DNA of 36,191 bases, from the NCBI GenBank assembly GCA_009788065.1, contig WQSF01000016.1, positions 1 through 36,191 of the forward strand, read 5' to 3'. Origin of the DNA: Treponema sp. (lineage in GTDB: Bacteria > Spirochaetota > Spirochaetia > Treponematales > Breznakiellaceae). The translations under genes were made by a program, and so were the position numbers. The notes under the pieces are model-generated. The model saw only the letters and a list, made by a program, of their open reading frames with translations. It was not told where the DNA came from and did no database searches. Below are positions 1-36,191 of the stretch, in pieces; within the stretch, counting starts at the first letter, position 1, and each line of letters starts with the position of its first letter.

Positions 1-1134
1 GACGTGCATGTAATGCTTGACGTATTTATCGCCCTCGGCGGAGAGGTTGAAACCTTAGAGCCGAATGTAATTAAATTAACATTATTAGATATAAAATCTT
101 CGGAGATACCGAGGGAACAGGCGCTCAAAATTAGAGCTTCGATTCTTTTCGCAGGTCCTGTTTTGGCAAGATCGGGAAAAGTGATTCTCCCGCCGCCAGG
201 CGGCGATGTAATCGGAAGAAGACGCCTGGACACCCATTTTTTAGTTCTGACAGAACTGGGCTCTAAAGTAAAAGTCGGCGATGATTTTACATTTACCGCG
301 AAATATCTAACCGGCGCGGATATTTTTCTTGACGAAGCCTCGGTTACCGCGACAGAAAACGCAATCATGGCGGCGGTTCTCGCGAAAGGGAATACAATTT
401 TAACAAACGCAGCGAGCGAGCCGCACGTGCAGGACTTATGCAGTATGCTAGTAAAAATGGGCGCGAAGATTGACGGTATCGGTTCCAACATTTTAAAAAT
501 TACAGGTGTCGAAAAACTTTCAGGCTGCGATTTTGAAATAGGTCCCGACTTCATGGAAGTAGGTTCGTTTATCGGATTAGCGGCTGTAACAGGCGGAGAC
601 ATGCACATACACGGCGCGCGTCAAAGCGACATGCGCCCCGCTAAAATCGCATTTAATAAACTTGGTATCGTATGGGCGCACGAAGGCAGCATTATTCACG
701 TGCCAAAAAAACAAAGCATGGAAGTAAATCACGACATCGGCGGTATGATTCCAAAAATCGACGACGCTCCCTGGCCTGGATTCCCTCCTGATTTATTAAG
801 CATAATTATCGTAGTCGCGACGCAAATACAAGGCACAGTTCTGGTTCACGAAAAAATGTACGAGTCGCGCATGTTCTTTGTCGATAAATTAATCGGCATG
901 GGCGCAAGAATCGTGTTATGCGATCCTCACCGCGCGGTAATTTCAGGTCCGTCAAAACTCCACGGCTCAGAACTGATCAGCCCCGATGTCCGCGCCGGAA
1001 TGGCAATGCTGATCGCAACCATGTGCGCCGAAAGCAAAAGCGTTATCCGCAACGTTTACCAGATCGAAAGAGGCTATGAACATCTGCCGGAAAGATTATC
1101 AGCTCTCGGCGCGAGAATTGAAAGGGTTGAGTGA
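1..1134 (+). CDS. murA: UDP-N-acetylglucosamine 1-carboxyvinyltransferase (MurA), 5'-truncated by the window edge
   Basis: Protein contains EPSP-synthase-like repeats typical of MurA (IRASILFAGPVLARSG, PPPGGDVIGRRRLDTHF, RAGMAMLIA...IERGYEHLPERLSALGA). The frame is open to position 1. Confidence 0.95.
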   Translation, partial: DVHVMLDVFIALGGEVETLEPNVIKLTLLDIKSSEIPREQALKIRASILFAGPVLARSGKVILPPPGGDVIGRRRLDTHFLVLTELGSKVKVGDDFTFTAKYLTGADIFLDEASVTATENAIMAAVLAKGNTILTNAASEPHVQDLCSMLVKMGAKIDGIGSNILKITGVEKLSGCDFEIGPDFMEVGSFIGLAAVTGGDMHIHGARQSDMRPAKIAFNKLGIVWAHEGSIIHVPKKQSMEVNHDIGGMIPKIDDAPWPGFPPDLLSIIIVVATQIQGTVLVHEKMYESRMFFVDKLIGMGARIVLCDPHRAVISGPSKLHGSELISPDVRAGMAMLIATMCAESKSVIRNVYQIERGYEHLPERLSALGARIERVE

Positions 1135-1144
1135 GGTATACATC

Positions 1145-2245
1145 ATGGACATTTTTACATTAGGCGCGTTTGCAGTCCTTTTTTTGCTGGTTATTCTGAT
1201 TCTTATAAAATTGTATTCCAACAGGCAGACAGATTTATCTCCTCAAATGCTCGATTTAAAAAACGAGCTAAACGAGCTTAAAACAAAGCAGCTAGAAAGC
1301 CAGCAGGCTTCGCTTACTTCACAGCAAAAACTTTTAACCGACACTCAGAATGTTTTAAATAACCAGCTCCAGCAGATGACAACCATGATGAATCAGAGGC
1401 TAAGTGATTCTCAAAACAGCATTATAAAACAATTAACCAGCTCTAACCAGACAATCGGAGATATTCACAACAAACTTGGAACTTTAGAGACGACGGCGAA
1501 AAATATTCAGGATATCGGAAAAAATATTTCTTCGCTTCAGGATATTCTGCAGGCGCCGAAACTTCGCGGCAACCTCGGCGAGTTTCTTCTGGAAGATATG
1601 CTCAAGCAGATGTTTCCCGGCTCCAATTATGAAATGAAATACAGTTTTAAAAACGGCACTCAGGTTGACGCGGTAATCAAACTGGATGGAAATCTGGTTC
1701 CTGTTGATTCAAAATTCCCCCTTGAAAGTTTTCAAAGATTTATAAAAGCCGAAAATGACGAAGACAAGAAAAACTTTAAAAAAGAATTTGTTGCGAGCGT
1801 AAAAAAACGAATTGATGAAATAGCAACCAAATACATTAACCCTGCCGAAAAAACTTTTGATTTTGCCATCATGTATATCCCTGCGGAAAATGTATACTAT
1901 GAGACAATCATTAACGATTCATTCACAAATAAAGACTTTGAAATCCTGCATTACGCTCAGGAGAAACGCGTAATACCTGTTTCACCTAATTGTTTTTATG
2001 CCTACCTGATGGCGATTTTATACGGATTAAAAGGTTTAAGCATTGAACAGGAAGCAAAAACAATCCTTGGAGAAATATCGCAGGTTCAGGATAAGTTTGG
2101 CAAGTTTTTTACCGAGTACAGCCTTGTAGGCAAACACCTGACAAGCGCTATCAACAAATACACCGACACCTCAAAAACCGCAGAAAAATTAAATGATCAG
2201 GTAGGCAAATTAACAGGACAAAAGACAGAATTGATAGAGGGATAA
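1145..2245 (+). CDS. rmuC: DNA recombination protein RmuC family
   Basis: N-terminal TM plus coiled coil, then LRGNLGEFLLEDML...QVDAVIKLDGNLVPVDSKFPLESF, characteristic of RmuC. ATG at 1145 is preferred over the upstream ORF start. Confidence 0.93.
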   Translation: MDIFTLGAFAVLFLLVILILIKLYSNRQTDLSPQMLDLKNELNELKTKQLESQQASLTSQQKLLTDTQNVLNNQLQQMTTMMNQRLSDSQNSIIKQLTSSNQTIGDIHNKLGTLETTAKNIQDIGKNISSLQDILQAPKLRGNLGEFLLEDMLKQMFPGSNYEMKYSFKNGTQVDAVIKLDGNLVPVDSKFPLESFQRFIKAENDEDKKNFKKEFVASVKKRIDEIATKYINPAEKTFDFAIMYIPAENVYYETIINDSFTNKDFEILHYAQEKRVIPVSPNCFYAYLMAILYGLKGLSIEQEAKTILGEISQVQDKFGKFFTEYSLVGKHLTSAINKYTDTSKTAEKLNDQVGKLTGQKTELIEG

Positions 2246-2247
2246 TT

Positions 2248-2471
2248 ATGGAAATCTATTCATTTACATACACTAATTTTGTAGATAATGGAGCACCAAA
2301 GACAACGCATTCATCGCTGAAGTACCTGAACTTGCAGGCTGTATGGCAGACGGTCAAACTCATGTGGAAGCTGTAAAAAATGCAGAAATCGCCATTGAAG
2401 AATGGATCGAAACGGCGCAATCAATTGGACGAGCTATTCCTGAAGCTAGAGGAAAGTTAGTTTATGCGTAA
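2248..2471 (+). pseudogene. Frameshifted HicB-like antitoxin remnant
   Basis: ATG at 2248 opens a short frame. In another frame, from about 2299, the sequence reads DNAFIAEVPELAGCMADGQTHVEAVKNAEIAIEEWIETAQSIGRAIPEARGKLVYA* to the TAA at 2469-2471, a classic HicB core. No HicA is adjacent. Not in the ORF track. Confidence 0.8.
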
Positions 2472-2479
2472 TCCATCAA

Positions 2480-2812
2480 TCACTCCCCACCGCTAACTTC
2501 ATCAATCCAATCCAAATATTTACTAAAGCCGCCAATAACAGGCATCATTATAATCTCAGGCACTTCGTAGGGATGATTTGCAATAATTATTTCTTCAATC
2601 GCGGCGTAGTGCTCTTGTCTGCATTTTATAAAAAGGATAATCTCGTTGTCATTGCATATCTCGCCTTTCCATGAATAAAAACTGTTAATCGGAAAAAGCT
2701 GGATGCAGGCAGCTAATTTCTTTTCCAAAAGTAAACCTGCTATCTTCTTTGCGATGTCTTCATTCGGACACGCGGTAACTGTCATTGCGTATTTATTTTT
2801 TATGTCTTCCAT
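2480..2812 (-). CDS. cutA: Divalent-cation tolerance protein CutA
   Basis: 110 aa with EDIAKKIAGLLLEKKLAACIQLFPINSFYSWKGEI and HPYEVPEIIMMPV motifs of CutA1. Confidence 0.95.
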   Translation of the reverse strand: MEDIKNKYAMTVTACPNEDIAKKIAGLLLEKKLAACIQLFPINSFYSWKGEICNDNEIILFIKCRQEHYAAIEEIIIANHPYEVPEIIMMPVIGGFSKYLDWIDEVSGGE

Positions 2813-2817
2813 AAATT

Positions 2818-4014
2818 TTAATTTGCAAGTAATCCCGCAATCGCAGGAAACGAAATAAAGTTGCCAATCATACCGCCAAAACTGGAAAGAAAAAATACGA
2901 GCAACGCTTTTGTTATCCTGTTACGGTAAATGCCTTTTAGGCTTGTCGCGTCTTCTGTAAGGTCTTGAACATCAGAAACGCGCGGCTTTCTAAAATAAAT
3001 TTGAACAATACCGGAAAATAATCCAACACCGATAAACGGGTTTAAAGTCGCTAACGGAGCGCCCAGAAATGAAACAAGAATCGCAAGCGGGTGTGCAAGA
3101 GCGGCAAGAGAGCCGACCGCTGCGAGAGAACCGTTCCACAATACCCATCTGAGAATCATTTCAAAACCGACATCCGCTCCTTTACCGACAAATCCAACCG
3201 CAATTAAAGCTACAATCGCAATGGGTATAATCAAGCCTGCTGCTTTGGAAAGAAAACCCGGTTTTGGAATTTGATCCAGCTCAGTCACATCCGCAGTCAC
3301 TTCGCCAGCGGCGAGTTTTTCCAAATAGGAAACCATTCCCTTCATGTGGCCGGCTCCGACGACAGCGGTTATTTTTTTCGGCGAGCTGTCTTCGGGAGGT
3401 GTGGATGTCCAAATCTTCGAAGCAAGATAGCGGTCACGTTCGTCTATTAAAACCGTTTTTACAGCAGGCAGATATTCCGCAAGCTCTCCCATCATGCCGT
3501 CAAGTTCATTTTTATCTTTTAAATTTTCTATTTCCTGTTCATTTAATTTTTCTTTAGAAAAAGCGGACGCTAAAAGAGACGCAAGTAATTTGCACTTGCT
3601 CCAAAAACCGCATTTTGCCCATGCGCGCCTTAGTGTTGTTTGCACCTCACGATCGCAAAGACTGTTGGGGATTCCTGCTTCTTTTGCGGTTTCAACAGCC
3701 ATTTTCATTTCTTCGCCGGGTTTAACGCCCAACTCATTTCCAAGACGGCGCTGAAAGCTTGCTAAAACCAAATTTGCGATTAATAAGAATCCTTTTCCTT
3801 CTTTAAAAACTTTCGCTAAATCCAATTTTTCCCAATTATCGGTTTGTGTGATCGAATTGTAGCGCCCCTGATCCAGTTCTACGCAGACCATATCAGGTTT
3901 ATCTTCGCAGATAATGCTGCGCACTTCTTCAATGCTTTCGCGAGATACGTGCGCTGTTCCGATCAATTTAAATTCTCTTCCGTTCAGAGTAATTGTTGTT
4001 GTGTTGCTGTTCAT
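2818..4014 (-). CDS. TraB/PrgY family membrane protein
   Basis: LIGTAHVSRESIEEVRSII...VCVELDQGRY, VVGAGHMKGM and C-terminal TM segments typical of the TraB family. Confidence 0.9.
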   Translation of the reverse strand: MNSNTTTITLNGREFKLIGTAHVSRESIEEVRSIICEDKPDMVCVELDQGRYNSITQTDNWEKLDLAKVFKEGKGFLLIANLVLASFQRRLGNELGVKPGEEMKMAVETAKEAGIPNSLCDREVQTTLRRAWAKCGFWSKCKLLASLLASAFSKEKLNEQEIENLKDKNELDGMMGELAEYLPAVKTVLIDERDRYLASKIWTSTPPEDSSPKKITAVVGAGHMKGMVSYLEKLAAGEVTADVTELDQIPKPGFLSKAAGLIIPIAIVALIAVGFVGKGADVGFEMILRWVLWNGSLAAVGSLAALAHPLAILVSFLGAPLATLNPFIGVGLFSGIVQIYFRKPRVSDVQDLTEDATSLKGIYRNRITKALLVFFLSSFGGMIGNFISFPAIAGLLAN

Positions 4015-5378
4015 TTCCCTGCCCTTACGCCAAGATTACGTTCCAAAAGTATCATTTCATTCAACTGCCATTCTATAGTGCCGGGCGCGTTTAGATCCTG
4101 AGCCATCAAATAATATCTGTCCGCAAGATTTTTATTTCCTCTTATATCATAAAATGTAGCAAGATAAAAAAGCATTTGAGATTTTTTATATACATTTTTT
4201 TCGCTTTCTACGCTAATAGTTACGCCTGAATCGCCGGAAAGATCGTGGTAAAGACGCAGCATGGAATACTCTATAGAATCTCTGGGAGCGGTGCGAAGCA
4301 CTTGCGCAAGAAATTGTTTTGGATCTGTCTGTCTCCCCGCGCGCATCCAATTTGCGGCGGCAAGCAGCGCATATGTAAATTCTTTCGGCGCTTGTTTATA
4401 CGCCTCCAAAAACGCGTCTCTCGCTAAAGCCCATTGTTTATTTCTCATTCTAAGAGCGCCTAACGCTTCGAACGCAAAATAATAATCGGGTTTTAACTTC
4501 GCAAGAGTGGTATAATCTTTTTCCGCGCCGGCGTAATCGCCGGCTTCATCTTTTAACGCCGCGCTGTAAACATACGCCATGAAAATATTAGGCTCCGACT
4601 TAATGGCGCGGTTAAAATCAGAGAGAGCGTCTTCTTTTCGATTAACTTCCATGTACAGTTCGCCGCGATCTACAAGCATCCAGTAATTGTCAGGTTCAAG
4701 GTTTATAGCCGCGGTTAAATCTTTAAGCGCGTCATTGTTGTAACCGGCTCCCTTGTAAAGTCTTGCCCTTTCATGAAGCGGCCTTGCCCAATCGGGATAT
4801 AAAGAAACGGCGCGGTTTAAAAGCCTTTCGGCGTTTCTTGCCTCTCTTGTATAACGGTACACGGTCGCACGGCTTACAAGCGCTTCGCCGTTTTCGCTGT
4901 CGGCAGCAAGCGCTCTGTCAAAATAAGTCGCCGCAGAACGCAGATTTTGATTTCTAAGATTGATGTTACCCAAATCAATTAACGCTCTCACATGGTTTGC
5001 GTCTATCTTGATAATTCTGTCTAAAAAACCCCGTCTCTCTTTGTCCTTGCCCTCAATCGCGGCAGCATCCGCTAGCGTCATCAGAGCGTCTGTATTATTA
5101 CTGTCAGAAGCGATAATGGCGTTCGCGATACGCTTTGCGTCAGCAGTCTTGCCTGCCGAGTTGTAAATGGAAGCCTGCATTATCCTGATTTCGATTTTTT
5201 CCGCTTCTTCTTTGGGCAGTTTATTAAATAATTCCAGAGCGGACGTATAATCCCTGCGCGCAAGATGAGCCGCAACTTCGGTCAAAATAGTCTGAGAGCC
5301 ATCCTGAGCAAAAATCGCAGAGGAGGAGGAAAAAATCAACAACAGCGTTAAAACGCTTCCAATGAGTTTAATTTTCAT
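4011..5378 (-). CDS. Exported TPR-repeat protein
   Basis: Signal-peptide-like start MKIKLIGSVLTLLLIFSSSSAIFAQDG (ATG at 5378 preferred over the longer ORF) followed by multiple TPRs. The stop overlaps the TraB start. Confidence 0.85.
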   Translation of the reverse strand: MKIKLIGSVLTLLLIFSSSSAIFAQDGSQTILTEVAAHLARRDYTSALELFNKLPKEEAEKIEIRIMQASIYNSAGKTADAKRIANAIIASDSNNTDALMTLADAAAIEGKDKERRGFLDRIIKIDANHVRALIDLGNINLRNQNLRSAATYFDRALAADSENGEALVSRATVYRYTREARNAERLLNRAVSLYPDWARPLHERARLYKGAGYNNDALKDLTAAINLEPDNYWMLVDRGELYMEVNRKEDALSDFNRAIKSEPNIFMAYVYSAALKDEAGDYAGAEKDYTTLAKLKPDYYFAFEALGALRMRNKQWALARDAFLEAYKQAPKEFTYALLAAANWMRAGRQTDPKQFLAQVLRTAPRDSIEYSMLRLYHDLSGDSGVTISVESEKNVYKKSQMLFYLATFYDIRGNKNLADRYYLMAQDLNAPGTIEWQLNEMILLERNLGVRAGK

Positions 5379-5470
5379 GCTAATATATAGTATACAATAA
5401 TCAATAAAGCGGCAAGTTACATCATAATGGATAAAAAAACAGCCGACGATTAAGGGGTTGATATTAAACC

Positions 5471-7222
5471 ATGAAAAAACCTTTAGCTTCACGAATAATA
5501 GGACTAGCCGCTCTGTATTTTGCGGTGTTTTGCTTCGTTGTAATTCTTCAGTTCTCCAATATGGGCAATTTTTCTGTTTCACCGGGTTCGATGAATATAA
5601 AAGGCCGCTATCTATCCGAAGAATCGAAGCAAATTACAGGCGGCGTAAAGATTTTTTATGGCGGACTTGAGTTTAGCCTTAAAGAAGAACGCGGAAAAGG
5701 ATTGACGCTGACGGGAGCCAACAATGTCAATATACCGGTTAATCCCGAGTTAATGTTAATTACCGATAACAGCGCGCGCTTCGTCCTTCCCGGCGGAACC
5801 GAACTTACATTCAATTCCATCGAGTCTGCAAGGGGGCAGGAACTTCAAATTGCCGCGGAATTTGCCTCAGATATTTCGGATATTATCATACCGATTCTCC
5901 CGCGCCGTTCATCGCTTGTAAGGGATTCAGGCCAGCTTGGCATTTTATACTCAGGTTCAAGATATGTATTCAGCAGTTTAGGGAAAGAACTTGAAAGCGG
6001 ACAGCTTACACTTTCCAGAGATAATACATTTATCGCATATCGATCCAGAGGCAAGCAAAGAGCGTTTGATCCTGCGGATTATGTAATTTCCTCTGTCTCG
6101 AATTATGCGAATATCCTTAAAACATGGCAGGATTCAAATTATGTTCAATGGAATCAAAACGCGTATAACTTATCATCCGAGGATGACATTATCGCTTACG
6201 GTTCCCAGTCTCTCGCGCGGGGAAACTACCTTACGGCATCAACGGCAATTTTAGACAACTTTATAAACCATCCCGCGGAGACATACAGATCGTCTGTATT
6301 TTCCGGCGGTATGATAAACGCGCACGCCGTTTTTGCCGCCGCAGAGAATGAAAAAACAAATCTAATAAACAGGCTGATAAGAGAAAGGTCTTTGAATATT
6401 TTTAAAGAAGAACATATCCTCGATTTCCTCTTAACAAGAAGTAGCGTCGTTCAGGCAAACGATATTATCGCAATGGTGCATAACGCGTCTTCTGAAATGC
6501 TTACCGCCGATCACTGCGCCGGTCTTCTGGAATTTTATTTCGATATAAGACGCTGGCGCCCCGAATTAAATAATCCAATCGAACATTTATCGGAACAAAT
6601 TCTTACGCTTATTTCTGAGAATTTAAACAGAGACGCGGAAAATGACGCTGTCTATGCGTCAAACCCCGAAAGCAGTAATTCCGAATACAGCATGAGGCTT
6701 GGAAAAGCGCTTGTTTACTGGGCGGATGCGACGCATAACGAAGACTGGTTTGGAATCGGAAGATCGCTGATCTTATCGGCTATTTCAAGCGGAAACGCCG
6801 GAAGGCTTCATAACATTCTTAAACCTGTTGATTATTATCCAAGAGCGGCATGGCTTACAGATTCGGGGCATTGGGCATGGACAATATCGCAGTCACTAAG
6901 GGCGTATTTCAGCGCGGACGGAAATTTTAATATTTCTGTTGTATTCTTTCCAAACATGGCGCATCACATGATTATCCGCGGAATCCGCCCGTTTCTTAGA
7001 ATTCAAATTCACGGAATGGACTGGAGATCGGACAGCCAGTTTGAACGTTATGACTCATCCGGCTGGGTGTATTATCCTGAAGAACAAATACTTGTTATAA
7101 AACTAAGGCATCGTACAACAACAGAAAATATCAGAATAATTTACAGAGCGGAACCGACTCCTGCTCCCGCTCCCGCAGCGGCCGGTGAAGCAGCGCCTGA
7201 ACCAGGAGAGGATATTGAATAG
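5471..7222 (+). CDS. Conserved hypothetical exported/membrane-anchored protein
   Basis: 583-aa ORF with N-terminal TM/signal segment and A/P/E-rich C-terminus; no family recognised with confidence. Confidence 0.75.
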   Translation: MKKPLASRIIGLAALYFAVFCFVVILQFSNMGNFSVSPGSMNIKGRYLSEESKQITGGVKIFYGGLEFSLKEERGKGLTLTGANNVNIPVNPELMLITDNSARFVLPGGTELTFNSIESARGQELQIAAEFASDISDIIIPILPRRSSLVRDSGQLGILYSGSRYVFSSLGKELESGQLTLSRDNTFIAYRSRGKQRAFDPADYVISSVSNYANILKTWQDSNYVQWNQNAYNLSSEDDIIAYGSQSLARGNYLTASTAILDNFINHPAETYRSSVFSGGMINAHAVFAAAENEKTNLINRLIRERSLNIFKEEHILDFLLTRSSVVQANDIIAMVHNASSEMLTADHCAGLLEFYFDIRRWRPELNNPIEHLSEQILTLISENLNRDAENDAVYASNPESSNSEYSMRLGKALVYWADATHNEDWFGIGRSLILSAISSGNAGRLHNILKPVDYYPRAAWLTDSGHWAWTISQSLRAYFSADGNFNISVVFFPNMAHHMIIRGIRPFLRIQIHGMDWRSDSQFERYDSSGWVYYPEEQILVIKLRHRTTTENIRIIYRAEPTPAPAPAAAGEAAPEPGEDIE

Positions 7223-8273
7223 AAGGGAGTTAATCCTTGTAATAGCAGGAGCGGCGGCGCTTCTATTGATAACTTTGTTATGCGTCGTTTTATTTACATG
7301 TAACAACGGTAAAGAAACAATCGAAGAAACGCTGCCTGTCGTTGTCGAAGATCAAACAGAACTTGAAGAAGAATTTATAGAAGACGAAGCGGAAGAAGCG
7401 GGCCTTCTTATATCGTATCAGGTACAGCGTCCGTTATCATCGCTAAGCGATTTAAGCAGACTGCGCGGCATGGGAGTTTTGGTCTCGGAAATCGATCCTG
7501 TCAATTATGAAAATCCCGATCCTGATATTTTAAGACAGATGGGCGCTTCGCCGTTTTTAATCTCATACTTTGCGGGAGAGCAATATTACCGCCAGGGAAA
7601 TATCGACAGAGCGATTCAGGAATACAATACGTCAATTTACCGCAACAGTGAATTCCTGGAAAGTTATATTTCGCGCGCGAACGCATGGATGAAAAAACGC
7701 GATTTTACACGCGCAATTGATGACTACACGCGCGCAATCAGACTTAACAACAGCAAGGCGGAACTTTACAATTACAGAGGTTTCGCAAGATCGGAGCGCG
7801 GAGAGACAACTCTTGCAATCGAAGATTATTCACACGCAATTTCGATTAACAAAAATTATGTTGACGCTCTTGTAAACCGTTCGCACGCGTATTATCAGAC
7901 AAAAGATTACATTAAAACAATCGAAGACTGTAACAGCGTTATAACCCTTGAACCGTCCAACGCAGTTATTTGGAACAGACGCGGAAGCGCATGGTACGCG
8001 TTGGAAGACGACGACAAGGCGATAAGAGATTTTTCAGAAGCAATACGGTTAAAGAGCGATTACGCGCTTGCGTGGCACAACCGCGGAAACGCATGGTACA
8101 GTAAATTGGAGTTTGACAGGGCTCTCGCAGATTTAAACAGAAGCCTTTCGATTAACCCATCCTATTCCGCGGCATACGCCAGCAGGGGAAATATTTTCCA
8201 ATTAATGGGAAACAAAGAAAGCGCTGCGGCGGATTTTGAAACAGCGGCGGCTCTAAGAAATCAAAACCGCTGA
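7215..8273 (+). CDS. Membrane-anchored TPR-repeat protein
   Basis: N-terminal TM (LILVIAGAAALLLITLLCVVLF) plus about 5 TPRs. TTG start at 7215 overlaps the upstream stop; the ORF-track start is 7185. Confidence 0.75.
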   Translation: MNRRELILVIAGAAALLLITLLCVVLFTCNNGKETIEETLPVVVEDQTELEEEFIEDEAEEAGLLISYQVQRPLSSLSDLSRLRGMGVLVSEIDPVNYENPDPDILRQMGASPFLISYFAGEQYYRQGNIDRAIQEYNTSIYRNSEFLESYISRANAWMKKRDFTRAIDDYTRAIRLNNSKAELYNYRGFARSERGETTLAIEDYSHAISINKNYVDALVNRSHAYYQTKDYIKTIEDCNSVITLEPSNAVIWNRRGSAWYALEDDDKAIRDFSEAIRLKSDYALAWHNRGNAWYSKLEFDRALADLNRSLSINPSYSAAYASRGNIFQLMGNKESAAADFETAAALRNQNR

Positions 8274-10061
8274 TTATTGAATTACCTTGTCCAAACCTTC
8301 TTTAAAAAGACCGTCAAGCTCATTGCGTATCTGAATCTTAACAACATTTGGAAGCGAATGTAAATTTAAAAAATACTGCAAAACATTAATTCCTTCCGGC
8401 GCAAGCGGCGGGCCTGAGAAACGGCAAAGCCTCGCGATTGACGATGTAGCCGCTAACACAAGCTGCGGATCAATGTTGGGATTATTCGGTGTAAGCAAAT
8501 AGTGATACGAATAAAACGACCTTCCCGTCGGGTCTACGCCGATAATGCCAATCGCGTCAGCGCAAGCCCTTCTAACAGCGGGTTCAGGGTCTCTGTCAAA
8601 AATATTCCAAAGGAACGGAATTGTTTCTCTTGATCCCACATGCGCTAAGAGACTGATTAATCTGATACGCTGCGCCGGTTTAACCGAAGGACGTACAGGC
8701 GAAACCTGCGGACTGCCGATGAAAAAACCGATCATTTCCATCATATACGCGACATAGACAGGTTCATTCTTTCCAATCTGTCCGCTTTTTATAGCAGACG
8801 AGATTTGTTCGTAAACCATGTCCTGCTCTGTATCATTGTAACGGTTATTTTGCCCGACCCACGGAGAAGGAGGCGGCTTGCCCATTCCGTAATTACCTTC
8901 GGGTTCAGGACCGTAAAATCTGTGCGTTATAGCCGTACGCGGTTTTGCGTCTATTTTGTAAACTCTCAGTATATTGTCTTTGCCGCAAGCGTAAAGCAGG
9001 CCTTCATCACTGAGAGCCGGCACCCCGGAACATTCAACGCTTAACCTGTGAACAAATCTTCGTCTTCCTTCTGCGGTAAAAGCGCTTACGCCCCGTAATG
9101 TGATTGTGTAAACGCCGCGCTCATCAAACATCATCTCCGCTTGTTCCATTGAGATGTTACCCGATCCTTTTTCCGCAGCAGCTTCATGGCTGTCTCTTGT
9201 CCAAAGAGTGTTTCCGCCTGAATCCATGCAAAGCGTTCTTCCGTCTCTGAGCGTTACGACAAATTTATCTTCGAGGCTGGCAGTCGCGACAGGCGAAGCC
9301 GGAAGCGTTCTGAAGCCTGATTTAAAAAGCCTGTTTCCTTCTCTCGCCGTTTCGTTAAATGAAATTTTTTCCATTTCGCCGTTCTGGTACTGCAGTATAT
9401 AACTTTGCAATGTTCCTTCGTTTAAAGCAGCGATAAGAACGGGAAGCCGCGTTAATTTAAGCCGGTCAACAATACCGAATTGATTGATTTTAACAAAATC
9501 ATTATTCTGCAAAACTGCCGCCGCGCTTCCCGTTTTATCAAGAATGGGAGAAAAGGCGATCTGGCTTCCTAAATCAATTGTCCACAATGCGTGTCCCGAA
9601 GCGGTTCTGCATGTCATTATCGAATTAACAGGTATAAAAACCCTGCCGTCCCACCCTACAACAGGCGAATGTGTTATAGGTCTTTCAAGCCTCAAGCGCC
9701 ATAATTCCCTGCCCACACGGTTTATCGCCATTATTACGCCTTCCGTATTGCAGACATAAGTTGCGGCTTCGTATGAACGGGCGATATACGGAACAGCGGT
9801 TCCCCTCGCGTCAAAATTCCAAAGGGGGGTACTGCTCATAAAAAACGATCTTACGCTTCCGTTCTCGCCGACAAGCACAACAGAACTTGCCTGCAGGTGC
9901 GGTTTTGCTTTAATCGTATCGCCGACTCGGGCTTCCCATAACGGAGACGCGCTAATTACAGCTTTTGAAATATCCACCCTCTGCTGTTGGGCGTTAATAA
10001 TCGTCAAAGAAAAGAAAAATAATATCGTTATCTGAAAACAAAATATTCTGTAAAATTTCAT
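8274..10061 (-). CDS. Exported PQQ-like beta-propeller protein with C-terminal HEAT-like repeats
   Basis: Repeated GxVxxFFxxxxLWxFD / LWxxxL blades. C-terminal ETIPFLWNIFDRDPEPAVRRACADAIGIIG HEAT-like segment. Signal peptide. Confidence 0.8.
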   Translation of the reverse strand: MKFYRIFCFQITILFFFSLTIINAQQQRVDISKAVISASPLWEARVGDTIKAKPHLQASSVVLVGENGSVRSFFMSSTPLWNFDARGTAVPYIARSYEAATYVCNTEGVIMAINRVGRELWRLRLERPITHSPVVGWDGRVFIPVNSIMTCRTASGHALWTIDLGSQIAFSPILDKTGSAAAVLQNNDFVKINQFGIVDRLKLTRLPVLIAALNEGTLQSYILQYQNGEMEKISFNETAREGNRLFKSGFRTLPASPVATASLEDKFVVTLRDGRTLCMDSGGNTLWTRDSHEAAAEKGSGNISMEQAEMMFDERGVYTITLRGVSAFTAEGRRRFVHRLSVECSGVPALSDEGLLYACGKDNILRVYKIDAKPRTAITHRFYGPEPEGNYGMGKPPPSPWVGQNNRYNDTEQDMVYEQISSAIKSGQIGKNEPVYVAYMMEMIGFFIGSPQVSPVRPSVKPAQRIRLISLLAHVGSRETIPFLWNIFDRDPEPAVRRACADAIGIIGVDPTGRSFYSYHYLLTPNNPNIDPQLVLAATSSIARLCRFSGPPLAPEGINVLQYFLNLHSLPNVVKIQIRNELDGLFKEGLDKVIQ

Positions 10062-10077
10062 GTCTTTACATCCATCC

Positions 10078-10911
10078 TTAACGAATTTTCACAAACTGTG
10101 AAAAGCCAATAACGGCGGCGGGATAAACAGAAGGCCCGTCGTGATTTCTTCCGCACAACAGCGAACCGTTAACAACTTCGAACGAAGTTTTATCGCTGTT
10201 AAAAATAATGGCGAGAGAACCTGTGTTAACATTTGTTTGTTCAGGCAGTGTTTCTTCAAGAGCCAAACTGACACTGAAAACCGCGTCTATGCGAACTTGT
10301 TTCGCGTTCACGGTGATTTGCCTGTTCGCGTAACCGATATAAGTATAACTTCCCGCTCCGTATCCTTCATAACGCAGAGCGTTATTCCGCTTATGTTCCC
10401 AAGTATCATACCTTTCAACTGCCGCCCGCCTTCCTGTTCCAAATTCGATTATGCAAACGACAGGACCGTCCGGCATATTGACTATAGAACGCCATGTGCC
10501 AAGAAGATAATTCGGCAGGGGAACTTTATCAACAGCGCTGGAGCAGAAACTTGTAATCGAAATATCATTTAAAGTTCTTCCCCTCTCCTGATATTCATTT
10601 AACTGCTGTCCTGACGACGCGTTTACAGTTACAGCCGATGCGATAAAATTGCCACTCTGTATGGAAAGAGCGCCGCGAATGGTATACTCTCCCTTGTCAG
10701 CTCCCTGCGAAGCGTTAAGAGTGCCCCATGAGTTTAATTCGGTTATTATTTTATTAGTTATATTGTTAATATCAGCCGGAGTAACACCTGTACCGGACGC
10801 TTCAAAGAACACCCCAATGGAAGGCGCCCGCTGAGCGTAGACAGCGCTTATGGAAAATATTAAAAGAAAAAGCGTTAGAACAACGCTTTTTTTATAAAAT
10901 TGCGTACACAT
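10078..10911 (-). CDS. Exported hypothetical protein
   Basis: 277-aa ORF with signal peptide (VVLTLFLLIFSISAVYAQ); possible ligand-domain-like Treponema envelope protein. Confidence 0.7.
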   Translation of the reverse strand: MCTQFYKKSVVLTLFLLIFSISAVYAQRAPSIGVFFEASGTGVTPADINNITNKIITELNSWGTLNASQGADKGEYTIRGALSIQSGNFIASAVTVNASSGQQLNEYQERGRTLNDISITSFCSSAVDKVPLPNYLLGTWRSIVNMPDGPVVCIIEFGTGRRAAVERYDTWEHKRNNALRYEGYGAGSYTYIGYANRQITVNAKQVRIDAVFSVSLALEETLPEQTNVNTGSLAIIFNSDKTSFEVVNGSLLCGRNHDGPSVYPAAVIGFSQFVKIR

Positions 10912-10966
10912 ATAGAAATTATATCAAAAATTTGAAAAAAAATCAATTTTTTTCTAATATTTTAAT

Positions 10967-12262
10967 CTATACCAGCTCTCTGCACTCCAAATAAAAGCGT
11001 TTTTCCGCTGAATGACCCATTGAAAAACTCTTTCGCGGCAGAGGGCCAAGACGGGCGACGGTTTCAAAAAGCCCCGACTTTTGCACGGGCGGAAGTAATA
11101 TCCCGGTTGTCCGCCTGTCCGTGTTTTCAGCCAGCCTGAAAACCTCTTCATCGTCATGAATATAATCTATTAACTGCGGATTCTCTCCGGCGAATATATC
11201 CAACAGCGGCTGTAAGGAAGCGGTCGCGATTCCGCCCTCTGATGTCTCGATTAGCGCATAACGACCGCAGGAAATAATGCCAAAACAATTTGGAGCGGAC
11301 GGATTTTTACAAAGACGCGCAAGCTCTTCGCTGCTTTCAATATTACGGCAGGAAAAACCCGGCATTTTGGAAAGCAGCGCGACAGCATCATCAAAACCAA
11401 TATCAAAAACAACACGGTGAATCGGTTCAAACTGAATTGTAGGATCGTAAATATTTTCGATTTCCACAAGCGCGTATCTGCAGGGGTGCGTCATTTCCGC
11501 GCCTTTGCTTTTCAATTCCTCCCAAATGCCTCTTGCCGCAGCAAGAGAATGATTTCCGTCGCCTACAGCGCAGAGGAAAGGTTTTCCGTCGCTGCCCGGG
11601 TAACGGTTTATGGAACGGTTAAGCAATTCGCCAAGTTTTTCTTTAACAAAAGCGATGTCGCTTTCTTCATTAACCAGCCATCCTGTAACATGACCTGAAT
11701 CCATCATTAAAGGTATATCGTAAACAGGAGCTGTATTTTTTATTTTTTCTCCAAGCTCGGACAAAAGACTGTCCGTATCGTCATCAATAAGCGCAAGAAC
11801 ATGCGGAAGTTCAAGCGGCGCGCCTCTTCGAATATCCATTCTTGGAGGCAGGCGCTCCGGTACAGTACCTTCCGTACAGCGGATTAAATGCCGCGCCTCG
11901 GGATGCCAGTCGTATTGTTCAAGATCGATAACAGCGATAAGCCCGCGTCTTTTTTTCTGATACGGCGTATCTCTTTCAATATAAATAAATCCTTTCTTCG
12001 GTTCGGCGAAAACACCGCTTTGTAAATATTTTTTCATTTCTGAATGAATATCTGTTATTCTTTTCGCAGCGTTACTGTCAGCTAAAAAAACTTCCGGGAA
12101 AATTAAATTCAAAGTTGACGGCCTGCCGGCGGCGTTCTCCTTCACCTTTTCCCAATAATCCCTGTCCTGCGTAAATTGATCACAGGCAATCACAGGCCAC
12201 TTTGATAAATTGCCGCTTTTCGGCAGCAGTATTGAAGGTACCTCAACTCCTAAATTACTCAT
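10967..12262 (-). CDS. DUF1015 family protein
   Basis: WPVIACDQFTQDRDYWEKV and CAVGDGNHSLAAARGIWEELK, characteristic of DUF1015. Confidence 0.88.
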   Translation of the reverse strand: MSNLGVEVPSILLPKSGNLSKWPVIACDQFTQDRDYWEKVKENAAGRPSTLNLIFPEVFLADSNAAKRITDIHSEMKKYLQSGVFAEPKKGFIYIERDTPYQKKRRGLIAVIDLEQYDWHPEARHLIRCTEGTVPERLPPRMDIRRGAPLELPHVLALIDDDTDSLLSELGEKIKNTAPVYDIPLMMDSGHVTGWLVNEESDIAFVKEKLGELLNRSINRYPGSDGKPFLCAVGDGNHSLAAARGIWEELKSKGAEMTHPCRYALVEIENIYDPTIQFEPIHRVVFDIGFDDAVALLSKMPGFSCRNIESSEELARLCKNPSAPNCFGIISCGRYALIETSEGGIATASLQPLLDIFAGENPQLIDYIHDDEEVFRLAENTDRRTTGILLPPVQKSGLFETVARLGPLPRKSFSMGHSAEKRFYLECRELV

Positions 12263-12309
12263 AATATAACATTGTAGCGGAATTATAAAATAAAGACTAT
12301 AATCATAAA

Positions 12310-13710
12310 ATGCAGCTTCAGAGACCGGCTTTTCTTCAGGAACAGCGCCTCAAGATGAATCCGCAGATGCTTCAGTCCATCAAATTAATGGAACTGCCGA
12401 TTGCGGAATTACGCGAAAGAATTGAACAGGAACTTGAACGCAATCCCGCTCTGGAATTAATCGAAGATAAAAGCACTGTTCCGCTCGACGAGCAGGAAAC
12501 CAAAAACAGCGAAAAATATGAATATTTTGAAACCACTTCAGATCCGGGACGCAGAAGCAGCTCTCGGGCATCGGAAGAACACAGACGTTTTATCGAAGGC
12601 GCTCTTACACGCCCGGAAACTTTACAGGAAAATCTTTTGCGCCAGCTTCAACTGGAACCAGTTTGTATGGAATTAAGATCTCTTGCAGAAACTTTAATTC
12701 AAAATCTTGACGACAACGGTTTTCATAAAGAAAATCCGAACACACTGTATACAGAACCTCAGCCTCGTCTCGCAGAAGCGAAAAGACTGGTTCAAAGTCT
12801 TGAGCCGACCGGGTGCTGCGTAAAAGATTACCGCGAATCACTTGCCGTTCAAATCGCGCTTTTTTCCGATAATCCCATCGCGCGGGCGCAGAAACGCAGA
12901 GAGATAAAAGACAGGGAAGAAGTCCCGGTAATAGAAATAATATTAGACAATCTGGAGCTTGTCGAACGCGAGAAATTTACTGTTCTTGCAAGAAAATTAA
13001 ATATCAATGAAGATGATACAGTCGCCATCTGTGAATTTATAAAAACGCTTTCACCGTTTCCGGGGAGAGCGTTCGCGTCAATGTCACAGGTGCGTTACGT
13101 TGTACCTGACATTAAAGTAATAAGAGACAACGATCAGTTTACCATCAACCTGAACGATGAAGCTTTTCCGGTGCTTGGATTAAATTCAAACTTTGAAAAA
13201 TTCGGCGATTCAAAGGACAGGGCGGCAAGAGATTTCGCGCGCGAGAATATCAGGGAAGCAAAACTTTTTATCAGTCATTTAAACCAGCGGAGCCAGACGC
13301 TGATCCGGGTTGCCAGCGCAATTCTTGAATTCCAGCGCGCTTTTTTTATAAACGGTCCAAAATCACTTGCACCGCTCACTCTGGGAGACATCGCAAAAGA
13401 ACTTGATATCCATGAAACGACGGTTTCACGCACCGCAAACGGAAAATATATGCAGACAGAATGGGGTATTTTTGAAATTCGGTATTTTTTTACCAATTCA
13501 ATAAGCGGCTCAGGGTCTAACAGGTCGCAGTTTTCAAAAGAAAGCGTAAAAGAGACAATAAAAGAAATTATCGCTACAGAAAACCGAATTTTGTCAGATC
13601 AGGAGATTTCTGTCCTTTTAAGCGAAAAGGGAATTGCGCTAGCGCGAAGAACTGTGGCAAAATATAGAAAGGAACTTGATATGGGCTCTTCATACAGCCG
13701 GAGGCTGTAA
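12310..13710 (+). CDS. rpoN: RNA polymerase sigma-54 factor
   Basis: Glutamine-rich region I (QEQRLKMNPQMLQSIKLMELPIAEL), LGDIAKELDIHETTVSRTANGKYMQTEWGIFEIRYFF and a degenerate RpoN box ARRTVAKYRKELDM. Confidence 0.97.
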   Translation: MQLQRPAFLQEQRLKMNPQMLQSIKLMELPIAELRERIEQELERNPALELIEDKSTVPLDEQETKNSEKYEYFETTSDPGRRSSSRASEEHRRFIEGALTRPETLQENLLRQLQLEPVCMELRSLAETLIQNLDDNGFHKENPNTLYTEPQPRLAEAKRLVQSLEPTGCCVKDYRESLAVQIALFSDNPIARAQKRREIKDREEVPVIEIILDNLELVEREKFTVLARKLNINEDDTVAICEFIKTLSPFPGRAFASMSQVRYVVPDIKVIRDNDQFTINLNDEAFPVLGLNSNFEKFGDSKDRAARDFARENIREAKLFISHLNQRSQTLIRVASAILEFQRAFFINGPKSLAPLTLGDIAKELDIHETTVSRTANGKYMQTEWGIFEIRYFFTNSISGSGSNRSQFSKESVKETIKEIIATENRILSDQEISVLLSEKGIALARRTVAKYRKELDMGSSYSRRL

Positions 13711-13728
13711 CAACCGAAGGTTGTAGCA
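13692..13728. terminator. Tandem mini-hairpins at the rpoN 3' end
   Basis: TACAGCC-GGA-GGCTGTA (overlapping the rpoN stop) followed by ACAACC-GAA-GGTTGT. Confidence 0.45.
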
Positions 13729-13753
13729 ATTAAATTATTTTGGGAGGTTTAAA

Positions 13754-14044
13754 ATGAACTTAGACATTAAAGCGTTGCATTTTTCATTACATGATGACGC
13801 CAGGGAGTATCTTAACAAAAAAATAGAAAGGATTCGCAATGCGGAAAATATGATAGTTGATCTTCTTATTACAATAAAAAGAGAAAAAGATTTTAATGTC
13901 GAAGCCACGGTGAATTTCCGCTGGGGTGTTTCTATCCATGTAGAAGAAGAAGATTTTGAACTGACCAAAGCAATCGATAAAATGATGGATAAACTCGAAA
14001 CGAAAATAACCAAAGAAAAAGAAAAGGTGAAGGAAAAACGGTAA
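13754..14044 (+). CDS. hpf: Ribosome hibernation promoting factor / RaiA family
   Basis: 96-aa protein (MNLDIKALHFSLHDDAREYLNKKIERI...) immediately downstream of rpoN, a common gene pairing. Confidence 0.85.
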   Translation: MNLDIKALHFSLHDDAREYLNKKIERIRNAENMIVDLLITIKREKDFNVEATVNFRWGVSIHVEEEDFELTKAIDKMMDKLETKITKEKEKVKEKR

Positions 14045-14050
14045 CTCATC

Positions 14051-15202
14051 TTGGAAAAACACACCTCCGTCTTTTCAGCGCGTCTAGAAAAATTTTACAG
14101 TTGGATGTCTCAGGAAGGTATCGCTCTTGTCATGCTCGAAGATTGCGAAGCGAGGCGGGATTTAAATATCCGCTGGCTTACAGGGCACCCCGGAGACGCG
14201 CTGCTTTTTCTTTCGACTGTGGAGCCGAGAGCGATACTAATCGCATGGGATGTAAACCTCGCAAAACTCTACGCCGCGCAGTCCCCTGCCCTGGTCACGT
14301 CCTACAATGATTTTGACAGAAAACCGCGCAAGGCGATTAACGCGATTGCTAAGAAACTGGGCATTCCCGCCGGTTCACGAATCGAAATACCCTGCGCAAC
14401 ACCCTACCCTGTTTTTCTTGACTATGTCGGCGAACTTACGGATTTTGACGTTCTTTGCAGGGAGAACGGCGCTGAATCGGAACTGAGAAAATTACGCGCG
14501 GTTAAAGACGAAGAAGAGATCGCCATTACGCGAAAAGCCGCGGCTATAACAAACGAGTTAATTGACACTCTGGAAAAAAACGTTGTTTCCGGGAAAATAA
14601 AAACCGAGGCGGACGCGGCTTTGCTCATTCAAGCGGAAACACGTAAAGCGGGCTGCGAAGGAACAAGTTTTGAAACGCTTGCGGCAGGACCGGATCGCAG
14701 TTTCGCCATTCACGCGTTTCCGGCATGGACATACGCTCCGTTCGGAACGAAGGGACTTTCCATTTTGGATTTTGGAGTAAAACTCGGCGGCTACTGCACC
14801 GATGTAACTCTTACCTTTACGCGCGACCTTGACGCAAAGCAGGAGAAACTGGTAAATCTGGTGGAAAAAGCCGCGAAACTCGCGATTTCTATGGCGCATA
14901 ACGGAACGCGTGCAAGAGACATCGCCTCGGCAGTCGATGAGCTTTTTGCCAAATCAAAAAAGAAAATGCCTCACGGTCTTGGACACGGCATCGGCGTTCA
15001 GGAACACGAATACCCCGTAATCAGAAACTCAAGCGACAATGAATGGGTTTTGGAAAGCGGCATGATTTTTACCATTGAACCGGGTTTGTACGACCCCCTT
15101 CTCGGCGGCTGCCGGCTTGAAAATGATATTCTCATAACCGGGTCCGATTCACAGCCCGGATATGAAATCCTTACGACAGCCCGTATTATCAAGCTAGGCT
15201 AA
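14051..15202 (+). CDS. M24 family metallopeptidase (Xaa-Pro aminopeptidase-like)
   Basis: LDFGVKLGGYCTDVTLTFT, MPHGLGHGIGVQEHEYP and MIFTIEPGLY metal-site motifs; TTG start. Confidence 0.93.
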   Translation: MEKHTSVFSARLEKFYSWMSQEGIALVMLEDCEARRDLNIRWLTGHPGDALLFLSTVEPRAILIAWDVNLAKLYAAQSPALVTSYNDFDRKPRKAINAIAKKLGIPAGSRIEIPCATPYPVFLDYVGELTDFDVLCRENGAESELRKLRAVKDEEEIAITRKAAAITNELIDTLEKNVVSGKIKTEADAALLIQAETRKAGCEGTSFETLAAGPDRSFAIHAFPAWTYAPFGTKGLSILDFGVKLGGYCTDVTLTFTRDLDAKQEKLVNLVEKAAKLAISMAHNGTRARDIASAVDELFAKSKKKMPHGLGHGIGVQEHEYPVIRNSSDNEWVLESGMIFTIEPGLYDPLLGGCRLENDILITGSDSQPGYEILTTARIIKLG

Positions 15203-15232
15203 TCCGGTTAAATCCAGTATTCTATTAATATC

Positions 15233-16465
15233 ATGAAAGTATGGATTAAATTTTTAATCGGCGCTGTTTTAGGAATGGTAATCGGTTTTCTTCTACCGGA
15301 TAATGAAAAAGTTTTTCAGATTCTCTCATGGCTTGAGAAACTGGCAATCGGCATAGGCAGATACTCGGTTATCCCCGTTTTAGTTTTCTCCCTGACGGTC
15401 GCGGTATACGAACTTCGCATGGACGAACAATTTTGGTCCATGATATTCAAAAATTTTATATTTATAGTCGCGGCTTCGGCCTTTGTAATATTCTCAGGTA
15501 TTGTAGCGACAATGATTTTTTCTCCGGGACGCATACCGATAGAGACAGTCGAACAGCTTGAAGTCCTGGGACTCAATGTCGGAGACAACATTCTGGCTAT
15601 TTTCCCGCACAACATGCTAAGCGTTCTTTCAACCAACGGCGCCTATCTTTTCCCGGTCTGCGTATTCGCGTTCTTCCTCGGCATGGGATTGAACTACGAC
15701 CGCAACTATTCCAAGCCTGTCATCTCGCTTGTAGATTCGCTTTCGCGTATTTTTTACCACGTCGTTTCCTTCTTTTCCGAAATCCTCGGATTTGTGTTGA
15801 TCGTTTTAGCGGCTTTCTGGGCTGTCCGTTTTTCTGACATTTTGCAGGCAAAAGTCTACAGGGATTTAATCATCCTTTTAGGCGCATTCAGCGTTGTGTT
15901 ATGTTTCGGAATTATGCCGCTTTTCCTGTATCTGTTAAAACCAAAAACCAATCCGTGGCGCGTTCTTTACGGTTTCCTCGGTCCTGCGATCACCGCCTTC
16001 TTTTCAGGCGATGTGAATTTTGCCATCCCGGTTTTAATGAGTCACTCAAAAGAAAATTTCGGCATACGCAGACGATCAAGCGCTCTTTCCATGACACTGT
16101 TCACAACATTCTGCAGATGCGGCAGCGCGATGGTAGCCGCGGCGGCGTTCATCGTCATTATTAAATCATATTCGTACCTGAGAATCGGCACGCTGGATTT
16201 ATTTACAATCGGTATTTTCGCCTTCGGCATTTCATTTGTCCTTGCCCGCAATCCCGGCGACGGCGCTTTTATCGCGCTCGCCGCTCTCTGCCTCTCCTAC
16301 GGCGGCGGCGAATACCGCGCGGGCTATCTTATCTTAAAACCAATGGCATTTTATCTTATAGCAATCGGCGCCTTTATAGACGTAATGTTAAACGCCTTCG
16401 GCACCTATGTGATAGCGCGAATGAACGGATTTATTGAAGAGAAGAATCTGGTTCATTTCATATAA
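15233..16465 (+). CDS. Dicarboxylate/amino acid:cation symporter (DAACS family)
   Basis: Multi-TM protein with DAACS-like N-terminus (FLLPDNEKVFQILSWLEKLAIGIGRYSVIPVLVFSLTVAVYEL) and serine-rich reentrant-loop-like segments. Confidence 0.85.
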   Translation: MKVWIKFLIGAVLGMVIGFLLPDNEKVFQILSWLEKLAIGIGRYSVIPVLVFSLTVAVYELRMDEQFWSMIFKNFIFIVAASAFVIFSGIVATMIFSPGRIPIETVEQLEVLGLNVGDNILAIFPHNMLSVLSTNGAYLFPVCVFAFFLGMGLNYDRNYSKPVISLVDSLSRIFYHVVSFFSEILGFVLIVLAAFWAVRFSDILQAKVYRDLIILLGAFSVVLCFGIMPLFLYLLKPKTNPWRVLYGFLGPAITAFFSGDVNFAIPVLMSHSKENFGIRRRSSALSMTLFTTFCRCGSAMVAAAAFIVIIKSYSYLRIGTLDLFTIGIFAFGISFVLARNPGDGAFIALAALCLSYGGGEYRAGYLILKPMAFYLIAIGAFIDVMLNAFGTYVIARMNGFIEEKNLVHFI

Positions 16466-17205
16466 TGAGTGACGCAAGAGCATTATTAATAGAAGGAATT
16501 GAAATTCTTTGTGAGAATGATTCTGATATAGAGCTGTTGATTGCGCCTAACAAAGATAAAATTGTCGTGCTGCTCTGCAAGTACACAAACGAGATTGAAA
16601 CATTTAATCCGGCGTATGGGCTTGTAGGCTCGCGTGATACAGAAGAACTGATTATAAAACATATACTCGATTCTCTTGCGCCGATGGGAATAATATCCCG
16701 CCTCCTTTCCTCTCTTTGCGGCCTCCGTACCACTCAGTGTGAAACTTTTTTAATTGCGGATGCCGGTTCCGGCGCCGGGCTGCCTGGAATACCTCTTGCG
16801 ATCGCCATACCTGATGCTGGTTTTACCCTAATCGAGCGTATGGGGCGCAGAGCCGGTTTTTTGCATAATACCAAAGCGGTTTTATCTCTTGCCAACGTAA
16901 ATATTGAAGAGAACGAATTGGAAAAAACAGCAGGCGGTCAATTCGACTTGATCACTTTCCGCGCTTTTGCGCCTCTTGAGCCGAAGCTGTTAAAAACCCT
17001 ATGCAAGGTTTGTAAACCGGACGGAATTATCGCTGCTTACAAGGGCAGGCGCGAAAAGATCGAAGAAGAATTGACATCCTTGCAAAATTTAAACCTTAAT
17101 TACGAAATAATCCCTTACAAAGTACCGTTTTTGGATGAACAAAGACATTTACTTATTTTTAATAATAAATATAGGGCTTTTCGCGCGCACCGTTTGTTAA
17201 TCTAA
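16465..17205 (+). CDS. rsmG: 16S rRNA (guanine-N7)-methyltransferase RsmG
   Basis: ADAGSGAGLPGIPLAIAIPDAGFTLIERMGRRAGFLHNT SAM-binding region typical of RsmG/GidB. Confidence 0.93.
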   Translation: MSDARALLIEGIEILCENDSDIELLIAPNKDKIVVLLCKYTNEIETFNPAYGLVGSRDTEELIIKHILDSLAPMGIISRLLSSLCGLRTTQCETFLIADAGSGAGLPGIPLAIAIPDAGFTLIERMGRRAGFLHNTKAVLSLANVNIEENELEKTAGGQFDLITFRAFAPLEPKLLKTLCKVCKPDGIIAAYKGRREKIEEELTSLQNLNLNYEIIPYKVPFLDEQRHLLIFNNKYRAFRAHRLLI

Positions 17206-17233
17206 TAAAAAACATATATACTTGTTTTCACAT

Positions 17234-17261
17234 TAAAGATGAGGTTAACACCAGCCGATAA
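17234..17261 (+). promoter_or_regulatory. Near-consensus sigma-28 (FliA) promoter upstream of fliS
   Basis: TAAA (17234-17237), 16 nt, GCCGATAA (17254-17261). Consensus TAAA-N15-GCCGATAA. Located 18 nt before the fliS ATG. Confidence 0.7.
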
Positions 17262-17278
17262 TATAGCTTGAGGGGACT

Positions 17279-17722
17279 ATGCCGTATAAAAACGTATCAT
17301 CTACATATAAAGAAACTACCGTAAAAACCGCAGGTCAGGGTCAGTTGATTGTCATGCTTTACGACGAAGCGGTGAGACAAATGACATCCGCCGTTGAACT
17401 CATGCAACTTGAAAAAACCAAAAGAGAACCCGGCAGAATTGAGCAGATCAACAAGGCGGTTATGAAAACCGAGGAAATTATCACAGAATTGCTGGTTTCC
17501 CTTGATTTTGATCAGGGCGGAGACATCTCCAAGAATCTATTCTCATTGTATACATGGTTTAACAAAGAACTTGTGGAAGCAAGCATAAATCATGATATCA
17601 ACAGAATGCTAACGGTAAAGGATATGCTTGCAGATTTAAGAAACACATGGAGCGCGGTTGCAAACCAAAAACCGGCGGAAGCGCCCAGAGAGGCTGTGGT
17701 AGGCCTTAATATTGCCGGTTAA
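17279..17722 (+). CDS. fliS: Flagellar export chaperone FliS
   Basis: YKETTVKTAGQGQLIVMLYDEAVRQMTSAVELM typical of FliS. Confidence 0.92.
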   Translation: MPYKNVSSTYKETTVKTAGQGQLIVMLYDEAVRQMTSAVELMQLEKTKREPGRIEQINKAVMKTEEIITELLVSLDFDQGGDISKNLFSLYTWFNKELVEASINHDINRMLTVKDMLADLRNTWSAVANQKPAEAPREAVVGLNIAG

Positions 17723-17740
17723 CCGAAAAAGGGAGGGAAT

Positions 17741-18268
17741 ATGGCAATTTTAACTGAAGAAATTACAACAACAGAAATTAACTCAGCGGAGCTGGCTCAA
17801 AGAGTCGCAATTTTAAAACGTTTTAAAATACTGCTTTCTCAGCAAAGGGAAAGATTTCGCTCATACCTCGATTTACTCGATAAACAGCAGAATGTAATCG
17901 AATCAGGCAGCGCCGAAGATCTTTTAACCTATGTCGAAATAGAAGAAAAAATCGTCGCGGACATTTTCTCGATCCAAAAGGTTATAGATCCTCTGGAAGA
18001 AATGTACAACGCTGTCGTTTCCAATCAAAATCCAGGTAAAGTACAAGTCTCTGAAAACGGCGAAGAAGTGCCGAGCCTGAAAGCGTCGCTTGAAAAACTT
18101 AAAAATGAAGCTGTCGTCCGCTCTACAAAAAATAAAGAACTTCTCTCCAAGCGAATGTTGGAATTGCGCCAGGAAATCACAACCTTGCGCAACAATCCCT
18201 ACGCCGGAGCCGGAAGAACCGCCTACAGTAACTCCAACAAAGCCTCACTCGTAGACCTGCAAGGCTAA
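17741..18268 (+). CDS. FlgN-like flagellar chaperone / flagellar accessory protein
   Basis: Helical 175-aa protein directly after fliS; FlgN-like pattern (LLSQQRERFRSYLDLLDKQQNVIESGSAEDLLTYVEIEEKIV). Confidence 0.65.
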   Translation: MAILTEEITTTEINSAELAQRVAILKRFKILLSQQRERFRSYLDLLDKQQNVIESGSAEDLLTYVEIEEKIVADIFSIQKVIDPLEEMYNAVVSNQNPGKVQVSENGEEVPSLKASLEKLKNEAVVRSTKNKELLSKRMLELRQEITTLRNNPYAGAGRTAYSNSNKASLVDLQG

Positions 18269-18282
18269 AGAAAGCCAATTAG

Positions 18283-18320
18283 TGGGCGATACTGGGATTG
18301 ACCGTGACTTCTTCGATTTT
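18283..18320 (-). pseudogene. tRNA-Val 3'-half fragment
   Basis: TGGGCGATACTGGGATTGACCGTGACTTCT parallels the 3' half of the adjacent intact tRNA-Val (TGGGCGATACTGGATTCGAACCGGTGGCTTCT) with degraded T-loop. Confidence 0.65.
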
Positions 18321-18343
18321 AACTTTTAAATGAAGATAAATAA

Positions 18344-18416
18344 TGGGCGATACTGGATTCGAACCGGTGGCTTCTACCGTGTGAAGGTAGCACTCTAACC
18401 ACTGAGTTAATCGCCC
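18344..18416 (-). tRNA. tRNA-Val(CAC)
   Basis: Reverse complement GGGCGATTAACTCAGTGGTTAGAGTGCTACCTTCACACGGTAGAAGCCACCGGTTCGAATCCAGTATCGCCCA folds as a cloverleaf; anticodon loop TTCACAC; no encoded CCA. Confidence 0.95.
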
Positions 18417-18424
18417 ATCATTTA

Positions 18425-18458
18425 TCCTTAGCACTCTCCCGCTGAGTTAATCGTCCAC
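18425..18458 (-). pseudogene. tRNA 5'-half fragment
   Basis: Reverse complement GTGGACGATTAACTCAGCGGGAGAGTGCTAAGGA retains acceptor-5' and D-arm features but has no T-arm downstream. Confidence 0.6.
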
Positions 18459-18503
18459 AAATTACTTTTGTCAAAAATCGTGGCTTCTACCGGGTGTCAT
18501 TGC

Positions 18504-18525
18504 CGGGCGGCTGAATAGCCGCCCG
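18504..18525. repeat. Perfect hairpin among tRNA fragments
   Basis: CGGGCGGCT-GAAT-AGCCGCCCG, 9-bp perfect stem. Confidence 0.7.
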
Positions 18526-18565
18526 TATAATCCTTCCTTATAATGCGCGACCTGAAGGGTCGTTT

Positions 18566-18597
18566 GGTAGTACTCTAACCACTGAGTTAATCGCCCA
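18566..18597 (-). pseudogene. tRNA-Val 5'-half fragment
   Basis: Reverse complement TGGGCGATTAACTCAGTGGTTAGAGTACTACC is nearly identical to the 5' half of the intact tRNA-Val, then diverges into a CGACC-TGAAG-GGTCG hairpin. Confidence 0.7.
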
Positions 18598-18602
18598 AAC
18601 TG

Positions 18603-19595
18603 TTATTCTGTTTTTGCTGTGTCGTCGGCGGCAGTGTCTGTCGGAGAAAAATTGATGTTCTTTACAAACTCGCAGGCTTCCTTGGCGCCGACTTCCCTGT
18701 TCATGCCGCTGTCTTCCCATTCCACTGAAAGCGGACCTTTGTAGTTGATCGCGTTTAGCTCGCGGATGAAGTTTTCAAAGTCAACATCGCCGTGTCCCGG
18801 CGAGCGGAAATTCCAGCCGCGTCTGACATCGCCGAAATTCAAGAAAGAGCCGAGTATACTGGATTTGCCGTCCAATGTTACCGCTGTGTCTTTCATGTGA
18901 ACATGCAGTAACTGTCTGTGGAAATCACGAATAAAAAGCGCAGGACTTACACCCTGCCATACAAGATGAGACGGATCAAGGTTGAATCCGAGAGTTTTAC
19001 GATTCTTAAATTCCTTAAGAAGCCGTTCCGCGGTGTAGTAGTCGAAGGCGATTTGCGCGGGATGAACTTCCAGCGCGTATTTAATTCCGTTCTTGTCAAA
19101 GTCGTCAAAAATAGGAGTCCAGGCTTTGATGATCTGCGCATACGCGTCTGTTATCATCTGCTCGGTTACCTGCGGAATGGAATACCAATACGCCCAAATC
19201 GGGTTTCCCATAAAACCTGTTACGATTTTTACGCCGAGGTTCTTCGCAGCGACAGCGGCGTATTTCATTTCCTGAGCCGCCCATTTGCGAATCTCATCAG
19301 GTTTTGTACCCGCTCCCTGCGGGATAAGAGCGGCGATACGAGGATCGGGATTGTCGCCGACACACTGACCGATAAGATGGGTTCCGATTGCAAATACTTT
19401 TAATCCGAAATTTTTTAATATATTTTTTCGTTCTTCAACATACTTGGCGTCAGTCGCGGCTTTCTTTAAATCTAAGTGATCGCCCAAACAGGCAATTTCT
19501 ATCCCTTCATAACCGAAGGATTTTGCTTTTTCGCAGAATTTCTCAAAGGGCATGTCCGCCCACTGTCCAGAAAATAATGTTATTGGTCTTGACAT
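18603..19595 (-). CDS. Sugar phosphate isomerase/epimerase (xylose-isomerase-like TIM barrel)
   Basis: GYEGIEIACLGDHLD, EVHPAQIAFDYYTAERLL, GFNLDPSHLVWQGVSP, HMKDT, GHGDVDFENFIREL motifs; start MSRPITLFSGQWADM preferred. Confidence 0.85.
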   Translation of the reverse strand: MSRPITLFSGQWADMPFEKFCEKAKSFGYEGIEIACLGDHLDLKKAATDAKYVEERKNILKNFGLKVFAIGTHLIGQCVGDNPDPRIAALIPQGAGTKPDEIRKWAAQEMKYAAVAAKNLGVKIVTGFMGNPIWAYWYSIPQVTEQMITDAYAQIIKAWTPIFDDFDKNGIKYALEVHPAQIAFDYYTAERLLKEFKNRKTLGFNLDPSHLVWQGVSPALFIRDFHRQLLHVHMKDTAVTLDGKSSILGSFLNFGDVRRGWNFRSPGHGDVDFENFIRELNAINYKGPLSVEWEDSGMNREVGAKEACEFVKNINFSPTDTAADDTAKTE

Positions 19596-19671
19596 ATATA
19601 CCTCCAAGGGGATCGTTTGGCTATGATAGAATAATAATAAACAAAATGCAAGTATATAAACAAGGGAATAT

Positions 19672-20715
19672 ATGAATAATATCGGGATTTTCCGCCTGCC
19701 GCCGGCATTTGCCGCAGCCGCTCTTCTGGCTGTTTCGGGCTTATTTTCCGGCTGTTATACATTGACACAGGGCGTAACCATGCTCGGATACCTGAATCAG
19801 GCAATACCGCTGGAGCAGGTTGAAGATAAGGAATTTGTCCGCCTTGTAGCGGATATCCGCGAATTTGCGATGAAAGAATTAAGTCTCGCAGAGAGCCGCA
19901 ATTATACAAAATACGTAAATATTGACAGGGACTACCTTGCGGCGGTTGTATCCGCATCGTCGAAAGATTCATTTACCCGTCAAGAATGGAATTACCCTAT
20001 CGTGGGTAAAATGCCGTACAAAGGTTTTTTTAATATTGACGGCGCCCGCAAAGAAAGAATAAAACTTGAAAAAAAAGATCTTGATGTCTGGATACGCCCT
20101 GTTGACGCTTTCAGCACCCTCGGATGGTTCAGAGATCCTCTTTATTCGTACATGAGTAAATATTCCCCGTCAAGGCTTGCAGACCTTATTATTCACGAAC
20201 TGGTTCATGCTACGGTGTTTATTAAAGGACAGGTTCAATTTAACGAAGAATTAGCGGAATTTATCGGGAGCGAAGGAGCGAAACTTTTTATGGAAACACA
20301 CTACGGCGCTGACTCGGAAGAACACGCTAAAACGCTTGGTTCTGCGGAAGAAAGTAAAAAATATGTCGAGTTCATTCAGGAATTAATATTTGAACTGGAC
20401 ACCCTTTATTCAACCAAAATAGACAGAGAAGAAAAATTAGCCGAAAAAGAAAGGATAATAAACACGGCAAAAGAAAGGTTTAAAGCCGGGTATGACAGTA
20501 ATTTTACAAACGATAATTACAGGGGATTTTCTGAAATGCCGATCAACAACGCCTTCCTGGAACTTTACAGATTGTACCATGACGAAGATAATTTTTATAA
20601 AGATTTATTTGAACGCACAGGAAGCGACTTAACGGCTTTTATCGCCGCCGCGAAAACAATCACAAAAAAAGGCGGAAAACCAAGAGCCCAACTGGAAAAA
20701 GCGTTATTAAAATAA
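19672..20715 (+). CDS. Putative aminopeptidase lipoprotein (HExxH; PF10023-like)
   Basis: Lipobox LFSGC; LADLIIHELVHATVFIKGQVQFNEELAEFIG zinc-site motif. Confidence 0.8.
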   Translation: MNNIGIFRLPPAFAAAALLAVSGLFSGCYTLTQGVTMLGYLNQAIPLEQVEDKEFVRLVADIREFAMKELSLAESRNYTKYVNIDRDYLAAVVSASSKDSFTRQEWNYPIVGKMPYKGFFNIDGARKERIKLEKKDLDVWIRPVDAFSTLGWFRDPLYSYMSKYSPSRLADLIIHELVHATVFIKGQVQFNEELAEFIGSEGAKLFMETHYGADSEEHAKTLGSAEESKKYVEFIQELIFELDTLYSTKIDREEKLAEKERIINTAKERFKAGYDSNFTNDNYRGFSEMPINNAFLELYRLYHDEDNFYKDLFERTGSDLTAFIAAAKTITKKGGKPRAQLEKALLK

Positions 20716-20716
20716 C

Positions 20717-22738
20717 CTACTCTTTATTTACTGCTTTACCGTAATACAATTCCTGATAAACCCTTGCCGCGCCTAAAACCCTTTTACCGTAATCTCTGGT
20801 TTCTAAAATGGGAACCGTCTCTATAAATAAATCAACAGGCAGTCTGCTTGCTGTACGCAGTCTTCGTATCCGGTTCTGACCGCCGTTGTAAGCCATAAGC
20901 GCGAGTACCGTTTCCTGATTAAAGTAAGCCATCAGATTTGAAAAATAAAATGTGCCTATGTGAACGTTTAATTCCGGGTTTGTTGAATCGACGCTGCCGT
21001 CCGTATCTGCATAATCAGGACCGCCCGCGCGTCTTAATCTGTCCGCTGTATCTTTTGCGGTGCTTGGCATTAACTGCATTAATCCGACAGCGCCGGCATG
21101 AGAAACAACGGCGCTTCTGAACGCGCTTTCCGAGCGGGTAAGACCGTAAAGAAGCGACGGTTCAAAATTGTATTGATCCGCATACAACTCTATCAATTCT
21201 TTGAAAGGACGCGGAAACATTAATTCCCAGTTGCGCCTGTCCCTGTTATATCCGTCCATATAAATGTACAGAGTAGAAAGGCGCATTGACTGCGGATACA
21301 TTCCCTCTCTGTCATACACTTGCGCAAGAACGCGGATTTCGCCGGGAGTTAAATCCTTCTCCACAGCTCTTAAATAAGAGACGGAATAATCAGCCGCGCC
21401 GTTATTAAAAAAATCAAGAAGGAACTGTAAACACTGAGAATATTCGGAAGCCGGAATATCATCTGCGGATTCTTCCGCCAATTCAAAAAACGGCAGTTCA
21501 AGAGCGTCAGCGCTCAGAGCGCGGTAATAAAACGCAGGTATAGAAAAAATAATGCCGGTATCATACGCGATACGGTAATATGCGGAAGAATCCGCGGCTT
21601 GTGTATTTGCGATCTGCGCGGCAAGACGGGAATCTGACGCGCTGAGATAATCATATTCGATTAAACGCGCAATAACCCAGGCGTAACTTGTTACAAAGTT
21701 TCCGGTATTAATGTTCTGTATCAAGGCAAAAGTTTTAACAACATTGCTCCATTCCCTTCCCGAAATAAGTTTAAATAAAAATCTTTCCATGATGTCGTTG
21801 TAATAACTGCCTCTGTGCCATTTTGAAACATATTTCTCCAGCAGCACAATATAACCCGCGGAAGGCCCTGTAATTATCGAATCTAACATATACCAGATAC
21901 ATGCGTCCTGCTGATTTAAATCAGGCGCGTCAACTAACGCTTGTTCAAAAAGCGAAACGGCTTTAGCGCCCTGTCCTCCGATTCTGCGCGAAATACGCGC
22001 GGAGTAAAAATTCAGCCTGTAACGCAAATCCATCAATATGTCAGGCGCGTTAGACATATTTTCAGGCAGATTACCAGCCCACTGCTGAAAAAGAACAAGC
22101 CCTTCGTCTTTTGTTTGCGTGTACACAAACGTCCTTCCCAACGCGTTTATCAAACCCGGATGTTCCATAAATAATTCTGGCATTTGCTGCGGCCATAAAC
22201 CGTCCTCTTGAAAAAACCGAAAAAGCGGTAGCGCTTCATTGTACTGAAGCCGCGAGACAGCGTTGTACCCGGCCATTACCGCTACTTCGTCATATGAAAA
22301 AGAAATATTGCGTTTTGAACATTCGTCCAATAAATACTGTCTGGCTTCGATAAAAGACGCGGTATTTAAATCATGATTAAAAAGGAATGAAAGAGCCCGT
22401 TCCTTCGTTAAATTTTGTCCCGCGCCTGAAGTCATGTCAAAAACATCAGCCCAAAAACCGCGTGCTTCCTTTTTAATAAGTTCTTCTGTTTTTCGCGAAA
22501 TATTTTTTCCTTGCATATGTAAAACCGCAAGTTCTTCCGACGCGTACCGCCTTACATACTCGTTCGGGTTTGAAAGCGCTTTTTCAAACAGAGCGGCTTT
22601 TTCGTCAGTTGAATCATTCATAAGAGCAAGATAAAAATCGTTTTTGGACGCCTGAGAAACGCAAGAGAAAATAAAAAATGAAAAGAATATAAAAACGCAC
22701 AGCCTCGCAAAGGAGCCGGAAACATTGTAGTTGCGCAT
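20717..22738 (-). CDS. Soluble lytic transglycosylase-like protein (SLT domain)
   Basis: C-terminal LLYGLTRSESAFRSAVVSHAGAVGLMQLMPSTAKDTA ... LALMAYNGGQNRI catalytic motifs. Confidence 0.92.
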   Translation of the reverse strand: MRNYNVSGSFARLCVFIFFSFFIFSCVSQASKNDFYLALMNDSTDEKAALFEKALSNPNEYVRRYASEELAVLHMQGKNISRKTEELIKKEARGFWADVFDMTSGAGQNLTKERALSFLFNHDLNTASFIEARQYLLDECSKRNISFSYDEVAVMAGYNAVSRLQYNEALPLFRFFQEDGLWPQQMPELFMEHPGLINALGRTFVYTQTKDEGLVLFQQWAGNLPENMSNAPDILMDLRYRLNFYSARISRRIGGQGAKAVSLFEQALVDAPDLNQQDACIWYMLDSIITGPSAGYIVLLEKYVSKWHRGSYYNDIMERFLFKLISGREWSNVVKTFALIQNINTGNFVTSYAWVIARLIEYDYLSASDSRLAAQIANTQAADSSAYYRIAYDTGIIFSIPAFYYRALSADALELPFFELAEESADDIPASEYSQCLQFLLDFFNNGAADYSVSYLRAVEKDLTPGEIRVLAQVYDREGMYPQSMRLSTLYIYMDGYNRDRRNWELMFPRPFKELIELYADQYNFEPSLLYGLTRSESAFRSAVVSHAGAVGLMQLMPSTAKDTADRLRRAGGPDYADTDGSVDSTNPELNVHIGTFYFSNLMAYFNQETVLALMAYNGGQNRIRRLRTASRLPVDLFIETVPILETRDYGKRVLGAARVYQELYYGKAVNKE

Positions 22739-22773
22739 CGATCTCCCTTGCGAAATATCGCTTGAATTACTGA

Positions 22774-23757
22774 CTAGTTTCGCGGAGGAATACGAATCGT
22801 CCTTCCGGAAATAATCAAGTTTGCGTTACGAATATTATTATGGCGTGCTATTCTCGGGTACTGCCACGGATCACGGTAGAACGCTTCCGCTATATCCCAC
22901 AATGTATCGCCCCAACGAATCGTGTAATTAACACCTTCTCTTGGAATTGTCGCAGGAACGTTATACGAAGCAACCGGCGGATTTCTGCCGCTTGTTGAAC
23001 GGCGGGTCTGGCTTTGCACGGGAGCGGGCGGTGCGTAAATGACGGGCGGCGGCGCTATTACCTGTTGAACAGGTTCTGTCTGCCTTACAGGTTCAGTCTG
23101 CTTCACAGGCTCAGGCTCAGGGACCGGTTCAGGCTGTCTTAAAGGTTCGGGTTCAGGTTCAGGTTGTCTCAGAGGTTCATACACAGCGGTAGCCGCCGGT
23201 TTATTAAACCACGAGCGGACGACATCCATGCCGCCGAAGAAAAACAGCCAACCGGCTATAAGCCCCAATAAGAGCAGTATAATAATTAAAACAATAATCC
23301 AAGTTTTGGAAGAACCTTCTTTTCGTACCTTTTCAGCCTGATTGTACAGACCGGAAGGCGGCTCTTCGTTTGCTTCAAGTTCAAAATCAGGAATATCCGC
23401 GTCGCGCGTGGTTTCGTCAAGCGATTTTAAGGAAACATTCAAAATATAATGCTCGCCGCCTGAACTTGTATCAAGGTCGATCGCGTCAGCGATAATTTCG
23501 CCGTTTTCATTGGAGGAAATAACCATTTCTATGGAAGGATCACCCTTGGGCTTCGGCTGGACATTCTCAACAACAAGGCTGCCGATATACTGAGCGTCCG
23601 CCATAACGCTTGCCTGGCTTCGATACAAATCAATTTGAACGCTTGGTTGATTATCATGGACTGTGGTTAAAATCATTCTCTTTTTTATCGAAGAGTTCTC
23701 CTCAATTATGGGGTAGAATTCTCCGTTGGCGATTTTAATGCCAATATTTGATGCCAT
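22774..23757 (-). CDS. LysM-domain membrane protein with P/E/Q-rich linker
   Basis: Single TM, repetitive QPEPEPEPLRQPEPVPEPEPVKQTEPVRQTEP linker, C-terminal YTIRWGDTLWDIAEAFYRDPWQYPRIARHNNIRNANLIISGRTIRIP LysM. Confidence 0.88.
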   Translation of the reverse strand: MASNIGIKIANGEFYPIIEENSSIKKRMILTTVHDNQPSVQIDLYRSQASVMADAQYIGSLVVENVQPKPKGDPSIEMVISSNENGEIIADAIDLDTSSGGEHYILNVSLKSLDETTRDADIPDFELEANEEPPSGLYNQAEKVRKEGSSKTWIIVLIIILLLLGLIAGWLFFFGGMDVVRSWFNKPAATAVYEPLRQPEPEPEPLRQPEPVPEPEPVKQTEPVRQTEPVQQVIAPPPVIYAPPAPVQSQTRRSTSGRNPPVASYNVPATIPREGVNYTIRWGDTLWDIAEAFYRDPWQYPRIARHNNIRNANLIISGRTIRIPPRN

Positions 23758-23952
23758 GGGGTTAGCTCCTTTTTCCCGGACTTAAAAACAGCCTTCTTTT
23801 AAGTTTATACTCTTGATTTACCTTCTGTCAAGAGATTGACGGCTCTTAAAATTAGTTTTATTAGCCGATATATGCCAAATTTTGATAATATTAACGTATT
23901 TAACAGGCAAAACCTGTATCAAAAAACATAAAAATGACCGATAATAGAAATT

Positions 23953-25326
23953 ATGAGTCCAGTAGTTGTCGGTATAATTGGCGTTGTATTTATCGCGGCG
24001 GTTATTCTATTAATTTTGAATATTACACGCAATTCCGCGATGATTGGAGGAAGAAGCTCGAAAGATCGTGAAGCTGCCGTAAAAGAAGCAAACAAGCGTT
24101 TGGCTCAAAACCCCAATGATCCCGAAGCCCTGCACCTGCTTGCAGGCGTTTATTTTGACGAGCAAAATTGGGATAAGGCGATGAAAACCTATGAAAACGT
24201 CGCCGACCAGATCGCCCAGAAGCAGATCCCCGGAATCGATAATTTTGAAGTAAATTTAAGATACGGCATGTCAGCGAGAAAACTAGGTATGGTTGAACAA
24301 GCCTACAAGGGTTTTTCAATGGCAAGAACGTTCAGACAGGATAACAAGGAAGTAAACTTCGAACTTGGGTCTCTTGAATTTGACAGGAAAAACTATGAAA
24401 AAGCGGTTCAACTGCTTCAACAGGCGCGCATACAGGAACCAGATAATCCTGCCATCCTTCGCTGTCTTGGACATGCGCTTTTCAGATTGAAAAAACCGAA
24501 GGAAGCTATGAGTTATATCCGCAAAGCGATTGACCTTGCTCCCGAAGACAAAGAATCCCTTTACACACTCGCCGAGTGCTACCACGAAGCGAACCAGACA
24601 GAACAGGCTCTGAAGATTTTTAACCACCTTCGCGCCGACCCGGGTATTGGACCGAACTGCTGTCTCACAGCAGGAACGATTCACCTGGATACAAGACAGT
24701 ACGAAGCCGCCATTCAGGATTTTGAAATCGGCTTAAAACACATGAATATAAAAGCTGATATTCTTGCCGAATTGCGCTACAAGCTAGCCACGACATTGAT
24801 CAAGTTAAATGAAATCGGCAAAGCAATTCCATATTTAAAACAGCTTCAATCCGAAAATCCCGGTTATAAAGACGTAACAGTCCTCTTGGGAAAATATATC
24901 GAATTAAACGCAAACCGCAACCTTCAGACATTCCTGATGGGCTCTCAGGCTGATTTTATCGCAATATGCCGAAGGATCGTAATGACATATTATCCGCGCT
25001 CCAAAGTAAAAATTACAAATATAGCCGTTAACAAAAACGAATGGGCGGATATCCTTACGGAAATCGACACAGTCAAGTGGTCTGATATAATAATGTTCCG
25101 TTTTATCAGAACACAAGGTTCGATTGGAGAACTTATTATCAGGGACTTCCATTCGCATCTTAAAGACGCGAAAGCGGGAAAGGGTGTCTGCATTACCGTT
25201 GGACAATACACAGAAGAAGCGAAAAGATACACAGAAGCCCGTCTCATCGATTTAATCGAAAAAGAAAGGCTTCAGGCGATACTCAACTCGCTCGACGCGA
25301 AAACCGCAGCGGCGGCAAAAAAATAA
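23953..25326 (+). CDS. Membrane-anchored TPR protein
   Basis: N-terminal TM, then successive TPRs (DPEALHLLAGVYFDEQNWDKAMKTYENV...). Confidence 0.85.
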   Translation: MSPVVVGIIGVVFIAAVILLILNITRNSAMIGGRSSKDREAAVKEANKRLAQNPNDPEALHLLAGVYFDEQNWDKAMKTYENVADQIAQKQIPGIDNFEVNLRYGMSARKLGMVEQAYKGFSMARTFRQDNKEVNFELGSLEFDRKNYEKAVQLLQQARIQEPDNPAILRCLGHALFRLKKPKEAMSYIRKAIDLAPEDKESLYTLAECYHEANQTEQALKIFNHLRADPGIGPNCCLTAGTIHLDTRQYEAAIQDFEIGLKHMNIKADILAELRYKLATTLIKLNEIGKAIPYLKQLQSENPGYKDVTVLLGKYIELNANRNLQTFLMGSQADFIAICRRIVMTYYPRSKVKITNIAVNKNEWADILTEIDTVKWSDIIMFRFIRTQGSIGELIIRDFHSHLKDAKAGKGVCITVGQYTEEAKRYTEARLIDLIEKERLQAILNSLDAKTAAAAKK

Positions 25327-25331
25327 TTCCG

Positions 25332-26441
25332 TTATTCAACGTCAGCCATTTTTAAAGTAAGCAATAAGGGTAAATGATCGCTGATCCCCATTCCTGTTTT
25401 TGTATTGTAAGGAACCGGGATGCCGTTAGCGTTAGTAAACGGCTCAAAATTGATGACGGCGATTTTTTCATATTCCAATCCCGATCCGTTAAAAAATTGT
25501 TTGGAAATTAAAAAATGATCGATTGTTTCCCAGCCGTATTGATAATAATATGAGCCGTTTTCAAGATCGCGAAACCACGGCGAATACAGCATAATGGTTT
25601 CTTTTTGGAAATGCGCAGGTTCAAAATTCCGGTTCCCGCTTATAACAAAATAATCCTTCTGCGTTCCGTTTGTGATCGTCGCGCAGTACGGATCATCGGG
25701 AACCAAAGCGCAAATTTTATCGGCGCCCTGCCTGTAAAATTCATTGTGGTTTTCATTTAAATCGCCTGCGATAATAACCCCTGTATCAGGCTCGCTCTGC
25801 GAAAGTTCGCGAATACGCCGTAAAATAATTCTGGCGGAAGATCTACGAACATTTTCAGTCGCCTCATCGCCGCCGATTTTCGATTTCCAGTGACAGACAA
25901 AAATAATAAATTCATTGTTATCTGCTTGAACTCTCGCTTCAAGAACAGGACGCGGCGTAGTCTCGCCGTCGATAGTGATGGAATGCGCGAATGCTTCGGT
26001 TAGCGGATAACGGCTTAAAATCCCAAGCCCGATCGCCGATCCCGGATTATTCGCAAAATGACTGTACGAATACCCAGCCGGCAGTTCTTCCGCAAGGTCT
26101 TCCAAAATCTGAAAAGATTCAATTTCCTGAAGCAGGATAATATCCGGCTTTGGCGAAATTTTTTCTACAGCGTCACAGATAGTATTTACCCTGCCCATGT
26201 ATTTTTCCGAAGACCACCCTGCCGATTGCAGAAACTCGTCATATTCAAAACCGTCATCCTTGCCGTCGAACAGGTTATGAATATTCCATGTCATCAAGGT
26301 AATACCGGGCGTTGAAATATCCCCGGATGATTCCTGTTCCGGCGAACAACCGGATAAAGCCGCCGCGCACGCGAAAACCAGCCCCGCCAAAGCAAACCCT
26401 GTCAATGCCGGAAGCAGAAAAAGATAAAGAAATTTTTTCAT
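25332..26441 (-). CDS. Endonuclease/exonuclease/phosphatase family lipoprotein
   Basis: LMTWNIHNLFDGKDDGF, ILLQEIES, VIIAGDLNENHNEF, ISDHLPLLLTL motifs; lipobox AALSGC; ATG at 26441 preferred. Confidence 0.9.
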   Translation of the reverse strand: MKKFLYLFLLPALTGFALAGLVFACAAALSGCSPEQESSGDISTPGITLMTWNIHNLFDGKDDGFEYDEFLQSAGWSSEKYMGRVNTICDAVEKISPKPDIILLQEIESFQILEDLAEELPAGYSYSHFANNPGSAIGLGILSRYPLTEAFAHSITIDGETTPRPVLEARVQADNNEFIIFVCHWKSKIGGDEATENVRRSSARIILRRIRELSQSEPDTGVIIAGDLNENHNEFYRQGADKICALVPDDPYCATITNGTQKDYFVISGNRNFEPAHFQKETIMLYSPWFRDLENGSYYYQYGWETIDHFLISKQFFNGSGLEYEKIAVINFEPFTNANGIPVPYNTKTGMGISDHLPLLLTLKMADVE

Positions 26442-26517
26442 AACAACCTCCATAAATTTGTTTATATATATATGGCGCGGACTCTGCAAAAAGCTTGCCC
26501 GAAAATGAAAAAAATCA

Positions 26518-26654
26518 GGTGACTGACACCTTTTGTTTGTTTTTATGACATTTTAGAAAATTTTTATGGGTGACTGACACCTTTGGGTAGTTATTATGCG
26601 GTTTTGGGTTTTATTAAGAGGTGACTGACACCGAAGCAAATGGTGTCAGTCACC
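26518..26654. repeat. 51-bp-periodic array of a 13-mer GGTGACTGACACC, last copy inverted
   Basis: Identical copies at 26518-26530, 26569-26581 and 26620-26632, with an exact inverted copy GGTGTCAGTCACC at 26642-26654; two spacers of exactly 38 nt with diverged sequence. Confidence 0.9.
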
Positions 26655-26705
26655 AAATGGCGCTTTTAAAACGCCTTAGAGATTGTTAAAAGACGACTAA
26701 CACTA

Positions 26706-26921
26706 TTAGCAATTGCACTTGTCTCCGTCTTTGGCACTTGTACTAAAACAACTATCTACAATTCCCAACCTATTACTGCACCAACTGCTAGACGGAAGAG
26801 AATGTGAATTATACTCACATTTACCATCACCAGGACAGTTCGGATTAGCACAACTTATCAGTATCATGCCACCCACCAGAATTGCAGCTACAAGAGCTAC
26901 CATGAAAAATTTGTTCTTCAT
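26706..26921 (-). CDS. Small Cys-rich lipoprotein
   Basis: MKNKFFMVALVAAILVGGMILISCANPNCPGDGKCEYNSHS...CSNRLGIVDSCFSTSAKDGDKCNC; lipobox LISC; AGGAG upstream. Confidence 0.7.
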   Translation of the reverse strand: MKNKFFMVALVAAILVGGMILISCANPNCPGDGKCEYNSHSLPSSSWCSNRLGIVDSCFSTSAKDGDKCNC

Positions 26922-26972
26922 AAAGAACTCCTTTTTGCGGTTCAGAAAAATCCAATCCCGCCAATTGTATAC

Positions 26973-26989
26973 ATACTCCAACGGAGTAT
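26973..26989. promoter_or_regulatory. Inverted repeat upstream of the small lipoprotein gene
   Basis: ATACTCC-AAC-GGAGTAT perfect 7-bp arms; could be an operator or part of the prophage junction. Confidence 0.4.
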
Positions 26990-27150
26990 AACAAATGACC
27001 GTTTATATTGGCTCTGGATTTCCCTATATTTATTGACAAAAATACGGTTTAATGGCACTATTTAAGTGCGAATTACTGTTTAATTTAAACGGTCGTTTTT
27101 GTTTTGCGTGTCAATAGTTGTATTTTATTAAGTATTTTTGTTATTAATCT

Positions 27151-27183
27151 AAAATCCCCTAATATATTGTATTAGGGGATTTT
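27151..27183. terminator. Strong bidirectional terminator-like hairpin
   Basis: AAAATCCCCTAATA-TATTG-TATTAGGGGATTTT, perfect 14-bp stem. Confidence 0.8.
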
Positions 27184-27410
27184 ACCTATATATTTCTCTG
27201 TAATCGTTTTATAGTGTTTTTGTATGTTATTTGTCGTCTTAATTATATTTGTTTTACTCGTTTATTTGTGTTTAAAATTTTTTAAGTTTTTTTTGTTTTT
27301 TGTTTTGTTGGTTGTGTTTTCTGTTTTTTTATATGTTTATGTTTTCTAATATTTTTTACGGTCGTATTTTTTTAATTTGTTATATGCTTAACATTTGTTT
27401 AGCGGTTTTT

Positions 27411-27556
27411 CGAATTTCCGCGCGGTTCTGCATCCGCGCGGATCGCAATTCGATTTTTTAACAATTTTTCCGCGCAGGGAAATTGTCCACGGCCGTTTTA
27501 CTAGCCTTATGCCTTTACTTGATCTGCATAAGGCTAGATGACACCGTGTAGGTGTC
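27411..27556. other. Cluster of four hairpins downstream of the VP3-like gene (candidate phage ori/packaging/termination region)
   Basis: CGAATT-TCCGCGCGG-8nt-CCGCGCGGA-TCGC-AATTCG (27411-27452); ACAATTTTTCC..GGGAAATTGT (27461-27486); CTAGCCTTATGC-13nt-GCATAAGGCTAG perfect 12 bp (27501-27537); GACACC-GTGTA-GGTGTC (27540-27556). Confidence 0.75.
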
Positions 27557-27557
27557 T

Positions 27558-27977
27558 CTATTCGCCTCCTGAAGGCGTTTTTTTTGCTGTTTTCTTTGAC
27601 GATATTTCGTCTTTTATGCCTTCTTCGGTTTCGATGTTTTTTTTGAGTCTTTTTATTCGTTCCTCCTCCGATGTTTTTGTTGAATTTATTTCTTCGGCTC
27701 TTTGTTTGTAGTGCTGTTTTAGAATGTCGGTGTGTCTTTTGTAGTCGCTGAAGTCCGTGCCTTTGTCGCGTAACGGATTGTACATAAAATCATCTTCGTT
27801 TCCTACGCCTTTGCCGTCATAGTTTTCAATTCTTTGTTCAAGAAGTTTTGCTCCGGCGTTGATGAAGTCTCTGATCTTTTGCTCTTTGTTGATGTATCCT
27901 AGTACGCGCGTTCTTGATTCGGAATTGTTGACTTCTTTTATTCGGGATATATTCCGAGTTCCGTATGTAACGCTCAT
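27558..27977 (-). CDS. Candidate internal scaffolding protein (VP3-like) of the microvirus
   Basis: 139-aa charged helical protein (YINKEQKIRDFINAGAKLLEQRIENYD...), ATGA overlap with the J-like gene; assigned mainly by size and position. Confidence 0.6.
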   Translation of the reverse strand: MSVTYGTRNISRIKEVNNSESRTRVLGYINKEQKIRDFINAGAKLLEQRIENYDGKGVGNEDDFMYNPLRDKGTDFSDYKRHTDILKQHYKQRAEEINSTKTSEEERIKRLKKNIETEEGIKDEISSKKTAKKTPSGGE

Positions 27978-28057
27978 AATCTGATACCCCCTCTTTTTGA
28001 TCCGTAGTTTTTAATGTTTACGGTTTTCTTTTTCGGCGGCTTTCTTACTTTACCCAT
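27974..28057 (-). CDS. 27-aa basic DNA-binding (J/VP8-like) protein, not in ORF track
   Basis: Reading frame MGKVRKPPKKKTVNIKNYGSKRGGIRL*, preceded by AAAAGGAGACCACT; stop overlaps the start of the next gene. Confidence 0.8.
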   Translation of the reverse strand: MGKVRKPPKKKTVNIKNYGSKRGGIRL

Positions 28058-28069
28058 AGTGGTCTCCTT

Positions 28070-29764
28070 TTAATGGTGGTCCAATAGACCCGGCTCTGCT
28101 ATTTCCGGCAGGCAGCGAACTGCGTAGAATGTATGCGAAACGTCGCATAACAATCCCGGTTCGTTTTGTACAAAGAATATTCTTGTAAGGTATAACGGAT
28201 TAACGTGTATGAAGTCCGCATTTAACTGCGGCGCGTTGTCGAATATCCTTCCCAAATGCCAATAATTCAATGTGTCCCTGAAAGCTCCGCATACTTCGCT
28301 GTTTTGCGTTCTTAGTTCGTCATATACTCCTTGAAAGCCGAATATTTCTTCATCAGTGCTGTCATTGGCTATGTATATCTCTCCTTGGAGTATTTCCTGT
28401 TCTGACAAGTTTACGAATTCTGGAACAAGGAAATCGTATCGAGTTTTGCGTAACCATTGTCTGTTGATTCCCTGCTGGTAAGAAGGTTTTGGCATAACGC
28501 TTTGAAGCCCGATAATATAACCGTGTTCTTTGGCGTGGTATGTTCCTACATGGTTCTCTGTGTAGCTTATACCGTGACCCGACATATTGCCCTGATCGGT
28601 TGTGTCGCTCTGGCTTGTTTGAAGAACTTCAGATATAACAAGCGGCGTTTTTGTTCCTCCGATGTATTCAGGTCTCTGGAGTGAAGCGTCTCCCATATGG
28701 ACACCGAAATGCGCCAATATGAATTCAGGCAGTCTCGCTCCGGCTCTCGCGTTTCGTTCGAGGAATTTTTGAAGCTGTACTATCTGCCTTAGATCGCTGA
28801 CATCGATACTGGTGCCTGATAATTTTCCTTCAGAGTTGATGACGTTGTTGTTAAGTGCTTGTGCGAGGTATTGGTTGTTACCTGTAACTAATGATATATA
28901 TCCGGGTTCTGTTGTAGTATTTATAGTTACTGATCCTCCTCCGATTTTATAAGGTGATGTAGTAGACATACCAAGTGCAACAGGAGTTGTAGAATTGGAA
29001 GTGATAAGCGCGTTGTCGAATATTGCGTTAAGCACTCCGCTGATGTTGACTGGTATTGCCGGCGCTAGACCTCTCTGCTGGAATGGTAGAGATGATGTGA
29101 AGTAGTCTTTTCTCCATGAACGTAGTAGGATATTTTCGTTCCTCCATGTTACAGGGTCTTCAAGTGTTTCGTCTCTGTAGTATTCGTTGTATATGAAGTT
29201 GTAAGCGCGTCTTAGAAAGTCTACAGGCGTTAAAGGTGAAGCCCATTGTACGCCGTCCGGAAGGACCGGAAGTCCGAGATAATCCCATAGCGAATATTTA
29301 TACGGCGCTGGAACGTTTTGCGATATTCTGTCTGTAGGTCTTACGAAGTTTTTACCGCTGGGTACCCATCGAGGCAGAGTTTGGTTGTCCATGCCGTCAA
29401 ATCCGCCTGTTATGAATAACTGCCATGAGAATCTGTTTGCCGGAGGTGCGTTGTCACCTAACATTAAAGGATCGCCGTAAGGGTTTCCCCCTCCGGGATT
29501 TGCGTTCATGTCGTCTAATATTCTGGCAGGCACAAAGAAGTAATGAGTATCTATACTGCACTCGTGCATGACCGGCGCTACTAGAGGCGTGCATCTGCAT
29601 AGTGTTTCGTTTGATATGTGCCAATAGTCGTTAGGAGCTACCTCCTGAACGAAAATAGGTATCAATTCGCCGAAATTGCAGTCAAATTTTTTTTCCTTGT
29701 ACCAGTCGAATCTTGTTTTATGCGGATCGAGTCCCGCGACGTTTTGAAATGCTATTCCACCCAT
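28070..29764 (-). CDS. Microvirus major capsid protein VP1
   Basis: FDWYKEKKFDCNFGELIPIFVQEVAPNDYWHISNETLCRCTPLVAPVMHECSIDTHYFFVPARILDD..., QPEYIGG-like RPEYIGGTKTPLVISEVLQTS, C-terminal PGLLDH; strong gokushovirus MCP signature. Confidence 0.97.
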   Translation of the reverse strand: MGGIAFQNVAGLDPHKTRFDWYKEKKFDCNFGELIPIFVQEVAPNDYWHISNETLCRCTPLVAPVMHECSIDTHYFFVPARILDDMNANPGGGNPYGDPLMLGDNAPPANRFSWQLFITGGFDGMDNQTLPRWVPSGKNFVRPTDRISQNVPAPYKYSLWDYLGLPVLPDGVQWASPLTPVDFLRRAYNFIYNEYYRDETLEDPVTWRNENILLRSWRKDYFTSSLPFQQRGLAPAIPVNISGVLNAIFDNALITSNSTTPVALGMSTTSPYKIGGGSVTINTTTEPGYISLVTGNNQYLAQALNNNVINSEGKLSGTSIDVSDLRQIVQLQKFLERNARAGARLPEFILAHFGVHMGDASLQRPEYIGGTKTPLVISEVLQTSQSDTTDQGNMSGHGISYTENHVGTYHAKEHGYIIGLQSVMPKPSYQQGINRQWLRKTRYDFLVPEFVNLSEQEILQGEIYIANDSTDEEIFGFQGVYDELRTQNSEVCGAFRDTLNYWHLGRIFDNAPQLNADFIHVNPLYLTRIFFVQNEPGLLCDVSHTFYAVRCLPEIAEPGLLDHH

Positions 29765-30040
29765 TTATGACTCCTTTGCATGGCTAAGTATTTCGTCCCA
29801 TGCGGTTTGACCGTTAAACACCGCGGTATGCGGATGATTTTCTGAGAAGTCTCTTAAATCTTCTTCGCTGTAAGAATTTAATTTAACCAAAACTGTATTT
29901 TTTAGGTCCGCGCTCGGCGATTCTGTTTTGATTTTTGTTATATAGCTGTAGAATGTTCTTAAAGCTTCTTTTTGGTTTTTAACTTCGAAAACTGATGTTC
30001 TTTTGTCGATTTCTTCGTCTAATATGAAGTATATTTCCAT
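29765..30040 (-). CDS. Microvirus small non-structural protein (VP5-like)
   Basis: MEIYFILDEEIDKRTSVFEVKNQKEALRTFYSYI...; ATG at 30040 with GGAG RBS preferred; position between rep and capsid genes. Confidence 0.6.
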   Translation of the reverse strand: MEIYFILDEEIDKRTSVFEVKNQKEALRTFYSYITKIKTESPSADLKNTVLVKLNSYSEEDLRDFSENHPHTAVFNGQTAWDEILSHAKES

Positions 30041-30050
30041 ATTTCGCTCC

Positions 30051-30869
30051 TTATAATTTTTGTCTGTTATGCGACAATTTTTGGTCTTTACCGTTGAAAT
30101 TTTCAACGTACTGGTCTTGGTATTCTTGTTTATATTTCTGTTTCTCGCTCCTCCCGTGCAAGTGTCTTACTTTATCTGCCATAGCGTGCGCCATCGGCAG
30201 TTCGTTTTGAAGTCCGTATTTGTCTATTATGAATTTAGGTATGTTTACTTTAGTTCCTGACTGCAGCATTATGAATCCGTTTTTTATGTGCTGGTCTATG
30301 TCTTTTAATAAAGCCTGTTCTCCAAAATTTTGGCTTGAGTGCTGGAAAGGAGGAAGTTTTTCGCCGTAATATTCCGGCGCTTTTTTGTCCATTATGTATG
30401 ATGTGACGTAACGTATTGAAGCGTGTGTGACTGATCCAATATGTATATTTCCTAAAGCCCAAGTGTCCTGTATAACTTTGGCGTTTTCTGCGCATGATTT
30501 GATTCCAACGCAGATGATATGGTAGTGAGGTCTTGATGTGTTTTCTCCGTATTCGCCGCATTCGTAGTATTTGTAAGTAAACCCTTTCTTTCTCAAACGT
30601 TTGTGGAATAATGTAAGATCGCGCGGATTGAGTGTGCTGTGCGCAATGCTGTTCTGTGATCCACGGGAAGTGTATGGTAAGTTTTCGTCCGTATATGTTA
30701 ATGTTAAAAATGTACTGTCTGCGTGTGTGTCTGCGATTTCGCATAATATCCTCATGGTCCATAAACTGATTTTGTTTATACGGCATGATTTGCATCTCAT
30801 ACAAGGTACCTCCATAAATTTTCCAGTTGTATTTGGTTTTGGTATTTTGAAAGGCGTTAAACATTTCAT
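30051..30869 (-). CDS. Microvirus replication initiator VP4 (HUH-type endonuclease)
   Basis: PCMRCKSCR motif, FLTLTYTDENLP, CGEYGENTSRPHYHII (HUH motif), IRYVTSYIMDKK (candidate catalytic tyrosines). Confidence 0.95.
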   Translation of the reverse strand: MKCLTPFKIPKPNTTGKFMEVPCMRCKSCRINKISLWTMRILCEIADTHADSTFLTLTYTDENLPYTSRGSQNSIAHSTLNPRDLTLFHKRLRKKGFTYKYYECGEYGENTSRPHYHIICVGIKSCAENAKVIQDTWALGNIHIGSVTHASIRYVTSYIMDKKAPEYYGEKLPPFQHSSQNFGEQALLKDIDQHIKNGFIMLQSGTKVNIPKFIIDKYGLQNELPMAHAMADKVRHLHGRSEKQKYKQEYQDQYVENFNGKDQKLSHNRQKL

Positions 30870-31870
30870 TACCTATATGGTGCCTCTTCAGCGTTACGCG
30901 AGTTACCGCGGTAGGATGCTTCTTTTGCTTGTCTTTCTTTTTTTTTGGCTTCTTCTTTTTCTCTTTTAATTGCGGATTTTACTTTTTGTTCTGGAAGTTG
31001 TGTAATTTCTTTAACTATTTTGTTAAATATACTGTTAGATGATGTTATTGGGTTTATTCCTGTTGCGTCTTGAAATATGTTTGAGATGTCTTGAATCATT
31101 TTTCCGGTACCGCCGGTTCTTGGATTGTCTTGAAGCATTTTTAATTCTTGTTCTACTTTTCTAGTATTTGCTCTTGTTAAATTTAGTTCTTCGATTAGAC
31201 TTTGTATTCTTTGATCTGATTCTTCTCTTTGTTTTTGTGCTGTTTCGATTTCGCTTTGTGCGGTTGGTGTTTTACCTAAAAGTCTTAATGTGTCAGCTTC
31301 AGTGTTTGCGGCTTGCGCTTCTATTAATTTAGCTTGCGCTCCTCCTAGTCTTAATTGATTTGCCATTGTGCCTATCTCGAAAGGGTTTAGCATTGATCCG
31401 TTTTGGTGTCCCTGAAGTCTAGGTGTAGGTATTCTACCGCCTGATGATGTTGTATGGCTTACAGGCATATTTCCTCCGGATATGCCGCCGCCGCCGCCGC
31501 CAAGAAATGCGGTGCCGTGAAGTCCGGCTTCCCTCATAGCTTGCATTTGAGTTGCGGGTAACGATCTTTGGTAATCTTCATCGCGGAATTGTTGTTGTCT
31601 TGCTATATCTTCGTCCCTCCATCGCTGGTTGCGCTCTAGGTCCTCTGCTCTGTCGGAGCGTTCGGTGTTGTAATTTCTCCATGCCCAGTCGTCTGCTTTT
31701 CTCGCTTCTGATTCTTCGAATGTGGAAGGCATGCCGGACATTTTTCTTCTGAAGTTGTCTGCGGTTTCATCTGTAACGTTCCAGAAGTCTTTATGGAATG
31801 GATTGTAACGATCAAATTGTGTTCCCCCTCTTTTGTGTGATACTAGTCTTTGAATTAGGAATCCAAGCAT
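30869..31870 (-). CDS. Microvirus DNA pilot protein VP2 (minor capsid)
   Basis: DEDIARQQQFRDEDYQRSLPATQMQAMREAGLHGTAFLGGGGG matches the pilot-protein pattern; Ala/Gln/Glu-rich helices; AAGGAG RBS; TAATG overlap with VP4. Confidence 0.9.
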   Translation of the reverse strand: MLGFLIQRLVSHKRGGTQFDRYNPFHKDFWNVTDETADNFRRKMSGMPSTFEESEARKADDWAWRNYNTERSDRAEDLERNQRWRDEDIARQQQFRDEDYQRSLPATQMQAMREAGLHGTAFLGGGGGGISGGNMPVSHTTSSGGRIPTPRLQGHQNGSMLNPFEIGTMANQLRLGGAQAKLIEAQAANTEADTLRLLGKTPTAQSEIETAQKQREESDQRIQSLIEELNLTRANTRKVEQELKMLQDNPRTGGTGKMIQDISNIFQDATGINPITSSNSIFNKIVKEITQLPEQKVKSAIKREKEEAKKKERQAKEASYRGNSRNAEEAPYR

Positions 31871-31939
31871 AGTTTACTCCTTGTTTTTTTTGTGCGTAGC
31901 TTTTCATTGTTGCGTTTAATATATTTATTTGAAGGTTTT

Positions 31940-32004
31940 CAACATTGTGCTAAACTCTATCCGGGGGGAGTAAACCCCCCGGACCAGAGTTTTGCACATT
32001 GTTG
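31940..32004. terminator. Long GC-cored hairpin upstream of VP2
   Basis: TCCGGGGGG-AGTAAA-CCCCCCGGA perfect 9-bp core, extended by AAACTCT/AGAGTTT and CAACATTGTGC/GCACATTGTTG (10/11). Confidence 0.8.
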
Positions 32005-32067
32005 TAAACATCTCTCCGATCTCTATATATGGTCGTATAATTATAGCAATTGTATTGCATGCCCCAC

Positions 32068-32096
32068 TTGACATTTTTTACCATTTTTTGTACTCT
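32068..32096 (+). promoter_or_regulatory. Putative sigma-70 promoter for rplM-rpsI
   Basis: TTGACA (32068-32073), 17-nt spacer, TACTCT (32091-32096). Confidence 0.6.
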
Positions 32097-32142
32097 TAAA
32101 CTCCCGTTACAATTAAAGAAAAGGTGATAAAAGGTTATCGAT

Positions 32143-32571
32143 ATGAAGACAGTATTTGAAAAACCCGCGTCGGTGGAACGAAAATGGTACGTTCTTGATG
32201 CCGACGGGAAGATTCTGGGCAGGGTCGCCGCCAAGGTCGCGTCCATCGTCCGGGGTAAAAATAAGGCAAATTTTGTGCCCCATCAAGAAATTGGGGATTT
32301 TATTGTTATTATAAACGCGGATAAAATCGCCATATCGGGCAGAAAAGCCCAGCAGAAGATGTATTACAAGCACTCAGGCTATGTCGGGGGCTTAAGCGCC
32401 AATAATTTCGAGAAAGTGATTGAAAGGCACCCGACAATGCCGCTGGAGTTGGCAATTAAAGGTATGCTTCCCAAGGGACCGCTCGGCAGGAAAATGGCGA
32501 AAAACGTAAAAATTTATGCCGGCGCCGATCATCCGCACAGCAGTCAAAAACCAGAGCCGATAGAGGCGTAA
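32143..32571 (+). CDS. rplM: 50S ribosomal protein L13
   Basis: WYVLDADGKILGRVAAKVASIVRGKNKANFVPHQEIGDFIVIINADKI. Confidence 0.98.
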   Translation: MKTVFEKPASVERKWYVLDADGKILGRVAAKVASIVRGKNKANFVPHQEIGDFIVIINADKIAISGRKAQQKMYYKHSGYVGGLSANNFEKVIERHPTMPLELAIKGMLPKGPLGRKMAKNVKIYAGADHPHSSQKPEPIEA

Positions 32572-32580
32572 GAGGAATAC

Positions 32581-32973
32581 ATGATTAAGAATCTTGGAAT
32601 AGGTACAGGAAGAAGAAAAACTTCGGTAGCGCGGGTTTATGTCCGTGACGGAAGCGGCAAGATCACCATCAATGACAAAGATATCGCCGTTTATTTCCCG
32701 ATGGGCGAGCATGTTCAAATGGTTCGCCAGCCTTTAATGGTGACAGCATGCGAAAATAAGTTTGACGTTTTAATCAACGTTTACGGCGGCGGCAGCAACG
32801 GTCAGGCGGGAGCCTGCCGTCACGGTCTTGCGAGAGCGCTCTGTCAGGTTGAGCAAGCCAATTACGCGAGCCTTCGCGCAAACGGCTACCTTACACGCGA
32901 TCCGCGCATGGTTGAACGTAAGAAATACGGCCGTCCCGGCGCCCGCAGACGCTTCCAGTTCTCCAAACGCTAG
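32581..32973 (+). CDS. rpsI: 30S ribosomal protein S9
   Basis: GTGRRKTSVARVYVRDGSGKITIN ... YLTRDPRMVERKKYGRPGARRRFQFSKR. Confidence 0.98.
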   Translation: MIKNLGIGTGRRKTSVARVYVRDGSGKITINDKDIAVYFPMGEHVQMVRQPLMVTACENKFDVLINVYGGGSNGQAGACRHGLARALCQVEQANYASLRANGYLTRDPRMVERKKYGRPGARRRFQFSKR

Positions 32974-32975
32974 TA

Positions 32976-33455
32976 TTGGAAAAAAGCGAAAACAATACAA
33001 CTACCGCTTATATACACGCAGAGAAAATCGCTCTGCGCCTGGTCGCAAGGGCGGAGCAATGTTCCCGCGGGCTCGCGCTCAAGCTGGAAAAGCGTAAATG
33101 CGATCCTGCGAGTATCAGCGAAGTAATCTCTAAACTTACAGAATTAAAATTAATTGACGACAGCCGCTTTGCGCGCCTTTGGCTTGAATCGCGGATGCGG
33201 CTGACGCGAAGCCCGCGCCGGCTGCTTTCTTCGCTCTGCGCGAAAGGCATCGAACATGAAGACGCAAAAGCCGCCATTTCGAGCGTGTTAGATGAAGAGG
33301 CGGAAGCGTCGCTTATTGTACGGTTTGTAAAAAAACACGCGCGAAAAGCAGGCGGAAGAAATAACAGCGAAGACGGCGCCCGATCCGTCAAACACTTGTT
33401 AAAAAACGAAGGTTTTTCGACAGCGGCAATTAAACAATTTCTTGGCGAAGATTAA
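32976..33455 (+). CDS. recX: Regulatory protein RecX
   Basis: ALRLVARAEQCSRGLALKLEKR...VISKLTELKLIDDSRFARLWLESRM; TTG start. Confidence 0.85.
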   Translation: MEKSENNTTTAYIHAEKIALRLVARAEQCSRGLALKLEKRKCDPASISEVISKLTELKLIDDSRFARLWLESRMRLTRSPRRLLSSLCAKGIEHEDAKAAISSVLDEEAEASLIVRFVKKHARKAGGRNNSEDGARSVKHLLKNEGFSTAAIKQFLGED

Positions 33456-33485
33456 TTTAAAATAGAAATTTAATGCCGTATTTTT

Positions 33486-34403
33486 TTATTTGCCTAAAAT
33501 CAATCTGACAACATACCTTGTCAGGAAGAAAATAATAAGAAGCGCGAGGATTGGGAAAATAATATTTATAAACAGAAAAATAATATAATATTTAACAGCG
33601 TCGTCAATCATCGAGTCGCTTAAATCTCTTACTCTGGGCATGAAATTAATTATCGAGTTTCCTGTCCTTCGCGTTCTTGTTATATCATCTTCCATTGTTT
33701 TGGCTGTTTTGCCTTTTTCTTCTATGGAAGCGACAAGGGTATTAATTTCATTCGCCATGATCTTATTGCCTAAAAGCGAAGACACCTGAATCGACGCGGG
33801 AATCGCGAGAGGAATAATAATACTTACTAAAACAGATGAAATAAAAATCCTGTGTAATTTTGTTTTATCTTCATGCGTCCATAAAATAATCAAAGCGATT
33901 AAAACGCACAGCGGTATCAATATAAGGAAAACAAGGTACCCTGCGATTGAAAGCAGTACCTTTTGAAAAGTAATAACCGAAAACGCTCTTAAAATCATGG
34001 CGGATACTTTACCAAGAGCGCTTTCAAACGGAGTTAAAAATTCAACCGGATTAACGGAACTTTCTATAAAATAATTACCTCTTACCTGCGCGGACTGCAT
34101 AACATTGATAACGCCGTTCATGGTTTTAAGGGATGTCCATACTTTTAATATTTGATTTGTTTTATCAAAGAGGGGTTTTTGCGTTCCTTTTTCTGAATCA
34201 ATATCCGGTATTAATAACGAGGAAACACTTCCTCTTGTTTTTGGCAAAACCGAAGTCTGGGTCTCCTGCTTCGCGCCGCCTGACACCTGCTCTTCGCCGG
34301 CGGACGCGCTATTGGCTGTCTGGCACGATATCAACCCGAATAAAAACGAACCGCTGCCAATTAATATGAGCAAAATGGTATACAGAATATACTTCGATTT
34401 CAT
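33486..34403 (-). CDS. Membrane protein of unknown function
   Basis: 305 aa, N-terminal lipoprotein-like LFGLISC and several TM segments. Confidence 0.7.
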   Translation of the reverse strand: MKSKYILYTILLILIGSGSFLFGLISCQTANSASAGEEQVSGGAKQETQTSVLPKTRGSVSSLLIPDIDSEKGTQKPLFDKTNQILKVWTSLKTMNGVINVMQSAQVRGNYFIESSVNPVEFLTPFESALGKVSAMILRAFSVITFQKVLLSIAGYLVFLILIPLCVLIALIILWTHEDKTKLHRIFISSVLVSIIIPLAIPASIQVSSLLGNKIMANEINTLVASIEEKGKTAKTMEDDITRTRRTGNSIINFMPRVRDLSDSMIDDAVKYYIIFLFINIIFPILALLIIFFLTRYVVRLILGK

Positions 34404-34469
34404 ATCTTTTTTAATTATAGCATAAAAATGCGTATTTAGCCATAGAGCGGTTTATGCCGATCTTTTAAT

Positions 34470-35057
34470 ATGATTATAGGATTAACAGGCCCCTACTGCG
34501 CTGGGAAAAACCATATTTCGACACTTCTTGAATCGCGCGGACTTCCTGTTCTGGATGTTGATAAATTGGGGTATAAGGTTCTGGAAACCGAAAAAGAGAG
34601 CATTTTTACCCGATTCGGCGAGGATTTGAAAACACAGGACGGCGTTCTGGACAGACGGCTTCTTGGCAGGCGTGTTTTCGGACAACCCGGCGAACTTGCC
34701 GCTCTTGAGGCCATCGTACATCCTCCTGTAAACCGTTTAACCGATGACTGGATAACCGCGCAAAAAGGCCATTGCGTTATAAACGCCGCCTTGCTCCACC
34801 GCTCGTCGGTTTTTAATAAACTGGAAAAAATCATTCTTGTTTCCGCCCCTCTTTTAACGCGGATACTAAGGGCAAGGCGGCGCGACAATCTTTCGTATAG
34901 TCAAATAATCAAGCGTTTCTCTTCCCAAAAGGATTTCTTCACTCAATATTTATCAATAAACGCCGAAATTTATAGAATAGAGAACCATAATCATGGGTCT
35001 CGCGGCTCCCGGAGGCTGGAACACCGGATTGACGCATTTGTAAAGGGGATTAATTAA
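34470..35057 (+). CDS. coaE: Dephospho-CoA kinase
   Basis: IGLTGPYCAGKNHISTLLESRGLPVLDVDKLGYKVLE. Confidence 0.93.
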   Translation: MIIGLTGPYCAGKNHISTLLESRGLPVLDVDKLGYKVLETEKESIFTRFGEDLKTQDGVLDRRLLGRRVFGQPGELAALEAIVHPPVNRLTDDWITAQKGHCVINAALLHRSSVFNKLEKIILVSAPLLTRILRARRRDNLSYSQIIKRFSSQKDFFTQYLSINAEIYRIENHNHGSRGSRRLEHRIDAFVKGIN

Positions 35058-35058
35058 A

Positions 35059-35790
35059 ATGGACAAAGAAATGAAAAAACTTTTATTGGTAGCTGTTTCT
35101 GTAGGCGTGTTTTTACTGGTGACAATTACAGTCGCGATAATTGTCTTAACGCCTAAAACACAGATTCAAGCGCCCGCGATCACATCGTCAAATCCCTTTT
35201 CCGAACCTGTTCAGTCTTATCAGGAAATACTGCCTCCTCAGCCGGCGATAATCGGCGTTCAGGAACCCAACTTCAGTCTTAGCAATGAATTAACTTTTGA
35301 TGACATCGATTCCATTAACGGCGACAGACTGACAATTAAAATACCGGTGCCATCCGCGGCGGCTGTTCCCGATACAAACGCGCAGACAATCTCCGAGACC
35401 GTTTCTGTAATCACAGTGCCTGAATCTGCCGCGTTAAACCCTGTTCAAAACGTTACCGCTGTAAAACCAGCGGAAACAAAACCCGCGGCGGCAAGAACGG
35501 TGACCGCTGTAAGAACACCGACACCGGCGCTCGCAAAAACAATTAATGATTTTTGGGTGCAGACAGGCGCATTTTCCGCGCAAGTCAGAGCTGAAGACGC
35601 CAAAGAATTACTTGCGGCGAAAGGCATAACTTCAATAATTGAAAACCGTGAAATAAACGGCAGAATCTGGTACCGCGTAAGACTCGGCCCTTACACCTCA
35701 GAAAGAGAAGCCAATCACTGGCTTGAAATAGTCAAACTGATTGACGGTTTTAATGACAGCCAAATTCGTCAATCCGTCAGGCAAAACTAG
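35059..35790 (+). CDS. SPOR-domain membrane protein
   Basis: N-terminal TM; C-terminal WVQTGAFSAQVRAEDAKELLAAKGITSIIENREINGRIWYRVRLGPYTSEREANHWL. Confidence 0.9.
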   Translation: MDKEMKKLLLVAVSVGVFLLVTITVAIIVLTPKTQIQAPAITSSNPFSEPVQSYQEILPPQPAIIGVQEPNFSLSNELTFDDIDSINGDRLTIKIPVPSAAAVPDTNAQTISETVSVITVPESAALNPVQNVTAVKPAETKPAAARTVTAVRTPTPALAKTINDFWVQTGAFSAQVRAEDAKELLAAKGITSIIENREINGRIWYRVRLGPYTSEREANHWLEIVKLIDGFNDSQIRQSVRQN

Positions 35791-35879
35791 AATTCTCTTG
35801 CTCAAAGATTATATTTCCGCTATTATTAACAGACTGGACAAAAGACTCCGTCTTGTGTACATTTAATTTGACAATATAG

Positions 35880-35964
<85 letters not shown>

Positions 35965-35968
35965 TTGT

Positions 35969-36017
35969 TTAAAAATGCTTCGCATTTTTAAGCTTGGAGT
36001 TTTACTGCGTAAAACTC
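35969..36017. repeat. Two tandem trinucleotide-loop hairpins between tRNA-Ser genes
   Basis: TTAAAAATGC-TTC-GCATTTTTAA (35969-35991) and GAGTTTTAC-TGC-GTAAAACTC (35997-36017). Confidence 0.85.
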
Positions 36018-36044
36018 TATATAACCTTACAATTTGCTCTAACA

Positions 36045-36073
36045 CAGAGAAGATTCGAATCCCCCTGTGCGGC
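36045..36073 (+). pseudogene. tRNA T-arm/acceptor fragment
   Basis: AGATTCGAATCCCCCTGTGC resembles the T-arm of the upstream tRNA-Ser (GGTTCGAATCCCCCCTGCTCC). Confidence 0.6.
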
Positions 36074-36092
36074 AAAACTGTAAAAAACTTTT

Positions 36093-36180
36093 GGAGCGGT
36101 GCGAGAGAGGCCGAATCGGGCTCCCTGCTAAGGAGTTGTGCCCCTAAAGGGTACCGAGGGTTCGAATCCCTCCTGCTCCG
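36093..36180 (+). tRNA. tRNA-Ser(GCT)
   Basis: GGAGCGGTGCGAGAGAGGCCGAATCGGGCTCCCTGCTAAGGAG... long variable arm ...GGGTTCGAATCCCTCCTGCTCCG; anticodon GCT. Confidence 0.95.
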
Positions 36181-36191
36181 TTTTTAAAAAC

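Follow-up and report, generated by a model that had tools for sequence, protein, structure and literature searches.

A Treponema-type spirochaete with a structurally intact microvirus provirus at the repeat of a probably invertible lipoprotein promoter

Introduction

Microviruses are common in gut viromes, and hosts are known for only a few of them. With the Gokushovirinae (phiMH2K, SpV4, Chlamydia phages) the phage that we report here shares homologues of VP1, VP2, VP4 and J, and it differs from them in its gene order (VP1-J-VP3like-VP2-VP4-VP5) and in a VP1 that groups separately. A known passive route of integration for microviruses is XerCD/dif (PMC3091885, PMC7062461), and the Bacteroidetes BMVs (PMC3091885) and Enterogokushovirus EC6098 (PMC7062461) resemble our phage in being small ssDNA phages without an integrase, in their intergenic position and in their apparent dependence on host recombination. 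In spirochaetes, microviruses had been seen only as single MAG contigs, which were set aside as possible errors (PMC9239249). We found no report in the open-access literature that links a gokushovirus with Treponema, or that describes microvirus integration by an invertase.

The other relevant system is that of the Mpi-controlled invertible promoters of Bacteroides (PMC4747536, PMC8375218), for which the repeat ARACGTTCGTN has been published (PMC8375218). The locus described below has in common with them an Mpi-family invertase, AAACG-NN-CGT-like repeats and surface lipoprotein genes; it differs in belonging to a spirochaete, in that inversion is inferred from paralogues, and in the presence of a phage in the repeat of one copy. 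The window (the whole stretch of DNA analysed, 36,191 nucleotides) is an entire contig of the host genome, G000, a MAG of 98 contigs that is 70% complete.

Results

As judged from sequence alone, our analysis demonstrates that positions 27091-32030 hold the provirus of a microvirus in a Treponema-type spirochaete. This provirus is structurally intact and has a full set of capsid, pilot, Rep and J genes and a conserved origin-like hairpin. Its parts are as follows.

27091-32030, minus strand: microvirus provirus, 4,940 bp (gene content, size range of circular relatives, junction analysis)
27150-27184, no strand assigned: perfect 15-bp hairpin, possible terminator
27501-27545, minus strand: conserved hairpin GGTGTCATCTAGCCTTATGCAGATCAAG..GCATAAGGCTAG, 3' of the VP3-like gene, near-invariant in 11 circular relatives
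27558-27977, minus strand: VP3-like protein, 139 aa (same-position homologues in 10 relatives, lowest E 1e-18)
27974-28057, minus strand: J-like basic DNA-binding peptide, 27 aa (conserved in relatives)
28070-29764, minus strand: VP1 major capsid protein, 564 aa (PF02305 Phage_F E=2.9e-86; phrog_514 E=7e-136; 62% to PQ006412)
29765-30040, minus strand: VP5-like nonstructural protein, 91 aa (weak: phrog_1670 DNA binding E=0.02; relatives E=2e-4; position)
30051-30869, minus strand: VP4 HUH replication initiator, 272 aa (PF23343; phrog_942 E=4e-61; alignment)
30869-31870, minus strand: VP2 DNA pilot protein, 333 aa (phrog_8689 E=1.2e-6; 39% to PQ006412 VP2)
31956-31991, no strand assigned: GC-rich hairpin upstream of VP2, read by eye (several relatives have one likewise)

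The phage meets the criteria that we applied for Microviridae, namely a Phage_F VP1, an HUH Rep with RPHYH and a Y-containing motif 3, and a pilot protein with a J-like peptide; the Rep retains FLTLTY, RPHYHI and YVTSYIMDK in the alignment. Circular microvirus relatives of similar size exist, and the length of the provirus falls inside their range (4738-5177). J and the VP3-like protein keep their place in these relatives, even though a solid family match is absent, and an NCBIfam search of the phage proteins gave zero matches. No integrase is present in the gene content of the phage. The hairpin at 27501-27545 is a probable rolling-circle replication origin, a role that is inferred. A preliminary description, made from the DNA letters, had already recognised a single uninterrupted minus-strand operon with open phage genes, and this agrees with the unbroken run that we find at 27558-31870 (VP2, Rep, VP5-like, VP1, J, VP3-like, all open); its calls of VP1, VP2, VP4/Rep, J and VP3-like hold, and that of VP5-like has weaker support. 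It had also set the phage in the context of gokushoviruses and suggested a comparison of VP1 and VP4 with Microviridae, together with a phylogeny. Family matches were indeed found. The phage is, however, not a canonical gokushovirus: phiMH2K and a human gokushovirus (WZ-2015a) fall outside its clade in the VP1 tree, from which SpV4 was left out owing to stops under the standard code.

In that tree the phage forms a set of ten with rodent-gut viruses (support 100/100), and a larger clade of 16 rows (100/100) adds the two Treponema proviruses, one Spirochaetaceae and one Chitinispirillia provirus, as well as pig and human-saliva viruses. The nearest record is bajarodmic virus 303 (PQ006412; circular, rodent faeces, VP1 62%). 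Together with its relatives it shares with our phage the gene order, J and the origin-like hairpin; the differences are that these viruses are known only as faecal circles with no assigned bacterial host, and that PQ006412 has a dif, which our phage lacks. The human-saliva microvirus OR149008.1 also lies within the spirochaete-linked clade, and from this placement oral treponemes may be hosts. As separate observations, integrated-looking microviruses with dif-like flanking repeats occur in Chitinispirillia (Fibrobacterota; WQRV01000039.1) and in an Endomicrobium MAG (Elusimicrobiota; JAISRM010000123.1), and another microvirus lies in a 94-kb Spirochaetaceae contig (JAITER010000083.1) with a dif-like sequence on one side (locus position 5505).

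Two congeners (G063:C41 and G034:C3) carry related microviruses at one common locus and in the same orientation, between radical-SAM and lipoprotein genes. The direct repeats on either side measure 29 bp (two mismatches) for one and 36 bp (perfect) for the other. The repeat holds a TTTACTAATCATAATGTATATTCTGTCTAC-like sequence which 27 of 40 congeners contain, mostly in a single copy (a backward control was found in 1), and which, on its form and single occurrence, we identify as the dif of the genus. Both congeneric phages thus satisfy the criterion of direct repeats that resemble dif at the dif locus of the genus, and fully fit the XerCD/dif-integrated microviruses. PQ006412 carries this dif at 21/21 bases, after the Rep gene (shuffled minimum 4 mismatches), so that the nearest of the circular relatives has what it needs to integrate in the spirochaete lineage; among the other circular viruses examined, the best copy has 3 mismatches. 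Proviruses at dif in congeners, along with dif in the nearest circular virus, indicate that the clade normally integrates via the host XerCD, and we take this comparison of sequences to establish that it infects the Treponema lineage. At least three microvirus proviruses are present in the genus, two at dif and that of the window elsewhere.

The window phage departs from XerCD/dif-integrated microviruses in having no dif, in that the host dif is empty, and in a junction that falls in the VP3-VP2 gap instead of the Rep-VP5 gap. Neither a 45-column profile scan nor a mismatch count detected dif in or around the phage and its junctions, which rules it out there, while the dif-like site of the host is intact, without phage, at its usual position next to the radical-SAM gene. 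A comparison of the two phage ends for plain direct repeats gave only AT-rich or short matches. One candidate attachment site, CAATTGTAT at 26962/32047, was rejected because host homology (upstream of the lipoprotein gene) continues to 27091.

What does lie at the left end is a promoter element of the following composition.

26706-26924, minus strand: small host lipoprotein gene, of a paralogous family with four further matches in the host genome
26993-27009, no strand assigned: proximal inverted repeat of the invertible promoter, AATATAAACG-GT-CATTT on the minus strand
27010-27081, no strand assigned: invertible promoter segment, pointing away from the lipoprotein gene in the window and into the lipoprotein gene at two paralogous loci
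27082-27098, no strand assigned: distal inverted repeat, which is the left junction (attL), AATTTAAACG-GT-CGTTT (paralogue homology ends at 27091; site comparison)

At the two paralogous loci (contigs C5 and C15 of the host genome), 26932-27009 matches on the same strand and 27027-27091 on the opposite strand, from which we infer that the segment is inverted relative to the paralogues. It contains a TTGACA-type promoter, read by eye and not returned by the consensus scan. The inverted repeats AAACG-GT-CGTTT and AAACG-GT-CATTT flank it, and the paralogues carry AAACG-AG. Two arms enclosing a core of two bases, with the core the same within a locus and different from one locus to another, are the arrangement expected for a serine invertase. 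Only one base separates AAACGGTCGT from the Mpi repeat ARACGTTCGT, and the criterion for an Mpi-type promoter, ARACGTTCGT-like inverted repeats in both orientations, is met, with the orientations seen at paralogous loci of the same genome and not at the same locus. The host encodes an Mpi-family serine invertase (G000:C17:20115; 310.7 bits against an NCBIfam cut-off of 272), which is the only resolvase-family match in the genome. Tyrosine recombinases were considered as the inverter and rejected, as the only ones seen in the genome resemble XerC and XerD and lie next to topA/hslV and ftsZ-like genes. We conclude that the Mpi-family invertase probably flips the lipoprotein promoter, with inversion inferred from the paralogues and the activity of the enzyme likewise inferred. 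Invertible promoters stand before small lipoprotein genes at three places (window 26993-27098; G000:C5 ~29309-29440; G000:C15 ~3789-3943), and all three are probably phase-variable. A GGTGACTGACACC repeat occurs in four copies, on both strands, at window 26517-26654 and also beside the paralogous lipoprotein loci. DNA similarity did not reveal the lipoprotein promoter cassette in other congeners. As congeners lack the cassette at the window locus, the paralogues are what the inference of the exact empty site rests on.

The other end of the phage is the right junction:

32027-32036, no strand assigned: right junction (attR), ATATGGTCGT

Host and phage have only GGTCGT (6 bp) in common at the junction. 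Within 26400-33000 the plus strand has this hexamer at three positions (27091, 27360 and 32031), and its complement is absent. When the left half of the host, at 27091, is joined to what follows from 32031 onward, the result is AAACGGTCGTATAATTATAGCAA, and one paralogous flank reads AAACGAGGGTATAAATTCGGCAA; in register, the rejoined site agrees with the paralogues at 11/15 and 10/15 positions (chance ~0.0008 and ~0.0014; several lengths were tried, with chance values from 0.0004 to 0.05). No such in-register match to the paralogues exists on the attL side, and none of the circular relatives examined has the GGTCGT core in its non-coding region. It is well supported by the sequence comparisons that the phage is located at the distal inverted repeat of the invertible lipoprotein promoter, joined over GGTCGT.

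How it came to be there is less certain. A real provirus could have landed at the invertible promoter by illegitimate recombination or repair, with the GGTCGT match due to chance, and the sharing of just 6 bp, as well as the lack of dif or any recognisable attachment sequence in the phage, leaves this possible; we find it doubtful, as the left end of the host homology coincides with the recombination core, and the right flank, once rejoined, matches the paralogous flanks in the same register. It is unlikely that the left end is instead the GGTCGT at 27360, with 27099-27356 being host DNA and the phage ~4.67 kb. The agreement of TACGGTCGTATTTTTTTA (27357) with TATGGTCGTATAATTATA (32028) at 14/18 bases and a shorter non-coding region, nearer to that of the relatives, would fit such an end, but T-rich, phage-like composition begins already near 27000-27090, and the rejoined site would not give back a paralogue-like flank beside the repeat.

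The phage lies between two anchor genes of the host.

25332-26444, minus strand: host endonuclease/exonuclease/phosphatase-family gene, left anchor (PF19580/PF03372; adjoins rplM in congeners)
32143-32571, plus strand: rplM, right anchor (PF00572)

In 7 congeners the endonuclease/phosphatase gene is directly beside rplM (gap mostly 118-168 bp), with a TPR gene beyond and no phage; the lipoprotein gene of the window is missing there. The TTGACA box of rplM at 32068 is undisturbed by the phage, and the upstream box is conserved in congeners. As the phage splits genes that are neighbours in congeners, both of its ends are anchored at one locus. An assembly or binning chimera, in which a free microvirus circle was joined to a spirochaete contig, is thus highly improbable: the host genome is a fragmented MAG and Kirchberger 2022 (PMC9239249) doubted spirochaete microviruses for such reasons, but both phage ends lie between genes adjacent in congeners, the sequence shared at the junction is far below the usual assembly word size, and two congeners have microviruses within 48- and 82-kb contigs with conserved genes on either side.

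The preliminary description had proposed an integrated microvirus, with a spirochaete host inferred from the flank genes (endonuclease and lipoprotein on the left; rplM, rpsI and recX on the right), and would have considered itself refuted had these not been contiguous in phage-free relatives. Family matches confirm the endonuclease/phosphatase gene on the left and rplM, rpsI and recX on the right, the endonuclease/phosphatase gene and rplM are adjacent in those relatives, and two congeners are named Treponema MAGs in public records, so that the claim survives. The phage is where it was placed, with limits refined from 26991-32062 to 27091-32030, as the first 100 bp claimed are the invertible promoter of the host. 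Its position next to a ribosomal operon, to which importance had been given, is correct and looks incidental, the target being the invertible-promoter repeat.

Discussion

The explanation that we favour as a whole, and think likely to be right, is that of an intact provirus from a clade that normally uses XerCD/dif, lying in the window at an invertible-promoter repeat, with insertion by an invertase as the inferred step. Here, the Mpi-family serine invertase of the host would have acted on two sites, the host repeat and a GT-core site carried by circular phage DNA, and recombined them, which is inferred and not shown. Reversal of this step could then release the phage (no excision product, virion or reads are known), after which HUH rolling-circle replication would follow. 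Insertion by the invertase is the most economical reading of the 6-bp core and the comparison with paralogues, on which the inference rests; chance insertion is possible, and the shared core itself could be due to chance. Moreover, other recombinases may be missing from our data, since the host MAG is only 70% complete. In its strongest form, the proposal is that a microvirus hijacked an Mpi-family invertase at the repeat of a phase-variable promoter, which would give microviruses a second passive route in addition to XerCD/dif, and this in a phylum that had not until now been accepted as host. We put this forward tentatively, as something that may well turn out otherwise.

That spirochaetes carry microviruses, on the other hand, is backed by solid evidence. 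Three proviruses in one genus, along with a rodent-gut circle that carries the dif of this genus, provide a host for a clade whose viruses had been unassigned. Should the invertase route prove right, phages without an integrase would be able to draw on more than one recombinase of the host, and sites of phase variation would also be landing sites for phages.
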